Below are positions 1 to 64,000 of a stretch of DNA of 64,000 nt, in pieces. The stretch is taken from NCBI GenBank assembly GCA_017935365.1, contig JAGBHT010000032.1, positions 62,001 to 126,000 on the forward strand. Reading direction: 5' to 3'. The number at the start of each line of letters is the position of its first letter. The first letter of the stretch is position 1. The notes beneath the pieces were generated by a model. The model did not search any database, was not told the origin of the DNA, and saw nothing but the letters and a program-made list of their open reading frames with translations. The position numbers and the translations under genes are program-made. Source of the DNA: Ruminiclostridium sp. (GTDB lineage Bacteria; Bacillota; Clostridia; Oscillospirales; Ruminococcaceae).

Positions 1-1
1 T

Positions 2-562
2 ACATTGGCTTCGGGCGGAGAGGTGCAGCTCCCCAAGTTTGATTTTACCGACAACTCAAGACGGCAGGGAAACAAGATACGCTGTGACGGAAACACGGTC
101 GTTATAATCGAGGGCATACACGCTCTGAATCCCGAAGTTACGGGAAAAATGCACGACAGCGCAACGTTTATCTATGTCAGCGTCCGTACCAGAATAGCAG
201 ATGAAAAAGGCGAGCTTCTGCACCCCTCGAAAATACGTCTTATCCGCAGGTTGTCCCGCGACAAGCTTTTCAGAGGCAGGGACTATCACAGGACAATAGA
301 GCAGTTTCCGAGCGTTCAGCGTGGCGAGAGCCTTTATATAATGCCGTATAAACACCTTGCCGATTTCGATATAGATACATTTTTCCCGTATGAGCTTTCG
401 GTATACCGCAGTGTGCTTGCAAAACTCTGCGACAACGATTTTGAGGAATGTATCCGACAGGTCAACCGCTACAGCGAATTGCCTAAGTTCCTGTCGATGA
501 TAGACGCCGTTTCCCCGGACGCAGTTCCCGAAAATTCCCTTATTAAGGAATTTATCGGCTGA
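2..562 (+). CDS. Uridine kinase-family protein (3' part, truncated by window start)
   Basis: This is the C-terminal part of a phosphoribulokinase/uridine kinase-family P-loop kinase; the reading frame is open at the left edge, so the Walker A loop and any N-terminal domain lie outside the window. The visible part has the family's strand and segment VVIIEGIHALNPE, then an Arg-rich lid-like region (RLIRRLSRDKLFRGRDYHRT). Proteins of this shape in Clostridia are often about 550 aa and carry a TGS or threonyl-tRNA-synthetase-like N-terminal part before the kinase domain, but that cannot be checked here. The likely activity is ATP-dependent phosphorylation of a nucleoside such as uridine in the cytoplasm. 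The family call is firm; the substrate is inferred. Confidence 0.8.
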   Translation, partial: TLASGGEVQLPKFDFTDNSRRQGNKIRCDGNTVVIIEGIHALNPEVTGKMHDSATFIYVSVRTRIADEKGELLHPSKIRLIRRLSRDKLFRGRDYHRTIEQFPSVQRGESLYIMPYKHLADFDIDTFFPYELSVYRSVLAKLCDNDFEECIRQVNRYSELPKFLSMIDAVSPDAVPENSLIKEFIG

Positions 563-581
563 TTGTGCAAAATCACAAATC

Positions 582-605
582 CAACCTCAAAACTTGGTTG
601 TTTTT
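582..605 (+). terminator. Weak intrinsic terminator after the kinase gene
   Basis: A 5-bp stem CAACC/GGTTG (582-586 with 596-600) is followed directly by TTTTT at 601-605. The stem is short, so termination may be partial. Confidence 0.4.
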
Positions 606-627
606 AACTAAAAGTGCAACTTATCTA

Positions 628-656
628 TTTACTTTTTTGTAGATATGGTGTATAAT
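628..656 (+). promoter_or_regulatory. Sigma-A-type promoter of cheV
   Basis: TTTACT at 628-633 and a perfect TATAAT at 651-656 with a 17-nt spacer, 42 nt upstream of the cheV start. Confidence 0.6.
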
Positions 657-698
657 AAATGTCAGTTCAAGATTTAAACATCAACGGAAGGTGTGTTT

Positions 699-1619
699 AT
701 GGCAGCTTACAATGCAAATGATACCGGCATACTGCTTGAGAGCGGTACAAATGAGCTGGAACTTTTGGAATTCAATATATGCGGCAATTCCTACGGCATA
801 AATATTGCCAAGGTGCGTGAAATAATGATGGAACAGGAGCTTGTTCCGATGCCCCAGGCACCGGCTGAGATCGAGGGTGTGTTTATGCCCCGTGACAAGC
901 TTATCACTGTTATAGATCTGCATAAGGTTCTCGGTACCGAGAAACCCGCAAACGCAAGAGGTCTGTTCATAATCTGTGAGTTCAACGGTATGGATATAGG
1001 TTTCCGCGTTACCGCAGTACAGGGCATTCAGCGTATAGGCTGGACAGCTATAGAAAAGCCTCCGCAGGTTTCGGGCGACTCAACATCGGGCATTGCAACA
1101 GGTATTGCCAAGGTAAACGGCAAGATACTTGTTATACTGGACTTTGAGAAGATAGTCAGCGATATAAACAAGACCGCAGGACTTGATCTCAAGGGTGCCG
1201 AAAATGCAAAGGCGACCGCAGTGACAGCCGAAAAGCATATCGTAATTGCCGAGGACTCACAGTTCCTCAACAAGATGATAGTAAACAGCCTGTCAGATAT
1301 AGGCTTTAAGGAGATCCGTGCTTTCCCCAACGGTAAAGAGGCATGGGACTACATTTCGCAGTTTTCAGATTACAACGGCGATGTTACCGAATGTGTAGCC
1401 GCTGTAATTACAGACATTGAGATGCCGCAGATGGACGGACATCATCTCACAAAGCTCATAAAATCCGACCCCACACTGAAGAAGATCCCCGTATTCCTGT
1501 TCTCGTCGCTCATCAACGAACAGATGTATCAGAAGGGACTTTCCGTAGGTGCGGACGAACAGTTCTCGAAGCCCCAGATCGGTATGCTTATCGAGCGACT
1601 GCTTCAGATACTGAGCTGA
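699..1619 (+). CDS. cheV: Chemotaxis coupling protein CheV (CheW domain plus receiver)
   Basis: CheV couples chemoreceptors to the CheA kinase through its CheW-like domain and tunes the coupling through a phosphorylatable receiver. Residues about 20-160 are CheW-like (NSYGINIAKVREIM, VIDLHKVLG). Residues about 180-305 are a CheY-like receiver with the acidic pocket (IAEDSQ), phospho-acceptor Asp in ITDIEMPQMDG and the conserved Lys in FSKPQ. The ATG at 699 is chosen because GGAAG at 686-690 is about 8 nt upstream; the in-frame GTG at 693 lies too close to it. Length (306 aa) fits the family. No other chemotaxis gene is present, so this is an orphan cheV with its own promoter and terminator. 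Confidence 0.93.
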   Translation: MAAYNANDTGILLESGTNELELLEFNICGNSYGINIAKVREIMMEQELVPMPQAPAEIEGVFMPRDKLITVIDLHKVLGTEKPANARGLFIICEFNGMDIGFRVTAVQGIQRIGWTAIEKPPQVSGDSTSGIATGIAKVNGKILVILDFEKIVSDINKTAGLDLKGAENAKATAVTAEKHIVIAEDSQFLNKMIVNSLSDIGFKEIRAFPNGKEAWDYISQFSDYNGDVTECVAAVITDIEMPQMDGHHLTKLIKSDPTLKKIPVFLFSSLINEQMYQKGLSVGADEQFSKPQIGMLIERLLQILS

Positions 1620-1727
1620 TAATTTTTTGCTTATTCGCTGTTTGCCTATTGCTACCGGCAACAGTTGAATATCTGATTTTCATTTTTATTCCTTACTTAA
1701 GTTTGTTTCGTTTTATTTGAATTTTAC

Positions 1728-1758
1728 CGGCAGAATGAAAGTTCTGCCGTCATTTTTT
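1728..1758 (+). terminator. Intrinsic terminator of cheV
   Basis: An 8-bp stem CGGCAGAA/TTCTGCCG (1728-1735 with 1742-1749) is followed by TCA and a run of seven T. Confidence 0.8.
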
Positions 1759-1808
1759 TGTCCTTTGGCTTTATATGCTTGAAGTTTAAACGAATATGTG
1801 ATAATATA

Positions 1809-1848
1809 TTAAGGCAACACCACACAGAAGTTTACGGTATTGCCTTAA
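1809..1848 (+). promoter_or_regulatory. Inverted repeat in the leader of the trkA operon
   Basis: A perfect 9-bp inverted repeat TTAAGGCAA/TTGCCTTAA (1809-1817 with 1840-1848) sits just before the ribosome site of the next gene. A weak promoter (TTGAAG at 1779-1784, TAATAT at 1802-1807, 17-nt spacer) lies just upstream. It could be a leader hairpin or an operator; no riboswitch class is recognised. Confidence 0.4.
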
Positions 1849-1873
1849 AAATATACGGAAAGGAATGTCGTTT

Positions 1874-2710
1874 TTGAGAATAGTATCTCTGTCAGATGAT
1901 GAAACGGCTGATTCAAAGCTGTTTTCCGAACATGGCATCTGCCTGTACATCGAACACGGTAACAACAGAATACTTTTCGGCACAGGCGCGTCGGCACTGT
2001 TTTTGAGCAACGCCGAACGTCTCGGCGTACCCGCCGACAAAGCTGATACGGTAATATTACCGCTTAACAGCGATAATATAACCGGCGGTATCGAAACGGC
2101 AGTCCGCAAAAATAAGGACCTGCGCATTTTCATAAGAGAAGATGCGGCGGCAGACTGCGCTAAAAAAGAAAAACTTCTGCGTGTCAGGAACGGACTTCCG
2201 CAGTCGTTCTACAAAAGCGATAAGTACAATGTTTTCCGATTTGAACATTTTACGGAGATCTGCAAGGATTTTTATCTGGTCGCTGTAGACAAGAAAGAAA
2301 AGTCCGCCGAAACCGACAGGCATTATTATATAAAGAAAAAAGGCTTCTATGTTGCGGACGATTTTTCGGAAGAATGCTTTGCAGTATGCTTCCCGAAAAG
2401 AAGACGTGACGGTTTTGTTATCCTGACAGGCGGAGCATATACAGGCATTGCCGGTGTCGTAAATATGGCAAAACGGCTCTGGGACGCACCGGTTTTGTCG
2501 GTGGTCGGCTGTTTCGGATATACGAATCAGTCGGGCAAGCTTATTTCATCGCAGGGCAGTATAACACGTTCGGCGGAAGAACTGTCCGGACTGCGTACAG
2601 GAAGCATTTATACCTGCCACAACACCGGCAGAAAAGGTTATGATATAATGAAAGATATACTCGGCGACAGGCTACAGTACCTGCGTGCCGGAGAGGAGTT
2701 GAATTTTTAA
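1874..2710 (+). CDS. Degenerate metallo-beta-lactamase-fold protein, probably catalytically dead
   Basis: The protein keeps the outline of the MBL-fold family related to ribofuranosyl-aminobenzene 5'-phosphate synthase-like proteins: an N-terminal EHGICLYIEHGNNRILFGTGAS segment split by the family's LFDTG-type turn, a central VILTGGAYTGIAGVVN strand, and a late YTCHNTG. The metal ligands are largely gone. Where active relatives have HxHxDHTGG this protein reads LPLNSDNITGG; the Asp of LFDTG is Gly; the GCxHxGI motif is GGAYTGI. I chose TTG at 1874, 9 nt after AAAGGA; the ATG at 1865 abuts that site with no spacing. Its stop overlaps the next gene's start by one base, so it is translationally coupled to the first trkA. 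A regulatory or ligand-binding role in potassium transport is possible but only inferred. Confidence 0.65.
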   Translation: MRIVSLSDDETADSKLFSEHGICLYIEHGNNRILFGTGASALFLSNAERLGVPADKADTVILPLNSDNITGGIETAVRKNKDLRIFIREDAAADCAKKEKLLRVRNGLPQSFYKSDKYNVFRFEHFTEICKDFYLVAVDKKEKSAETDRHYYIKKKGFYVADDFSEECFAVCFPKRRRDGFVILTGGAYTGIAGVVNMAKRLWDAPVLSVVGCFGYTNQSGKLISSQGSITRSAEELSGLRTGSIYTCHNTGRKGYDIMKDILGDRLQYLRAGEELNF

Positions 2711-3330
2711 TGAACGTACTGGTAGTAGGTTGCGGAAAGGTAGGCTCGCGTCTTGCAAATACGCTCTGCGAAGAAGGCATTGACGTTTCTATAATCGCAA
2801 GGACATCGGCAGAGGCAGACAAAATGCTCGACCCCGATTTCAAAGGCAGTCTGTTATGCGGCGTGCCGATAGACCAGGATAATCTGAAAAAGGCAGGTAT
2901 CGAAAGCTGTGACGTTGTCTGTGCCGTAACCGACGATGACAACACTAACATAATGGTATCCCAGCTTGCAAAAGAGGTTTACGGTGTAAAGAAAGTTATC
3001 AGCCGTATACTCGATCCGGAAAGAGGAGATATCTTCGCTCATTTCGGACTTGAAACCGTCTGTCCGACAAAACTTACGGTTGAAGCAATATGTTCTGCGA
3101 TCAAGCCGATGCTTGAAGAAAAGTATGTAAGTTTCGGCTCACATATGGTGCGCTTTACCACAATGGCAATACCTAAAGAGTTTATCGGTATGACGCCGGA
3201 CGATATAGAGTATGAAGAGAATGAAACGCTGTACGCCATAATCAGAGCAGACAGCACAATGGAGATAGTCAATAATTACAACATCGTCATGAGAGAGGGC
3301 GACAAGCTGATATTCTCAAAGGCTATATGA
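2710..3330 (+). CDS. trkA: TrkA-family K+ uptake regulator (single RCK), first copy
   Basis: A cytoplasmic regulator of Trk/Ktr potassium channels that binds NAD(H) or ATP and gates the membrane subunit. An N-terminal Rossmann RCK_N domain carries VVGCGKVGSRLA (residues about 4-16) and an acidic-turn region. The C-terminal part (about 130-206) is an RCK_C domain, the module that in related proteins binds nucleotides, including c-di-AMP in some. The length (206 aa) fits one RCK unit. It starts on the last base of the preceding MBL-like gene and is followed 24 nt later by a second copy. No trkH/ktrB membrane subunit is in the window. Confidence 0.9.
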   Translation: MNVLVVGCGKVGSRLANTLCEEGIDVSIIARTSAEADKMLDPDFKGSLLCGVPIDQDNLKKAGIESCDVVCAVTDDDNTNIMVSQLAKEVYGVKKVISRILDPERGDIFAHFGLETVCPTKLTVEAICSAIKPMLEEKYVSFGSHMVRFTTMAIPKEFIGMTPDDIEYEENETLYAIIRADSTMEIVNNYNIVMREGDKLIFSKAI

Positions 3331-3354
3331 CAGATAACAGAAAGGATTTAAAAA

Positions 3355-4020
3355 ATGCACTCGCTTATAATAGGCGGCGGAAAGATAGGCTACTATCTTA
3401 CCAAGGTTCTTATTGAAAAGGGATACGATGTATCCGTTGTTGAAAAGGAAAAGGACGCTTGCCAGAAGTTTGCAAACGATCTTAATATAACGGTCATAAG
3501 AGGTGACGGCACCAGCGTTTCCGTGCTTGAACAGGCGGGCGTTGCCGATGCAGACAGCGTAATTGCCGTAACGGGACGAGACGAAGATAACTTAGTTGCC
3601 TGCCAGCTTGCGAAAAGGCTGTATCAGGTAAAGAAGACGATAGCAAAGGTAAACAACCCCAAAAATGTAGACGCGCTGAAAAAACTCGGTGTAGATATCG
3701 TTGTAAGCTCGACCGATAACATCACAGGTCAGCTTGAGCGAGAGATAGACAGCGGTAAGATAAAGGAACTTCTGCCGCTCGGCGCAGGCAAGGCAGGCGT
3801 GTTCGAGATAGTACTTGACGACACGTTTGCGCTCCAGAATGTTCCGCTGATGGAAATGGACATACCTCTCACACTCAATATCATTTCAATTATCCGTAAT
3901 GAAACCGAACTTATAATTCCCCGTGGTCATACTACGCTTGAGATCGGTGACAAGCTGATGATATTGTCAAAAATCAAGGACAAAAACGACATTTTCAAGG
4001 CGTTTAAGATAAAGGCGTGA
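3355..4020 (+). CDS. trkA: TrkA-family K+ uptake regulator (single RCK), second copy
   Basis: A second RCK protein of 221 aa with the nucleotide-binding glycine motif IGGGKIGYYL at the N-terminus, an acidic VVEKEKD strand end, and a C-terminal RCK_C domain (VFEIVLDDTFALQNVPL to the end). AAAGGA precedes the ATG at 3355 by a normal distance. The two tandem single-RCK genes together match the two-halved architecture of proteobacterial TrkA, so they may form a heteromeric gating ring. They form one operon with the MBL-like gene, ended by the hairpin at 4085-4136. Confidence 0.9.
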   Translation: MHSLIIGGGKIGYYLTKVLIEKGYDVSVVEKEKDACQKFANDLNITVIRGDGTSVSVLEQAGVADADSVIAVTGRDEDNLVACQLAKRLYQVKKTIAKVNNPKNVDALKKLGVDIVVSSTDNITGQLEREIDSGKIKELLPLGAGKAGVFEIVLDDTFALQNVPLMEMDIPLTLNIISIIRNETELIIPRGHTTLEIGDKLMILSKIKDKNDIFKAFKIKA

Positions 4021-4084
4021 CGTGTATGTAACGCCGTCTTTGTCAATTCAGCGTAAATAAATCGTTAATTAGAAAATATTTGTT

Positions 4085-4136
4085 GTGAAATTGCATAAAA
4101 ACGGTAAAGCGTTTTAGTGCAATTTCACTTTATTAT
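4085..4136 (+). terminator. Long hairpin terminator of the trkA operon
   Basis: Outer arms GTGAAATTGCA/TGCAATTTCAC (4085-4095, 4118-4128) are perfectly complementary. Inner arms AAAACG/CGTTTT extend the stem, and TTTATTATTT follows. Confidence 0.75.
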
Positions 4137-4158
4137 TTACAAAATATTTTATTCAGCC

Positions 4159-4187
4159 TTGAATACAGATAACGTATGTTGTATAAT
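4159..4187 (+). promoter_or_regulatory. Promoter of glgP
   Basis: TTGAAT (4159-4164) and TATAAT (4182-4187) with a 17-nt spacer, 41 nt upstream of the glgP start. Confidence 0.75.
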
Positions 4188-4228
4188 TAGACCGTAAGAA
4201 AATCGGACGACAAGAAAGGGAAAACAAT

Positions 4229-6628
4229 ATGACTTCACCGTTCACAGAAAGCGAAATAACACGCAAGCTGACGGAAGTGCTCGAATACGACTTCAGAGTA
4301 TCTCCCGCAGAAGCAACACACACTCAGATTTACAAGGCTTTATCCAAGATAGTTGTAAACTACCTTAAGGAAAAGCGCTCAATGTTTATGACAGACTGCA
4401 ACTCAAAGGGCAAGAAGCAGGTCTACTATCTTTCAATGGAATTCCTTATGGGACGTTCATTAAAGACAAACCTCTACAACCTCGGTATGCAGGACGAAGT
4501 AGCAAAGGCACTCAAGAAGCTCGATGTAAAGATCGAGCATATATATGAAGAAGAGCCTGATGCAGGTCTCGGCAACGGCGGTCTGGGAAGACTTGCGGCT
4601 TGCTACCTTGACGGACTTGCAACCTGCGCATTCCCCGCAACAGGCTATTCTATCCTTTACGAATACGGTATCTTCAAGCAGAGGATCATCGACGGCTGGC
4701 AGACAGAGCTTCCCGATGAATGGTTACCCGGCGGCAGAGCATGGCTCGTACCCGTACCCGATCAGGCTATTGAAGTTCACTTTGACGGTGAGATCCACGA
4801 GAAGTGGGAGCAGAACTACCACAGCATAAACCACGTTAACTATAAGACAGTAAACGCAGTTCCCTATGATATGTATGTATCGGGTTACGACAGCAAGGGC
4901 GTATCAAAGCTCCGTCTTTGGAGTGCAGAGAGTATGTCGTTCGATATGAATATGTTCAATCAGGGCGATTACGCAAAGGCTATCGGTGCAAATAATATCG
5001 CACATTCACTTACAAAGGTACTTTACCCCAATGATAACCACCTTGAAGGTAAGGCACTCCGTCTGCGTCAGCAGTACTTCATGAGCGCCGCATCTGTAGG
5101 CGATATCGTAATGCGTCATATGAACGTTTACGGTACTCTTGAAAACCTGCACGAAAAGGTAGCTATCCATATAAACGATACACACCCCACACTTGCGATC
5201 CCCGAGCTTATGAGAATACTGCTCGATGACTGCGGTTATGACTGGGATAAGGCATGGAACATCATCACTAACACATTTGCTTATACCAACCACACAGTTA
5301 TGGCAGAAGCACTTGAAACATGGGATGTTGACCTTATGCAGAGAATACTCCCCAGAATTTACGCTATCATAGTTGAGATAAACAACCGTTACTGCGCTCA
5401 CCTTATGGAAGTAACAGGCGGCGACAGCGAAAAGGTTACAAGAATGTCTATCATTCTCAACAACCGCGTTAAGATGGCAAACCTCTGCTGTGCGGCAAGC
5501 AGCTCGGTAAACGGCGTTTCAAAGCTCCACTCCGAGATCATCAAGGACAGCGTATTCCACGATCAGTACACAGTTACTCCCGACGCTTTCAAGAACGTTA
5601 CAAACGGTATCGCATACCGCCGTTGGCTTCTCGCAAGCAACCAGGGACTTACAAAGCTCCTTACGGAGTGCATAGGCGACGGCTTCAAGAAGGACGCTTC
5701 AAAGCTTGCAGACTTCAAGAAGTTTGCAGACGACAAGGCAGTTCTTGATAAATTAGCCGCTGTAAAGCTCGCTAACAAGAAGGCTTTTGCAAAGTATGTA
5801 TACAACACAACAGGTACAAAGCTCAACTGCAACGGTATCTTTGATGTTCAGGTAAAACGTCTGCACGAATACAAGCGTCAGCAGTTAAATGCAATGAACA
5901 TTATCGCAGATTACCTTTATCTGCTCAACAACCCCGATGCCGACTTTGTTCCCAAGACATATATATTCGCGTCAAAGGCTGCTCCCGGCTACTACATGGC
6001 TAAGCAGATAATCAAGATGATCTGGTGCATAGGCGAAGAACTCAAGAAGAACCCCAAGCTCAACGAAAAGCTCTCCGTTGTATTCCTTGAAGACTACAAG
6101 GTAACACTGTCAGAGATACTTATGCCAGCAAGTGAAATTTCAGAGCAGATCTCTCTCGCAGGTACAGAGGCGTCCGGTACAGGTAATATGAAGCTTATGC
6201 TCAACGGTGCTCTTACAATGGGTACTTACGACGGTGCAAACGTTGAGATACACGGTGCCGTAGGCGATGACAACATCTTCATCTTCGGTATGTCTACACC
6301 TGAAGTAAACCAGCTCAAGGCTGAGGGTTACAACCCCGAAAACATTTATAATTCACACGCTGTTATCAAGAGCGTACTCGAAAAGATGTACAAGGGTATC
6401 AACGGCGCTACATTTGAAGAAGTTGCAAACTCACTGCGCAACGCAGACAGATATATGTGCTTTGCGGATTTCGACAGTTACAGAGGAATGCAGGCTAAGG
6501 CAAGCGAAACTTATAAGGATAAGTACAAGTGGAACAAGATGTCCCTTATAAATATCGCTTCCGCAGGTATATTCTCTGCTGACCGTGCCGTTACAGACTA
6601 TGCGCGTGACATCTGGAAGTTAATATAA
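4229..6628 (+). CDS. glgP: Glycogen/starch/alpha-glucan phosphorylase (GT35)
   Basis: A PLP-dependent enzyme that releases glucose-1-phosphate from the non-reducing ends of alpha-1,4-glucans using phosphate. At 799 aa it has full family length. The N-terminal part has the active-site loop EPDAGLGNGGLGRLAACYLD; later come HINDTHPTLAIPEL and RRWLLASN. The PLP-binding Lys is K655 in the motif TGNMKLMLNGALTMGTYDGA. GAAAGGG precedes the ATG. It stands alone between its own promoter and terminator. The GH13 glucanase downstream and the phosphoglucomutase at 13622 would supply debranched chains and take the product onward to glucose-6-phosphate. Confidence 0.97.
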   Translation: MTSPFTESEITRKLTEVLEYDFRVSPAEATHTQIYKALSKIVVNYLKEKRSMFMTDCNSKGKKQVYYLSMEFLMGRSLKTNLYNLGMQDEVAKALKKLDVKIEHIYEEEPDAGLGNGGLGRLAACYLDGLATCAFPATGYSILYEYGIFKQRIIDGWQTELPDEWLPGGRAWLVPVPDQAIEVHFDGEIHEKWEQNYHSINHVNYKTVNAVPYDMYVSGYDSKGVSKLRLWSAESMSFDMNMFNQGDYAKAIGANNIAHSLTKVLYPNDNHLEGKALRLRQQYFMSAASVGDIVMRHMNVYGTLENLHEKVAIHINDTHPTLAIPELMRILLDDCGYDWDKAWNIITNTFAYTNHTVMAEALETWDVDLMQRILPRIYAIIVEINNRYCAHLMEVTGGDSEKVTRMSIILNNRVKMANLCCAASSSVNGVSKLHSEIIKDSVFHDQYTVTPDAFKNVTNGIAYRRWLLASNQGLTKLLTECIGDGFKKDASKLADFKKFADDKAVLDKLAAVKLANKKAFAKYVYNTTGTKLNCNGIFDVQVKRLHEYKRQQLNAMNIIADYLYLLNNPDADFVPKTYIFASKAAPGYYMAKQIIKMIWCIGEELKKNPKLNEKLSVVFLEDYKVTLSEILMPASEISEQISLAGTEASGTGNMKLMLNGALTMGTYDGANVEIHGAVGDDNIFIFGMSTPEVNQLKAEGYNPENIYNSHAVIKSVLEKMYKGINGATFEEVANSLRNADRYMCFADFDSYRGMQAKASETYKDKYKWNKMSLINIASAGIFSADRAVTDYARDIWKLI

Positions 6629-6650
6629 TTTATTTAATCCCACATACAGC

Positions 6651-6681
6651 AAAAAGTCCGTTGTAATCAACGGACTTTTTC
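6651..6681 (+). terminator. Intrinsic terminator of glgP
   Basis: Arms AAAAAGTCCGTTG/CAACGGACTTTTT (6651-6663, 6668-6680) around a TAAT loop. The A- and T-tracts would allow termination from both sides. Confidence 0.85.
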
Positions 6682-6727
6682 GGGTATTTAAAACCCCTCT
6701 GATTTTAATCCGAAAGGAATGTTTTTA

Positions 6728-8608
6728 ATGGATACTCCGATATTTGACTGCTTTGACCTGAACTACAAGAGCCCGTTCGGAGCGATAAGACAGTTTCAGC
6801 CCAGCACGTTCTCTCTGCGTTTCCCTAAGGAATGGCACGTTACAGATCCTACTCTGGTAATGTTCCGTCCCGGTGAAAAAGAGCGTTTTGTACCGCTTGA
6901 GATAACCGACAGCACAACAGACTGCAATGTGTTCACCTGTAACTTCAATCCCCAGCACACCGGACTTCATCACTACTATTTCTCGCTGATGATAGACGGC
7001 AACAGAAGATATGTAAAGCGTAGCGGAGCGAGAACAGGCGTTCTTGATAACGGCGACCTGTTCCAGCTTACCGTTTTTGATAAGGATATGGCGGCTCCCG
7101 ACTGGATAAAGGGCGGCATTATGTATCAGATATTCCCCGACAGATTCTGCCGTAGCGGTGAAAAGCACGAAAATGTGCCCTCCGACAGAATAGTGCATGA
7201 AAACTGGGAGGATACGCCTTTCTTCCGTCCCGATGATAAGGGCATTATCCGCAACAACGACTACTTTGCAGGCGACCTTAAGGGTATAGAAAGCAAGCTT
7301 CCCTATCTTGAAAGCTTAGGTGTTACCTGTTTATATTTAAACCCGATCTTTGAATCCCACGAAAATCACCGTTACTCGACCGCCTGCTATGAGCATATCG
7401 ACCCTATGCTCGGTACGGACGAGGATTTTGAGCATCTGTGCAAGGAAGCCAAAACGCACGGCATAGATATTATCCTTGACGGCGTATTCTCACATACAGG
7501 CGCAGACAGTATATATTTCAACAAGTTCGGTAGATACGGCGAGCACGAGGGTGCATATAAGAATCCCGACAGCCACTACAGAAACTGGTACTGTTTCTCA
7601 CGCTATCCCATTGAGTACGAATCGTGGTGGGGCATTACAACTCTGCCTAACGTAAACGAGAACAATCCAGACTACACCGCATACATCTGCGGCGAAAACG
7701 GAATATTACAGCGTTGGATAGACAAGGGTGCAAGGGGCTGGCGACTTGACGTTGCCGATGAACTTCCCGACGAGTTCCTTGACAATCTCAACAAGGCAGT
7801 TAAAGCCAAGGGCAACGACAAGGTAATATATGGCGAGGTATGGGAAGACGCGTCAAACAAGGAAAGCTACGGCGTCCGCAGACGTTACCTTATAGGCGGT
7901 CAGCTTGACAGCGTTATGAACTATCCTTTCAAGGAAGCTATCATAAACTATTGCAAGTACGGCGATGCAAGGGGCTTTGAGGACGGCGTAATGACTATAC
8001 TTGAGCATTACCCCAAGCCCAGTGCCGATATGCTGATGAACTTCCTGTCAACGCATGACACCGAACGTATTCTGACAAGACTTGCAGGTGAAGACGTGGG
8101 CTGGCACGACAGAGAATGGCAAGCAGAGCGCTACCTCAGCCCTGAGCAGTATGTATACGGTCTGTCACTGCTCAAGTGCGCTATGGTGTTACAGTTCTTC
8201 TTACCGGGTATACCCTGTATCTATTACGGAGATGAAGCAGGACTTGAGGGCTACAAGGACCCGTTCAACAGACGTTGCTATCCGTGGGGCAAGGAAAACC
8301 TTGATATGATAGACTTCACAAAACAGCTTGCACAGATAAGAAAGTCAAGCAAGGCATTTGCACAGGGCGAAATGAAATTCCTCGGTTGTACGCCCGAAGA
8401 ATGCGTATTTGCAAGAATTGACAAGCTCAACCGCGAAGCCGCCGTTATATTCCTGAACAAGTCGAAATATCCCAAGACATTCAATCTTGACGATTATATG
8501 AAGGGTGAATACACTGACCCGAAGTTCCTGAGAAAACCTCACGAGAGCGATGAAAAGACGATCAGGTTGTCACCGTTCGATTATGGCGTACTTGTATGCC
8601 GTATATAA
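6728..8608 (+). CDS. GH13 alpha-glucanase (neopullulanase/cyclomaltodextrinase-like)
   Basis: A retaining alpha-glucan hydrolase that probably cuts maltodextrins, pullulan-type branches or cyclodextrins. There is no signal peptide, so it acts inside the cell. An N-terminal beta-sandwich (residues about 1-115) precedes the (beta/alpha)8 barrel. The barrel shows DGVFSHTG, nucleophile D341 in GWRLDVADE, acid/base E370 in YGEVWED and D444 in LSTHDTER. A short C-terminal beta-domain ends the protein. The ATG at 6728 lies 9 nt after AAAGGA; the ATG at 6719 abuts that site. It follows glgP directly, which suggests linked glycogen or maltodextrin breakdown. The exact specificity is not determined. 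Confidence 0.9.
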   Translation: MDTPIFDCFDLNYKSPFGAIRQFQPSTFSLRFPKEWHVTDPTLVMFRPGEKERFVPLEITDSTTDCNVFTCNFNPQHTGLHHYYFSLMIDGNRRYVKRSGARTGVLDNGDLFQLTVFDKDMAAPDWIKGGIMYQIFPDRFCRSGEKHENVPSDRIVHENWEDTPFFRPDDKGIIRNNDYFAGDLKGIESKLPYLESLGVTCLYLNPIFESHENHRYSTACYEHIDPMLGTDEDFEHLCKEAKTHGIDIILDGVFSHTGADSIYFNKFGRYGEHEGAYKNPDSHYRNWYCFSRYPIEYESWWGITTLPNVNENNPDYTAYICGENGILQRWIDKGARGWRLDVADELPDEFLDNLNKAVKAKGNDKVIYGEVWEDASNKESYGVRRRYLIGGQLDSVMNYPFKEAIINYCKYGDARGFEDGVMTILEHYPKPSADMLMNFLSTHDTERILTRLAGEDVGWHDREWQAERYLSPEQYVYGLSLLKCAMVLQFFLPGIPCIYYGDEAGLEGYKDPFNRRCYPWGKENLDMIDFTKQLAQIRKSSKAFAQGEMKFLGCTPEECVFARIDKLNREAAVIFLNKSKYPKTFNLDDYMKGEYTDPKFLRKPHESDEKTIRLSPFDYGVLVCRI

Positions 8609-8616
8609 ATATTTGC

Positions 8617-8645
8617 TTGTATTTTTACACACGATAGTGTATAAT
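8617..8645 (+). promoter_or_regulatory. Promoter of the saccharopine dehydrogenase-family gene
   Basis: TTGTAT (8617-8622) and TATAAT (8640-8645), 17-nt spacer. A perfect TCCGCCG/CGGCGGA hairpin (8668-8685) follows in the leader and ends just before the ribosome site, where it could affect translation. Confidence 0.65.
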
Positions 8646-8702
8646 CTACTTGTAACTCAAGTGACTGTCCGCCGTTTGCGGCGGAGCGGAAAGGAAAATA
8701 AA

Positions 8703-9908
8703 ATGGGAAAAGCATTGATAATAGGTGCCGGCGGCGTTGCCGGAGTAGTTGTTCATAAGTGCTGTCAGAACAGCGACGTATTTACTGAGATCTGCATTGC
8801 AAGCCGTACAAAGTCGAAGTGCGACGCGCTCAAAAAGCAGGTCGAAGAAAAAGGCACTAAGACAAAGGTGACAACAGCGCAGGTTGACGCTGACAGCGTT
8901 CCTCAGCTCGTTGAGCTTATAAATAAGGAAAAGCCCGACATAGTAATAAACGTTGCGCTCCCTTATCAGGACCTTACAATAATGGACGCTTGCCTTGAAA
9001 CAAAGACAGACTATGTTGATACCGCAAACTATGAGCACCCCGATACAGCCAAGTTTGAATATAAGTATCAGTGGGCATACAGAGAGAAGTTTGAGAAGGC
9101 AGGAATAACCGCACTTCTCGGAAGCGGATTTGACCCCGGCGTAACAGGCGTATTCTGCGCTTATGCCCAGAAGCATTACTTTGACGAGATCAACTATATT
9201 GATATTCTCGACTGCAACGGCGGCGACCACGGTTATCCGTTTGCCACAAACTTCAACCCCGAGATCAATATCCGTGAGGTATCTGCAAAGGGCAGTTACA
9301 TTGAGGACGGTAAATGGGTAGAAACCGAACCGATGGAGATAAAGAGAGAGTACAACTTTGAGCAGGTCGGAAAAAAGGATATGTATCTTCTGCACCACGA
9401 AGAGCTTGAATCACTCGCACTCAATATCAAGGGTATCAAGCGTATACGTTTCTTTATGACATTCGGTCAGAGCTATCTCACACACTTGAAGTGCCTTGAA
9501 AATGTTGGCATGACATCAATCAAGCCTATTATGTATGAGGGCAAGGAAATAGTACCGCTCCAGTTCTTAAAGGCAGTTTTACCCGACCCCGCATCGCTCG
9601 GTCCGAGAACAGTCGGAAAGACAAATATCGGCTGTATCTGCATAGGCAAGAAGGACGGCAAGGAAGTACACTACAAGGTTTACAACTGCTGTGATCACCA
9701 GGAATGCTACAAGGAAGTCGGCTCGCAGGCTATCAGCTATACTACCGGCGTTCCCGCTATGATAGGCGCTATGATGGTAATGACAGGCAAGTGGAAGAAG
9801 CCCGGTGTTTACAACATTGAAGAGTTTGATCCCGATCCGTTTATGGACGCACTGAACAAGTGGGGACTTCCGTGGCACGAAACATTCGATCCCGAACTCG
9901 TAGATTGA
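8703..9908 (+). CDS. Saccharopine dehydrogenase-family protein (carboxynorspermidine synthase-like)
   Basis: An NAD(P)-dependent oxidoreductase of 401 aa with an N-terminal Rossmann fold (ALIIGAGGVAGVVVHKC) and the family's central segments LGSGFDPGVTGVFCAYAQ and DCNGGDHGYPFATN. The closest named function is carboxynorspermidine synthase, which condenses a diamine with aspartate semialdehyde on the route to norspermidine or spermidine. I start at ATG 8703, 9 nt after AAAGGA; the reading frame is open upstream, but the region there is promoter and leader. The usual partner gene (carboxynorspermidine decarboxylase, nspC) is not in the window. The substrate assignment comes from family resemblance. 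Confidence 0.85.
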   Translation: MGKALIIGAGGVAGVVVHKCCQNSDVFTEICIASRTKSKCDALKKQVEEKGTKTKVTTAQVDADSVPQLVELINKEKPDIVINVALPYQDLTIMDACLETKTDYVDTANYEHPDTAKFEYKYQWAYREKFEKAGITALLGSGFDPGVTGVFCAYAQKHYFDEINYIDILDCNGGDHGYPFATNFNPEINIREVSAKGSYIEDGKWVETEPMEIKREYNFEQVGKKDMYLLHHEELESLALNIKGIKRIRFFMTFGQSYLTHLKCLENVGMTSIKPIMYEGKEIVPLQFLKAVLPDPASLGPRTVGKTNIGCICIGKKDGKEVHYKVYNCCDHQECYKEVGSQAISYTTGVPAMIGAMMVMTGKWKKPGVYNIEEFDPDPFMDALNKWGLPWHETFDPELVD

Positions 9909-9923
9909 GTTGATTTCAGAATA

Positions 9924-9961
9924 TAGTAAAACAGCCCACCGCATTTTTGCGGTGGGCTGTT
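9924..9961 (-). terminator. Left copy of a duplicated terminator hairpin
   Basis: Stem AACAGCCCACCGCA/TGCGGTGGGCTGTT with a TTTT loop. The A-rich flank is on the left and there is no T-tract on the right, so it can terminate only leftward transcripts. The same stem recurs at 10208-10229. Confidence 0.6.
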
Positions 9962-9964
9962 CAG

Positions 9965-10204
9965 CCTATCGATAAACCTATATAATTTTTAAAAATGGGG
10001 GTCGCAGGGGCGAAGCCCCCGACAGGGACTAGGGGCGGTAGCCCCAGTAATATAGCCCCTTTCCAGGGGAAAGGGGTTTGGGGATTCGGCAAGGATGCCG
10101 ATATAGAACGCCCAAAGGCTTTGCACGACGCAAAGCCCACAAAGCGTTCTTAAAGGGATAGAGAATTTGCTCTATTTTATAAAAACAGACTATTTTTACA
10201 AGCT
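9965..10204. repeat. Structured GC-rich interspersed repeat, long copy
   Basis: A 49-nt stretch (9999-10047) is identical to 15819-15867. Similarity continues into CCCAG(T/C)AANATAGCCC and AAGGGG(T/C)TTGGGG, and again at the right end (AGACT...TTTTTACAAGCT). Internal hairpins include GGGGC-GAA-GCCCC and GGGGC-GGTA-GCCCC. This copy carries about 70 extra bases with nested arms AGAACGC/GCGTTCT and GGCTTTGC/GCAAAGCC that the other copy lacks. There is no coding capacity. It fills the space between two convergent genes and is bracketed by matching terminator hairpins. It may be a MITE- or REP-like element or a structured 3'-UTR RNA. Confidence 0.75.
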
Positions 10205-10236
10205 GAACCCACCGCAAAAATGCGGTGGGTTGTTTT
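10205..10236 (+). terminator. Right copy of a duplicated terminator hairpin
   Basis: Stem CCCACCGCA/TGCGGTGGG (10208-10216, 10221-10229) with an AAAA loop, followed on the + strand by TTGTTTTTT. It can terminate rightward transcripts. On the other strand no T-tract follows. Confidence 0.7.
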
Positions 10237-10239
10237 TTA

Positions 10240-11616
10240 TCAGTTCAGTACGGCTATTTTCTTTTTGTCAAGGTTTATCATAAATATGACCGATACAACG
10301 GCGGAAACTATTTCCGCTATCGGGAACACCCACCACATAAGCATATCCGGCGCACCGCCGAGTACAAGCGCCGAAAAGCCCCAGGCTACAGGCAGGACAA
10401 GCACAAACTGCCTTAACAGCGATACGACGAGCGATTGAAAACCGCCATCAATTGCCTGGAATATTCCCTGAAAGGCTATGTTTGCGCCTGCAAATACAAA
10501 GCTTACAGTGATAATGTGCATTGCGTCGGTGCACAGCCTGAGTGAGTTTCCCGACAGGGAGAACAGCTCACCCAGAGGCACGGCAAATATTTCTATCAGT
10601 ATTGTGCCGAGAGCCATTATAATAAGCGTATAGAGCATACCGTATTTTATGCCGTCTTTTATTCGCTTTTTGTCTGCCATTCCGTGAGCGTATGATATTA
10701 CCGGGGTTATTGCGTCACGCATACCGAAAGCGGCAAACAGGAAAAACTGCTGTACCTTGTAGTAAAGTCCGTAGGCGGTCACGGCGTCAATGCTTACAGA
10801 ACCTAAGATAACATTCATTCCGTAGGTCATTATCGACATAAGCGCCTGGGCGATTATAGCCGGAAGACCTATGGAATATATGCCTTTTATGACTGCACCG
10901 TTCGGTTTTTTGTAACACAGTTTCTTACTTATTTCGCTGTTGAATTTAAGATGAAAGATAAGAGCCGTGACAAGTGAAACTATCTGACCTATTACCGTTG
11001 CGAGTGCCGCACCCTTTACTTTCATCTCAGGAACTCCGAGAAGTCCGTAAATCATAATAGGGTCAAGTATGATATTAGTGACAGCACCTGCTATCTGGGC
11101 AATTGTTGAAAACAGCGATCTGCCGGTTGATTGCAGTAACTTTTCGTAAACAGAGAAGAATGTAATTCCAAATGACATTGTACAGCATATCGTAAGATAA
11201 TCTACAGCCATTGCGATTATTTCCTCGTCCTGCGACTGCGTGCGGATATAAGGCTCAACTCCGAATAATCCGACAAGCAGAAAAACGACGTATATTATCA
11301 GCGCAAGAAATTCTGCGTTGCCTGCGGTAAGGCTTGCCTTTTCCCTGTCGCCCTGACCGAGGGATTTTGACAGCAGTGCGTTTGCACCGATACCTGTACC
11401 GATGCCTACCGCTACCATCAGCATCTGCATAGGAAAGGCGAGAGTGAGCGCATTGAACGCCGCCTCTCCGCCTGTCTGCATATTTGTTACGAATGCACTG
11501 TCTACTATGTTGTATACTGCCTGCAATACCATTGAGAGTATTACGGGCAGTCCTGTTTTAAGGAGCAGTTTCCTGACCGGCTCTGTGCCCAGCCTGCTTA
11601 CTTGTTCTTGTTGCAT
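10240..11616 (-). CDS. MATE-family multidrug/sodium antiporter
   Basis: A membrane exporter of the MATE family that uses a Na+ or H+ gradient to expel cationic compounds or drugs. At 458 aa it contains about 12 hydrophobic segments arranged as two similar halves, with family segments such as GTGIGANALLSKSLGQGDREKA split across the first loops, NIILDPIMIYGLLGVPEMKVKGAALAT in the first half and the related FAGANIAFQGIFQAIDGG near the end. AAAGGA lies 9 nt before the ATG. An intrinsic terminator-like hairpin (11641-11681) sits just upstream of the ribosome site and may attenuate transcription. The substrate is unknown. Confidence 0.93.
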   Translation of the reverse strand: MQQEQVSRLGTEPVRKLLLKTGLPVILSMVLQAVYNIVDSAFVTNMQTGGEAAFNALTLAFPMQMLMVAVGIGTGIGANALLSKSLGQGDREKASLTAGNAEFLALIIYVVFLLVGLFGVEPYIRTQSQDEEIIAMAVDYLTICCTMSFGITFFSVYEKLLQSTGRSLFSTIAQIAGAVTNIILDPIMIYGLLGVPEMKVKGAALATVIGQIVSLVTALIFHLKFNSEISKKLCYKKPNGAVIKGIYSIGLPAIIAQALMSIMTYGMNVILGSVSIDAVTAYGLYYKVQQFFLFAAFGMRDAITPVISYAHGMADKKRIKDGIKYGMLYTLIIMALGTILIEIFAVPLGELFSLSGNSLRLCTDAMHIITVSFVFAGANIAFQGIFQAIDGGFQSLVVSLLRQFVLVLPVAWGFSALVLGGAPDMLMWWVFPIAEIVSAVVSVIFMINLDKKKIAVLN

Positions 11617-11640
11617 ATCTGTGTATCCTTTCTTTACGGC

Positions 11641-11681
11641 AAAAAAATAAAGCGTAGATCCGTTGTCCGGATTTACGCTTT
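11641..11681 (-). terminator. Terminator-like hairpin in the MATE gene leader
   Basis: On the minus strand, arms AAAGCGTAAATCCG and CGGATCTACGCTTT (plus coordinates 11668-11681 and 11649-11662) pair with one G-U wobble. They are followed by TTATTTTTTT, only a few bases before the AAAGGA of the MATE gene. It may end the upstream comM transcript or act as an attenuator. Confidence 0.6.
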
Positions 11682-11839
11682 TCGCTACTCGACTGTATTT
11701 ATTTTATCATTTTGCTTTTGCTTTTGTCAAGCCGATGAAAGAATTTCGGCATTTTTATAACTCTGCGGCGGTAAAAACAAGGTCGATTTGTCAGATATTT
11801 TACCGCCTTATATAAATATGATAAGCGGCAAAATGACGG

Positions 11840-13369
11840 TTATTTCCCTGCACCCCAGTACTTTCTGTCAAGGCTTCTGAAATTAACTGCCGAGGATATA
11901 TCCTGCCGTCTTATTATCTCGCTTCCCGCAAGGTCTGCACAGGTGCGTGCGACTTTGAGTATCCTGTCGTATGCTCTTGCTGACAGCCCCATTTTGTCAA
12001 AGCAGTCGGAGAGCATCTTCTTTGCGCTTTCGTCAATTGGGCACATTTCATGAAGATATGCGGGCGGTATCTTGGAGTTTGAGCGTATATCCGTACCTGC
12101 AAAGCGCTCTTGTTGTATTTCTCTTGCTTTCATTATGCGTTCAAGCACGGCACTGCTCGGCTCGCCCTTTTTCGCACTGCTGATCTCTTCATATGACAAC
12201 TGCGGCATTTCCACCTGTATATCTATTCTGTCGAGTACGGGGCGGCTTATCTTGCCGAGATAATTCTGTATCATATTTTTGGAGCAGGTGCATTTGCCCT
12301 TAGGGTTGCCGAAATTGCCGCAGGGGCAGGGGTTCATGGCGGCGACAAGCATAATATCGCACGGATATGATACCGAGCCCTGCGCTCTTGATATTGTTAT
12401 AACTCCGTCCTCGAGCGGCTGTCTTAGCGTTTCGAGCGTTCTGCGGTCAAATTCGGGCAGTTCGTCAAGAAACAATACGCCGTTATGCGCAAGGGATATT
12501 TCACCCGGTCTGGGAATACTTCCGCCGCCTATAAGTCCGACTGCCGAGGCGGTGTGTGATACGCTCCTGAAAGGGCGGACGGTAACTATCGGCTTTTCGC
12601 GGTCAAGCATACCTGCTATCGAGTGTATACCGGTGGTTTCAATGCTTTCGTCAAAGGTCATAGGCGGGAGTATTGAGGGTATACGCTTTGCTATCATACT
12701 TTTACCCGTACCGGGAGGACCGATGAGCAGGACGTTGTGAAAGCCTGCGGCGGCGACTTCCAGCGCGTGACGGGCAAGCGCCTGTCCCTTTACATCGGAT
12801 AAGTCCTCGGTTTCAAACATTTCGGGCGAGGGAACATAGGGAGGTTCAGGCTCAATACGCTTTTTACCTGTGAAATGATTTATCAGGTCGGAAATATGCT
12901 TTATGCCGTATACCGATAATCCCTCGACAACGGACGCTTCCTTTGCGTTCTCGGCAGGGAGAAACAGCCGTTTTATACCGCATTTTCTTGCTTCTATCGA
13001 CATGCTGATAACTCCGCCTGTGAACACAAGCGAGCCGCCGAGCGAAACCTCGCCGATAAAGGCGCAGTCGGAAAGATCCTCGGTGATGATATTGTTGACC
13101 GCAAGTATGGCGGCGATTATCGTGAAGTCGTACAGTGAGCCGCATTTACGCACGTCTGCGGGCGCTAAGTTGACCGTCAGCTTCTGACCGCTTATCGCTA
13201 TGCCGATGCCCGAAAGAGCGCCTTTTATACGCATTTTGCTTTCCTGTACGGCAAGGTCGCCAAGTCCGACTATGTCAAACGACGGCTGACCCCTTGATGA
13301 TATTATTTCAGCGGTGACTTTAAAGGCGTTCATACCGAAAAGTCCCATTCCGTTTACCTGAGAATACAT
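11840..13369 (-). CDS. comM: YifB/ComM-family AAA+ ATPase (Mg chelatase-like)
   Basis: ComM-family proteins are hexameric helicases that promote branch migration during natural transformation and homologous recombination. The N-terminal domain has the family opening MYSQVNGMGLFGM and SFDIVGLGDLAVQESKMRIKGAL in two parts. The central AAA+ module has Walker A GPPGTGKSMIAKR, Walker B GVLFLDELPEF and a Cys cluster (CPCGNFGNPKGKCTC). The C-terminal segment is Mg_chelatase_C-like (LSARAYDRILKVARTCADL). I start at ATG 13369, preceded by AGGTGA and matching the family N-terminus. An ATG 18 bases further upstream has no ribosome site. It has its own promoter. Confidence 0.92.
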   Translation of the reverse strand: MYSQVNGMGLFGMNAFKVTAEIISSRGQPSFDIVGLGDLAVQESKMRIKGALSGIGIAISGQKLTVNLAPADVRKCGSLYDFTIIAAILAVNNIITEDLSDCAFIGEVSLGGSLVFTGGVISMSIEARKCGIKRLFLPAENAKEASVVEGLSVYGIKHISDLINHFTGKKRIEPEPPYVPSPEMFETEDLSDVKGQALARHALEVAAAGFHNVLLIGPPGTGKSMIAKRIPSILPPMTFDESIETTGIHSIAGMLDREKPIVTVRPFRSVSHTASAVGLIGGGSIPRPGEISLAHNGVLFLDELPEFDRRTLETLRQPLEDGVITISRAQGSVSYPCDIMLVAAMNPCPCGNFGNPKGKCTCSKNMIQNYLGKISRPVLDRIDIQVEMPQLSYEEISSAKKGEPSSAVLERIMKAREIQQERFAGTDIRSNSKIPPAYLHEMCPIDESAKKMLSDCFDKMGLSARAYDRILKVARTCADLAGSEIIRRQDISSAVNFRSLDRKYWGAGK

Positions 13370-13414
13370 ATTTTCACCTGTTTTCATTTTGTTTTAAGTG
13401 ATAACTATGTAATA

Positions 13415-13443
13415 ATTATACAACCTTTTAGGTATATTTTCAA
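13415..13443 (-). promoter_or_regulatory. Promoter of comM
   Basis: On the minus strand, TTGAAA (13438-13443) and TATAAT (13415-13420) with a 17-nt spacer. Confidence 0.65.
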
Positions 13444-13497
13444 CAAAAACACGTTTTTTTACTGCTGAAAAATCTAATAATATTTTTAAGATTTTAT

Positions 13498-13526
13498 TTG
13501 CATTTGCGGCGGAAAAATGTTATACT
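13498..13526 (+). promoter_or_regulatory. Promoter of the phosphoglucomutase gene
   Basis: TTGCAT (13498-13503) and TATACT (13521-13526), 17-nt spacer. The 95-nt leader contains the palindrome AGCTATAGCT. Confidence 0.6.
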
Positions 13527-13621
13527 GTCTAGTGAATGGAATTTTAGGTTAGCTATAGCTATATTAAGCTTAAAAAGCAATGTAACTATGCGACCGTTTT
13601 ATACAGAAAGGACAGACTACT

Positions 13622-15340
13622 ATGGCAAACACTACAGAGCTTTACAACGAGTGGCTTGAAAAAGCAGTCAAGGATGCTGATTTAAAAACAGAGCTTGAAA
13701 GCGTAAAGGGTAAGGAAGACGAGATAAACGACCGTTTCTACCGTGATCTCGAGTTCGGTACAGGCGGACTGAGAGGCGTTATCGGCGCAGGTACAAACAG
13801 AATGAACGTTTATACCGTAGGCAAGGCAACACAGGGTCTTGCAAACTACCTCAAGAACACAGGCAAGAGCGATCTTAAGGTTGCAGTTGCATACGACAGC
13901 AGAATCAAGTCTGACGTATTCGCAAAGCACGCCGCTTCTATCTTTGCGGCAAACGGCATTACAGCAAACATCTACACAGAGCTTATGCCTACTCCTATGC
14001 TTTCATGGGCAGTAAGAGCGCTCGGCTGTGACGCAGGTATCATTGTTACGGCAAGCCACAACCCCGCTAAGTACAACGGTTACAAGGTTTACGGAAGCGA
14101 CGGCTGTCAGGTTACACTTGAAGCCGCTGAAAAGATACTCGGCGAGATAGAAAAGCTCAACATCTTTGCAGACGTAAAGAGCGGTGACTTTGAGCAGTAT
14201 GTAAACGAAGGCAAGATAAAGTACATCGGTCAGGACGTAATCGATGAATATATCGCAAATGTCAAGAAGCAGTCTATCCACCCAGAGCTTTGCGCAAAGA
14301 GCGGACTTAAGGTTGTATATACTCCTCTCAACGGTGCCGGAAACAAGCCCGTTCGCCGTATCTTAAAGGAGATCGGTATCAACAACGTTGTAGTTGTTAA
14401 GGAACAGGAAATGCCCGACGGCAACTTCACGACCTGCCCCTACCCCAACCCCGAGATCAAGGAAGCATTACACTTAGGTCTTGAGCTGTGCAAGACAGAA
14501 AAGCCCGATTTACTGCTCGCTACCGACCCCGACAGCGACCGTGTAGGTATTGCAGTTCCCGACGGTGATAAGTACGTTCTTTTCACAGGTAACGAAGTAG
14601 GCGCAATGTTACTCGAGTATATCTGCAAGGAGCGTATCGCCGCAGGTACAATGCCCGCAAACCCCGTTGCGGTAAAGACAATAGTTACAACAGACCTTGT
14701 TAAGGCTATCGCCGCTAAGTACGGCGTTGAGCTGAGAGAAGTCCTCACAGGCTTCAAGTTCATCGGCGAGCAGATCGGCTTCTTAGAGGCTAAGGGTGAA
14801 GAAAACAGATACATCTTCGGCTTTGAAGAGAGTTACGGTTACCTCGCAGGCTCATATGTAAGAGATAAGGACGCTGTTGTAGCATCAATGCTTATCTGCG
14901 AAATGGCAGCATTCTACCGTTCACAGGGCATTTCTCTCGTACAGGCAAGAGCTAAGATGTACAGCGACTACGGCTTCTACTGCAACAAGCTTGAAACATT
15001 CACTTTCGAGGGCGAAACAGGTATGAAGAAGATGAACGCTATCATGGATACACTGAGAAACGAAAAGCTTGAAGCTATCGCAGGTTCTAAGGTAATCGGC
15101 AAGGCTGACTACAAGCTGAGCGTAAAGACAGATTATGTAAGCGGCAAGACAGAAGAACTTACACTTCCCAAGTCAAACGTTATCACATTCTACCTTGAAG
15201 ACAACGCAAGCGTAGTAATCAGACCTTCAGGTACAGAGCCCAAGATCAAGCTTTACTATACAACAGTCGGTTCAAGTGTTGAAGATGCGGCTGAAAAGCA
15301 GGCTAAGCTTTCAGCAGATTTCACAAAGATAGTAGGCTGA
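13622..15340 (+). CDS. Phospho-sugar mutase (alpha-phosphoglucomutase type)
   Basis: Interconverts glucose-1-phosphate and glucose-6-phosphate, and possibly mannose phosphates, through a phosphoserine intermediate. The 572-aa length and four-domain layout match PgcA/PMM-PGM proteins of Bacillota. The phosphoserine is S145 in TASHNPAKYNGYKVYG. The Mg-binding loop is DPDSDRVG, the sugar-specificity loop GFEESYGY, and the phosphate-binding loop RPSGTEPKIKLYY. AAAGGA precedes the ATG. With glgP and the GH13 enzyme nearby it completes the path from glycogen to glycolysis, though it is transcribed separately. Confidence 0.93.
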   Translation: MANTTELYNEWLEKAVKDADLKTELESVKGKEDEINDRFYRDLEFGTGGLRGVIGAGTNRMNVYTVGKATQGLANYLKNTGKSDLKVAVAYDSRIKSDVFAKHAASIFAANGITANIYTELMPTPMLSWAVRALGCDAGIIVTASHNPAKYNGYKVYGSDGCQVTLEAAEKILGEIEKLNIFADVKSGDFEQYVNEGKIKYIGQDVIDEYIANVKKQSIHPELCAKSGLKVVYTPLNGAGNKPVRRILKEIGINNVVVVKEQEMPDGNFTTCPYPNPEIKEALHLGLELCKTEKPDLLLATDPDSDRVGIAVPDGDKYVLFTGNEVGAMLLEYICKERIAAGTMPANPVAVKTIVTTDLVKAIAAKYGVELREVLTGFKFIGEQIGFLEAKGEENRYIFGFEESYGYLAGSYVRDKDAVVASMLICEMAAFYRSQGISLVQARAKMYSDYGFYCNKLETFTFEGETGMKKMNAIMDTLRNEKLEAIAGSKVIGKADYKLSVKTDYVSGKTEELTLPKSNVITFYLEDNASVVIRPSGTEPKIKLYYTTVGSSVEDAAEKQAKLSADFTKIVG

Positions 15341-15384
15341 ACAAGTTACTGATTCACAAGTTTCAGGAAATTTTGAAAAAACTA

Positions 15385-15413
15385 TTGCAAAATATATTTT
15401 TCTGTGCTATAAT
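15385..15413 (+). promoter_or_regulatory. Promoter of rpmE
   Basis: TTGCAA (15385-15390) and TATAAT (15408-15413), 17-nt spacer. Confidence 0.75.
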
Positions 15414-15499
15414 AGTAACCTAAGCGTGAAAGCGCGCAATTCTGAAATCATGGCGAAAGCTGTAATTTAGATCAATTCCAAAGGTCAGGAGGTGACAGC

Positions 15500-15703
15500 A
15501 TGAAAGAAGGTATCCACCCTAACTACCAGCCCACCACTATCAAGTGTGCTTGCGGCGAGGTTATCGAAACAAGATCAACCAAGCAGGATATAAAGGTTGA
15601 AATCTGCTCGAAGTGCCACCCTTTCTTTACAGGAAAGCAGAAGTTGGTTGACACAGGCGGACGTGTTGACAAGTTCAAGAAGAAGTACAATCTTGACAAG
15701 TAA
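15500..15703 (+). CDS. rpmE: Large-subunit ribosomal protein bL31 (zinc-binding form)
   Basis: A 67-aa 50S subunit protein. It starts [19 protein letters not shown] and keeps the zinc-binding cysteine set (CAC near residue 16, CSKC near 37) that marks the C+ form. Zinc-free paralogues made under zinc starvation lack these residues. A strong AGGAGGTGA lies just before the ATG. Single-gene unit with its own promoter and terminator. Confidence 0.98.
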
Positions 15704-15712
15704 TGAAAAAAG

Positions 15713-15742
15713 AGGACTGTTGCGTTTGCACAGTCCTTTTTA
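15713..15742 (+). terminator. Intrinsic terminator of rpmE
   Basis: Arms AGGACTGT/ACAGTCCT (15713-15720, 15730-15737), extended by TGC/GCA around GTTT, followed by TTTTTA. Confidence 0.85.
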
Positions 15743-15751
15743 CTTTACCGG

Positions 15752-15787
15752 TAAAACTTAAGCGCAGTCAAAAGACTGCGCTTAAGT
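15752..15787 (-). terminator. Left copy of a second duplicated terminator hairpin
   Basis: Arms ACTTAAGCGCAGTC/GACTGCGCTTAAGT around AAAA (15756-15787). The A-rich flank on the left gives a T-tract only for leftward transcripts such as those from the gtrA operon. Confidence 0.65.
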
Positions 15788-15954
15788 CTGTCGAAAAACC
15801 CCTTAAAATTTTAAAACAGGGTCGCAGGGGCGAAGCCCCCGACAGGGACTAGGGGCGGTAGCCCCAGCAAAATAGCCCATTCCCACGGGGAAGGGGCTTG
15901 GGGTTAGGGATTGAGAATAGGCTACATTTCTCAAAAATAGACTTTTTCTACAAG
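15788..15954. repeat. Structured GC-rich interspersed repeat, short copy
   Basis: Shares the 49-nt identical block (15819-15867) and both end regions (TCGAAAAACC... on the left, AGACTTTTTCTACAAGCT on the right) with the copy at 9965-10204, but lacks its central nested hairpin. It also lies between convergent genes and between two copies of the same terminator stem. No open reading frame is present. Confidence 0.75.
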
Positions 15955-15990
15955 CTTAAGCGCAGTCAAAAGACTGCGCTTAAGTTTTAT
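15955..15990 (+). terminator. Right copy of the second duplicated terminator hairpin
   Basis: Arms CTTAAGCGCAGTC/GACTGCGCTTAAG (15955-15967, 15972-15984) around AAAA, followed on the + strand by TTTTAT. The sequence is identical, in direct orientation, to the hairpin at 15757-15786. Confidence 0.7.
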
Positions 15991-15995
15991 ACAGT

Positions 15996-16532
15996 TTACT
16001 GTTTTTTCTCTTTCCTGAAAACAAACACCTTACTGAAAATATAATTCAGCACAAGCACAACGATATTCGAGAATATCTTCGCGCAGAACTCATAAAGTCC
16101 GTTTTCGATATTCGGGAGATTTACAAGCAGGAACATTATAATAAGATCAACAAACAGCGTGAACAACCTTGCCGCATAGAACGACAGCGCCTGTACTGCA
16201 TTCTTGCCGAATCCCTTTACCTTGCTTTGGAACACCCAAATCCTGTTTGTGATATACGCGAACGTCACCGATACTATCCACGATATGATATTCGGCAGTA
16301 CGGTTGACGAATCGCCGCCGCTGAAATTGAGCCTGTACGTCCATTTTAAAAACAGAGGTACGCTTTCTTCACTCGGGAATATACACCGGATTACAAAGTA
16401 CGTTACTATCGACACAAGCGTTGTAAGCGCCCCGAAGATAACATACATTATTATCTCACGGTATCTTGTAAAAAGCTCCTTCCACTGTGACGGGTGCAGA
16501 GCTATTTTAAATATTTCCTTGATCTTGTCCAA
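15996..16532 (-). CDS. GtrA-family membrane protein
   Basis: A 178-aa integral membrane protein of the GtrA family, whose members act in transfer or translocation of lipid-linked sugars for cell-wall polysaccharides. Four hydrophobic segments are visible: around IIMYVIFGALTTLVSIVTY, SWIVSVTFAYITNRIWVFQS, FTLFVDLIIMFLLVN and NIVVLVLNYIFSKVFVF. The last ends in a basic RKEKKQ tail. It starts with TTG at 16532, right after the stop of the preceding gene (TAA-TTG), so translation is coupled. It is the last gene of the GH51 operon and is followed by the repeat-bearing terminator region. Confidence 0.88.
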   Translation of the reverse strand: MDKIKEIFKIALHPSQWKELFTRYREIIMYVIFGALTTLVSIVTYFVIRCIFPSEESVPLFLKWTYRLNFSGGDSSTVLPNIISWIVSVTFAYITNRIWVFQSKVKGFGKNAVQALSFYAARLFTLFVDLIIMFLLVNLPNIENGLYEFCAKIFSNIVVLVLNYIFSKVFVFRKEKKQ

Positions 16533-16982
16533 TTACATATCCGCCATTTCGTCAAAATCTTCGCTGTGCAGATTGTCCTCGCCCATATCGCCGTGACCGT
16601 GCAGGTTTGCACCGACCATATCTCTGCCTCTTACCATATACTTGTCGCGTTCGAGCTTTACAGCCTCGTCAAGTATTTTCTTTACTTCTCTCGGATTCTT
16701 GACAGATACAAGCTCCTTGTTCGGTGTGTCGCAGTCCCTTGATGTAACCACGATAGTGCCACAGCCTACCATTCTCTGACCGAGCGACAGCTTCATAGTC
16801 TTGTCAACTATCTTGTAAAGCTCGATCTCGTCCTCCTTGATATTGAGAAATCCCACCTTCGTATATAATACGCTTGACGTAAGTATATATCTTGTAAATG
16901 AGATAGGCATACCCATTATGCACTTTTTGCCGGTCCACAGAATATCGCCGTAATCACGCTCGAGCTTTTTCATATTAGCCAT
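16533..16982 (-). CDS. Small protein with a predicted bacterial PH-like domain
   Basis: A 149-aa cytoplasmic protein. The central segment (GKKCIMGMPISFTRYILTSS, VLYTKVGFLNIKEDEIELYKIVD in pieces, then LGQRMVGCGTIVVTSRD) has the strand pattern of bacterial PH domains: an opening hairpin, an I-x-x-DEIELYKI strand and a G-x-G-TIVV strand. The C-terminus is a short acidic/His-rich tail (HGHGDMGEDNLHSEDFDE). I chose ATG 16982, 8 nt after AAAGGA; the GTG at 17000 overlaps that site. Its function is unknown. It sits between a Cys-rich small protein and GtrA in the GH51 operon. Confidence 0.6.
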   Translation of the reverse strand: MANMKKLERDYGDILWTGKKCIMGMPISFTRYILTSSVLYTKVGFLNIKEDEIELYKIVDKTMKLSLGQRMVGCGTIVVTSRDCDTPNKELVSVKNPREVKKILDEAVKLERDKYMVRGRDMVGANLHGHGDMGEDNLHSEDFDEMADM

Positions 16983-17000
16983 AACATTTTTTCCTTTCAC

Positions 17001-17246
17001 TTACCAGAGCTTGTTTTCGTGCGGACATCGGCTGACAGCATAAGCAGCCCTCATCTCCACAAAACAACCGCACTTACTGCACATACCGTTTATAAGGCAG
17101 TCGCACTCCGTACATATTTCAAGACGTTTTTTGTACAGCGCTTCATCAGCTTTTTTCTCATCGGGAATAAGCTCTATATTCTCTTTGATATTCTGAAACG
17201 CCTCGGCACTCATACGGCTCAGCAGACATCTTTTGCAGACGTTCAT
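17001..17246 (-). CDS. DUF6171-like small cysteine-rich protein
   Basis: An 81-aa protein with a Cys pair at the N-terminus (CKRC) and a C-terminal cluster [18 protein letters not shown] followed by CPHE. This resembles DUF6171 proteins of gut Clostridia and suggests bound zinc or iron. The start ATG overlaps the stop of the GH51 gene (ATGA), so it is translationally coupled. The function is unknown. Confidence 0.7.
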
Positions 17247-18718
17247 GCAAGGATTATCTCAGCTACACTGCAAGGCGGAAGTGTGAATGTTATTCCTCTG
17301 TCGCTCCTTGTAACCCCGTCAAATTCCGCAATAGTGACATTTTCGGGTTCGTCAAAGGTGTTGTGAGCATCAGCCTTGCCGCTCAGTATTCTTGCTCTTA
17401 CGGAATTGAACTCAAATCCGCATATATCCGCGTCGATCGTCCTGCTTTCGGACAGTGAGCAGTTTGAAACCGTTAAAGTCATTTCGTTGTCGCTGTTTAC
17501 AGATACGCTCTGCGAAATAACGGGAAGATCATATCCCTCCTGCTTTTCGTCTGCTATACTGCTGTAGCACAGCTCGCCGTCCTGGTGGTTCTTGTACAGA
17601 TCGAATACATGATATGTAGGTGTCAGTATCATTCGTTCGCCCTCGGTGAGAATAAGCGCCTGAAGCACATTCACCGCCTGCGCAAGATTAGCCATAGAGA
17701 TCCTGTCACAGTGGCTGTTGAATATGTTCAGATTGATCGATGCCACCATAGCGTCACGCATCGTATTCTGCTGATATAAGAAGCCGGGATTAGTGCCGTC
17801 CTCTACATTATACCACGTTCCCCACTCATCTACAACCAGTTTTATGTTATTTTCGGGATTATTTACGTTAAGAATATCACAGTGGCGCTTGACAAGAGTT
17901 TCCATATACCACGTCTTTTCGAGCGTTATGTAATATTCCTCGTCGGTAAATCCGGTAGCGTTGCCCTTATCCTCCCATTTTCCCTTAGGCACAGTATAGT
18001 AGTGCAGGCTCACCGCATTCGTATGCCACGGCGTGATATTCTCTGTTATAACCTTCGTCCAGTTATAATCATCCCCATTCGGTCCGCAGGCGACCTTGTA
18101 AAGCTGATTTGCCCCGTAGTTCCTGCAATACGTCTGATACTGCCTGTAAAGTGCGGAATACTGCTCCGGCGACATATTTCCTCCGCAGCCCCAGCTCTCG
18201 TTTCCGACTCCGAGATATTTCAGCTTCCACGGCTTTTCCCTGCCGTTCTTCTTTCTTAATTGCGTCATAGGCGAATCGTTGTCCGAGGTGATATATTCGA
18301 TCCACTCTGACAGTTCCTGCACCGTGCCCGATCCGAGATTACCCGACAGGTAAGGTTCACAGCCGACCATTTCGCAGAAGTTGAAGAACTCGTGCGTGCC
18401 GAAGCTGTTGTCCTCGGTCACTCCGCCCCAGTGGGTATTTATCATTTTCTTGCGTTGTGACTTGTCCCCGATGCCGTCTTTCCAGTGATACTCGTCCGCA
18501 AAGCATCCGCCCGGCCAGCGCAGGACAGGCATCTTAATATTCTTAAAAGCCTCGACTATATCGTTTCTGATACCGTTCGTGTTCGGAATACTGCTGTCCT
18601 CACCGACATATATACCATTGTATATACATCTGCCCAGATGCTCCGAAAAATGACCGTAGATCTCCGGGTTTATATGCCCCTTTCTGTCACTGCCGTTTAT
18701 GTACATTTTTGTGCTCAT
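17243..18718 (-). CDS. abfA: Alpha-L-arabinofuranosidase, GH51
   Basis: Removes L-arabinofuranose side chains from arabinan, arabinoxylan oligosaccharides or arabinogalactan by a retaining mechanism. The 491-aa protein has no signal peptide, so it acts inside the cell on imported oligosaccharides. Signature segments are the N-terminal [36 protein letters not shown], the acid/base Glu in [11 protein letters not shown] and the nucleophile Glu in VDEWGTWY. The C-terminus is the usual beta-sandwich. ATG 18718 is 7 nt after AAAGGA; the frame is open further upstream, but that is promoter sequence. It is first in an operon with three small downstream genes. Confidence 0.95.
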
Positions 18719-18782
18719 AGCTTTTTCCTTTCTTGATGTTTTATGCAAAGCCTGTTTACGACACATCTTGCCGTATGTACTG

Positions 18783-18811
18783 ATTTTAGCATAATAACGG
18801 CATTTAATCAA
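18783..18811 (-). promoter_or_regulatory. Promoter of the GH51 operon
   Basis: On the minus strand, TTGATT (18806-18811) and TAAAAT (18783-18788), 17-nt spacer. Confidence 0.6.
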
Positions 18812-18851
18812 TAACTTTTTGTGCAAATTCCCACAATTTAATATGTCATCT

Positions 18852-18883
18852 CGGTTGACAGAACAACCGTTAAGCTATATAAT
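18852..18883 (+). promoter_or_regulatory. Promoter of the HAD-rimM-trmD operon with overlapping inverted repeat
   Basis: Consensus TTGACA (18855-18860) and TATAAT (18878-18883) with a 17-nt spacer. A perfect inverted repeat CGGTTG-N6-CAACCG (18852-18869) covers the -35 box and could be an operator. Confidence 0.75.
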
Positions 18884-18917
18884 ATTATAGAAAACAGCAC
18901 AGAAAAAGAGGTATTTT

Positions 18918-19568
18918 ATGAGTTATAAAGCACTTATTTTCGACCTTGACGGCACACTTTTGAATACGATTGACGATCTTGGTGACAGCGCAAACCACAT
19001 TTTATGCAAACTCGGTTTCCCCACCCACACGATAGATGAATATAAATACTTTGTCGGAAACGGCATACCGAAGCTTATAGAGCGTTGTCTGCCGCCCGAT
19101 AAGCAGGAATATAAGGAGCAGGCGCTTTCCATGTTCATGGAATATTACGCTCTGCACAGCGAGGACAAGACCGCCGCCTATGACGGAATACTAGAGCTTC
19201 TCACCACCGCCCGTAAAAAAGGCTTGAAGCTCGGTGTCATCACCAACAAGGCGCACAATATAGCACAGCAGGTAGTTCCGCACTTCCTCGGTGACGGCGT
19301 GTTCGATTATATCCGAGGACTTGACGAGAAGATAAAAGCAAAGCCCTGTCCCGACGGTGCGCTTGATGTAGCCGAAAGGCTCGGTGTACAGCCCTCCGAG
19401 GTGCTTTACATAGGCGACAGCGGTGTTGATATGCAGACCGCCGTAAACGCAGGCTTTACTCCGTGCGGTGTGCTCTGGGGCTTCCGTACCGAAGACGAAC
19501 TTCGTGACAACGGTGCAAAGTATATTGCGCATGAACCTTCCGACATTCTTGAAATATTGAAGAAGTGA
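18918..19568 (+). CDS. HAD-superfamily phosphatase (phosphoglycolate phosphatase-like)
   Basis: A 216-aa haloacid dehalogenase-like hydrolase that uses an Asp nucleophile to dephosphorylate a small metabolite. Motif I is FDLDGTLLNT at residues 8-17, motif II VITNKAH, motif III Lys in KAKPCPDG and motif IV YIGDSGVDMQTA. The helical C1 cap (residues about 18-85) fits the Gph/PGMB group. AAAGAGG precedes the ATG at 18918. It is 7 nt from rimM and so is the first gene of a three-gene operon. The substrate cannot be read from the sequence. Confidence 0.9.
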   Translation: MSYKALIFDLDGTLLNTIDDLGDSANHILCKLGFPTHTIDEYKYFVGNGIPKLIERCLPPDKQEYKEQALSMFMEYYALHSEDKTAAYDGILELLTTARKKGLKLGVITNKAHNIAQQVVPHFLGDGVFDYIRGLDEKIKAKPCPDGALDVAERLGVQPSEVLYIGDSGVDMQTAVNAGFTPCGVLWGFRTEDELRDNGAKYIAHEPSDILEILKK

Positions 19569-19575
19569 GGACAAT

Positions 19576-20088
19576 ATGAGGAAAAAGTTTCTTGAAATAG
19601 GTAAGATAGTAGCAACGCAGGGGCTCGGCGGTGAAGTCAGAGTACAGTATTACTGCGACAGCGCAGATGTTATATGCAGTTTTGACCGACTGTTTTTAGG
19701 CAAGGACAAGCAGGAGCTTGAAGTCGAAAAGGCTCGTCCGCATAAAACTCTCGCCGTGCTTAAACTCGGCGGTATCGATAATGTTGACGAGGCTAAGACG
19801 ATAGTCGGAAAAATGCTTTATATGGACCGTGACGATGTGGAACTTCCCGAGGGTGTAAACTTCATACAGGACCTTATCGGGCTTGAAGTCCGTGACGCCG
19901 ATACGGGCAAGGTTTACGGCAAGGTAACGGATATATATCAGCACGGTGCGGCAGACGTTTACGAGCTTAAAACCCCTGATGGCAAGGAACTTATGTTCCC
20001 GGCAATTCCCGAAGTTCTTCTTGAAAAGAACATAGATGACGGCTACCTTGTTATAAGACCGCTTGACGGCTTGTTTGATGAAGAATAA
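19576..20088 (+). CDS. rimM: Ribosome maturation factor RimM
   Basis: Helps assemble the 30S head domain by binding ribosomal protein uS19. The N-terminal beta-barrel starts FLEIGKIVATQGLGGEVRV and the C-terminal PRC-barrel contains LIGLEVRDADTGKVYG and ELMFPAIPEVL. Length (170 aa) is typical. It is followed by trmD, the common rimM-trmD pairing. Confidence 0.97.
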   Translation: MRKKFLEIGKIVATQGLGGEVRVQYYCDSADVICSFDRLFLGKDKQELEVEKARPHKTLAVLKLGGIDNVDEAKTIVGKMLYMDRDDVELPEGVNFIQDLIGLEVRDADTGKVYGKVTDIYQHGAADVYELKTPDGKELMFPAIPEVLLEKNIDDGYLVIRPLDGLFDEE

Positions 20089-20112
20089 CCCCGACAGCAA
20101 AACGGAGAATTT

Positions 20113-21162
20113 ATGATAAGAATAGATATAGCTACCCTCTTCCCCGATATGTGCGAATCGTACTTATCCGAAAGCATAGTCGGCAGAGGTCGCAAAGCAG
20201 GTCATATAGACATACGTTGCCACAATATCCGTGACTATGCCGGAAACAAGCACAACCGTGTTGATGATAAGGCTTACGGCGGCGGCACAGGAATGGTAAT
20301 GCAGGCACAGCCTATTTACGACTGTATAACTGCAATAAAACAGGAGATCGGCACCTCCCCCAGAATAATCTATATGTCGCCACAGGGCAGAGTGTTGACG
20401 CAGGACATCGTAAAAGAGCTTGCCGGCGAGGATAGTTTAATTATTCTCTGCGGACATTACGAGGGTGTTGACCAGCGTGTGTTGGACGAGCTTGGTGCTG
20501 AAGAGATCTCGGTTGGCGATTATGTACTGACGGGCGGAGAACTCCCGGCGCTGATACTCTCCGATGCGATAGCAAGACTACAGGACGGAGTACTCCCCAA
20601 CAGCGATGCCTACAGCATAGAGAGCCATTACAACGGCTTGCTTGAACACCCACAGTACACACGTCCCGAAATATGGCACGACAGAGCCGTTCCGGGCGTT
20701 CTGCTGACAGGAGCGCACGACGCCGTAGCGAAATGGCAGGAAGAAACCGCCCTTGAAGTAACCCGCAGAAAGCGCCCTGATATGCTGTACGACCACCGCA
20801 CAGACGGCGAGCCTTACGCAAGATATATCCGTGTATTCGTGCCGCATAAAGAGCGTGAATATGATATAGTTGCTTTTATGAAGATGATATTCCACAGACG
20901 TATCCTTACAAACCGTGAGCAGAAGATTTTAAAGCGTATGATGCCCGTACTCGACTCCCTCCCCACTCCGCCCGAATACCCGGAGCAGTCACAAGACGTT
21001 ACGATATGGCTTAAAGCGAAAAACGCAGGGCATATTCTTGATATGTACGCTCCGCTTTTCGATATGCTGAGAGAACACGATATAGATTACCGTATAGAAT
21101 ACAGCGACACTCCGAGCGGTGTTCACGTAGCCGAAAACGATAATTTTACCGTATTCGCTTAA
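20113..21162 (+). CDS. trmD: tRNA (guanine37-N1)-methyltransferase TrmD with C-terminal extension
   Basis: Methylates G37 next to the anticodon using S-adenosylmethionine; it is a SPOUT trefoil-knot enzyme. Visible motifs are DIATLFPDM at the N-terminus, AYGGGTGMVMQ, the knot segments IILCGHYEGVDQRV and EEISVGDYVLTGGELPAL, and the C-terminal domain through TRRKRPDML near residue 218. Usual TrmD proteins end near residue 240. This one is 349 aa, with about 110 extra residues (VPHKEREYDIVAFMKM to FTVFA) of unknown function. Confidence 0.95.
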   Translation: MIRIDIATLFPDMCESYLSESIVGRGRKAGHIDIRCHNIRDYAGNKHNRVDDKAYGGGTGMVMQAQPIYDCITAIKQEIGTSPRIIYMSPQGRVLTQDIVKELAGEDSLIILCGHYEGVDQRVLDELGAEEISVGDYVLTGGELPALILSDAIARLQDGVLPNSDAYSIESHYNGLLEHPQYTRPEIWHDRAVPGVLLTGAHDAVAKWQEETALEVTRRKRPDMLYDHRTDGEPYARYIRVFVPHKEREYDIVAFMKMIFHRRILTNREQKILKRMMPVLDSLPTPPEYPEQSQDVTIWLKAKNAGHILDMYAPLFDMLREHDIDYRIEYSDTPSGVHVAENDNFTVFA

Positions 21163-21176
21163 AAGTGTATATAACA

Positions 21177-21210
21177 AATGCCGATGAAAACTCATCGGCA
21201 TTATTTTTAT
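21177..21210 (+). terminator. Terminator of the HAD-rimM-trmD operon
   Basis: Arms AATGCCGATGA/TCATCGGCATT (21177-21187, 21192-21202) followed by ATTTTTAT. Confidence 0.85.
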
Positions 21211-21235
21211 TCGATCCGTGCGAAGCACACCATAA

Positions 21236-21832
21236 TTATTCATTATTCATCGACCCAACAACTTCCCCTATCTCTTTCCAATCATGCACACGTCTGATAT
21301 TCCCGTGCTCCAGCCCCCTGTTGTATGGTGCGTCAAAAAGCAATACCTTAACGCCGTTATCCGCTAAGAACTTTGACACTTTCGGGTTATCGTCAATCAT
21401 AATGTCAATGCCGTATTTTTGGCAACCTCTCAGCTTATCGCCGTTTGAATCCCTTTCGGTGCAGAAATAAGTATCGTCAAAATTGTAGTTGTTTTTCTGT
21501 ATCCAGTCGGTATATAATTTTTTACTGAAAAGTCCGAGCGGGTTTTTGTATGCCGCAAACCGTCTTGCAGTGATCTGATACACCCCGTGACCGTTTTTCT
21601 TGAAGCTTTCTATCACGCTGAGCGAATTTTCCCGTGGGTGCGCGTTTTTACAGTACGAGAAGAAATAACGGACGCCGAACATAGCCTCGCTCAGTTTTGA
21701 ACAGCCGAAAACCTCGGTAGCCCTGTATCCGGACAGATCATCCGGCTCACGTTTAAACCACTTCTTGCCGTATTCGATTATAAATTTGGACAGGTCGGTG
21801 AGTACGCCGTCACAGTCAACGCCTATGTTCAT
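21236..21832 (-). CDS. 5'-nucleotidase/HAD-family phosphatase (NT5C-like)
   Basis: A 198-aa HAD-superfamily protein of the 5'(3')-deoxyribonucleotidase/YqfW type. Motif I is GVDCDGVLTD at residues 4-13, motif II is the Thr in YQITAR, and motif IV is IMIDDNPK. The sequence ALFDAPYNRG (read VLLFDAPYNRG) near the C-terminus is typical of the NT5C group. AAGGAG lies 5 nt before the ATG. It is a single leftward gene. Nucleotide dephosphorylation is likely; the exact substrate is unknown. Confidence 0.85.
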   Translation of the reverse strand: MNIGVDCDGVLTDLSKFIIEYGKKWFKREPDDLSGYRATEVFGCSKLSEAMFGVRYFFSYCKNAHPRENSLSVIESFKKNGHGVYQITARRFAAYKNPLGLFSKKLYTDWIQKNNYNFDDTYFCTERDSNGDKLRGCQKYGIDIMIDDNPKVSKFLADNGVKVLLFDAPYNRGLEHGNIRRVHDWKEIGEVVGSMNNE

Positions 21833-21945
21833 ACCGTTCTCCTTAAAGTTTGATGCATATTCATTATACTATCAAACAAGCTGATTGTCAATTTTTATAC
21901 GGCTGAATTACCGCACTCCCTGATAAAACAGCTCACAGCCGCAAC

Positions 21946-21979
21946 AAAAAAGGCGGTCACCGCAACTGCCATGACCGCC
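21946..21979 (-). terminator. Orphan leftward intrinsic terminator
   Basis: Arms GGCGGTCA/TGACCGCC (21952-21959, 21972-21979). On the minus strand the stem is followed by TTTTTTGTT. No leftward gene ends nearby except ricT at 24141, beyond the AT-rich island. Confidence 0.65.
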
Positions 21980-21994
21980 AATATTCCATTTATG

Positions 21995-22074
21995 CTTTGT
22001 GTAAATCCGCCGTTTTGCTACCATTTGTTAACCGCAAACGTTTTAAAAGGCGGAACTTGAAGCGGCGACTCGCC
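21995..22074. repeat. 80-bp repeat, copy A (left end of the island)
   Basis: Aligns without gaps along 80 bp with 24055-24134. Shared blocks include CTTTG(T/C)G(T/C)AA, CGCCGTT, ACCGCAAA, AAAGGCGGAA and AGCGGCGACTCGCC. Part of it (AAGGCGGAACTTGAAGCG) is repeated again just outside, at 22077-22094. The two copies bracket the AT-rich accessory genes. Confidence 0.7.
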
Positions 22075-22189
22075 ACAAGGCGGAACTTGAAGCGATACAT
22101 TGCTGTTCAGCCACAAATCTATCAATTTCCGGTAAAATTAAAATAAATTTAAATTAATCGAAAAAAGATTAACAAATATACTTGACAAA

Positions 22190-22417
22190 GTGGTACTGTT
22201 TTATCTTGGTTTTACACCGGTTTCAAATCGTGCCGTTGCAGAAACTGACAATATTCCATCATACCGCAGTGTAGAATGGCAGGCAAAAGCTCTTTGTGGT
22301 GAAGTCACAATTCCGTATGATGCTACAAAAGGCATGAAAGCAAAAGAAATCGTGACAAAATACCATGTAACAGAAGCTTCCGCTAAATATAGAATAAAAC
22401 AAGATAAGAAAAAATGA
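22190..22417 (+). pseudogene. Remnant of an ImmA/IrrE-family metallopeptidase
   Basis: The translated 75 aa matches only the C-terminal part of ImmA/IrrE peptidases of mobile elements: IPSYRSVEWQAKALCGEVTIPY (split here around W), then KAKEIVTKYHVTEASAKYRI. The HExxH zinc-protease part that should precede it is missing, and the nominal GTG at 22190 has no ribosome site. ImmA proteins normally cleave the ImmR-type repressor of integrative elements, so this looks like a leftover from a former mobile element. Confidence 0.65.
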
Positions 22418-22470
22418 TCATTCCTTAAGAGAGGTAAGGTGATTTCTATGGTTTATTTTCAGTGACAAAG

Positions 22471-22513
22471 AAAAAACGTATCAAAAGCCTTTGGTCACAG
22501 CTTTCGATACGTT
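22471..22513 (-). terminator. Hairpin with leftward T-tract
   Basis: Arms AACGTATCAAAAGC/GCTTTCGATACGTT (22475-22488, 22500-22513) with one mismatch. The minus strand ends in TTTTTTC. No leftward gene is nearby. The 130 bases from here to the next gene hold no clear feature. Confidence 0.4.
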
Positions 22514-22642
22514 CTTGGATAAGAATGTTAAAACAATCTTAGTAGTGTTTGATTATTATAACATAAATGTCCTTTCTTTGTCAATTCGCAAATTAGATAA
22601 AATCGAAAATGACAGGTGATTTTTCACCGGAAAGGAGACTTT

Positions 22643-23266
22643 ATGACAAGTCTTGATATGCGTAACAATACGCTTTTTATGAGAAATGAATTCAGCACTG
22701 CTGGAAAATGGCAGTTACCTATTATTCAAAAGCAGGCGATAAACACAAAAAATATTGCATTAATTGCTTGTTCTGATACTCGTTGCAACGATAACGAGTT
22801 AAACAGAGCAAAAGGCGTTCATTTTTTTGTTGACGACTATCGTTTTGAAGGTATCTATAAAAATCCCAAGCGTACACTTGAAAAATACTCGCAATATGCA
22901 TTTTTATTAACGCCAGATTTTTCAACATATTCTGACATGAGCTTTTGGCGTCAAATTGAAAGCGTTGCACACAGTCGTTGGGTAGGAGCGTATTGGCAAA
23001 GCAAGGGGCTTACGGTTATCCCTACAATCAGTTGGGGCGATGCAAGAAGCTTTAGTTTCCGCTTTGACGGCGTTGAACAGAATGCTGTTGTTGCTGTTGG
23101 TATGATAGGTTGTAAGAGTAACAAGCTTTCCTTTATGCGTGGGTATAATGCCATGCTTGAAAAGCTGTCCCCGTCGGCAATTATCTGCTTTGGCAAGCCC
23201 TTTGACGAAATGACAGGTAATATTATAGCTGTTGACTATCTTTCATCAAGAAAGGTGGTACGCTGA
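22643..23266 (+). CDS. DUF4417-family protein of mobile elements
   Basis: A 207-aa protein with the DUF4417 pattern: IALIACSDTRCND near the start, GVHFFVDDYRFEGIYKNP, then YAFLLTPDFSTYSDM, VIPTISWGDARSFSF and ICFGKPFDEM near the end. DUF4417 genes are common in phages and integrative elements of Bacillota and have no established function. AAAGGAG lies 5 nt before the ATG at 22643. It is the first of three tightly packed genes whose AT-rich composition differs from the surrounding chromosome. Confidence 0.8.
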   Translation: MTSLDMRNNTLFMRNEFSTAGKWQLPIIQKQAINTKNIALIACSDTRCNDNELNRAKGVHFFVDDYRFEGIYKNPKRTLEKYSQYAFLLTPDFSTYSDMSFWRQIESVAHSRWVGAYWQSKGLTVIPTISWGDARSFSFRFDGVEQNAVVAVGMIGCKSNKLSFMRGYNAMLEKLSPSAIICFGKPFDEMTGNIIAVDYLSSRKVVR

Positions 23267-23267
23267 T

Positions 23268-23660
23268 ATGGGTGGTAGAGTAACATTTGCAAGCGGTAAT
23301 CCTGTACCGTATACTTATGAAACAATCGGAAAAATAGACGATGTAAAAATATTGCATGGTATTGGAGATAAACATGATTTACCGGTGGAGGCTCATTCAA
23401 ACAATGCATATATCCAGTTATACCCCGATGGTAACTTCAAAATGCTTCGTCTGTTTGATAGTGAACATTATCTTGTTAAGGAAATAGGATATCATCCGGA
23501 GTCACAACTTGATAAAAGTCGCAAACCAATTCTTCATGTCCATGAATATCCCATTCACGATGACTTCAGAAAAAGAACTACCCGATTAATGACTGAAGAA
23601 GAATACGAAAAGTATAAAAAGTATTTTGGAGGTATTGATAGATGGAAGCCGGAAAAATAA
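23268..23660 (+). CDS. Unknown 130-aa accessory protein (HxHEY motif)
   Basis: Not assigned to a named family with confidence. The protein starts MGGRVTFASGNPVPYTYET and has ILHGIGDKHDLPVEAH, YIQLYPDGNFKMLRLFD, KEIGYHPE and ILHVHEYP. These well-spaced His, Asp and Glu residues look like an enzyme or nuclease core. It begins one base after the DUF4417 stop and overlaps the next gene by 19 bp. Similar segments occur in proteins encoded by mobile elements. A detached toxin domain paired with the following protein is possible but only inferred. Confidence 0.6.
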   Translation: MGGRVTFASGNPVPYTYETIGKIDDVKILHGIGDKHDLPVEAHSNNAYIQLYPDGNFKMLRLFDSEHYLVKEIGYHPESQLDKSRKPILHVHEYPIHDDFRKRTTRLMTEEEYEKYKKYFGGIDRWKPEK

Positions 23661-23935
23661 CCGAATTTATAGATAACCTTACAATACAAGATGAAATGGT
23701 GCGATACAAGGGTAATCTGTACTATTTTTACGGAATACGATTTGATGAAGAACGGCACTTATATTATACAAGTGTTGACAAATTCCGTAATAATATAAAC
23801 GAATTTGAAAGGGAAATTTATCGTTATGAAAGTACAGATATGTCAGACTGCCTTGACCATTTGCTTGAAGACAAATACTGGGATGGTAAATGTTTTTATG
23901 AGGTTGAAAAGTTTATGAAATGGGTTGACTGCTGA
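23642..23935 (+). CDS. Unknown 97-aa acidic protein, overlaps previous gene
   Basis: A small protein rich in acidic and aromatic residues (KGNLYYFYGIRFDEERHLYY across residues 23-42, DCLDHLLEDKYWDGKCFYEV later). Its ATG at 23642 lies inside the preceding gene, so the two are translationally coupled. The size, acidity and tight coupling resemble immunity proteins, but no family was recognised. It is the last gene of the island, followed by a hairpin at 24003-24031. Confidence 0.55.
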   Translation: MEAGKITEFIDNLTIQDEMVRYKGNLYYFYGIRFDEERHLYYTSVDKFRNNINEFEREIYRYESTDMSDCLDHLLEDKYWDGKCFYEVEKFMKWVDC

Positions 23936-24002
23936 AGCGACAAACCGTAACTAATTTAAAAGTTGAACACTAACTTTTGATTATCATTAAAATTTGTAAG
24001 AA

Positions 24003-24033
24003 GAAGACCGCCGTCCATTGACAGCGGTTTTCC
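24003..24033 (+). terminator. Terminator at the right end of the island operon
   Basis: Arms AGACCGCCGTC/GACAGCGGTTTT around CATT with one internal mismatch, followed by a short T-rich stretch. Confidence 0.55.
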
Positions 24034-24054
24034 TGCTAATTGAATAAAATACAT

Positions 24055-24134
24055 CTTTGCGCAACCCCGCCGTTCCTCTACCGTCCGCCGACCGCAAATA
24101 TTTCCAAAGGCGGAATTGTCAGCGGCGACTCGCC
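24055..24134. repeat. 80-bp repeat, copy B (right end of the island)
   Basis: Direct repeat of 21995-22074; it ends seven bases before the stop codon of ricT. Confidence 0.7.
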
Positions 24135-24140
24135 GCCCGC

Positions 24141-25007
24141 TTAGTCCTCAAGACCTTTGAGCGCCTGGAATTCTTCTTTCTTTATCCTTATCTTACCGTC
24201 CTTGAGAAGCTTTACATCTTCTCTCTTGAATGCCGTAGCGGCGGCGTCGGGATTCTTGTCAAGCTTTACCTTGAGTACACCAGTCAGCAGATTAGCGTCC
24301 TCAACAATACCTCTGCCCTCGGCGGTTTCAACAAGCGCACCGACCTTGGGGGTTATTGCAAGAAGCTCCTCATAGCAGTTCTGCTCGTACTTAAGACAGC
24401 ACATAAGTCGTCCGCAGGTGCCAGAAATTTTTGTCGGATTAAGTGACAGCGATTGCTCCTTTGCCATCTTTATCGATACCGGCTGGAACTCTCCGAGGAA
24501 AGTCTTACAGCAGAACGGCCTGCCGCAGATTCCCAGTCCGCCGAGCATCTTTGCCTCATCACGCACGCCTATCTGACGTAACTCTATTCTTGTGCGGTAA
24601 ACCGATGCCAGATCTTTTACAAGCTCTCTGAAGTCAACCCTGTTTTCGGCGGTAAAGTAGAACAGTATCTTGCTTCCGTCAAATGTGCAGTCAATATCGA
24701 TCGGTTTCATCTCAAGCTTGTGATCCGCTATCTTCTGAGTGAAGACCTTCATGATCTCCTGCTCTTTTTCACGGTTCTTCTTCTGCGTTTCCAGATCCTT
24801 TTCCGTTGCTATGCGGATTATGCTCTTGAGCGGCTGTACTACCTTGCCGTCCTCAACCTCGCGGTTTGCGATAACGACCTCGCCGCATTCAACACCTCTT
24901 GCAGTTTCTACAATAACGTGATTACCGCATTCTATTTTATTGCCGGCGGGAGAGAAGTAATATATCTTTCCGACATCTTTGAATCTGACGCCTATAATTT
25001 CTGTCAT
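24141..25007 (-). CDS. ricT: PSP1-domain protein RicT (YaaT)
   Basis: RicT is part of the RicA-RicF-RicT (Y-) complex, which in Bacillus binds iron-sulfur clusters and helps RNase Y process mRNA. The 288-aa protein has the PSP1 domain with the conserved Cys-rich core GGLGICGRPFCCKTFLGEF and, a little later, GTCGRLMCCLKYE, which are the expected cluster ligands. The N-terminus VRFKDVGKIYYFSPAG is typical. It lies 25 nt after holB, in the darA-holB-ricT order found in Bacillus (yaaQ-yaaR-holB-yaaT). The 80-bp repeat begins seven bases beyond its stop. Confidence 0.93.
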   Translation of the reverse strand: MTEIIGVRFKDVGKIYYFSPAGNKIECGNHVIVETARGVECGEVVIANREVEDGKVVQPLKSIIRIATEKDLETQKKNREKEQEIMKVFTQKIADHKLEMKPIDIDCTFDGSKILFYFTAENRVDFRELVKDLASVYRTRIELRQIGVRDEAKMLGGLGICGRPFCCKTFLGEFQPVSIKMAKEQSLSLNPTKISGTCGRLMCCLKYEQNCYEELLAITPKVGALVETAEGRGIVEDANLLTGVLKVKLDKNPDAAATAFKREDVKLLKDGKIRIKKEEFQALKGLED

Positions 25008-25032
25008 TTATATTCCTTTCATAACAGGTGGA

Positions 25033-25995
25033 CTATTCAAGTACACCAAACAGCTTTGCAGGCATATACGCCTGCATCAGCTTTACATTTATATTCGTTC
25101 CGTCAAGAAGCACAAGTTCCGAAAGCACTTCATAAAGACGGTACAGCTTTGCTTTCGTAAGCTTTCTGAGTGGGGCGGTCTGCGATGAGCTTTCGCCTGT
25201 TTCAAGCGCGCGCAGAGTTTCGGTAACACGCTCATACAGTATGGCGGTGACGGAGGAAAGTTCCTCTCTTGTCGTACAGCCCGATAAGACTGTGGCGGCA
25301 GAATATTCATCTTTGCGCGACAGAGCATCGATCAGCTTTTCCGCCGTGTCATAAAGCCGTATACGCTTTTCATCGGACAATATTCCGAGTATTTTGCCGG
25401 GATTTGTTCCGTACAGTTCAACCGACTGTTTAGCCTTTTCACCGTCACATCCGTTGTATTCGAGGCAGGCAACACACTCGTCCTGCGTCATTTCTGAAAC
25501 TGGGATCGTCACCAGTCTTGACATTATCGTTTCCAGAATTGCCGAGGTGTTGGAGCTGGTGAAGATATATCGGTTGTGTCTTGACGGCTCTTCAATAGCT
25601 TTCAGCAGTACGTTCTGCTGTTCTTCCGTCATTTCCTCACAGTCCTCATAGATAAAGACCCTGGTATCGCAGTCGTTCGGAAGAGTAGAGGCAAAGCGTA
25701 CATTGTCACGCACGCTGTCCTTTGTGTACTTTTCTCCCTTTGCGTATATAACATCTGCGTGCTCGCCCGAAATGATGTTACGGCAATTCCGGCATTTACC
25801 GCACGGCATATTGTTTTCGGGTGCGGAACACAGGTAAAGCATAGCGCACCACTTTGCGAGAGTACGCTTGCCAAGTCCTTTTTCACCCGTAAACATTATT
25901 CCGTGAGGAAGCCGGTCGTTTTCCGCCATTTCCGACAGCAGAGCTATTTCACGCTGTTTTCCGAACAGTTTTATGCTGTCAATATCGCCCGGCAT
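25033..25995 (-). CDS. holB: DNA polymerase III delta' subunit
   Basis: Part of the clamp-loader complex that opens the beta sliding clamp. The N-terminal AAA+ domain has the P-loop MFTGEKGLGKRTLAK, a zinc module (CGKCRNCRN near residue 60) and VFIYEDCEEMTEEQQNVLLKAIEEPSRH in Walker B/sensor position (given here in continuity of the motif DCEEMT...LLKAIEEP). The protein is 320 aa. Its ATG shares one base with the darA stop (TGATG), so the two are translationally coupled. Confidence 0.93.
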   Translation of the reverse strand: MPGDIDSIKLFGKQREIALLSEMAENDRLPHGIMFTGEKGLGKRTLAKWCAMLYLCSAPENNMPCGKCRNCRNIISGEHADVIYAKGEKYTKDSVRDNVRFASTLPNDCDTRVFIYEDCEEMTEEQQNVLLKAIEEPSRHNRYIFTSSNTSAILETIMSRLVTIPVSEMTQDECVACLEYNGCDGEKAKQSVELYGTNPGKILGILSDEKRIRLYDTAEKLIDALSRKDEYSAATVLSGCTTREELSSVTAILYERVTETLRALETGESSSQTAPLRKLTKAKLYRLYEVLSELVLLDGTNINVKLMQAYMPAKLFGVLE

Positions 25996-26318
25996 CAGAC
26001 TTTCTCAAATCTCTCAATGTTGGTTACGAAGATAGTCGCACCGCCGACAAATACTTCAACAGGAAAGCTTGTGTAACTGCCTACACCGTAAGATGCCGCA
26101 GAGGGAACAAACTGCTTTCTCTTGTGTGAGTGGTCCTTGATTATAGAGATTATCTCATCTATCTTATCATCCTCGGAGCATATAAGAAACGTGGTATTGC
26201 CCGACATTAAAAAGCCGCCCGTGGATGCAAGCTTAGTTGCCTGAAATCCTGCCTGAGTAAGCGATGAAGAAACTGAATGAGCATCATCATTATTTACAAT
26301 TGCATATATAAGTTTCAT
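25995..26318 (-). CDS. darA: Cyclic-di-AMP receptor DarA (PII-like)
   Basis: A 107-aa PII-like signalling protein, also called PstA or YaaQ, that binds c-di-AMP as a trimer. Family segments visible: MKLIYAIVNNDDA at the N-terminus, ATKLASTGGFLMSGNTTFLI, and GGATIFVTNIERFEKV at the C-terminus. AAAGGA precedes the ATG by about 10 nt. It heads the darA-holB-ricT operon. The yaaR gene that lies between darA and holB in Bacillus is absent here. Confidence 0.95.
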   Translation of the reverse strand: MKLIYAIVNNDDAHSVSSSLTQAGFQATKLASTGGFLMSGNTTFLICSEDDKIDEIISIIKDHSHKRKQFVPSAASYGVGSYTSFPVEVFVGGATIFVTNIERFEKV

Positions 26319-26476
26319 AAAGATTACCGTCCTTTCTGTACCGGGTTATCCTTGTGAGTTTGTTTTTCTGAATAATTATATCACATTTTCGCCTTAAAGT
26401 AAAGGTGATACCGCAAATCACGGATAAATTACAAATTACATACTCCGGGGCGCTTATACTGCAGTTTTGCGATACG

Positions 26477-27817
26477 TCATACAACGATCGAAATATCATT
26501 TACGCCTTTGTCACGGAGCGTCCTTGCCGCGTCTATCGTTATTGTTTCGCCCGGCATTATGAGCGGTATTCCCGGAGGACAGGGAGCCGCCGCCGAGGCG
26601 CAGGTCTTGCCCACCGACATCATAACGGGAAGTTTCACCTTTCCGGAGAAGAAAGCCTTTGAGGGCGAGCAGGCGGTCTGGGTCCTGATATGTATCGGGG
26701 GTGAAGGCAGGGTCCTCACAAATATCGACCTTGGAGTGTTCGCCGTAAGGACTGTCTTTATCGTTTCAATATCCACGTCCGTAGTCGCACTTCCGAACAG
26801 CATTACACAGCGGTACTCGTCCGCATATTCGCACTCTATGTCAAAATTCCTCAGCATATCAGCCATGGCAAACCCGGTCGAATGCACCGCCGCACAGTCG
26901 AATGTTATCCTCATATAGTCGCTCGGCGACAGCACATATCCGATGTCTGCACAGTGCTGTTTCAGTGCGGTTATCTTATTGCATAATTCCGCTATGTGAA
27001 ACGGTTTGTCGGCTATTGTCCTGTTGCATCTGTCCAGGCTGTCGAGAATAAGATAGCTCGGACTTGAGGTTGCCGTCAGCGCCATTGCTTCTTTTGCCAT
27101 AGCGCAGTATTTCTCGTTTGCTATATGAAGATATGCGCCGCCGGTAAGAACGGGTAATGTCTTGTGGGCGCTGTCCGCACACATATCCGCACCGAGCGTC
27201 ATCGGGTGCAGATCTACCGGCGCAAATTTAAGATAAGCGCCGTGGGCGTTGTCAACCAGTAAAGGTATACCGTGCGAATGGCACACCTCCGCTATTGCGG
27301 AAATGTCGCTCATTCCGCCGTAATAATCTATTGAATTTATGAACACCGCAAGCGTTCTGGAATTGATTTTTGCTTCTATGCTTTCCGGGGTAACTGCGGC
27401 ACTGAGATACTCTTCGGGATATACCCATGACGGAGTAAGTCCGAGAAGAACACAGGAGTTAATGAAACTGCGGTGCGAATATCTTCCCGCTATTACATGA
27501 TCCTTGCCGTTGCCCCTGAGCTTTGCAAGAGTAAGCATTGTCTGTATCGCAAGCGTGCTTCCCGAACAGGAATACAGCGTTCTCTTACTGCCAAACAGCT
27601 TTGACGCGTTTTTTTCGCTCTGCGCTATTATTCCTTTTCCGCCGTTTGTATCGGTGTCGTAAAGGCTGTCCGCACCGTCGATCTCGGTAATATCAAGCGG
27701 ATTTTCCGTTCCTTTATGACCGGGCAAATAACAGCGTATAGTATGTTTTTCGCTGTTTTTTACGAGAAAGTCGTGTATCGGCGTCGTCATTTCTTCGGTT
27801 AAATTTGAAATATCCAT
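26477..27817 (-). CDS. Orn/Lys/Arg decarboxylase-family PLP enzyme (YaaO/SpeA type)
   Basis: A 446-aa fold-type-I PLP enzyme of the short Gram-positive basic amino acid decarboxylase group, which makes cadaverine, agmatine or putrescine for polyamine synthesis. Features: CYLPGHKG near the N-terminus, CSGSTLAIQTML, LLVDNAHGAYL with the PLP-binding Asp, and the Schiff-base Lys in DSAHKTLPVLTGGAYLH. A homologous yaaO lies next to tmk-yaaQ-yaaR-holB-yaaT in Bacillus; here tmk is missing. It has its own promoter. Substrate choice between Lys, Arg and Orn is open. Confidence 0.88.
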   Translation of the reverse strand: MDISNLTEEMTTPIHDFLVKNSEKHTIRCYLPGHKGTENPLDITEIDGADSLYDTDTNGGKGIIAQSEKNASKLFGSKRTLYSCSGSTLAIQTMLTLAKLRGNGKDHVIAGRYSHRSFINSCVLLGLTPSWVYPEEYLSAAVTPESIEAKINSRTLAVFINSIDYYGGMSDISAIAEVCHSHGIPLLVDNAHGAYLKFAPVDLHPMTLGADMCADSAHKTLPVLTGGAYLHIANEKYCAMAKEAMALTATSSPSYLILDSLDRCNRTIADKPFHIAELCNKITALKQHCADIGYVLSPSDYMRITFDCAAVHSTGFAMADMLRNFDIECEYADEYRCVMLFGSATTDVDIETIKTVLTANTPRSIFVRTLPSPPIHIRTQTACSPSKAFFSGKVKLPVMMSVGKTCASAAAPCPPGIPLIMPGETITIDAARTLRDKGVNDISIVV

Positions 27818-27863
27818 ATATTCTCCCTTTCAGCAGAACAATATCCTATCATTATCAGTTAAT

Positions 27864-27892
27864 ATTCTATCACAAATCCGTATTTTTTTCAA
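27864..27892 (-). promoter_or_regulatory. Promoter of the decarboxylase gene
   Basis: On the minus strand, TTGAAA (27887-27892) and TAGAAT (27864-27869), 17-nt spacer. Confidence 0.6.
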
Positions 27893-27921
27893 TTTTTTTG
27901 TAATAAAAAAATCAAAAAAGG

Positions 27922-27950
27922 TTGAATTATTCTCCGCTTTTCATTATAAT
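27922..27950 (+). promoter_or_regulatory. Promoter of the FtsA-like operon
   Basis: TTGAAT (27922-27927) and TATAAT (27945-27950), 17-nt spacer. Confidence 0.75.
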
Positions 27951-28043
27951 TATAATCAGCAGAAAATATTTGATCGTAAATAAAAAATAAATTAAAATCG
28001 GTAAACCTGTACGGGTTTACAATTTGTGAAAGGAAGTATAAAA

Positions 28044-30221
28044 ATGCCGGCACCGAAAAGAAGAGGCAGACCAAGAAAAGAAGAATCCGCCGCTAAAATC
28101 ACTGCAGAAAAAAATACCGCCGCAAAAAAATCCACCGCTAAGAAAACTACCGCAAAAAAGCCGTCCGCACCCGCTAAAAAGACGCTGAAACCGCAGGGCG
28201 ATATTGTTTTTGCGCTTGATATAGGAACAAGGACGGTTGTCGGTGTATTGGGATATATGGACGGCGAAGTGTTCCGCGTCACCGATACCGAGAGCGTTCC
28301 GCACCTGAAGCGTGCAATGATAGACGGACAGGTCGAAGATATAGAGCAGGTCGCAAAGGTCGCAAGGACGGTCAAGGAAACGCTTGAACAGCGTAACGGC
28401 ATCAAGCTGACCGAGGTTTCGGTTGCCGCCGCAGGACGTGCGCTTAAGACATACCGTGTATCTATGGATTTTGATGTTTCAGATAAAAATACCATTACTG
28501 CCGATATGGTACGAACCATGGAATGCGAAACAATACAGAAGGCACAAAGCGGAATTGACGAGAAGTTCCGTGATGAAGAAGCAGTGTTCTATTGCGTCGG
28601 TCACTCGGTAGTACATTATTACCTTGACGATTATGTGATGGCAAACCTTGAAGGACACAAGGGCGACAAGGTGACGATAGAGCTTATCGGCGCGTTCCTG
28701 CCCGAAGTCGTTGTCGAGGGTTTATACGCCGTGACTGACAAGACAGGGCTTAAAGTAAAGAGCATGACGCTTGAGCCTATCGCCGCAATGAACGTGATAA
28801 TTCCACCCGAAATAAGACTTATAAACATTGCGCTTGTCGATATCGGCGCAGGCACATCGGATATAGCGGTTGCCCGTGACGGTGCGATAGTTGCCTATGC
28901 AATGGCGACAGTCGCAGGCGATGAGATAAGCGAGGATATAGTAAGGAAATTCTTTGTTGACTTCAATATGGCTGAGAATATGAAGTTACAGGCGAGCGGC
29001 GATACGGACAGCATTACATATCGTGATATATTCGGCAGGGAGCAGACTATATCCAAGGCGGATTTCTTCGAGAAATGCAGTCCGTCTGTAGACAGCCTTG
29101 CGGATGTGATAAGTCAGACGGTGTGCGACGCAAACGGTCAAAGCCCTGCCGCAATGTTCCTTATAGGCGGCGGAAGTATGGCAAACGGACTTACCGACGC
29201 ACTTGCCGAAAAGCTTGGGATAGATCCGGGCAGAGTAGCGGTCGGCGGTCAGGAATTTATGAAAAATGTTGATGTCGGAGGCAGAAAACTGGGACCCGAA
29301 TATGTAACGCCTGTCGGCATTGCGGTCACCGCCTGCACGAATATGGCGTACGACTTTTCAACCGTAACGCTCAACGGCGAGCAGGTAAGAGTGTTCGATA
29401 CAAAGTCGCTGAGCGTGTTTGAACTGCTCGGTTCGGCAGGTTTCAGGACTTCTCAGATAATGGGACACAGCGGAGCAGGACTTAAATTCACTCTGAACGG
29501 CGAAACAAAGATAATCAAAGGTACTGCGTTCACGCCTGCGATAATCACGGTCAACGGCAAGCCTGCCGCACTTACAACAAAGATAAAGCAGGGCGACGAT
29601 ATAATTCTTGTCCCGGCGGTAAACGGCGAGAATGCACACGCATTTATCCGTGACTATGCCGACGATCTGTCTAAAGCCAGGGTCATATTCTGTGGTGAAA
29701 ATGCAGTTGCGGGAAAACGCGCATACGCTAACGGTAAAGAGGTCGGCGCAGACTATGAGATACAGCCGCTCGACAATATAGAAATACATGACGCGAGAAC
29801 GCTTGGAGCGTTCCTTATGCAGTACGGCGGAGATACCGAAACGGCGCAGGTATATGTAAACGGACAGATTCAGCCTGAAAGCTACATTCTGAAAAACGGC
29901 GATATACTCGGGTTTGAAAAAGGCACGGCGGCTTCGGCTGTCCCGGTGCCTGAAACTGACGAAAAGACATATACGGCAGTTCAGCCTGAACCCACAGAAG
30001 AACAGGGAAACTTTGTATCGATAATATTCAACGGCGTTCCGACCGATCTTCCCGAAAAGGAAAGCAAGACGCCGTATATGCTTATTGACCTGTTTGAAAG
30101 AGCGAATATCGATATTGAAAATCCCACACGCAGGCTTGTACTCAGTGTAAACGGCGGCAGTGCCAAGTTTACGGACAGGATACAGTCGGGCGACATAGTG
30201 GTTATCAAGCAGGAGGACTGA
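28044..30221 (+). CDS. FtsA/PilM-like actin-fold ATPase with AT-hook tail and beta-grasp-like repeats
   Basis: A 725-aa FtsA-family protein with unusual ends. Residues 1-50 form a basic Lys/Ala/Thr tail with an AT-hook core (RRGRPRKEE) and histone H1-like AKK/TAKK repeats. Residues about 55-440 form the actin-like ATPase: phosphate-1 loop FALDIGTRTVVGV, phosphate-2 VDIGAGTSDIAVA, and MFLIGGGSMANGL. The C-terminal third holds about four repeats of the form NG-x(8-12)-I-x2-GD-I (NGKPAALTTKIKQGDDIIL, NGKEVGADYEIQPLDNIEI, NGQIQPESYILKNGDILGF, NGGSAKFTDRIQSGDIVVI), resembling small beta-grasp modules. ATG 28044 follows AAAGGAAG. The next gene begins 1 nt after the stop. A role in division or envelope assembly is inferred from the fold only. 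Confidence 0.85.
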   Translation: MPAPKRRGRPRKEESAAKITAEKNTAAKKSTAKKTTAKKPSAPAKKTLKPQGDIVFALDIGTRTVVGVLGYMDGEVFRVTDTESVPHLKRAMIDGQVEDIEQVAKVARTVKETLEQRNGIKLTEVSVAAAGRALKTYRVSMDFDVSDKNTITADMVRTMECETIQKAQSGIDEKFRDEEAVFYCVGHSVVHYYLDDYVMANLEGHKGDKVTIELIGAFLPEVVVEGLYAVTDKTGLKVKSMTLEPIAAMNVIIPPEIRLINIALVDIGAGTSDIAVARDGAIVAYAMATVAGDEISEDIVRKFFVDFNMAENMKLQASGDTDSITYRDIFGREQTISKADFFEKCSPSVDSLADVISQTVCDANGQSPAAMFLIGGGSMANGLTDALAEKLGIDPGRVAVGGQEFMKNVDVGGRKLGPEYVTPVGIAVTACTNMAYDFSTVTLNGEQVRVFDTKSLSVFELLGSAGFRTSQIMGHSGAGLKFTLNGETKIIKGTAFTPAIITVNGKPAALTTKIKQGDDIILVPAVNGENAHAFIRDYADDLSKARVIFCGENAVAGKRAYANGKEVGADYEIQPLDNIEIHDARTLGAFLMQYGGDTETAQVYVNGQIQPESYILKNGDILGFEKGTAASAVPVPETDEKTYTAVQPEPTEEQGNFVSIIFNGVPTDLPEKESKTPYMLIDLFERANIDIENPTRRLVLSVNGGSAKFTDRIQSGDIVVIKQED

Positions 30222-30222
30222 C

Positions 30223-31857
30223 TTGCGTATTAAGAGAACAACGGCGGTGCGGACGCTCGCGGCAGTGCTTGCGGCAGTGACATTTGCAGGCTGTACGGAG
30301 ATAGACTACTCGGACATTTCTTCTGTGCAGAGTGAGGAAACTACAGCGGCGCAGGAAAGCTCCGTGCCTGAGGCGAATATTGTTACCGAAAGCACCACAA
30401 AGGAATATAAACTTAACAAATCGGCGTTCAGCTATACGCTTGAAGCAGAGAAAATACCCGATACAAAGCTCATATCAGACAGCAAGAAATACAGCGGTGA
30501 CGGATATATAACTGTCGGGGCATATACACAGGTGTCGTTTGAGCTTGAGGTTTCTTCCACACAGTTCTATGACATTTCGATAAGCGCACTGTCAAAAGAA
30601 GGCGGAAGCATAACGCTGACGATCGACGGCGAAAAGCAGATAAACAGTGAAAACGGAGTTTATAAGCGTATAAATGGCGAGCTGTACGGCGCATACAACG
30701 TAGTGCAGAGCGACACGTTTGAAAATATTTCGCTGTGTCCCGTGTATCTTACACAGGGAACTCATAAGGTGACGTTGCAGACGGTCAAAAATACCGTTTC
30801 AATTGACAAGATAACGGTAAAGAATACCGAAAGGGCAAGCGACAAGCGGTATAGTGACGCAGGAACGTGGATATCCGGAAAAGACGTGAACACCGAGCGT
30901 ATAGCTCTTATGGATTATCTCAAGAGCATATACGGCAAGAAAACGCTTACTGCGCAGAATGTCACACCGAACACGAACACCGAGATAGACGCTATAGTCA
31001 GAAACACGGGACGCTTTCCTGCGATAAGGGTCAGCGACCTGAGATATTATACTGCAAGCGGTTCAAAGCTTGTGAAGAACAATACCGATATACAGCTTGC
31101 GCAGGAGTGGGCAAAGAACGGCGGTATAGTATCATATACATGGTACTGGTATACTCCGATAGGCAAGGCAACGTTCTACCTTGACGAGAGCAGTTTTGAT
31201 GTTGACTCGGTGATGAGCGACTATGAGGACCTTGCGGTCATGAATGAGGAGTCGCTGGCGCTTCTTCTGAAAGATGAAACAATATCTGAGGAATGCTATG
31301 CGGTGCTGTCGGATATGGACGCTGTGGCAAAGCAACTTTCAGTTCTCAAGGACAGCGGCGTTACGGTGCTGTTTACTCCTCTGCCGACCGACAGTGCCGG
31401 CTGGTACTGGTGGGAAAAGACCGGCAAGACTTATAAATGGCTGTGGCAGACAATGCACAGGCGGTTTGACGAGCTTTACGGACTGTCAGATCTGCTGTGG
31501 GTATATACTGCGGATATCGACCCGCAGATGTTCCCCGGTGACGATTATGTTGATATAATCGGCTGTGACGTGTATGACAACACGGACACGGCTCATCTTG
31601 CGGCTATGTACGCTACAGACGCACTCTCGCTCAACAAGCGTATGCTTGCACTCACGGAATGTGCAAAAGCTCCCGACCCCGATATAATGGCAAGGGACAA
31701 TGCGGTGTGGCTGTGGGCGGCACCGTGGAACGGCAAGTATCTTATCAACGAGAAAGGCGAGCTTACAGGCGACTATATGTCGGTAGACGAGCTTAAGAAG
31801 TTTTATAATCATGAGGCGACTGTTACCAGAGATGAGATAAATACTGAAACGGAATAA
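30223..31857 (+). CDS. GH26-like lipoprotein lacking the catalytic acid/base residue
   Basis: A 544-aa predicted lipoprotein (signal with TFAGC, Cys 24). It has a CBM35/6-like module (about 60-210) and a GH26-type barrel (about 220-540). Alignment with the intact GH26 at 50876-52804 shows PGD(D/E)YVDI, nucleophile E479 in LALTEC, and GWYWW all present. The acid/base segment RPLHEASGG has become TPLPTDSAG, so E487 is replaced by T389, and the WHWN motif is WYWY. It is therefore unlikely to be a normal glycosidase. The TTG start at 30223 follows AGGAGG by 6 nt and sits one base after the FtsA-like stop, so the two are one operon. Confidence 0.8.
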   Translation: MRIKRTTAVRTLAAVLAAVTFAGCTEIDYSDISSVQSEETTAAQESSVPEANIVTESTTKEYKLNKSAFSYTLEAEKIPDTKLISDSKKYSGDGYITVGAYTQVSFELEVSSTQFYDISISALSKEGGSITLTIDGEKQINSENGVYKRINGELYGAYNVVQSDTFENISLCPVYLTQGTHKVTLQTVKNTVSIDKITVKNTERASDKRYSDAGTWISGKDVNTERIALMDYLKSIYGKKTLTAQNVTPNTNTEIDAIVRNTGRFPAIRVSDLRYYTASGSKLVKNNTDIQLAQEWAKNGGIVSYTWYWYTPIGKATFYLDESSFDVDSVMSDYEDLAVMNEESLALLLKDETISEECYAVLSDMDAVAKQLSVLKDSGVTVLFTPLPTDSAGWYWWEKTGKTYKWLWQTMHRRFDELYGLSDLLWVYTADIDPQMFPGDDYVDIIGCDVYDNTDTAHLAAMYATDALSLNKRMLALTECAKAPDPDIMARDNAVWLWAAPWNGKYLINEKGELTGDYMSVDELKKFYNHEATVTRDEINTETE

Positions 31858-31865
31858 TAAAAATA

Positions 31866-31900
31866 AACCGACCCGGTATCAAAGCCGGGTCGGTTTTATA
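31866..31900. terminator. Bidirectional intrinsic terminator
   Basis: Arms AACCGACCCGG/CCGGGTCGGTT (31866-31876, 31885-31895) with A-tract on the left and TTTTAT on the right. It ends the FtsA-like operon and the leftward DUF4234 gene. Confidence 0.85.
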
Positions 31901-31910
31901 TCTCTGTTAA

Positions 31911-32447
31911 TCAGCCTCTTGCATTGTAGTCCTGGGCAATAAGCACAGACGCTTTTGCAATCTTATGTATATAAACCAGCGGACCTATAATAATAAGCGA
32001 TCCCAGAACATTCCACAGCCAGTAATCCACTGCACCGAACGAATAAGGAATGCCTCTTCTTGTCAGCTCGTTTCCAAGCCGCGATGAGATTCTGTGGAAC
32101 CATACTATATCCGCAATGCCGAATGTTATAGGTCCTACCAGGAAGAACAAAAGGCAGAAGTGCATTGTCTTCTTGCCGTCAAAACGGCTTGCGACCAGAT
32201 TTATATCCTCTGAAATTCCCGAAAAGAAAACCAACGGATAAATTCCGAATGTAATGATACCGAGCAATATGAATTTCAGCAGACCTCTGTGCGTGTTGAG
32301 CTGTCTTGCGGGACCGTACTGCTGATACGATTGGCTGTATTGCTGATTGTACGCCTGCTGATACTGCTGTTGGTCGTACTGATTATATGCCTGCTGATTC
32401 TGCTGAGGCTGATTGTACTGCTGAGGGTAGTTGTTTTGCGGTTCCAT
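31911..32447 (-). CDS. DUF4234 membrane protein with Gln/Asn-rich N-terminus
   Basis: A 178-aa protein. Residues 1-50 are a low-complexity Q/N/Y-rich tail (PQQYNQPQQNQQAYNQY and similar). Three to four hydrophobic segments follow, carrying the DUF4234 pattern: FILLGIITFGIYPLVFFSGI, the I-N-x-V-A-SRFDGKKTM segment, WFHRISSRLGNELTRRGI, and SFGAVDYWLWNVLGSL. GGAGG precedes the ATG at 32447. The Q/N-rich cytosolic tail may promote self-association. The function is unknown. Confidence 0.82.
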   Translation of the reverse strand: MEPQNNYPQQYNQPQQNQQAYNQYDQQQYQQAYNQQYSQSYQQYGPARQLNTHRGLLKFILLGIITFGIYPLVFFSGISEDINLVASRFDGKKTMHFCLLFFLVGPITFGIADIVWFHRISSRLGNELTRRGIPYSFGAVDYWLWNVLGSLIIIGPLVYIHKIAKASVLIAQDYNARG

Positions 32448-32483
32448 AATAATTTCCTCCTGAACCTTTTTGTTGCTTTTATT

Positions 32484-32512
32484 ATAGTAACATATCAGGC
32501 GCCATATGTCAA
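32484..32512 (-). promoter_or_regulatory. Promoter of the DUF4234 gene
   Basis: On the minus strand, TTGACA (32507-32512) and TACTAT (32484-32489), 17-nt spacer. Confidence 0.55.
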
Positions 32513-32613
32513 CATAAAATGTTAAGTTTTTAAACGATTTAACGCCTGTTATTGTTACTCTGTAAAAACATTTGTTTGTTTTTTCAACAGCTTGAAGAGA
32601 TAATATAAAACGG

Positions 32614-32642
32614 TTGACAGTATGCAAAAGCGGTGATATAAT
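32614..32642 (+). promoter_or_regulatory. Promoter of the tetR-family gene
   Basis: Consensus TTGACA (32614-32619) and TATAAT (32637-32642), 17-nt spacer. Just downstream, around 32654-32667, an imperfect dyad GCAAC-TAGC-GTTAC could be an autoregulatory operator. Confidence 0.75.
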
Positions 32643-32695
32643 ATGAATAATGCGCAACTAGCGTTACAGAAAAATCCATATCACGAGGTGATATT

Positions 32696-33280
32696 ATGCC
32701 ACCCAGGGCAAAATATACAAGAGAAGAGATAACCGAAATAGCGCTCGGAATAGTTGCCGAGAGCGGTGTTGAATCGCTGAATGCAAGAAGTCTTGCAGAG
32801 GCTATGGGAACATCGACACGACCTATCTTTACAGCGTTCAGAAATATGGAGGAGCTTGAACAGTGCGTCCGTGAATCGGCTATGGAAGTGTTCGGACAGT
32901 ATGCGGAAAAGGAAACTCCGGATATGCCGGCATTCAAGCAGGTCGGCATTCAGATGATTACTTTTGCAAAGGAAAAGCCGAAGCTGTTCAGACTTCTTTT
33001 TATGAAGGAACAGGATCATACTTTCAATTTCGAGGAAATGTTTTCCTCTATGCTCGGTGTTACGGCTGACAAGTGCATTGAGTATATAATGAACGATTAC
33101 TCGCTTTCAAAAGAGGACGCTATGACTTTGTTCAGGCACGTCTGGATATTCACCTACGGTATAGGTGTATTGCTTTCGTCCAACATCTGTCTGTTCAGCG
33201 AAAATGAGATTTCGGATATGCTGAGCGTTCAGTTCAGAAGTATGCTGATTATGATAAAATCCTCACATGCGGCAAAGTAA
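32696..33280 (+). CDS. TetR/AcrR-family transcriptional regulator
   Basis: A 194-aa repressor-type regulator. The N-terminal helix-turn-helix (residues about 8-52) reads TREEITEIALGIVAESG, LNARSLAEAMG, TSTRPIFTAFRNMEEL. The C-terminal ligand-binding part (about 70-190) is helical and includes a WIFTYGIGVLLSS helix. GAGGTGA precedes the ATG at 32696. It is divergent from the DUF4234 membrane gene, a likely target. Its ligand is unknown. Confidence 0.88.
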   Translation: MPPRAKYTREEITEIALGIVAESGVESLNARSLAEAMGTSTRPIFTAFRNMEELEQCVRESAMEVFGQYAEKETPDMPAFKQVGIQMITFAKEKPKLFRLLFMKEQDHTFNFEEMFSSMLGVTADKCIEYIMNDYSLSKEDAMTLFRHVWIFTYGIGVLLSSNICLFSENEISDMLSVQFRSMLIMIKSSHAAK

Positions 33281-33293
33281 GATCCAATATACA

Positions 33294-33329
33294 TCCCGAT
33301 CTGTTTTATGGCAGGTCGGGAATTTTTTT
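33294..33329 (+). terminator. Terminator of the tetR-family gene
   Basis: Arms CCCGATCTG/CAGGTCGGG with one G-U pair, followed by AATTTTTTT. Confidence 0.8.
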
Positions 33330-33535
33330 ATCCCTTTTTCCAAACAGTTTTCAATCCATACATAAATAATGTAGCAAACGGTGGTTTAATATAGTTGAAA
33401 AACGAACATTGCAATGTGTTTTCAAGCGGTTTTCAAAGTTCTTTTCCAAGTCTTTTTGCGTGGAAAAGGGCAGAAGAAAAAATGCAGTCAACAGTATATA
33501 ATAAAGTTATATAATTACAGATTTCGGGAGATGTC

Positions 33536-33808
33536 ATGGATAAGAATAACAAATCGGAATCGCTTAACGGTGTGTATGGGACGATATGTGAAATTATCGG
33601 CTTTGAAAATACCGTTAAGTTGTACAATCAGATGAAGGGCAGTCAGATAAATTTCCCCACACGGCTTTATTCTAAGGAATATGTCGCACTGGAGGCGGAA
33701 AAAATCTATGACGGCACATCTGATTCGCTTAATAAGATAGCCGCCGAGTATAACTATTCGGAGAGGACTATAAGAAAACTTCTGAAAAAGAAAAACGAGG
33801 AGGAATAA
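33536..33808 (+). CDS. Small HTH protein (CD3324/Mor-like)
   Basis: A 90-aa DNA-binding protein. Residues about 10-40 (YGTICEIIGFENTVKLYNQMKG) resemble the N-terminal part of CD3324/Mor-type activators. A C-terminal helix-turn-helix reads NKIAAEYNYSERTIRKLLKKK. It ends two bases before the next gene's start (TAAGAATG) and probably regulates the membrane genes that follow. The 200 bases upstream have no convincing promoter. Confidence 0.7.
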   Translation: MDKNNKSESLNGVYGTICEIIGFENTVKLYNQMKGSQINFPTRLYSKEYVALEAEKIYDGTSDSLNKIAAEYNYSERTIRKLLKKKNEEE

Positions 33809-33810
33809 GA

Positions 33811-34866
33811 ATGGAACAGGGAAGTTCGAAGAAGAACAACATAATCGTACTGTGTGTTGTTATTGCAGTAATAGCTGTCGCACTGGTTGCCTATTTTGTA
33901 ATAAGCGGTCAGAAGGATAACGGTCAGCCTGCGGTCAGCGCAACAATGGAACTGAACACCGTCAACATTTACGGTGCATGGTACAAGAAAGCAGGTGACA
34001 GCACATACGAGCTGAGATTCAAGGACAACAAGGAGCTGTCATATAAGCAGACGGCGGCAGACGGCACGGTCACGGCACAATCCGACGAGGGTACATACGA
34101 TATTGCGGATGGAAAGCTGATACTTACGATCGTTGCCGGCGGTCAGACTTACAGTGATACTTGTACCGCAAACGTAAACGAAAAGCAGATGTCAATCGTT
34201 GCAGACGCTAACGGCAGTGGACTTTTCGGCGGTATCTACGACAAGGACGGAGCGGATTATTCCGTACCCGATGTTTCCCAAAACGAGCCGACCGAAGTCC
34301 CCAATACCACAACGGTACCGCCTCAGACAACAGCGGTCACAACAGCCGCACCGGAAACGACAACTACAACGGCTTCTGTGACCGAAGCCCCGGAGAGCAA
34401 GCCGGCGGAGAACGGTAAAATAGAATTGCCGGAAAGCATAGCAAAATATTTCAATACCGATTATGAGGATTCGGAGTTCAACGGGCTGTATTTGGAGGAT
34501 GAAAAGGCAGGTTATGTTGGATATGCCGGTTACTATACAGATAATAAAGAGGTGCTGTATCAGTGCAAATACGATAAAAGCGGTTATGGTCAGGGCAAAG
34601 CGTTGAAAGTGGTATGCGAAGCAAAAGAACTTTTCCCGATGTTTGATGCCGACAAATCAAAATACAGCGATTTAACCGCTTATATGATGAACAATTTCGG
34701 TGACAAATGCAAAACAAGTGATGATACGGGAAATGTATATTTCTATCAGGATCTGAATTATGTCATTCTGCTGTACGTAGTGGAAACCGATGAGGTTGAT
34801 CCGCCGATAAGTAACATATTGGTAACGATATGCGACATAAACGATTATTACAGGGAACGTCAATAA
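33811..34866 (+). CDS. Single-pass membrane protein with lipocalin-like domain and Thr-rich linker
   Basis: A 351-aa protein with one N-terminal transmembrane helix (IIVLCVVIAVIAVALVAYFV, residues about 11-30) and the rest outside. Residues about 45-145 have a DUF5640/lipocalin-like pattern (IYGAWYKKAGDSTYELRFKD, GTYDIADGKLILTIV). A Thr/Pro-rich linker (about 165-205, TTTVPPQTTAVTTAAPETTT) leads to a C-terminal domain (about 215-351) with GLYLEDEKAGYVGYAGYY. AGGAGG precedes the ATG. It is in an operon with the HTH gene and the SHOCT protein. The function is unknown. Confidence 0.65.
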   Translation: MEQGSSKKNNIIVLCVVIAVIAVALVAYFVISGQKDNGQPAVSATMELNTVNIYGAWYKKAGDSTYELRFKDNKELSYKQTAADGTVTAQSDEGTYDIADGKLILTIVAGGQTYSDTCTANVNEKQMSIVADANGSGLFGGIYDKDGADYSVPDVSQNEPTEVPNTTTVPPQTTAVTTAAPETTTTTASVTEAPESKPAENGKIELPESIAKYFNTDYEDSEFNGLYLEDEKAGYVGYAGYYTDNKEVLYQCKYDKSGYGQGKALKVVCEAKELFPMFDADKSKYSDLTAYMMNNFGDKCKTSDDTGNVYFYQDLNYVILLYVVETDEVDPPISNILVTICDINDYYRERQ

Positions 34867-34882
34867 ACAACGAGGTGTAATT

Positions 34883-35710
34883 ATGAAAATGAACAAGGAA
34901 TTTATACTTAAAAACCTTATGGGAATTATATGTGCCGTGATAATTCTTGCACTGTTTCTTCCCTTTATGTCGGTAAAGGCGGAGGTTTCTGTCGGAGGAT
35001 TCGGCGGCGGAAGCGCCGATCAGTCGATGAACGGCTTTTCGCTTGTGACGGACGGCGGAATCTTCGGCTTTGCGTTTATACTTTGCCTTGCGGCAGTAGC
35101 GGCAAGCTGTTATATCCCTCAGCTGAAGCCTTTCAGAAAGATTATATCCGCTATAGGCTCGGTTGCAGGTATTGTCTGCCTGTTCATAGCACCCGGTTCA
35201 GCGGCATCGGCAGTGAATGCGGCGGCAGGCGGAGCGACCGCAGGCACGGGAGTTTCCGCAAAGGTAGAGCTTAACTATCTGATAGGATTCTGGATAATAC
35301 TTATTCTAATGCTCGCCCTTATAGCGATGTCGGTAATACAGTTCTTAGGGCTTAAGGGCAACAAGGTATTTGACGCAGTAAACTCAGCCGAAGATGAAAA
35401 CGGCACTGCGGGCGTATCTCTGCCGTCAATAAGCGCTGACGGAATAAAGTCGGCGATAGGTTCAGTGAATGCCGACAGCATAAAGAATATGGCACAGAAT
35501 GCGGCAGGCGGTATTGCGGGTGTTGCTGAAAATCTCAAGGATAAAGCGTCACAGGCGGCACAGAATATCCAGAACCATGCACCCGCCAAAAAGGAAGATC
35601 CGCAGGCGGTTATGGAGCAGATAAAACAGCTTCACGAAATGAAAGAAAACGGTATACTTACGGAAGAAGAATTTGCAGAAAAGAAGAAGGAGTTCCTTGA
35701 ACGGCTGTAA
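34883..35710 (+). CDS. Membrane protein with C-terminal SHOCT domain
   Basis: A 275-aa protein with about four hydrophobic segments: GIICAVIILALFLPFMSV near the start, GIFGFAFILCLAAVAASCY, IGSVAGIVCLFIAPGSAAS and IGFWIILILMLALIAMSVI. A helical, Ala-rich stretch follows (SIKNMAQNAAGGIAGVAENL). The last 35 residues form a SHOCT motif, QLHEMKENGILTEEEFAEKK, a short module found at the ends of many bacterial membrane and surface proteins. It follows the lipocalin-like gene by 16 nt, in the same operon. Confidence 0.78.
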   Translation: MKMNKEFILKNLMGIICAVIILALFLPFMSVKAEVSVGGFGGGSADQSMNGFSLVTDGGIFGFAFILCLAAVAASCYIPQLKPFRKIISAIGSVAGIVCLFIAPGSAASAVNAAAGGATAGTGVSAKVELNYLIGFWIILILMLALIAMSVIQFLGLKGNKVFDAVNSAEDENGTAGVSLPSISADGIKSAIGSVNADSIKNMAQNAAGGIAGVAENLKDKASQAAQNIQNHAPAKKEDPQAVMEQIKQLHEMKENGILTEEEFAEKKKEFLERL

Positions 35711-35714
35711 GCGA

Positions 35715-35743
35715 TTGAATTCCTGACATGAATAGTGTATAAT
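35715..35743 (+). promoter_or_regulatory. Promoter of the WYL regulator
   Basis: TTGAAT (35715-35720) and TATAAT (35738-35743), 17-nt spacer. Confidence 0.7.
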
Positions 35744-35782
35744 TATATATATACTATGATATACACAAACGGAGGAACGGCA

Positions 35783-36757
35783 ATGGGAAAAACGTCAAAC
35801 TGCCTTAAAATGCTTCAGATCTTAAGCTCAGGCAGAGTGTATAAAGGTCAGGAGCTTGCGGAAATCCTTGAAACAAACGTCCGTAATATAGCCGAGTACC
35901 GCACAGAGCTTGAAATGGCAGGTTATTATATAGAGGGTATCCCCGGCAAATACGGCGGATATCGTCTGATAACGCAGAGCGTGATCCCTACGGTAAGGCT
36001 CAATGAAGCTGAACAGCGTGCGTTATCCTCCGGAGCGGAATATCTTAAGAGCCGCAACGATTTTCCTTACTCAAGCGATTATGAAAAAGCGATGGGAAAG
36101 GTCTTTGCGGCGGTAAAGCACGAACAGCCGCAGGAAATATCCGTTGCCAACCGTTTTCCGCTTGCCGTTGACGAGCAGGAGCTTAGCAGACGGTATGATA
36201 CGGTGGCGCAGTGCATCGCTCACAGAAAAGAGCTTGAGATGGATTATCTGTCGCTGTCAAACAAGGTGTCGCACCGCAGCTTCGATCCGTATAAGCTGTT
36301 TATGTATAACAATGCGTGGTTTATGCTGGGGTATGATAAAAAGTCATACGAGATCCGCTATTTCAAGCTGAGCCGTATTCAGTCGATGGTTGTCACGGAA
36401 AACCGCTTCACAGTTCTTGCGACATACAAGGAAAGCGACTATCTTGATGAGTTCGGTATGAAAAAGAACGGCGAATGGTATGAGATAGTTATGCTGCTGC
36501 ACGGCAGATATGCGATGCTCGCCCGTGAACGTATCTACGGCAGAGATCAGACAGTTACGCCGATAGACGAAGATACAACAGAGCTTCGTTGCACAATGCA
36601 GAACGAGGAGAATATCATGTGCTTTGTGATGGGGTTCGGAAGTCACTGTGAGGTCGTTTCACCGCAGTGGTTGAAAGACAGGGTGAAAGGCGAGGCGGAG
36701 AATATATTAAAGCAATATAACTGCTGTCATTGTAAACAAAAACAGCTTGAGAAATAA
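35783..36757 (+). CDS. HTH-WYL domain transcriptional regulator
   Basis: A 324-aa regulator of the YafY/DeoR-like HTH plus WYL class. The N-terminal winged helix (residues about 1-65) has VYKGQELAEILETNVRNIAEY and GYYIEGIPGKYGGYRL. The WYL domain (about 140-220) has RKELEMDYLS, FDPYKLFMYNNAWFMLGYD and IRYFKLSRIQSM. The C-terminal WCX-like extension follows. WYL domains bind nucleic-acid ligands or nucleotides in known cases, and such regulators often control phage-defence operons (BrxR, CapW). GGAGG precedes the ATG. It lies 126 nt upstream of the four-gene cassette on the same strand. Confidence 0.88.
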   Translation: MGKTSNCLKMLQILSSGRVYKGQELAEILETNVRNIAEYRTELEMAGYYIEGIPGKYGGYRLITQSVIPTVRLNEAEQRALSSGAEYLKSRNDFPYSSDYEKAMGKVFAAVKHEQPQEISVANRFPLAVDEQELSRRYDTVAQCIAHRKELEMDYLSLSNKVSHRSFDPYKLFMYNNAWFMLGYDKKSYEIRYFKLSRIQSMVVTENRFTVLATYKESDYLDEFGMKKNGEWYEIVMLLHGRYAMLARERIYGRDQTVTPIDEDTTELRCTMQNEENIMCFVMGFGSHCEVVSPQWLKDRVKGEAENILKQYNCCHCKQKQLEK

Positions 36758-36776
36758 GTATATATTGTATGAATTG

Positions 36777-36816
36777 TCGAAAAATAATTGACATTCGATT
36801 AAAAAAGTGATATTAT
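36777..36816 (+). promoter_or_regulatory. Promoter of the four-gene cassette with overlapping dyad
   Basis: TTGACA (36788-36793) and TATTAT (36811-36816), 17-nt spacer. An inverted repeat TCGAA-N12-TTCGA (36777-36781, 36794-36798) brackets the -35 box and is a candidate operator for the adjacent WYL regulator. Confidence 0.65.
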
Positions 36817-36883
36817 TTAATTTAGCAAAAAGAATAATGCAATTCAATATTCTCAAAAGCATTACATATCGTGAGGCGTATTA

Positions 36884-38449
36884 ATGAGTGAAAAGTCTAA
36901 AGTTCAGAAAATTGCAGAAAACGGAGCAATAACAGGTATTGCAGGTGACGTTGGAAATCGTTACGGAAGTGCAATCAAAGAACATCTTGTAGCATATAAC
37001 GGTATAGATAACGAAAACGGAATTAAACTCCATGACAGCCTTAAGTCTATATCACAGCACAAGATAAATCCGGAACATAAATATTCCAATATGAAGCAGC
37101 GTGCCGGATATGCCGCAGAGGTCAAGGAAACTGCAAGAGTAAACGCTGAAAGAGCTATAAAGGGTGATCCTACAAGAAAAGTCCGTACCGACGACCTCGG
37201 GAAAGTAAACGATCAGCGGGTAGATCATTATGATGTTGATAAAAACGGTCAGATAATCGAGGGAAGCGGCTCACAGATGAAGTTTGTCGGCAAAACTCCC
37301 GAAGAAGCTTTCGATAAACTCAGATCAAAAAAATATGACAAGTATTTTGAATCGGATAATAAAATGGTTGTTCCGTCGGATCAATATGACGGAATAATAA
37401 AAGCCGCAGACAAGCAGCTTGAAAAGCTCCATAAACAACTGGAGTCACAGACCGAAAAAGGCAATCCGGAACAGATAGAAAAGATAAAACAGCAGATCGA
37501 AAAATGCGAAAAAATTAAAAAGAATGTGCGCAAGAGTACGGTTTCAACAAAAGGTGCCGGATCTGCGGCAGCGCATCCTTTGCTTTCTACTGCCGGAGAT
37601 GTTATTAAGGTTGCAAATCGTGCGGGTTTGCAGTCGGCGGCAATAGGCGCCGGTGTCGGCGGTACGGTTTCGCTTGTGAAGAATATTGTTGCATGTATAA
37701 AAGGCGATAAGGAATCGGAAGAAGCGGCGAAAGATGTTGCAAAGGATACCGCAGGAGCGGCAGGAACAGCATATGTCTCAGGCGCAGGCGGTGCGCTGAT
37801 AAAAGGTTTTGCCCAGAATTCAAGTAAAGCCGCAATTCGTAATTTTGCAAATTCCCCGCTTAATCTTCCGGGTACAATTGCAACTTTCACTGTAAACTCG
37901 GCAAAAAAGATTTATGCATATTTCGATGGTAAAATCACCGGTGAAGAGTGTGTAAATCAATTAAAGGAAGACGGTATAGGCACTATCGGCGCTATGTACG
38001 GCAGTTTTTATGCAGTCGAATGTGTCGGTACAACTGCTTTAGCCGGAGCCGGACTTAAGGTTGCAAATTTATTTGCCGGTATGGTGGGAGGCATGATAGG
38101 CTATGCGCTCGCCTCTGCTTGCTATAGCGTTCTCTCCTCAAGCATTAAAGATGCCAGACTTGCACGGGAAGAACGTATACGTGTCGAGCAGGAATGCGAA
38201 CAGCACATAGCACTTATAAAAGCCTATCGCAGTCAATTGAACGATATGATCAACCAATATCTCAAGGATAAGATGGAAGTGTTTAACGATTCGTTTGACG
38301 CAATCAAGAATTCTCTTTGTATAGGAGATATTGACGGGTTTATAGCAGGTTCAAACAAGATAACAGAGGCGCTGGGCGGGCAAGTGCAATATAGCGACAA
38401 AAAAGGATTTGACACATTGATGAACAGTAATAAAGCCTTTGAGCTTTAA
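36884..38449 (+). CDS. Cassette gene A: 521-aa protein with coiled coil and glycine-rich hydrophobic segments
   Basis: No characterised family is recognised. Residues 1-165 are soluble and include GYAAEVKETARVNAERAI and GSGSQMKFVGKTPEEAFDKL. Residues about 168-217 form a charged coiled coil. Residues about 225-420 alternate Gly/Ala-rich hydrophobic stretches, including AAIGAGVGGTVSLVKNIVA, AGTAYVSGAGGALIKGF and FAGMVGGMIGYALASACY. A basic helical tail begins ARLAREERIRVEQECEQHI. The hydrophobic stretches could insert into a membrane. GTGAGG precedes the ATG at 36884. It is the first gene of a co-directional cassette with genes B, C and D. A role in stress response or defence is inferred from organisation only. 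Confidence 0.75.
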   Translation: MSEKSKVQKIAENGAITGIAGDVGNRYGSAIKEHLVAYNGIDNENGIKLHDSLKSISQHKINPEHKYSNMKQRAGYAAEVKETARVNAERAIKGDPTRKVRTDDLGKVNDQRVDHYDVDKNGQIIEGSGSQMKFVGKTPEEAFDKLRSKKYDKYFESDNKMVVPSDQYDGIIKAADKQLEKLHKQLESQTEKGNPEQIEKIKQQIEKCEKIKKNVRKSTVSTKGAGSAAAHPLLSTAGDVIKVANRAGLQSAAIGAGVGGTVSLVKNIVACIKGDKESEEAAKDVAKDTAGAAGTAYVSGAGGALIKGFAQNSSKAAIRNFANSPLNLPGTIATFTVNSAKKIYAYFDGKITGEECVNQLKEDGIGTIGAMYGSFYAVECVGTTALAGAGLKVANLFAGMVGGMIGYALASACYSVLSSSIKDARLAREERIRVEQECEQHIALIKAYRSQLNDMINQYLKDKMEVFNDSFDAIKNSLCIGDIDGFIAGSNKITEALGGQVQYSDKKGFDTLMNSNKAFEL

Positions 38450-38473
38450 ATAAAAAAACGGAGGAGAGTAAAA

Positions 38474-39649
38474 ATGTCGGTTTATCTTTATGAAGAAGAT
38501 AAAATACAGATCAAGCTGTATTACTACTTTCTGAGAGCTGACGGCAAGGTCAGTGATGCAGAACGTGAGTGGCTGGAGAGGTTTGCGCACGAAAATGATA
38601 TTGATATGGACGATGTCAATAAGCTTATCCGGGAGTGCGAAAATGAACTGAAGGATATTGATGAGGATGATATCATTTCTAAAATGGCGATTATCGCACG
38701 TTTGCTTAGTAAAAATATATCCGGAATAAACAGCTATATCGGTAAGGTGATATGGAATCTTGTAGATTACGGCGGTTGCGACGGTGAATTTTCGGATGAA
38801 GAGAGCGTAATTATCGGTTTTCTGACTGATTTTCTCGGAATCAAAGGAGATAAGTTTGATAAGCTGTGCGAACTTCATTCAAAAGCACAAGCTCTTGAAG
38901 AAAGCAAAGACGCATTAAAAAAAGACCGTAGTAAATCTTACGATGAAATAACGGTAGCTTTACAAGAAACAGATAAAAAAATTGCAGTGTGTCAGAATAT
39001 AGTTTCAGGTATAATTGAAAAAATCAGTGAAACTCAAGTCAATATAGATGACGGATTTGAATTTTCTTCCTATTATTCATCTGAAACAGAAAAGAAAGAC
39101 AAGCTCAAGCTTTTTTACAGCTTTATTATGGCTGACGGAGATGGGGCTGACAGCGAAATTGAGAAGATAGAGTCAATAGCATCTGCTATGGAAATACATC
39201 CCCATGATATAGAAGCTTTTCTAATTAAATATGGCAGATACTATGATGATTTTCTGCGTGATGAAGACTATTGGTGGCGCTCAATGATTTTATGTGCCAG
39301 AGCTCTTGTACTTTTTGAAGAACACAGTGGAATAATTAACGATGAAGTTCAATCTGCGCGCATTATATGGACGCTTGTCAGTCTGGCATATGCAGACGAA
39401 GATTATTCGACCGATGAAGAAATAATATTAACATTCTGCAAAGCCTTCCTCGATATTGATGATGTTCTTTTCTCTGAAATGACAGATACAGCGGAAACCA
39501 TGCTTATGCTTGAAAAGAAAAAGGACTGGTTCAAGCAATCCGGACTGAGTTATGACGAAGTTTCGGCACAGTTGAATATAATCAATAGTCAGATTGAAAG
39601 CTTAGCATCAGATATAGAGTTTTCTGTTTCTGAGGCGGATATAGCGTAA
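38474..39649 (+). CDS. Cassette gene B: TerB-like protein with four acidic helical motifs
   Basis: A 391-aa soluble all-alpha protein. Four motifs of the TerB type, aromatic or small residue then (A/G)DG or (A/C)DE followed by an acidic turn and E-rich helix, occur near residues 20, 105, 220 and 310: RADGKVSDAEREWLERFA, GGCDGEFSDEESVIIGFL, MADGDGADSEIEKIESIA and YADEDYSTDEEIILTFC. This suggests two TerB-like domains separated by a coiled coil (about 140-185). TerB proteins bind metal through such acidic residues and are linked to tellurite and stress systems. AGGAGAG lies 7 nt before the ATG. It lies 24 nt after gene A and 13 nt before gene C. Confidence 0.75.
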   Translation: MSVYLYEEDKIQIKLYYYFLRADGKVSDAEREWLERFAHENDIDMDDVNKLIRECENELKDIDEDDIISKMAIIARLLSKNISGINSYIGKVIWNLVDYGGCDGEFSDEESVIIGFLTDFLGIKGDKFDKLCELHSKAQALEESKDALKKDRSKSYDEITVALQETDKKIAVCQNIVSGIIEKISETQVNIDDGFEFSSYYSSETEKKDKLKLFYSFIMADGDGADSEIEKIESIASAMEIHPHDIEAFLIKYGRYYDDFLRDEDYWWRSMILCARALVLFEEHSGIINDEVQSARIIWTLVSLAYADEDYSTDEEIILTFCKAFLDIDDVLFSEMTDTAETMLMLEKKKDWFKQSGLSYDEVSAQLNIINSQIESLASDIEFSVSEADIA

Positions 39650-39662
39650 AGGAGAGATAAAT

Positions 39663-40676
39663 ATGCCGATACCATTTTTACTTATTGCCGGAATAGGCGC
39701 CGCCGCACTCGGTGTAGGTAAGTCTATAAAAGCCGGTATAGATCAGCATGACGCCAATGACACAAACGATGTGGCACAGAGAATCATAGACAGATCGACT
39801 GAAGCGATGAACACGTCAAGAGAAGAAAGCGGACGTGCTCTGGCGGCTCTGGGACAGGCTAAGCTTGACATACTTGAAAAAGATATCAAGTCGTTTGTAG
39901 CCGCTTTTGAACAGCTACATAATGTTAACCTCAAGGATTCTCAGGGGTTGCAGGAAATAGATAAGTTCCATACAGATGTACAAGATATCAGCGAGCTTAA
40001 GGAAATGCAGATGAAGGCGTCAAGCGTAGCCGGAGGTCTTGCGGGCGGAGCAGCCGCCGGTGCTCTTACGGCAATCGGCGCATACGGTGCTACAATGACC
40101 TTTGCCTACGCTTCAACGGGAACGGCAATAGCAACTCTCAGCGGAGCTGCCGCAACAAACGCAACGCTTGCGTTCCTCGGAGGCGGTTCGCTTGCCGCAG
40201 GCGGTCTGGGTATTGCCGGAGGAACTGCGGTACTCGGCGGACTTATTGCAGGACCCGCTCTTGCCATAATGGGCTTTGTAGTTGGGGCAAAAGCGAGTGC
40301 AAACCGTGATGCTGCATACGAAAATCTGGCAAAAGCAAAGGAATACAGAGAAGAAATAACAACAGCGAGAGTTGCCTGCAAGGGTATACGAATGAGAGCT
40401 ACTATGTTCAAGAGATTACTTCTCAAGCTTGATACTGTATTTGCACCGCTTATTTCCCGTCTTGAAGAGATAATCAAAACGAGCGGAACCGATTACAGCG
40501 CATTTACCGAAGAAGAACAGAATGTAGTTGCAGCATCTATGACGATGGCGAAAGCGATAAAATCTGTTCTTGATACGCCTATCCTTAATGAAGACGGCGG
40601 TCTTACACCGGAATCGCTGACTACTGCGGAGAATATAAACGCAATCTTTGAGTCTGATGAATCAGAAGATGAATAA
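39663..40676 (+). CDS. Cassette gene C: 337-aa glycine-zipper membrane protein
   Basis: The N-terminus is hydrophobic (PIPFLLIAGIGAAALGVGKS). A helical region (about 35-115) follows. The centre (about 120-220) is a long Gly/Ala/Thr-rich hydrophobic block containing ASTGTAIATLSGAAATN, ATLAFLGGGSLAAGGLGIAG and GGLIAGPALAIMGFVVGAKA, which looks like packed glycine-zipper helices. A charged helical tail follows. Proteins with this block recur in bacteria but have no assigned function that I know. The block could form a pore or membrane anchor. AAAGGAGAG precedes the ATG. Its end overlaps the start of gene D. Confidence 0.75.
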   Translation: MPIPFLLIAGIGAAALGVGKSIKAGIDQHDANDTNDVAQRIIDRSTEAMNTSREESGRALAALGQAKLDILEKDIKSFVAAFEQLHNVNLKDSQGLQEIDKFHTDVQDISELKEMQMKASSVAGGLAGGAAAGALTAIGAYGATMTFAYASTGTAIATLSGAAATNATLAFLGGGSLAAGGLGIAGGTAVLGGLIAGPALAIMGFVVGAKASANRDAAYENLAKAKEYREEITTARVACKGIRMRATMFKRLLLKLDTVFAPLISRLEEIIKTSGTDYSAFTEEEQNVVAASMTMAKAIKSVLDTPILNEDGGLTPESLTTAENINAIFESDESEDE

Positions 40677-40941
40677 TGAAGATGTCCACTTTCCTTGTAC
40701 CGGTTGCGGTGAGTGCTGCAGACATATAAACCGTGTTGAACAGCTTGCCGTATACGACCGTGGCGACGGAGTCTGCATATATCTTTCCGGAAATCTTTGC
40801 AGTATATATAAAGACCGCCCTGAAATATGCCGTGTTGATTATATGTATGAAAAAGTTTTCAGCAATTATATGTCAAGAGAAGATTATTATGCGGCAAATC
40901 TTGCAGTCTGCCGTAAACTGAGGGAAGACCGGAATCATTGA
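40669..40941 (+). CDS. Cassette gene D: YkgJ-family cysteine-cluster protein
   Basis: A 90-aa protein of the YkgJ/UPF0153 family of predicted zinc- or iron-binding proteins. The signature FPCTGCGECCRHI is at residues about 8-20, with further Cys in LCSIYKDRPEICR and AVCRK. The start is uncertain: ATG 40669 overlaps gene C's stop by 8 bases, ATG 40657 is also possible, and neither has a strong ribosome site, so translation is probably coupled to gene C. YkgJ proteins are poorly understood; a metal-dependent modification role is conjecture. Confidence 0.85.
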   Translation: MNNEDVHFPCTGCGECCRHINRVEQLAVYDRGDGVCIYLSGNLCSIYKDRPEICRVDYMYEKVFSNYMSREDYYAANLAVCRKLREDRNH

Positions 40942-40960
40942 TGTAAATGAAAAAACGACA

Positions 40961-40996
40961 ATCACCCGATGCATTTTAGCATCGGGTGATTTTTTA
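40961..40996. terminator. Bidirectional terminator between the cassette and the GGDEF-EAL gene
   Basis: Arms ATCACCCGATGC/GCATCGGGTGAT (40961-40972, 40979-40990), an A-rich left flank and TTTTTT on the right. Confidence 0.9.
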
Positions 40997-43900
40997 CTAC
41001 GGCGTTACGCCTTCATTATCAGCTTTACTCTGTGCGGTATTTTTCAGATATTTCTCAGCGTCCTGGACGGGCATAGGCTTGGCATACAGATAACCCTGTG
41101 CCGTGTCGCAACCGCAGTTTTCCAGGAACTGCGCCTGGTCGTCCGTTTCAACGCCCTCTGCGATAAGTTCCAGTCCTACGTCTTTTGACATTGAAATAGT
41201 GTGCATGATTATCTTCTTACCGCGCTCGTTTGACATATGGGTCGAGAAGAATTCACGGTCAAGCTTCAGTACGTCAAATCTTGTATCCTGGAGTGTATTA
41301 AGTGAAGAATAACCTGAGCCGAAGTCGTCCATAAGAAGAGTAAATCCGTGTTCTTTTATTTTCTCTGTCATACGCAGGGTTGCATCATTTTCTATGCTTT
41401 CGGTTATTTCAAGCTCAAGCAAGTGCTTTGGCAGTCTGTATTTGTCAATCAGCCCGTCAAGGACATCGAGAAATGATTCATCGTCAAGATTTGCGCGGGA
41501 AACATTGACAGAGATCGGAAGCGGAGTGAAATGTCTGTCTATCCAGTCACGCAGTACCATGCAGGCACATTCCCATACATAAGCGTCCAGTTTTGTGATA
41601 AAGCCGTTTTCTTCAAACAGCGGTATGAAACTGTCGGGATATATCATTCCGCGCTCGGGGCTCTGCCACCTTACAAGCGCTTCATAGCCGATAGCTTCGC
41701 CGCTTGATATGCTGAACTTAGGCTGCAGATAGATGATAAATTCGTTGTTGTCTAAAGCCTTTTTCATATGCGATTCGATGAATTTACGCTCTTTTATCGT
41801 CTTCTGCATATCACTGTTGTAGAAAGCAACGCTTTCAAGAGCGTTTTTCTTTATTGACTGTCTTGCCATAGCCGCATAATCGCACATAGTTCTGACAGAT
41901 ATACTGCGGTCGTCTATCTGATATATGCCGAATACAAATTCATAGCTGTATTCGCGGAAGCCCTTGAGATTGAGTTGCAGTTCCGATACGGTCTTTAAAA
42001 TGTCGTCTTTATCCGTATATGGTGTAAGCAACATAAATACATCGCCGCTCATTCTTGCGCTCAGTCTGGGATTGCTACAATAGTTGTTCAGCTGACGTGT
42101 CAGGAAATGGAGCATTTCTGTTCCTGCGTCTTCACCGTAATTTTCGTTTATCAGCTTGAAACGCTTCACGTCAAACTGTATAAGCGCAAATTTTGTATCC
42201 GGGTATGCGTTAAGGCGCTGTGATATCATATCATGGAACATTATCGGATTATCGGTCGTTGTGTAATAATCCTGTATTTCGATGTTCATTATTTCCTCGG
42301 TTTCAAACGTTCTTACATAGCCTGCAAGTTCTTCCATCTTTCCGCTTTTGCCGGCAAGATGAACATCAATACGGTACCAGACAGGCGGAGTTTCATCGTT
42401 TTCACACAGCCGTATATTCACGCTAAGCGTTTTCTCTGTTATGCCGTCGTTGAAAGATTTTTTTATTTTCTGACAGAAGCTGTCATACAACAGCTTGTCA
42501 TCGGGATATATTGCACCGCTGAGCCATATTGCACGGAGCGGTCCGACAGAAGATGAAAGCAGACATTTCGGCGTGTTTTGGTTCTCCATTATATACCACT
42601 TGAAATCTATATAGCTCATATAGAAGTAGGTACACTTGTCAAAATCGGCAAAAATCTCGTGCATTCGCTGAGCATAGTTCTGCACGGTCGATTTTACTTC
42701 CTGCTGAATTTGCTGTACTGCCGTTGCAGGGGCAAGTCTTGCCTTTTTAAGGCGTTTCTGCTCATACATCAGGTGGTCTGTACTGCGCATAAGCTCATTG
42801 ATATCGTCAATGCAAGCCACAGTTCCGTAAGAGCCGCCTGCACTTATAGACACATCATACGGCTTTCCCGCACTGCGGTTGAACTTGTCAATCTCAGTCT
42901 GGATCTCGCCTATCAGCCGCGACAGCTCACGCTGTTTATCGGTGTTGTACGGTACGGTAAGTATAAATTCATCGCCGCCGAAACGTGCGCATATACCGTC
43001 TTTTCCGCAACCTGCCTTTATAGCGTTTGCGACGGCGCTTATAGCAATGTCACCCTCCGAGTGGCCGTATGTATCGTTGATTTCTTTAAGTCGGTCCATA
43101 TCGCACGATACAAGGATAACGTGACATTCTTTACTTCCGTGCATAAGTTCGCTTATACGTTCAAAATATCCTCTGCGGTTGTATATACCGGTAAGCGGAT
43201 CTATGGAATGCGTAAGTGACAGTTCGTTGTTGGCTCTTCTGAGCAGATACTCTATGCGGAAATTTTCCAGTATCTGATTTATTGAACCGACAAGTCTCTG
43301 CACATAGTAGAAACTGCCCGGATATATAAGCAGATCATCGGCTACAGCCGCATAATATCCTATGACCTGTTCCTGGAAGTGGAGCGGCATAAATATAATT
43401 GAACGGTATCTTTTCAGTATTTCGCCTAAGTTAGGCGTTATGTTCTTGGTAAGATAGGGAACGTTGTATTGATACTGATCCCACGTTCTTATTACATGGG
43501 CGGTCATTTTTTCGGTAAATACGCTGTGATATGCTTTCGGTATTACAGGAGAGCTGTCTGTCAGAAAATCATCATTAAGGCAGAGCGCCGAACGGTAATT
43601 GAAATAATTGCCCATAGCCTTTGTAAGCGTACCGAGATCATTGCAGTTGACTGTATGCGTATACAGTGATGCCATTTTTCCCTCGGCATCGGATAGAGCA
43701 AGGTTGTATTCGTTCATACGTCTAAGCTTTTCGTTTGTGTATGAATTGTCAAACTCGCGGCAACCGCAACTCTGACCGTGGATAAACGCAAAATGTATGT
43801 GCTTTTCTGTAGGCTCTTCTTTACCCTTAAGGTAGCCGTAAGCGGTATCGGCAACGGTTTTTGCAAGTTCGTCTGCGTCCATTATTGATGTGGTAAGACG

Positions 43901-44641
43901 CGTGGTAGAGTAAAGGCGCTCCTGATAGGTAGAGTCAAAGCCGGTAACTATTATGTCGTCCGGTACTCTTATACCGTGCTCCTCGAACGTCTTCATCGCC
44001 GCTATTGCCATACTGTCATTGGCGCATATGACTGCCTGCGGCAATTTTCTTCCGGAGTCGATCATTGCCTTTATCACATTTTCGGTCGGGGTTTCCCAGA
44101 AGTCTCCGTAACCCAGCATAGTCTTTTCGTCAAAGGCTATATTGTGACGGCTGAGCACGGTTTTAAACGATTCTATTCTTTCGTCTGAAAAAGAATTGCC
44201 TTTGATCCCTGCCATAAAGAACAGGTCGTTGCAGTTATGTACTGTTATGACGTGCTCAATGACTTTTTCAAGTGAGTCGCCGTAATCATATGTGATATTT
44301 GTACAGTTGCTGTGCTTGCCGTCAAGGATAATTACAGGAACTTCCGCAGCCTGTGCATATCTGATTATCGTATCGCATACCCAGTCGCTCTTTATGGTTT
44401 CCGGCATAAGGATAAGAACGTCAAGCATGTTTAAATTCAGCAGGTGATATATGCTTGCCTCACCCTTTGAATAAGGCGTGTCATTGTACATATTCGTGAA
44501 CGCATTGAATATCATTACCTTGAAGCCTCTTTTGCCCAGAGCATCGGATACAACCTTGGTAATATGTGCTGTATGGTCTTCCTGAATTCCTGCAAGGCAG
44601 ATGCCGGCTACAGCGTATTTATGAAATTTTCCGGTGAACAA
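40997..44641 (-). CDS. LacI-type sensor fused to GGDEF, degenerate GGDEF and EAL domains
   Basis: A 1214-aa c-di-GMP signalling protein. Residues about 5-300 are a LacI/periplasmic-binding-protein-like sensor without a helix-turn-helix and without a signal peptide (YAVAGICLAGIQEDHTAHI, LPQAVICANDSMAIAAMKTF, VPDDIIVTGFDST), so it should sense a cytoplasmic ligand. Then come a GAF-like region (about 310-465), a GGDEF domain with intact RFGGDEF near residue 556 (diguanylate cyclase), a second GGDEF in which the motif is SGDVF near 865, and a C-terminal EAL domain with EALVRW near 987 and DDFGSGYSSL (phosphodiesterase). The N-terminus is uncertain: TTG 44641 follows AAGGAAGGTG by 6 nt, and GTG 44650 or TTG 44665 are alternatives. 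Confidence 0.9.
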   Translation of the reverse strand: MFTGKFHKYAVAGICLAGIQEDHTAHITKVVSDALGKRGFKVMIFNAFTNMYNDTPYSKGEASIYHLLNLNMLDVLILMPETIKSDWVCDTIIRYAQAAEVPVIILDGKHSNCTNITYDYGDSLEKVIEHVITVHNCNDLFFMAGIKGNSFSDERIESFKTVLSRHNIAFDEKTMLGYGDFWETPTENVIKAMIDSGRKLPQAVICANDSMAIAAMKTFEEHGIRVPDDIIVTGFDSTYQERLYSTTRLTTSIMDADELAKTVADTAYGYLKGKEEPTEKHIHFAFIHGQSCGCREFDNSYTNEKLRRMNEYNLALSDAEGKMASLYTHTVNCNDLGTLTKAMGNYFNYRSALCLNDDFLTDSSPVIPKAYHSVFTEKMTAHVIRTWDQYQYNVPYLTKNITPNLGEILKRYRSIIFMPLHFQEQVIGYYAAVADDLLIYPGSFYYVQRLVGSINQILENFRIEYLLRRANNELSLTHSIDPLTGIYNRRGYFERISELMHGSKECHVILVSCDMDRLKEINDTYGHSEGDIAISAVANAIKAGCGKDGICARFGGDEFILTVPYNTDKQRELSRLIGEIQTEIDKFNRSAGKPYDVSISAGGSYGTVACIDDINELMRSTDHLMYEQKRLKKARLAPATAVQQIQQEVKSTVQNYAQRMHEIFADFDKCTYFYMSYIDFKWYIMENQNTPKCLLSSSVGPLRAIWLSGAIYPDDKLLYDSFCQKIKKSFNDGITEKTLSVNIRLCENDETPPVWYRIDVHLAGKSGKMEELAGYVRTFETEEIMNIEIQDYYTTTDNPIMFHDMISQRLNAYPDTKFALIQFDVKRFKLINENYGEDAGTEMLHFLTRQLNNYCSNPRLSARMSGDVFMLLTPYTDKDDILKTVSELQLNLKGFREYSYEFVFGIYQIDDRSISVRTMCDYAAMARQSIKKNALESVAFYNSDMQKTIKERKFIESHMKKALDNNEFIIYLQPKFSISSGEAIGYEALVRWQSPERGMIYPDSFIPLFEENGFITKLDAYVWECACMVLRDWIDRHFTPLPISVNVSRANLDDESFLDVLDGLIDKYRLPKHLLELEITESIENDATLRMTEKIKEHGFTLLMDDFGSGYSSLNTLQDTRFDVLKLDREFFSTHMSNERGKKIIMHTISMSKDVGLELIAEGVETDDQAQFLENCGCDTAQGYLYAKPMPVQDAEKYLKNTAQSKADNEGVTP

Positions 44642-44698
44642 GCTACTCACCTTCCTTTTTGTCAAACTGTATAATATAGCAAGTGATAATATAGTTTA

Positions 44699-44727
44699 AT
44701 TGTACCATAAAATAGAATTAAAGTCAA
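44699..44727 (-). promoter_or_regulatory. Promoter of the LacI-GGDEF-EAL gene
   Basis: On the minus strand, TTGACT (44722-44727) and TACAAT (44699-44704), 17-nt spacer. Confidence 0.6.
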
Positions 44728-44752
44728 GATAATAGTAGAAGTTGCACAAAAA

Positions 44753-44793
44753 ATGCATAAAAACGATGCACCGTAAATATGATGCATCGTTTT
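44753..44793 (-). terminator. Terminator of the pseudo-P-type ATPase operon
   Basis: Arms AAAACGATGCA/TGCATCGTTTT (44760-44770, 44783-44793). On the minus strand they are followed by TATGCATTTTTTG. Confidence 0.7.
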
Positions 44794-44799
44794 GTATTA

Positions 44800-47718
44800 T
44801 CAATATTTTCTTACGTTCTGCACCGCCATCATAACAAGCGCCGCCACAGTGTTGTAAAGTGTTATTACGCTTGGAGTAAGCAGTGACATCTGTCTTAACA
44901 GTACCATTATCAGTACCAGCAGAAGTCCGAGCGCCGATGTACCCAGCATAACCGCCTTTGATACCGAGAAGTCACGAACAAGGCTCTTTGCCGCCATAAC
45001 GCCTCTTGCAAATGATGTGAAAGTGCCGCAACATGAGAGTCCGCCGTTTCCGCGTGAGGTGTACTTTGTGCTTTCGCTGTATTCTTCGTGGGCTTCATGA
45101 GGGAGCACTTTTATAAGCGAAGCGTCAAGCTCGAAGAGGTCTGCAAGATTTTCTACTGTTACCAGCGAGTCGGTAGTATGCACAAGCACGGTTATTCCTC
45201 TGGACTGAAGCTCGCTGAGAGTGGCACGGATCTCGGGGTTTGCGGTCATGCCGACTACAAACATTGCAACTATCTCGCCGCTTACCGCAAGGTAAACCGG
45301 TTCAAGCCCCTCGGGGCAGTACTTGCGTTCGTTCTTTTTGTTGGGAAGGTCTATGCTGTGGGTTTCCATAAGTGCTCTGCCGCCGAGCATTACACGCTTT
45401 GTGCCTATCCAGCCGGTAACGCCGCAGTTGTCTTCGTAAATGCAGTTGTCGACCTTCTTTAAAAGGTCCTTGTTACCAAGCGTCATATCATAGAACGGAT
45501 ATGAAAGTATTCCGTCGGTATGTATTGCAAGGCTTGCCGCCATAAGTATTGCTTCGTCAACACTTGTCTTTACAACAGAGTTTTTCTTCTGCCAGCGCTT
45601 GAGCTTCTTTACCTGCACGCTTCCTGCGGGGAAGAGCGCCTTTGCGTCAACCATAACGGTATTTACGTCCGAGAACTCTACAGCTGCGTCATATCCCAGA
45701 AGAGCGGCGTTGCATTCGCTCAGCTTCTTTGAAGCGCGTGCAAGTGGTCTGTTTACAACAAGCAGAAGTGAGAACGGCGCTACAACAGATATGGTTGCCA
45801 CTGCCGCTGAAATTGCCCAGTATAAAGGATTTTCTGCACCGCTTGTTGAAAATTCGCTTCCGAACGGATTTAAAAACGCGAGTACGCCGGCTACCAGTCC
45901 TGCCGCTACAGACGCAACTATAAGCTTGACCGACATTCTGTCGGCTTCATCGTCACAGTAGCTTGATTTGAGAAAATCTGTCAGGAATTCGGTCTTTCGC
46001 ATTGCCGCAATTACGGGAAGGCGGTCGCCGACCGCTCTTGTGAGAGCTGAAACACGTTCTTCTCCGTCTATTACCTCAGCGTAATATTTCTGACTGTCGC
46101 CCGATACGAATTTGAAGTTGCGCTTTGCACGGGATATCATATATATCTTGCCGATAGTGTTGAACATAAGTCCTACAAGCGCCGTTGACAGATATATGAA
46201 CGAATGACCTAGCTTGAATGTCTGTACATCGACAAGCGCAATAACACCGCCGATAAGAGCAAGCGCCGAAGTCAGCGCACATACGGAGTCGCAGTCCGCT
46301 TTACCTGTGAACAGCTTTATTGCGCCGTTGCTGATAGCGGTCGAGCATATCGCAAATCCGAGTACACCGAGTACCAGATAAATGTATATCAATGAGTTGA
46401 CATCGCCGGTCGTTCCGTTTATGAAGTTGAAACTTGCGCCGAGTCCGAGTTTTGCAAACAGATTAAAGTCGTTGAGCGCACTTATTATAACGCTTATGGC
46501 TGTAATTACGGTCAGCAGTCCGAGCCTTATTCTAAGTCCCTTGTGGCTTGCGCAAAGGTCAGCCCATATCTGTCCGGTGCTGTCATAATCCTCAAATTCT
46601 TCTTCCTGTGCAGGCTCTTCTTCCTGTTCGGGTGTGTCGTCTTCAAGAACAAAATCCTTGAGCTTGTGCTTTTTTGCCGCCGCAAGTTCAGCCTGCTTTT
46701 CTTCTTCTACAACAGGGTTTTCGGTAGGAATAGCGCCGGTCGCTTCTATGATCTGTTTCTGATAATCTATATTCAGCGGGTGCTGAAGCGTCTGCTTGCC
46801 GCCGTTTATGGTATTCAGTGTTATTGTACGGTGAGCCCTGACGTTTTCCTTTCTCTGCTGAGCTAAGTTCTTGTTGAGCTTTTCGATAAGGTTATCGGTA
46901 GTTTTTTTGCCGTGGTATTCCTTTACCGCTTCTTCGCCGTTTTCTTCATCGTTTTCTTCATTGCCCGGTGCGCTTTCATCTGCGATTTTCATATCGGCGG
47001 TTTCGCTTATCTTTTCGGCAAGTGCGGTTTTCTGCGGAGCTATCGCCTTTAAGTCATCGTCTGCGATACCCTGCGTGTTTCCCGCATACATATTGCTGAG
47101 TTCTGCTACGGAAACAAGCTCTTTCTCCTTTACCTGCTCGTTGACTTTTTCCTTTACTTCAAGCGGATTTACAAGCGCCAGCATATCGTCCGGATTCGTG
47201 TTTTCACGTTCCTTTTCCAGCATCATTCTGCGCTTTTCTTCATCGCTTACAATATCTTTTTTTATTTCGTGGACAGGCTGAGACGGCTCGGACGGCTTTA
47301 TCGGGGCGGGCTTTTCGGCTTCTGCCGCCGCCTTTGCGTTTGCCGTGCGTTCGTCAATGTCTATTTCACTGCTTTCATCGGATGCCATAAAGTTATCCGT
47401 TTCGCTCAGTACCTTGTCAACATCGCTTTTTTCGCCTGTTATTTCGTCAATGTCGGCGTCGGCGTCTGAAGTGCCGGTGAATTCCGGCTTATTTATGTAC
47501 TCCGCGTCAACTTTTTCGGTGTTTCCGTCTTCTTCACGGATGTATACCCCGTCATCGGTGCCGTCAAGACCCTCTATAATTGCCGTAGCGCTTATGTCGT
47601 GGTGCCTTGGCGGTATATCGCCGTTGTCCTTATCGGCTGTAATATTATCGGCGGATGAAGAACCGCTCTTTTTTGCGTCAAGCTCCGCTAAAATATCGTC
47701 AATTGAATAATCAGCCAT
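44800..47718 (-). CDS. Pseudo-P-type ATPase with long acidic N-terminal region
   Basis: A 972-aa membrane protein. Residues 1-360 are acidic, low complexity and probably disordered. Hydrophobic segments follow from about 390 (LLTVITAISVIISAL, LIYIYLVLGVLGFAICST and others). Residues about 660-890 resemble the cytoplasmic part of a heavy-metal P-type ATPase: TVMVDAKALFPAG in place of DKTGTLT, GWIGTKRVMLGGRALM in the nucleotide-domain position, and GITVLVHTTDSL in place of the TGDN strand; no GDGxND is visible. Phosphorylation is therefore unlikely. Two final hydrophobic segments follow. AAAGGA lies 9 nt before the ATG. It follows rlmB by 35 nt in the same operon. Its role is unknown. Confidence 0.72.
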   Translation of the reverse strand: MADYSIDDILAELDAKKSGSSSADNITADKDNGDIPPRHHDISATAIIEGLDGTDDGVYIREEDGNTEKVDAEYINKPEFTGTSDADADIDEITGEKSDVDKVLSETDNFMASDESSEIDIDERTANAKAAAEAEKPAPIKPSEPSQPVHEIKKDIVSDEEKRRMMLEKERENTNPDDMLALVNPLEVKEKVNEQVKEKELVSVAELSNMYAGNTQGIADDDLKAIAPQKTALAEKISETADMKIADESAPGNEENDEENGEEAVKEYHGKKTTDNLIEKLNKNLAQQRKENVRAHRTITLNTINGGKQTLQHPLNIDYQKQIIEATGAIPTENPVVEEEKQAELAAAKKHKLKDFVLEDDTPEQEEEPAQEEEFEDYDSTGQIWADLCASHKGLRIRLGLLTVITAISVIISALNDFNLFAKLGLGASFNFINGTTGDVNSLIYIYLVLGVLGFAICSTAISNGAIKLFTGKADCDSVCALTSALALIGGVIALVDVQTFKLGHSFIYLSTALVGLMFNTIGKIYMISRAKRNFKFVSGDSQKYYAEVIDGEERVSALTRAVGDRLPVIAAMRKTEFLTDFLKSSYCDDEADRMSVKLIVASVAAGLVAGVLAFLNPFGSEFSTSGAENPLYWAISAAVATISVVAPFSLLLVVNRPLARASKKLSECNAALLGYDAAVEFSDVNTVMVDAKALFPAGSVQVKKLKRWQKKNSVVKTSVDEAILMAASLAIHTDGILSYPFYDMTLGNKDLLKKVDNCIYEDNCGVTGWIGTKRVMLGGRALMETHSIDLPNKKNERKYCPEGLEPVYLAVSGEIVAMFVVGMTANPEIRATLSELQSRGITVLVHTTDSLVTVENLADLFELDASLIKVLPHEAHEEYSESTKYTSRGNGGLSCCGTFTSFARGVMAAKSLVRDFSVSKAVMLGTSALGLLLVLIMVLLRQMSLLTPSVITLYNTVAALVMMAVQNVRKY

Positions 47719-47753
47719 ATCAAGCGTCCTTTCTTATATTTGTATTATCGGGA

Positions 47754-48485
47754 TTATCTGTACTTTACGACCTCGTACATCAGTATGCCTGCGCATACGG
47801 AAGCATTGAGCGAATTTACCTTTCCGAACATCGGCAGGGATAATACAACGTCGCAGTTTTCCCTTACAAGCTTTCCGAGCCCGAAGCCCTCACTTCCTAT
47901 TACAAGAGCTACCGGACCGGAAAGGTCAGCCTTGTCTATCGGAGTGCCGTCTGCCTCTGCACCGTATACCCATACTCCGTGCTTTTTCAGCGTCTTTATG
48001 GTGTCGACAAGGTTTGATACTCTTGCTATGTTTACCCAGGCGGCGGCACCGGCAGAGGTCTTGAAAACTGTCGGATTAACCGTTGCACTGCGCCTTTTCG
48101 GAATGATAACGCCGTCGGCGCCCGACGCTTCTGCGGTACGGATTATAGCGCCCAGATTATGCGGATCCTGTATCTCGTCACATATTATAATGAACGGCGG
48201 TTTACCCTTGCTTTCGGCGTTTGCGAGTATATCCTCGACCGTACAGTATGTCACAGCGGAAAGGGAAGCCGCAACGCCGCCGTGCTTGTCACCGCACATA
48301 GCCTTCAGCTTGTCCTCGCTGACATCTTTGATTACTATACCTTGCTTTTTCGCAAGAGCTATTATTTTGTTCATGCCCTGTGAGTTTTTCAGCAGATATA
48401 CCGTGTCTACCGACCTTTCGGCTTTGAGTGCTTCTGTCACAGCGTTTTTACCGTATATGATTTCCTCGTTTGAAGTTGATTCCAT
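47754..48485 (-). CDS. rlmB: 23S rRNA (guanosine-2'-O)-methyltransferase (SpoU/TrmH family)
   Basis: A 243-aa SPOUT methyltransferase. The N-terminal part NEEIIYGKNAVTEALKAERSV is the SpoU substrate-binding domain. The knot domain has the three family motifs: IICDEIQDPHNLGAIIRTAEASGADGVI in motif 1 position (core DPHNLGAIIRTAEA), VALVIGSEGFGLGKLV (motif 2) and LSLPMFGKVNSLNASVCAGI in motif 3. It 2'-O-methylates a guanosine such as G2251 of 23S rRNA. GAGAGG lies about 8 nt before the ATG. The nearest neighbour downstream is the pseudo-P-type ATPase. Confidence 0.93.
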   Translation of the reverse strand: MESTSNEEIIYGKNAVTEALKAERSVDTVYLLKNSQGMNKIIALAKKQGIVIKDVSEDKLKAMCGDKHGGVAASLSAVTYCTVEDILANAESKGKPPFIIICDEIQDPHNLGAIIRTAEASGADGVIIPKRRSATVNPTVFKTSAGAAAWVNIARVSNLVDTIKTLKKHGVWVYGAEADGTPIDKADLSGPVALVIGSEGFGLGKLVRENCDVVLSLPMFGKVNSLNASVCAGILMYEVVKYR

Positions 48486-48524
48486 TGTTTTACCTCTCGT
48501 ATCTGCATACAGATATGCAGATTA

Positions 48525-48553
48525 AGTATACCATAAACCGCCTGTTATTGCAA
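48525..48553 (-). promoter_or_regulatory. Promoter of rlmB
   Basis: On the minus strand, TTGCAA (48548-48553) and TATACT (48525-48530), 17-nt spacer. A perfect ATCTGCATA/TATGCAGAT dyad (48501-48522) lies in the leader. Confidence 0.65.
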
Positions 48554-48738
48554 GTAAAATAAGGCGCAGAGGGTATCTTTCACAATTTTTTCACCTGACA
48601 TACATAACAGCAAACGTAAAAAGGCGGTCTGTCAAAACAGTCACAGGTTTGCGACAGCGGAGCATAAGGCTCTGTTTACGGATGATTCAACAGAAAAATC
48701 AATATCCGAAATTGATACAAAATATTTTTTCCTGCCAC
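48554..48738. other. Intergenic stretch without a recognised feature
   Basis: Between the divergent rlmB and htpG promoters. There is no convincing reading frame or strong hairpin. Confidence 0.5.
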
Positions 48739-48766
48739 TTGACAAATATAAAAACAGTGCTATAAT
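48739..48766 (+). promoter_or_regulatory. Promoter of htpG
   Basis: TTGACA (48739-48744) and TATAAT (48761-48766) with a 16-nt spacer; both boxes are perfect. Confidence 0.85.
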
Positions 48767-48771
48767 ATATT

Positions 48772-48798
48772 TTAGCACTCGGATGCGTAGAGTGCTAA
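48772..48798 (+). promoter_or_regulatory. CIRCE operator (HrcA binding site)
   Basis: A perfect CIRCE element, TTAGCACTC-N9-GAGTGCTAA, begins 5 nt after the -10 box, over the expected transcription start. HrcA bound here would repress htpG until heat shock. Confidence 0.95.
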
Positions 48799-48905
48799 AA
48801 AGACGTCGGAAACCGCTTGCTGTGTACAACAGTACCTTGCAGACGGAGAAGTTGCGATAACTCCCGCCATACAGAAGGCGGACTAATAGAAAGGATATGA
48901 TTATT

Positions 48906-50789
48906 ATGGCAAAGAAGGCATTCAAGGCAGAGTCAAAGCGTTTGCTTGATATGATGATCAATTCAATTTATACTCACAAGGAGATATTCCTGCGTGAGCT
49001 TATTTCAAATGCAAGCGATGCGCTTGACAAGCTGTATTTCAAGTCATTGACGGAGAATCTCGGCATAGAGAGAAAAGACCTCGGCATAGACCTTGCGGTT
49101 GACAAGGACAACCGTCTTATAACAATTACCGATAACGGTATTGGTATGACAAAGGACGAGCTTGAAAATAATCTCGGTGTTATTGCAAACAGCGGTTCTT
49201 TCAAGTTCAAGAACGACAATACAGACACAGACAAGGACGATATAAACGTTATCGGTCAGTTCGGTGTAGGCTTCTACTCTGCGTTTATGGTAGCGTCTGA
49301 GGTTACTGTCGAATCCAAGGCTTACGGCAGTAATCAGGCATACAAGTGGTTCTCCGAGGGTGTTGACGGTTATTCAATCACCGAGTGCGACAAGGAAGAT
49401 GTCGGTACAAAGATCACCCTTAAGATAAAGGAGAATACAGAAGAAGAGGAATATGACGAGTATCTCCAGGACTACAAACTCCGTATGATAGTAAAGAAGT
49501 ATTCGGACTATATCCGTTATCCTATCAGAATGGAAGTAAGTCATCAGCACCTTAAAGAGGGTACCGAGAACGAGTATGAAACGCATACCGAGATCGAAAC
49601 GCTCAACAGTATGGTGCCTATCTGGAACAAGAGCAAGTCAGAGCTAAAGGACGAGGACTACAATCAGTTCTACAAAGAAAAGTTCTTTGACTATGACGAT
49701 CCTATCGCTCATATCCATACAAAGACAGAGGGTACGGCAACTTACAACGCTCTTATGTATATTCCCTCAAAAGCGCCTTTCGACTACTATTCAAAGGACT
49801 ATGAAAAGGGCTTGCAGCTTTATTCAAACGGCGTTCTGATAATGGATAAGTGCGCCGATCTGCTCCCCGATTATTTCAGCTTTGTAAAGGGCCTTGTAGA
49901 TTCTGCCGATCTGTCGCTCAATATCTCCCGTGAGATGTTACAGCACGACAGACAGCTCAAGATAATCGAAAAGAGCCTTGAACGTTCGATCAAGAACGAG
50001 CTTACCAAAATGCTCCGCAACGACCGTGAGAGATATGAGAAGTTCTGGAAGGTATTCGGACTTCAGATAAAGTTCGGTGTATATAACGGATTCGGCGCAG
50101 GTAAGGAATTGCTCAAGGATTTACTGCTGTTCTATTCTTCAAACGAGAAGAAGCTGGTTACGCTTGAAGAGTATGTTTCAAGAATGAAGGAAGATCAGAA
50201 GTATATCTACTTTGCAAGCGGCGAAACGGTCGACAAGATAGACAAGCTCCCTCAGACCGAGCTTGTAAAGGATAAGGGCTACGAGATACTTTATCTTATA
50301 GACAGCGTTGATGAGTTTGCATTACAGATGATGGTAGACTACAACGAAAAGCAGTTCAAGTCTGTATCGGCTGGCGACCTTGACCTTGAAACTCCCGAAG
50401 AAAAGGAAGAAATGAAGGCTAAGGCTGAGGAAAGCAAGGATATGTTTGCGTTCATGAAGGATTCTCTCGGCGGTAAGGTAAAGGATGTAAGGCTGTCAAA
50501 GATTCTGAAGTCACACGCCGTATGCCTGACAAGCGACGGACTGCTGTCAATCGAGATGGAGAAGGTACTCAGCCAGATGCCTGCAGAGCATGACGCAAAG
50601 GCTGAAAAGGTACTTGAGATCAATGCAGAGCATCCTATCTATGAAACGCTGAAAAAGCTGTATGAAACGGATAAGGACAAGCTGAAAACATACAGCGAGA
50701 TCCTGTACGATCAGGCGCTTCTTATTGAGGGTATGCCTATAGAAGATCCTGTTGAGTACAGCAACAAGATATGCTCGCTTATGGTATGA
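48906..50789 (+). CDS. htpG: Molecular chaperone HtpG (Hsp90)
   Basis: A bacterial Hsp90 of 627 aa. The N-terminal GHKL ATPase domain has [31 protein letters not shown] and [13 protein letters not shown]. The middle domain has [11 protein letters not shown] and LNISREMLQ with the catalytic Arg. A C-terminal dimerisation domain completes the protein. ATG 48906 is about 10 nt after AAAGGAT; the ATG at 48897 abuts it. It is a single gene under a sigma-A promoter and CIRCE. Confidence 0.97.
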
Positions 50790-50827
50790 TAATTATATCA
50801 AAAATATCGTAAGCTAAAAACGGTAAC

Positions 50828-50868
50828 AAAAACGCTCCGGCAGGTGTTCGCCTGTCGGAGCGTTTTCA
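50828..50868. terminator. Bidirectional terminator after htpG
   Basis: Arms AAAACGCTCCGGCAGG/CCTGTCGGAGCGTTTT with one wobble pair, shared by htpG and the leftward GH26 gene. Confidence 0.85.
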
Positions 50869-50875
50869 GCTTATG

Positions 50876-52804
50876 TCAATAGATTTTCGGAAGCGATCCG
50901 AGAGTTAATGAATATTTGCTTGCGTACATTTTCTTTATGACCGATTTTTCGGTGTATTTTTCACTGTAATTACTGCCGTTAACGGTAAACTCGTCACCCC
51001 ACGTCATGAACCAGCACCACAGTGCGTTTATGCTCACGGCGGAATCTATATCAAAGATACAGCCGTTTTCGGTGAGAGCCGTTATCTTTGTTTTACTGCC
51101 GTAGTTTATCGCCTGTTTGAAACGGCTTACCTGAGGATCGTAAACGTGATTTCCGGGATAGATGTCCTCGCCTACAATATCAACATATTCGTCACCTGGA
51201 TACCAGTCGGCACTCTGACCGTTATAGACCCAGATAAGATTGTTACAGCCGTATGTATTTGTCAGCTCTTTATAAAGGTATTTCCACAGCTTTTTGTAAG
51301 CGTCGGGACCTTGTGCGCCCCACCAGAACCAACCGCCGGAAGCTTCGTGCAGGGGTCGCCATATAACCGGTACGCCTGCTTTTTCAAGACGCTTTAACTG
51401 CTTGGCTATTTCCTTGATATCACGGTCAAGCAGTTTCTTTCCTTTTGCGTCCTGACCGTTCATTACTTTTGCTATATCGAATTTGCTGCTCTTGGTGTAG
51501 AATCCGCCCCACCAGCCGTCAGAACTGTTGGCGGTGCTGTAAAGGTATTCGGTCGGAGCGTTCCAGTGCCAGCAGAATGTGACGATTCCGCCTTTTTTAT
51601 GGAACTCAATAGCTTTGTCAACGGCTGATGAAGATGTGCCGAGTGCCGTTCTTGACGGAGTGTAGTCCATCATATCAAGTCCGAGCAGGGCAGGGTAGTC
51701 GCCGGTAAGATTTTTTATCGCTTTGAATTCGTTGCCGTTTATTCCGCCGTCACACTGCTGACCTGTGATTACATATTTTCCGTAGCTGTCCTTAAGGAAA
51801 CTGTACAGCTTCTTTGTGTTTGCGGTGGCATTTCGGTTTACAAGCGTAGATGTGACGTTATAGGTGCTGTTGCTTATTTTTGCACCCGTCTTTACTGTTA
51901 TTTTATCAAGCTCTATCCAGCCCCATGACTTTTTGACGGTAAGAGTGTGACTTCCTTTTTTGAGAGTTACGGCGCATACCGTATAGTCGGAGAAATTATC
52001 CGGTTTGCTTACGAAAGTGCCTGCTTTTTTACCGTCTGCGTAAAGGTCATTCTCTTTGTATGGTCCGATAGCCTTTGAGCGTATCACTATATCATAAACC
52101 GCATCGGCAGGAACGGTTATACTGATCTGACAGTATGAGCTGTCACTTTCAAATTTACCTACCGACTTTCCGCCGGATGCGTTGCTGTCGGATATGACGG
52201 ACATATCGTTTGACAGCTTTCCGTTTTCTGCTTCATAGGTTTCCGAAAAGCTCAGCGGTTTGTCACTTGTCTGATTTACGGTTGTGGTAGTTGTTGTGGT
52301 AGGCTTTTTTGAAGTGGTTGTTGCGGCGGGCTTTTTGGTGGTATCGGCGGCGGTTGCAGACGCAGGCTTGTTTGTTGCAGTGCCGGCGCTGTTTGTCGGC
52401 TTGCTTGTTGCTGAACCTGTGCTGTTTGCGGGCTTGCTTGATGTAGCGGCAGAAGAACTGCTTTCCTGCTTGTTTGTCGAAGGCTTTGACGTTTCAGAAG
52501 AAGCATCGGACGAGTTGTTTTGCTTGTCTGAACTGTCAGCCGATGAATTGTTTTGTTTGTCTGAGCTGTCCGATGACGAACTGTTCTGCTTGTCGGAGCT
52601 TGTTTTATCAGAAGCGTCTGACGAGGTATCCGAAGACGAACCGCTGCCTGAGGAGGCAGTATCCTGCGATACGGTTTCTGCGGAAGACACTGCCGAAGCT
52701 GTCGATGAACTGCCGGCTGACAATGTGCCGTTATCGGCGCTGCAACCGCAGGCGGATATAATAAGTGCCGCACATAGTATAAGGGAGATGATACGTTTTT
52801 TCAT
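50876..52804 (-). CDS. GH26 beta-mannanase lipoprotein with CBM35-like module
   Basis: A 642-aa lipoprotein that probably cuts beta-1,4-mannan at the cell surface. It has a signal peptide ending ISAC. A Ser/Thr/Asn-rich linker of about 165 residues contains tandem DSSDKQNNSS units and TATNKPA/TSKPTN repeats. A CBM35-like module (about 195-320) has YEAENGKLSN and a YQISITVPADAVYDIVIR-type strand. The GH26 barrel (about 335-640) has acid/base E487 in RPLHEASGGWFWWG and nucleophile E579 in TALTENG; GDEYVDIVGEDIYPG is also typical. ATG 52804 follows AAAGGA. It is divergent from the GH74 gene. Other beta-glucan specificities within GH26 are possible. Confidence 0.92.
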   Translation of the reverse strand: MKKRIISLILCAALIISACGCSADNGTLSAGSSSTASAVSSAETVSQDTASSGSGSSSDTSSDASDKTSSDKQNSSSSDSSDKQNNSSADSSDKQNNSSDASSETSKPSTNKQESSSSAATSSKPANSTGSATSKPTNSAGTATNKPASATAADTTKKPAATTTSKKPTTTTTTTVNQTSDKPLSFSETYEAENGKLSNDMSVISDSNASGGKSVGKFESDSSYCQISITVPADAVYDIVIRSKAIGPYKENDLYADGKKAGTFVSKPDNFSDYTVCAVTLKKGSHTLTVKKSWGWIELDKITVKTGAKISNSTYNVTSTLVNRNATANTKKLYSFLKDSYGKYVITGQQCDGGINGNEFKAIKNLTGDYPALLGLDMMDYTPSRTALGTSSSAVDKAIEFHKKGGIVTFCWHWNAPTEYLYSTANSSDGWWGGFYTKSSKFDIAKVMNGQDAKGKKLLDRDIKEIAKQLKRLEKAGVPVIWRPLHEASGGWFWWGAQGPDAYKKLWKYLYKELTNTYGCNNLIWVYNGQSADWYPGDEYVDIVGEDIYPGNHVYDPQVSRFKQAINYGSKTKITALTENGCIFDIDSAVSINALWCWFMTWGDEFTVNGSNYSEKYTEKSVIKKMYASKYSLTLGSLPKIY

Positions 52805-52879
52805 TTTTCTTTTCCTTTTCCATTTCCGTTTGCCTGCCGTAAACATGATAAGACAGGACTTGTATTCGATTACACTAAG

Positions 52880-52908
52880 ATTATACTATACAAATACGCA
52901 AAAGTCAC
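52880..52908 (-). promoter_or_regulatory. Promoter of the GH26 gene
   Basis: On the minus strand, GTGACT (52903-52908) and TATAAT (52880-52885), 17-nt spacer. Confidence 0.55.
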
Positions 52909-52998
52909 GCCCAAATTTTTCTTATTTTGCATTCCGTGATTATGAACAATTGGAACGGTCGCAATTTATCACATATTCACAAAATAGCAGAACAAGTC

Positions 52999-53027
52999 TT
53001 GCAAAATTAACTTAAATGGTGCATAAT
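52999..53027 (+). promoter_or_regulatory. Promoter of the GH74 gene
   Basis: TTGCAA (52999-53004) and CATAAT (53022-53027), 17-nt spacer. Confidence 0.55.
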
Positions 53028-53088
53028 ACTTGTGTAAAGGTTTACATGAAAATTAAGCAAGCTTGCTTTAATAAGAAAGGAACAAGGA

Positions 53089-55341
53089 ATGAAGTACAGA
53101 AAAATAACAGCGGTCATACTTGCAGTCGCAACGGCGATATGTGCCGCAGGCTGTAACGGAAACGATAATTCGGGAACATCGTCAAGCGGTGACGTGACCT
53201 CATCGGGCAGTGGTGACAGCAGTATGACAAGCGATAATACAACATCGGGCGGCAATTCGGGAACACCGCAGGCGCAGTTTACATTCAGCCAGGTCGCTAT
53301 GGGCGGCGGCGGATTTGTAAGCGGCGTGTTCGCAACGAGCGAAGAGGGCTTATATTATGCCCGTACAGACGTTGGCGGCGCATATCGCTATAATAAGGAT
53401 ACACAGAAGTGGGAAGCAATGTCGTATGACATAAGTGAGGACGACAGAGGTCTGCTTGGCATAGACGGTCTTGCTTATTCGGAAAAAGAACCCAACAAGG
53501 TATATATGCTTGCGGGAACAGAATACTTCAGCAACGGTCTTACCTGCCTTTTATACTCTGATGATTACGGCAAGACATGGAACCGTACCGACCTTACAGA
53601 AATGATAAAGGCTCACGGTAACGGTATGGGCAGAGGCAACGGCGAACGTATTGCAGTTGACCCAAAGAACAGCGACATAATCTATATAGGCGGCAGAACA
53701 GGCGGCATGATAAAGTCTACCGACGGCGGTAAGACGTTCACAGCGCTTGATATGGGCACTAAGACGTCTACATCAAACGGTAACGGTATATGCAGTATCA
53801 TAATCGATCCGAAGTCGGGCGACGACAGCGCCTGCACTACAATATATGCGGCTATATCCAGAACTCAGGAAGCCAACATATATAAGTCAACAGACGGCGG
53901 TGCTACCTGGGCTGAGGTCGCAGAAGCTCCCAAGGGTCTGTTCCCTCAGAGAATGAAGTATAACGGCGATGGCAAGATAGCAATTACCTATGCAAGTGCC
54001 GAAGGTCCGTGGAACAATAACAGAACAAGCGGCGGCATAAGACTGCTTGATATGTCAAACGATACATTTACGGATATCACACCTGTCAAGAAGTCATACG
54101 GCGATATAGTTATCGACCCTGCAAACCCTGACAGAATGGTTGCCTGCACGGAGAACATATATGTTCCTCAGCCGAACGGTGCATACGGTGATGAATTCTA
54201 TGTTACTACAGACGGCGGCAAGAACTGGACGCTTCTCAATGACAAGATGAAGCTTACGGACGGCGGTGTCAAGTGGCTCTCAACTACATCTATGCATTGG
54301 TGCAGTTCTATGGCTATCGACCCCAATAACACTAATAAGGTAATGGTTGTATCCGGTAACGGTATATTCACCTGCGATAATATCTGGGACGAAAGCCCCG
54401 AGTTCTATTTCTTCGCAAAGGGAATTGAGGAAACCGTTCCTTATGATATAATCAGCATTCCCGGTGGTAAGCTGGTAAGCGTTATCGGCGACTATGATGG
54501 TTTTGCTCAGGACACGGCTGAAGAATACGGAATGGTACATAGCAGTGTGGCAGGCTCTATGACGGGTCTTGCGGTAGCGGCAAAGGCTACAGACACCTGG
54601 GTAAAGTGCGGTGGCGATGAAGAAAAGCCCGGCTTCTGGTATACACTCGACGCGGGCAAGACGTGGAACAATGTAAAATATTCTCCTCTTGAAAGCAAGA
54701 AGGTAGCATACGGCGGTTATGTAGGCGTTTCGGCTGACGGAAAGAGATTCTTCTGGGCACCCGGCAACGACAACTTCATCTATTATTCGGACGACCTCGG
54801 CAAGACGTGGACAAAGAGCGAGGGCGGAGTAGGCACAAAGAAGATAATCTGCGACCCCGTAAATCCCGACTATGTATATGCCGCAAGCGGCGGTGCGTTC
54901 TTCTACAGTGAGGACGGCGGTAAGACATTCACACAGAATATGACACTGCCTGTATTTACGGCAATGCGTCCTGTAGTTGCTCCCGGCAAGGAGGGCGTTG
55001 TATACGTTCCCTCTATGGGACTTCAGGTATCGACCGACTACGGTAAGACATTCACAAGAATGGATACTTTAGCCGCTTGTATGGCGGTTGGCCTTGGCAA
55101 GGGCAAGACGGACAGCGATCCTTATACGATATTCGTATGGGGCAAGCCTACGAATGACGATCCTGTAGGTCTTTACTGGTCCGAGGACGAGGGCAAGACC
55201 TGGAGCAGAGTAAATGATGACGAGCACCAGTTTGGAGGTCCGGGTAACGGATATTTCGTTGCGGGCGATATGAACACATACGGCAGAGTTTATATGAGTA
55301 CTGTCGGTCTGGGCGTTGTTTACGGCGATCTTGTGCAGTAA
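53089..55341 (+). CDS. GH74 xyloglucanase lipoprotein
   Basis: A 750-aa lipoprotein that probably hydrolyses xyloglucan by inversion. The signal peptide ends AAGC (Cys 22), followed by a Ser/Gly/Thr linker to about residue 62. The rest is the two-part seven-bladed beta-propeller of GH74, with repeated sialidase-type motifs STDGGKTF, STDGGATW, TTDGGKNW, TLDAGKTW, SDDLGKTW, SEDGGKTF and SEDEGKTW. The start GGGGFVSGVFATSEEGLYYARTD (in pieces) has the Asp region used in catalysis. No dockerin or CBM is seen. AAAGGAACAAGGA precedes the ATG. It pairs with the divergent GH26 gene as a surface hemicellulase set. Confidence 0.94.
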   Translation: MKYRKITAVILAVATAICAAGCNGNDNSGTSSSGDVTSSGSGDSSMTSDNTTSGGNSGTPQAQFTFSQVAMGGGGFVSGVFATSEEGLYYARTDVGGAYRYNKDTQKWEAMSYDISEDDRGLLGIDGLAYSEKEPNKVYMLAGTEYFSNGLTCLLYSDDYGKTWNRTDLTEMIKAHGNGMGRGNGERIAVDPKNSDIIYIGGRTGGMIKSTDGGKTFTALDMGTKTSTSNGNGICSIIIDPKSGDDSACTTIYAAISRTQEANIYKSTDGGATWAEVAEAPKGLFPQRMKYNGDGKIAITYASAEGPWNNNRTSGGIRLLDMSNDTFTDITPVKKSYGDIVIDPANPDRMVACTENIYVPQPNGAYGDEFYVTTDGGKNWTLLNDKMKLTDGGVKWLSTTSMHWCSSMAIDPNNTNKVMVVSGNGIFTCDNIWDESPEFYFFAKGIEETVPYDIISIPGGKLVSVIGDYDGFAQDTAEEYGMVHSSVAGSMTGLAVAAKATDTWVKCGGDEEKPGFWYTLDAGKTWNNVKYSPLESKKVAYGGYVGVSADGKRFFWAPGNDNFIYYSDDLGKTWTKSEGGVGTKKIICDPVNPDYVYAASGGAFFYSEDGGKTFTQNMTLPVFTAMRPVVAPGKEGVVYVPSMGLQVSTDYGKTFTRMDTLAACMAVGLGKGKTDSDPYTIFVWGKPTNDDPVGLYWSEDEGKTWSRVNDDEHQFGGPGNGYFVAGDMNTYGRVYMSTVGLGVVYGDLVQ

Positions 55342-55357
55342 GTAAATATCAGAATAT

Positions 55358-55396
55358 AAAAAGCGGGGCAGGCGAAAAGTCTGCTCCGCTTTTTTA
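55358..55396. terminator. Bidirectional terminator between GH74 and ppk1
   Basis: Near-complementary arms AAAAAGCGGGGCAG/CTGCTCCGCTTTTTT with A- and T-tracts on the outside. Confidence 0.8.
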
Positions 55397-55411
55397 TAGC
55401 TATATGGATAT

Positions 55412-57538
55412 TTACTTTGGAAAATGTGCCTTGATTCTGGCAAAGAGCGATTTGCGGGGTTCTTTATAGAGCTTCAGTGCCTGTTCGGCTTCATCATAAG
55501 CACGGTCATAGAACAGCTTGTGTACTTCAATGCGTTCATCACCGGGCATAGGCTTTTTATGGCGGTAAATGCCGTCACTGCCCTGAACACGCGCCTTGAC
55601 ATTATCCTTAAGCATTGTGTCGAATATATCAACGACCTTATCGGAAATCACTTTGTCCCTTAGCGGTACAGCAACTTCTACACGGCGCTCTGTATTTCTT
55701 GTCATAAAGTCGGCAGATGAAATATAAACCTTTCTGCGTTCGCCCTTGCCGAATATATAGATACGGCTGTGTTCAAGGAAACGTCCTACTATCGAAATTA
55801 CCGATATATTCTCGGTATATCCCGGTACGCCTGCGATAAGACAGCAGATACCTCTGATCACAAGTTCGATCTTCACGCCGTGACAGCTTGCTTCTATCAG
55901 TTTATCTATTATATCCTTGTCGGTGAGTGAGTTCATTTTAAGACCTATGTAACCGTCGTTTCCGTAGGTTATTTCGTTGTCTATCATCTCTACTATGCGG
56001 GATTTAAGACATTTTGGGGCTACAAGAAGAGTGGTACTGCTTTCTACTGTTGTACCGAGTGACAGCGCATTGAACACAGTGCTTGCGTCCGCTCCGATAT
56101 CCTTATCCGAGGTCATAAGAGTAAGGTCGGTGTAAAGACGGGAGGTTTTCTCGTTGTAGTTGCCCGTGCCTATCTGGGTGTAGTATTTTATATTGCTTCC
56201 CTGTCGGCGGGTGATAAGCAACAGCTTTGAGTGAACCTTGAGAGCGTCAAGACCGTAAATTATCTTTACGCCGGCTTCCTCCATCTTCTTGCTCCAACCG
56301 ATGTTGTTCTCCTCGTCAAATCTTGCACGCAGTTCTACAAGCGCCATTACCTGCTTGCCGTTTTCTGCGGCTCTTATGAGTGCGCTTACAATCTCGCTGT
56401 TTCTTGCAACACGGTAAAGGGTTATCTTTATGGAAGAAACGTAAGGATCGTCTGCCGCTTCATCAAGCAGGCGCAGGAAGTTCTTGAACTTGTTATAGGG
56501 GTATGACAGAAGTATGTCGTGCTGGGAAAGCTGTGTGAACATACTTTCGTAAGGGTTCACCATTATGGAGTTCTGAGGTGAAACGTGGTAGTAGAACAGC
56601 TCTTTTCTGCTTTCGAGCTTTTCTTCAAGAGCCGACATAAAGCCGAAATCGAGCGGACAGCTCTGCATATATGAAAAACTGTCGGACAGCTCGAGATATT
56701 CGAGCATACGCTTTACAAGCTCGGGGGAAGCGTCGTATGAGAACTCGGCTCTTACGGGCATAAGCTTTTTTCTCTTGCGGCAAAGCTCTTCCATTACGTT
56801 TCTGAAATCCATATCGTGGTCGTAAAGCGCCTCGTTTGCGTCAATGTCGGCGTTACGGGTTACTCGCATTATACAGCGGTTTTCAACGTAAAAATTCGGG
56901 AACAGCATATCTATATAGTGCAGGATAACATCTTCCGCAAGCACATAGCGGAGCTTTTCGCCCGGCAGGAAAATGACACGTGGGAAGTCCTTGTCGCATT
57001 CTGCGCTCATTATTCCGACAAGCTGTTTTTTCTTTTCCTCATTCTTGCTTCTGAGCATAGTTCCGATATAGATCGCTCTGTTCTTCAAAAACGGGAACGG
57101 GTGATTTTTATCGATAATACTTGGAGAGAGCAGAGGGAGAATTTCTCTTTCAAAGAAAAGTCGTAAAAAGAGCTTGTCGTCGCCTTTAAGGTCGGCGGGC
57201 TTTTTAAGCTCGGCATACTCACTGAGTTTTGCTGTGACTTCAGAAAAGGCGCAGTCCTTGACATACAGCAGATCTCTTACTCTGCGTGCAATTTCTTTAA
57301 GCTGTCTTGCGGCAGTCATTCCCGTCTTGTTTTCGCACTTTTTAGGCTCGACAAGGTCCTGGTCGTACAGTGAGCCGACACGCACCATGAAAAATTCGTC
57401 AAGGTTGCTTGTGAATATGGATATGAATCTCATTCGCTCAAAAAGCGGAACATTTACGTCCTGCGCTTCTTCAAGTACACGCTGATTGAACTTCAGCCAG
57501 GATAATTCTCGGTTGTCGTATACGTTGGTGTCTGTCAT
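55412..57538 (-). CDS. ppk1: Polyphosphate kinase 1
   Basis: Makes long-chain inorganic polyphosphate from ATP, reversibly. The 708-aa protein has the four-domain PPK1 layout. The N domain begins NRELSWLKFNQRVLEEA. The catalytic domains have LKVHSKLLLITRR with the autophosphorylated His, YTQIGTGNYNEKTSRLYTDL, and VKIELVIRGICCLIAGVPG. AGAGGTAATT precedes the ATG at 57538. It lies between the GH74 gene and pyrG and is likely transcribed on its own or with pyrG. Confidence 0.95.
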   Translation of the reverse strand: MTDTNVYDNRELSWLKFNQRVLEEAQDVNVPLFERMRFISIFTSNLDEFFMVRVGSLYDQDLVEPKKCENKTGMTAARQLKEIARRVRDLLYVKDCAFSEVTAKLSEYAELKKPADLKGDDKLFLRLFFEREILPLLSPSIIDKNHPFPFLKNRAIYIGTMLRSKNEEKKKQLVGIMSAECDKDFPRVIFLPGEKLRYVLAEDVILHYIDMLFPNFYVENRCIMRVTRNADIDANEALYDHDMDFRNVMEELCRKRKKLMPVRAEFSYDASPELVKRMLEYLELSDSFSYMQSCPLDFGFMSALEEKLESRKELFYYHVSPQNSIMVNPYESMFTQLSQHDILLSYPYNKFKNFLRLLDEAADDPYVSSIKITLYRVARNSEIVSALIRAAENGKQVMALVELRARFDEENNIGWSKKMEEAGVKIIYGLDALKVHSKLLLITRRQGSNIKYYTQIGTGNYNEKTSRLYTDLTLMTSDKDIGADASTVFNALSLGTTVESSTTLLVAPKCLKSRIVEMIDNEITYGNDGYIGLKMNSLTDKDIIDKLIEASCHGVKIELVIRGICCLIAGVPGYTENISVISIVGRFLEHSRIYIFGKGERRKVYISSADFMTRNTERRVEVAVPLRDKVISDKVVDIFDTMLKDNVKARVQGSDGIYRHKKPMPGDERIEVHKLFYDRAYDEAEQALKLYKEPRKSLFARIKAHFPK

Positions 57539-57597
57539 AATTACCTCTTTGTTTTAGGATTGTAAAGGGAGTGTAAAATATCCCGTAATATGAATAT

Positions 57598-57624
57598 AAC
57601 CGCCCGCTTTCACGGGCAGTTATT
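57598..57624 (-). terminator. Weak hairpin between pyrG and ppk1
   Basis: Arms AACCGCCCG/CGGGCAGTT with one wobble. The T-tract is poor on both strands, so read-through from pyrG into ppk1 is possible. Confidence 0.35.
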
Positions 57625-57634
57625 TTGCATTTCT

Positions 57635-59299
<1,665 letters not shown>

Positions 59300-59327
59300 T
59301 CAATTTGAAAAATAAACACTACTCACT

Positions 59328-59356
59328 ATTATACTAAATCCGTTCTGCTTTTTCAA
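59328..59356 (-). promoter_or_regulatory. Promoter of pyrG
   Basis: On the minus strand, TTGAAA (59351-59356) and TATAAT (59328-59333), 17-nt spacer, about 80 nt upstream of the start. Confidence 0.65.
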
Positions 59357-59450
59357 GTGCTTTTATCGGATTTGAAGTTGCTTTGCGGTGTACAAAATAA
59401 ACAAATAACCTTTTAGGTATTTGTGCATATCGTTTAATTTTGAAAAAGTG

Positions 59451-59479
59451 TAGAAAATTTATGTGAAAAATGCTAAAAT
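59451..59479 (+). promoter_or_regulatory. Possible promoter of the export operon
   Basis: TAGAAA (59451-59456) and TAAAAT (59474-59479), 17-nt spacer, in an AT-rich gap. Nothing else is recognisable between 59357 and 59601. Confidence 0.35.
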
Positions 59480-59601
59480 TAAAATAAGCATCCCTATAGT
59501 GTTTTTTAAGTTTTGACCATATAAGGACAGTAAAATCCTTGATTTTCTATATTAGGAAAAAGATGCGTAAATCCCTTTGTTTAAAGGAAAGGAAAGTAAA
59601 A

Positions 59602-60582
59602 ATGAAAAAGACCTTTATGCGTGTTGCGGCAGTTGCTGTGATATGTGCGATCGCCGGTTCTGCATCGGGCTGTTACTTCTTCCCTGAGGAAGAAAAGCTC
59701 CTCGATCCACCCGTGCTGAAAGTGGAAGACGTTACTTACTCGACCTATAAGGCGGTCAAGAAAACTATTGTAAATAAGGCAAGCGCAACAGGATACTGCG
59801 TGTCGGAAGTACAGCAGGACTGCTCGTTTACGGAGCGTGACGGAACTCTCAAGACGATATATGTCAAAGCAGGCGACACAGTAAAGAAAGGCGACCTTAT
59901 TGCCGAGTACAATACGGGCGATCTCGAATATGAGATACGTTCACAGGAACTGAAAGTTCAGCAGGCGCAGAATACATACGGTTCAAGCGGTGCGGAGAAC
60001 GACCGCTTACAGCTTGAAATAGAGAAGAATACACTGGCACAGCTGCAGAACGAATACGACACTTCAAAGCTGTATGCTCCCTGCGACGGACTTGTAAGCT
60101 TTGCCGAACGTATGAACGCAGGTACAAAGGTGCAGTCATACAAGGTAATTGCAACTATAATCGATCCTGATAAGATATATGTCAAGGCCACCGTAAACGA
60201 CGACAAGAAGTTTACAAAGGATCAGGAAGTAACAATAACTATAGAAGAAGAGGAATACAAGGGCAAAGTCGTAAAGACCCCGACCGAGGCAAAGGAACAG
60301 GGCGACGAGGACACAAGTTCGATATACGTTGAATTCAATGGCACCGCTCCGAGCTTTACAAAGGTAGGCACGGTAGCAGATGTAAGCTATATAAAAGAGC
60401 AGGCGGAAAATGCGATCGTCATACCGAAATACCTTGTAAAGACCCTTTCGGGCAAGAACTATGTGCAGGTGTACAAGGACGGCGTCAAGACTGAGGTCGA
60501 CGTTGAGACCGGAATAAGCAACGCTACGGAGATCCAGATAACATCGGGACTTTCCGAGGGTGACGAGGTCGTTGTAAAGTAA
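59602..60582 (+). CDS. Membrane-fusion (HlyD/MacA-like) periplasmic adaptor lipoprotein
   Basis: A 326-aa extracytoplasmic adaptor of an ABC export system. It has a lipoprotein signal (residues 1-25, GSASGC), a lipoyl-like half (TIYVKAGDTVKKGDLIAEY), a helical hairpin (about 112-150, QELKVQQAQNTYGSSGAEND), the second lipoyl half (LYAPCDGLVSFAERMNAGT) and a beta-barrel with KDQEVTITIEEEEYKGKVV. The ATG at 59602 follows AAAGGAAAG. The FtsX-like permease follows 44 nt later, but no ATPase gene accompanies them. Confidence 0.88.
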   Translation: MKKTFMRVAAVAVICAIAGSASGCYFFPEEEKLLDPPVLKVEDVTYSTYKAVKKTIVNKASATGYCVSEVQQDCSFTERDGTLKTIYVKAGDTVKKGDLIAEYNTGDLEYEIRSQELKVQQAQNTYGSSGAENDRLQLEIEKNTLAQLQNEYDTSKLYAPCDGLVSFAERMNAGTKVQSYKVIATIIDPDKIYVKATVNDDKKFTKDQEVTITIEEEEYKGKVVKTPTEAKEQGDEDTSSIYVEFNGTAPSFTKVGTVADVSYIKEQAENAIVIPKYLVKTLSGKNYVQVYKDGVKTEVDVETGISNATEIQITSGLSEGDEVVVK

Positions 60583-60626
60583 TACGGCGTATTCACCGGC
60601 ATTTACCTTAGGAAGGAATAAAACAG

Positions 60627-63395
60627 ATGTTTACTCTACTGTGGCGCAAGATGCGCAATACAAAATGGATGGTACTCTGCCTGTTTATCGGCTTTTTGCT
60701 TGCGGCAGGCATGATGAGCACCATACCTATATATATGGACGCGTCCTTACAGCGTATGCTGATAAAGGATATGGAACAGTACCAGATCGACAACAACAAA
60801 TATCCCGGTCTGTATTCCGTAACAAAGACGCTCCAGCTGACGACTGATACGAATACTCAGCAGGCAACTATAGACGATCTTGTTTCCAAGTCGGACTCAC
60901 GAATAAATGCTATAGGAATAGCGTCGGAAAACACAAAGACAACGCTTATAGACGACTGTCTTTATATCGTAAACGGTGAACGTAACGGTGCGGAGCTTTC
61001 GACAAGACTTAAACTTATAGGTATGACCGACAGTCTTGATCATATGAAACTTATAAGAGGAGAACTGCCTTCAAAGACTGCCGTTGACGGGGTTTATGAA
61101 GGACTTGCATCGGAAGACGCACTGAAAACGCTCGGAATAAATGTCGGTAATACATATAAAGTCGTATCGCTTGCGGCAGGCGTTGAGCCTTATTATGTGA
61201 AGATCACGGGCGTATATGAACAGAAGACCGACAACGACAGCTACTGGGCTGAAACGCTTGACAGCTATCTCAATGCGATATTCGTTGACTATGATATGGT
61301 AAGAAACGAGCTTATGCCGGAGGGCAGATTCAATGCGGTAAATATCGCAAGAAGATATTCGCTCGATTACCATACTCTTGATATGAACAGAATAGCATCT
61401 GTTACCGCAGAGCTTGAAAATGACACAGCCTTTTATCAGGAAGCAGGCTATGCGCACGAATTCAACGTTGCGGACATAATCGGCAACTATACAGAGCGTG
61501 CCGAGAAGCTTACCCGTATACTGTGGATCTTACAGATACCCGCAATGGTAATGCTGGCGTTCTATCTGTTTATGGTATCCCAGCTCAATGTAGACAGAGA
61601 GCGCAACGAGATTGCGGTATTCAAGAGCCGAGGCGCAAGCTCATGGCAGATATTCGGTATGTATGCCGCAGAGTCGGGTATACTCGGTATAGTAACACTT
61701 GTGATCGCACCGTTCATAGGACTTGTACTGTGTCAGTTCCTCGGTGTATCGAACGGATTCTTGGAGTTTGTAAACCGTACAGGAATTGCCGCAAAGATAA
61801 CGGGTATCAGCGTACTGTATGCACTGCTTGCTGTAGTGGTATTCTTCCTTACAACGATGATACCGATAATCCCTGCGTCTAAGCTTACTATAGTACAGTA
61901 TAAGCAGAGCAGGACAAAGGTTGTAAAGATGTCGCTGTGGGAAAAGTGCGGTGTTGATATTGTACTTCTCGCGGTTTCTTTCGGATTTCTTTACTTCTAC
62001 ACAACCAATATTACAAATTCTATAGCCGAGGGAACGTTTGAAGCGACAGGTGAGCTTGATCCGTTGCTCTTCATATTCTCAACGCTTATGATACTTGGCT
62101 TCGGATTACTGTTTATCCGTATCTATCCGTATCTTTTAAGACTTGTATATTATGTACTGCGTCCTTTCTGGACACCCTCGCAGTACATGGCTATAACTAC
62201 AGTATGCCGTTCACAGGGCGGTAAGGAACGTTTCCTTATGCTGTTCCTTGTAATGACATTCTCATTCGGCCTGTTCTCGGCAAACACGGCAAGAGCGATA
62301 AACAACAACATAAGCGACAGGATCTATTATGAAAACGGTGCTGATGTGGTGCTGACCGAATATGCGCTTTCAACATCTGATGAAGGCGGATCGAGCTCTT
62401 ATGTCGAAACCGACTTTTCACGTTACGAAGCGCTTGAAGGCGTAGAAATTGCCACAAGAGTGCTTGTAAACGACAATGTAAAACTGAGAATTGCAAACAA
62501 GAATGTTGCAGATCTTACGCTTATGGCTATAGAGCCTGATAAATTTGCGCAGACAGCGTGGTTCAGAAATGACCTTCTGCCTATCCACTGGTGGAACTAC
62601 TGTAACGCTCTTGTTGAGAGCCGTTCGGGCGTGATCATTTCAAGCGGACTTGCCGAAAAGGCTAATGTTTCGCAGGGTGATGTGATTTCGTTCAAGTGGG
62701 GCGGAAACGACAGCCTTGATACCACAGTAATGGCAATAGTTGACTACTGGCCGGGACTTAACCCTAACGAGTGCGACTTTGCGGTTATGAACTATAACTA
62801 TGTCAGAGCAAGAACCGAGCTTGAACCGTATCAGATATGGCTCAAGATGAAAGACGGAGCGACAAGCGAGGCTCTTTACAAGAGCATTGAGGACGGAATG
62901 TTACCGCTTGAAAGTATCAAGGACAGCTCACAGATGCTGATAAGCGAAAAGACCGATCCGTCACTCCAGGGTATGAACGGTGCGCTGACGCTCGGTTTCA
63001 TAATCATAATGGTAATGACGATAATCGGCTTCCTTATCTACTGGATACTGTCGATAAAGGGCAGAACGTTACAGTTCGGTATTTTAAGGGCTATGGGCGT
63101 ATCGTTCGGCGAGATAATAGGAATACTCGGATATGAACAGCTTCTTGTATCTGGTGTTTCGATAATCTGTGCATTTATCATAGGCGGCGTGACAAGTGAT
63201 CTGTTTGTACCGCTGTTCCAGTATATGTACAACATAAACGAGCAGATACCGCCGTACAGGGTAGCGGCAATGCAGGCTGACTACATAAAGATGTACATTC
63301 TTATAGCTATAATGCTTCTCGGCGGATTTGCGATACTCGGTGCTATTATCCGTAAGATAAACATAAACAAGGCACTGAAACTCGGCGAGGATTAA
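60627..63395 (+). CDS. FtsX/MacB-like ABC transporter permease
   Basis: A 922-aa permease of the FtsX/LolC/MacB type. The first transmembrane helix is near residues 12-32 (WMVLCLFIGFLLAAGMMST). A large extracytoplasmic domain (about 35-310) follows, then three helices around 310-430, with VDRERNEIAVFKSRGAS as the coupling segment, and a second FtsX block at the end (GFIIIMVMTIIGFLIYWILS, then KGRTLQFGILRAMGVSFGEI). The two coupling segments contact an ATPase not encoded nearby. GGAAGGA precedes the ATG. Such systems export lipids, peptides or drugs, or transmit envelope signals. Confidence 0.88.
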   Translation: MFTLLWRKMRNTKWMVLCLFIGFLLAAGMMSTIPIYMDASLQRMLIKDMEQYQIDNNKYPGLYSVTKTLQLTTDTNTQQATIDDLVSKSDSRINAIGIASENTKTTLIDDCLYIVNGERNGAELSTRLKLIGMTDSLDHMKLIRGELPSKTAVDGVYEGLASEDALKTLGINVGNTYKVVSLAAGVEPYYVKITGVYEQKTDNDSYWAETLDSYLNAIFVDYDMVRNELMPEGRFNAVNIARRYSLDYHTLDMNRIASVTAELENDTAFYQEAGYAHEFNVADIIGNYTERAEKLTRILWILQIPAMVMLAFYLFMVSQLNVDRERNEIAVFKSRGASSWQIFGMYAAESGILGIVTLVIAPFIGLVLCQFLGVSNGFLEFVNRTGIAAKITGISVLYALLAVVVFFLTTMIPIIPASKLTIVQYKQSRTKVVKMSLWEKCGVDIVLLAVSFGFLYFYTTNITNSIAEGTFEATGELDPLLFIFSTLMILGFGLLFIRIYPYLLRLVYYVLRPFWTPSQYMAITTVCRSQGGKERFLMLFLVMTFSFGLFSANTARAINNNISDRIYYENGADVVLTEYALSTSDEGGSSSYVETDFSRYEALEGVEIATRVLVNDNVKLRIANKNVADLTLMAIEPDKFAQTAWFRNDLLPIHWWNYCNALVESRSGVIISSGLAEKANVSQGDVISFKWGGNDSLDTTVMAIVDYWPGLNPNECDFAVMNYNYVRARTELEPYQIWLKMKDGATSEALYKSIEDGMLPLESIKDSSQMLISEKTDPSLQGMNGALTLGFIIIMVMTIIGFLIYWILSIKGRTLQFGILRAMGVSFGEIIGILGYEQLLVSGVSIICAFIIGGVTSDLFVPLFQYMYNINEQIPPYRVAAMQADYIKMYILIAIMLLGGFAILGAIIRKININKALKLGED

Positions 63396-63419
63396 TGCCG
63401 GTATAAAGGAGGACTGTTT

Positions 63420-63662
63420 TTGGAGCTTGCTCTGGGAATATTCAAAAAGACACGTTTTCTGTTTGCACTGATCGCGGCTGCGGCGGCAGGCGTCGGTATA
63501 GCAATGAATAATGATAAGGCTTATGTCGTGTGCATAATTTTCATTGCGCTGACAATTGCGGCGGACGCAACCGTAATGGTGCTGAGCAGAAAGCTCAATA
63601 TACCGATAAAGTACCGCGAGAATTACTTCAGATTCGGCAAAAACAAGAAGGATAAGAAGTAA
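63420..63662 (+). CDS. Small two-helix membrane protein
   Basis: An 80-aa protein with two hydrophobic helices (RFLFALIAAAAAGVGIAMN and YVVCIIFIALTIAADATVMV) and a basic tail (FGKNKKDKK). It starts with TTG at 63420, 7 nt after AAAGGAGG. It lies 24 nt after the permease and shares one base with the next gene (TAATG). The function is unknown; it may be a small accessory of the transporter. Confidence 0.72.
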   Translation: MELALGIFKKTRFLFALIAAAAAGVGIAMNNDKAYVVCIIFIALTIAADATVMVLSRKLNIPIKYRENYFRFGKNKKDKK

Positions 63663-64000
63663 TGCAGAAGATACTTGGATATATCAGAAAAGCGGTACAG
63701 GAATTTGACCTGATAGAAAAGGGCGATAAGATAGCGGTAGGCATATCGGGCGGAAAGGACAGTCTTGTGCTTCTTAATGGTCTTGCCCGTATGAGGCAGT
63801 TTGCCGAGTTCGACTATGATATAGTCGCTGTCACGATCGATCCCGGCTTTAACGGCGTGCCGAACAACTATGAGGCGGTGGCAAAGCTTTGCGAAAAGCT
63901 GGACGTGCCATTCAGCCTTGTACATACGCAGATAGGCGAGATAGTATTTGATATAAGGAAAGAGCCTAATCCGTGTTCGCTTTGTGCAAATATGAGAAGA
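63662..64000 (+). CDS. TtcA-like tRNA thiolation enzyme (5' part, truncated by window end)
   Basis: The frame opens with MQKILGYIRKAVQEFDLIEK and has the PP-loop ATP-binding motif VGISGGKDSLVLL at about residues 26-38, then the Cys motif CSLCANMRR near residue 104. These belong to the TtcA/TtuA family that makes 2-thiocytidine or related thio-modified bases in tRNA, often with an iron-sulfur cluster. The ATG shares a base with the preceding stop (TAATG). The remainder lies outside the window. Confidence 0.88.
   Translation, partial: MQKILGYIRKAVQEFDLIEKGDKIAVGISGGKDSLVLLNGLARMRQFAEFDYDIVAVTIDPGFNGVPNNYEAVAKLCEKLDVPFSLVHTQIGEIVFDIRKEPNPCSLCANMRR

Follow-up and report, generated by a model that had tools for sequence, protein, structure and literature searches.

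A PDC-M09-family gene cassette with a TerB gene and a modular A protein: a candidate membrane-linked defence system

The PDC entries of PADLOC are unpublished candidates (PMC11811056), and our literature search found neither a paper using the name PDC-M09 nor a phage experiment on it. Among catalogued systems that contain a TerB domain, Shango has a TerB-like protein and has been shown to protect against phage (PMC10250203), and a TerB domain is also recorded for Bunzi (PMC10952713). Dionysus, named in a review, is another TerB-containing defence system, for which we found no open paper giving the gene content. In the 64,000-nt stretch of DNA analysed here, from a gut Clostridia genome (Ruminiclostridium sp.) (the window, meaning the whole stretch), we found a four-gene cassette, A to D, in which C matched PDC-M09A (2.5e-31) and, in the same operon, A matched PDC-M09B; the latter match was weak (9.7e-6, over residues 48-361), and a family relative of A reached 1.8e-14. 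A sequence-only reading of this locus had called it a candidate undescribed stress or defence system with membrane effectors. The C-A pair was already in PADLOC as PDC-M09, so "undescribed" does not hold; the defence part gained from the matches of C and A to a candidate defence family, but A turned out to be more than a membrane effector, with a modular enzyme-like head on a constant helical and Gly-rich domain. We consider it moderately probable that the cassette, as a PDC-M09-family member, provides defence through a modular system linked to the membrane, in which the effector is the head of A.

Organisation of the cassette

All four genes lie on the + strand in the order A-B-C-D, with 24 nt between A and B, 13 nt between B and C, and a 20-nt overlap between C and D. 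They are preceded by the top-scoring promoter of the region, a sigma-70-type TTGACA-N17-TATTAT (36788-36816, +; 11 of 12 matches) with a TG before the -10 box (extended -10), and followed by a bidirectional intrinsic terminator with a 13-bp stem (40960-40991, +). The layout read from the sequence at the outset, with one promoter, four co-directional genes 13-24 nt apart or overlapping, and a strong terminator, agrees with these coordinates. Profile searches placed B and D in Pfam families and A and C in PADLOC, while no significant Pfam family was found for A or C.

Gene A (36884-38449, +) encodes 521 aa and is described below. Gene B (38474-39649, +; 391 aa) encodes a tandem TerB protein that matched PF05099 over three stretches (51 bits against a gathering cut-off of 24.4; 2.1e-13). 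Its four TerB-like acidic motifs, noticed earlier, are ADGKVSDAE, CDGEFSDEE, ADGDGADSE and ADEDYSTDEE, and we took them as two TerB domains; the TerB genes of other loci are mostly shorter. Membership of the TerB family suggests that B may be a metal-responsive sensor. In two Bacteroidota A-C loci that have no TerB gene (L030, 2268-3854; L066, 8001-9575), C is extended at its C-terminus by a domain of ~190 residues, for which there was no significant Pfam family and which could possibly replace B.

Gene C (39663-40676, +; 337 aa), the hallmark gene of the cassette, encodes a Gly-rich helical protein whose alignment of 62 sequences has 19 invariant columns. In the predicted model, long helices at 8-83 and 210-274 flank a Gly/Ala-rich stretch at 126-209 that is itself unmodelled; the sequence-only reading gave ~100 residues of glycine-zipper sequence for C, and we count ~85 residues of Gly/Ala-rich sequence. 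Hydropathy suggests that C, like A, is membrane-associated. This layout recalls alpha-pore-forming proteins, and both AhlB and ClyA appeared among the structural matches of C; they did not, however, rise above unrelated helical proteins (ClyA 2wcd: Z 6.2, rmsd 5.6, with the hydrophobic part unmodelled), and C is at most a possible pore-former. Gene D (40657-40941, +; 94 aa from an ATG at 40657, with an alternative TTG at 40648 possible) is an optional member and, as first read, a YkgJ-type Cys-cluster protein, matching PF03692 (CxxCxxCC) at 30.4 bits against a gathering cut-off of 23 (6.4e-7).

The gene just upstream of the cassette (35780-36757, +) encodes a WYL/WCX protein, matching PF13280 (1.9e-14) and PF25583 (1.2e-11), and is a possible regulator of A to D. 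The dyad TCGAA-N12-TTCGA reported next to it does exist (36777-36798, no strand; 5-bp arms) and brackets the -35 box, but 29% of shuffles carried an equally long dyad round that box, so it is at chance level and gives no evidence of an operator. Inspection by eye of the sequence ahead of A at other loci linked to WYL saw no matching dyad, and the dyad was rejected as a WYL operator.

The gene set across genomes

We searched 119 related genomes with C and found it in seven, own genome included; a search of its class with A added two genomes. An A-type gene lay beside C in all eight related genomes (six found via C, two via A), and at one locus (L020) the partner of C was a BnzB match. The C alignment was then scanned against 84,980 genomes, yielding at least 370 relatives, of which the best 80 loci were analysed; together with the eight loci and the window these make a C-anchored set of 89 loci, in which a few genomes are counted twice. 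In this set (best 80 of at least 370, plus eight, plus the window), A was present in 81 of 89 loci, B in 70 and D in 19. The usual order was A-B-C(-D), and the gaps ranged from a few bases to some tens. The best 80 loci of the at least 370 came from Bacillota, Bacteroidota, Spirochaetota, Actinomycetota, Campylobacterota, Pseudomonadota, Synergistota and Lentisphaerota, and copies were mostly on large, apparently chromosomal contigs.

Because these loci had been picked by C, we retested co-occurrence by searching with the A head instead, which added four genomes. C was adjacent in all four, and B and D were each present in three; gene orders in these A-anchored loci included B-A-C-D and WYL-A-C-D-B. 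That membership is kept despite the shuffled order is good evidence for a functional unit. Thus A-B-C, often with D and sometimes with WYL, is a recurring multi-phylum gene set, and neither a rare association of the four genes nor a match to a housekeeping system was found.

In 10 of the 17 C-anchored loci with a nearby WYL, that gene immediately preceded A, against about two expected (17 x 84/718 slots). It also held this position in a further locus (L154), where the two genes overlap, and on an Azospirillum plasmid. At nine loci (L015, L016, L047, L070, L044, L057, L064, L067 and L045) a Cro/C1-type HTH gene of 73-94 residues stands directly ahead of an M48-type A in place of WYL, and the Cro-type HTH and WYL would be alternative regulators of the same cassette.

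Constant domain and exchangeable heads of A

Alignment of the A proteins revealed a constant C-terminal domain of ~285 residues, common to proteins with all head types and ending in a conserved tail with EFDxLMxSD. In the window this domain (37559-38446, +) comprises helices, two Gly-rich hydrophobic segments, which were seen by hydropathy, and the tail EFDxLMxSDxxLxL. Profile comparison detected no homology between it and C. On two proteobacterial plasmids, near a type I restriction system and a Dnd-type methyltransferase, a mini-A of 131-144 aa consists only of the C-terminal helical tail and adjoins C (L137, 5554-5988; L138, 5444-5839); the pairing of the tail alone with C suggests that the tail is the part of A that works with C.

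The heads that precede the constant domain, compared across the C-anchored loci, are unrelated to one another. The commonest class was BnzB-like (34 loci of the 89-locus set: best 80 of at least 370, plus eight, plus the window), followed by the head type of the window (30 loci of the same set, window included). With the BnzB-like class goes an M48 metallopeptidase domain, detected in 18 of the 40 heads that were scanned (1e-15 at best); the head of one locus has an LRAT domain (7.3e-5). Four loci have an HNH-like head (type III), assigned by the motif DHIxP...N...N alone, with no match in Pfam or among solved structures. A distinct head with an E...D...EIQAKF series at L022 (8881-10365, -) is, by motif only, probably another PD-(D/E)XK-like head, independent of that in the window. 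When head types were placed on the C tree, 14 changes were needed against a minimum of six, a rough count given several long branches and unsettled bootstrap values, and some BnzB/M48 head differences are possibly start-site or contig artefacts; the head type of the window was present in both main groups of the tree. The architecture of A is that of a modular effector: its C-terminal domain is constant, and the enzyme-like head in front of it has been swapped repeatedly in evolution.

In the window the head spans aa 1-233 (36884-37582, +), a PD-(D/E)XK-like fold followed by a coiled coil. The coiled coil and the Gly-rich hydrophobic segments had been noticed before; the part described as a soluble N-terminus forms a folded domain that carries an invariant set of nuclease-like residues. 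Four residues were invariant in 29 of 29 sequences where covered: E79 (37118-37120), D114 (37223-37225), Q131 (37274-37276) and K133 (37280-37282), all on the + strand. An AlphaFold2 model of the head from 29 sequences (pLDDT 91.8) predicted helix 63-92, strands 98-101, 115-118 and 130-132, helices 139-147/149-156 and strand 160-163, which is the helix-strand-strand-strand-helix-strand order of the PD-(D/E)XK core. The model also has an acidic residue at strand 2 (D114) and a (D/E/Q)-x-K motif at strand 3 (Q131-x-K133), with E79 in the first helix; we take these invariant residues to coincide with the active-site positions of the fold. Foldseek returned no significant match for the model, Pfam nuclease models did not match the head, and its profile found only coiled-coil or chance rows among solved-structure sequences. 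In a second structural alignment, the restriction enzyme BsaWI (4zsf) was the single row to cover the head core at length (model 60-221; 124 residues, Z 5.4, rmsd 3.9), a score too low to stand alone, and most other rows matched the coiled coil. Together, fold order and invariant residues indicate that the window head is likely PD-(D/E)XK-like.

The diversity of heads also bears on what the cassette might do other than defend against phage. The strongest of the alternatives, though in our judgement an unlikely one, is an envelope- or metal-stress system, in which the TerB and YkgJ proteins would sense metal or membrane damage and A and C would repair or remodel the membrane with no phage role. 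TerB takes its name from tellurite stress, A and C are hydrophobic, and D is of a metal-binding type, but a single scaffold bearing heads of nuclease-like, protease and LRAT type suits an effector rather than a repair protein, and the distribution is patchy and spans many phyla. Still less probable is an antagonistic toxin module, with A as an interbacterial polymorphic toxin and B to D as carrier or immunity proteins. Swappable toxin-type heads would be expected of such a module, and the helix and Gly-rich layout of C, with AhlB and ClyA among its generic helical matches, would fit it as well. In classical polymorphic toxins, however, the variable domain is C-terminal, whereas that of A is N-terminal; moreover, no recurring head-specific immunity gene was seen in the operons, and B and C stay constant while the heads change. 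Modular defence, with the head of A as effector, remains the reading that we favour.

Genomic setting, proposed mechanism and known systems

We compared 136 cassette neighbours with 136 matched controls (at 1e-15). The extra defence matches were mostly to WYL, PD-T4-6 and JukA models, so that general enrichment near known defence genes, suggested as a check at the outset, was weak; it was set aside as main evidence, and the window itself contains no obvious defence island. C was found in 4 of 72,556 plasmid records and in none of 50,697 phage records, and viral contigs gave two partial matches. The plasmid copies included three annotated ones: one from Azospirillum, with WYL-A-C beside a DUF3320 gene, one from Vitreoscilla beside a type I restriction system, and one from Massilia, with YkgJ, beside a Dnd-associated methyltransferase.

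In a sister genome (G014) the WYL gene is 97% identical, A to D are absent, and a near-identical terminator stem follows WYL within a few tens of bases. The cassette has thus been inserted or deleted where WYL and the terminator meet, and WYL can occur without it. Upstream of the cassette, a block of the window (32700-36720) encoding a TetR protein, a Mor-like HTH, a 351-aa lipocalin-like protein, a SHOCT membrane protein and WYL is 93-98% identical to the sister genome, while both flanks are ~74-81% identical; this may reflect recent transfer or strong constraint. Maintenance of mobile elements, with the cassette as an addiction-like or anti-plasmid module, would fit the plasmid copies, the patchy distribution and the clean absence from the sister genome, but the few plasmid records, the lack of phage records and the mostly large, apparently chromosomal contigs make it the least probable reading of all.

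Defence is instead suggested by the PADLOC homology, the patchy distribution, the three plasmid copies beside restriction or defence-type genes, and the swapping of effectors. In our proposed mechanism, a core at the membrane would be built from C, whose long helices flank a Gly/Ala-zipper stretch, together with the constant domain of A; the TerB protein B would bind to this core as sensor or adaptor. Upon infection the exchangeable head of A would act, here as a PD-(D/E)XK-like nuclease and elsewhere as a peptidase or lipid enzyme. The nuclease would cleave the DNA of an incoming phage at the membrane or, in an abortive response, the DNA or RNA of the host. D, through a Cys cluster binding metal or Fe-S, might be an accessory that modifies or stabilises another component, and WYL would keep the operon repressed until needed, as would a Cro-type HTH where it takes the place of WYL.

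If this is true, one conserved membrane/TerB module drives chemically different effectors, and the role of TerB in phage defence could be tested by comparing head types while B and C are constant. PDC-M09 and the BnzB of Bunzi, catalogued separately, would become linked, and the YkgJ and WYL genes would be accessory parts missed by a two-protein definition. More tentatively, and with less than even confidence, we suggest that PDC-M09 loci and loci of Bunzi type branch from a single large defence superfamily that crosses phyla. Its members would share a membrane sensor made of C and TerB and would differ in the effector plugged into a common slot (nuclease, HNH, M48 protease or LRAT lipid enzyme), a CBASS-like logic of swappable effectors on a membrane scaffold with no nucleotide messenger.

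Compared with known systems, the cassette resembles Shango in TerB only, since the partners there, a DEAD/DEAH helicase and an ATPase, are both absent here. In Eleos (LeoA/LeoBC, dynamin-like), the C-terminal half of LeoBC is weakly matched by C in PADLOC (9.3e-6), but LeoA is a dynamin GTPase and no GTPase domain occurs in A to D. To the BnzB of Bunzi, A is related through its family, and the cassette would work in a similar way: members of the A family from comparable operons matched BnzB with values of 1e-43 to 1e-137. The BnzA model was matched in another genome (G004). At L017 (3933-5072, -), an LRR_5 (BspA-type) protein is the local BnzA-model match and lies downstream of an operon of BnzB-like A, D, C and TerB. 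Nevertheless, C is an extra hallmark gene relative to Bunzi, and we did not class the cassette as Bunzi because A of the window had no match to the BnzB model at E<=1 and BnzA (PDLC03833) had no match in the same genome. The PDC-M09 models comprise two proteins, whereas here and at most loci a TerB gene lies in between, often accompanied by YkgJ and WYL genes. Thus, the cassette belongs to PDC-M09 and has further genes that recur with it. Three features seem new: the modularity of A, the regular presence of a TerB gene as third component, and the recurrence of YkgJ and WYL as accessories.
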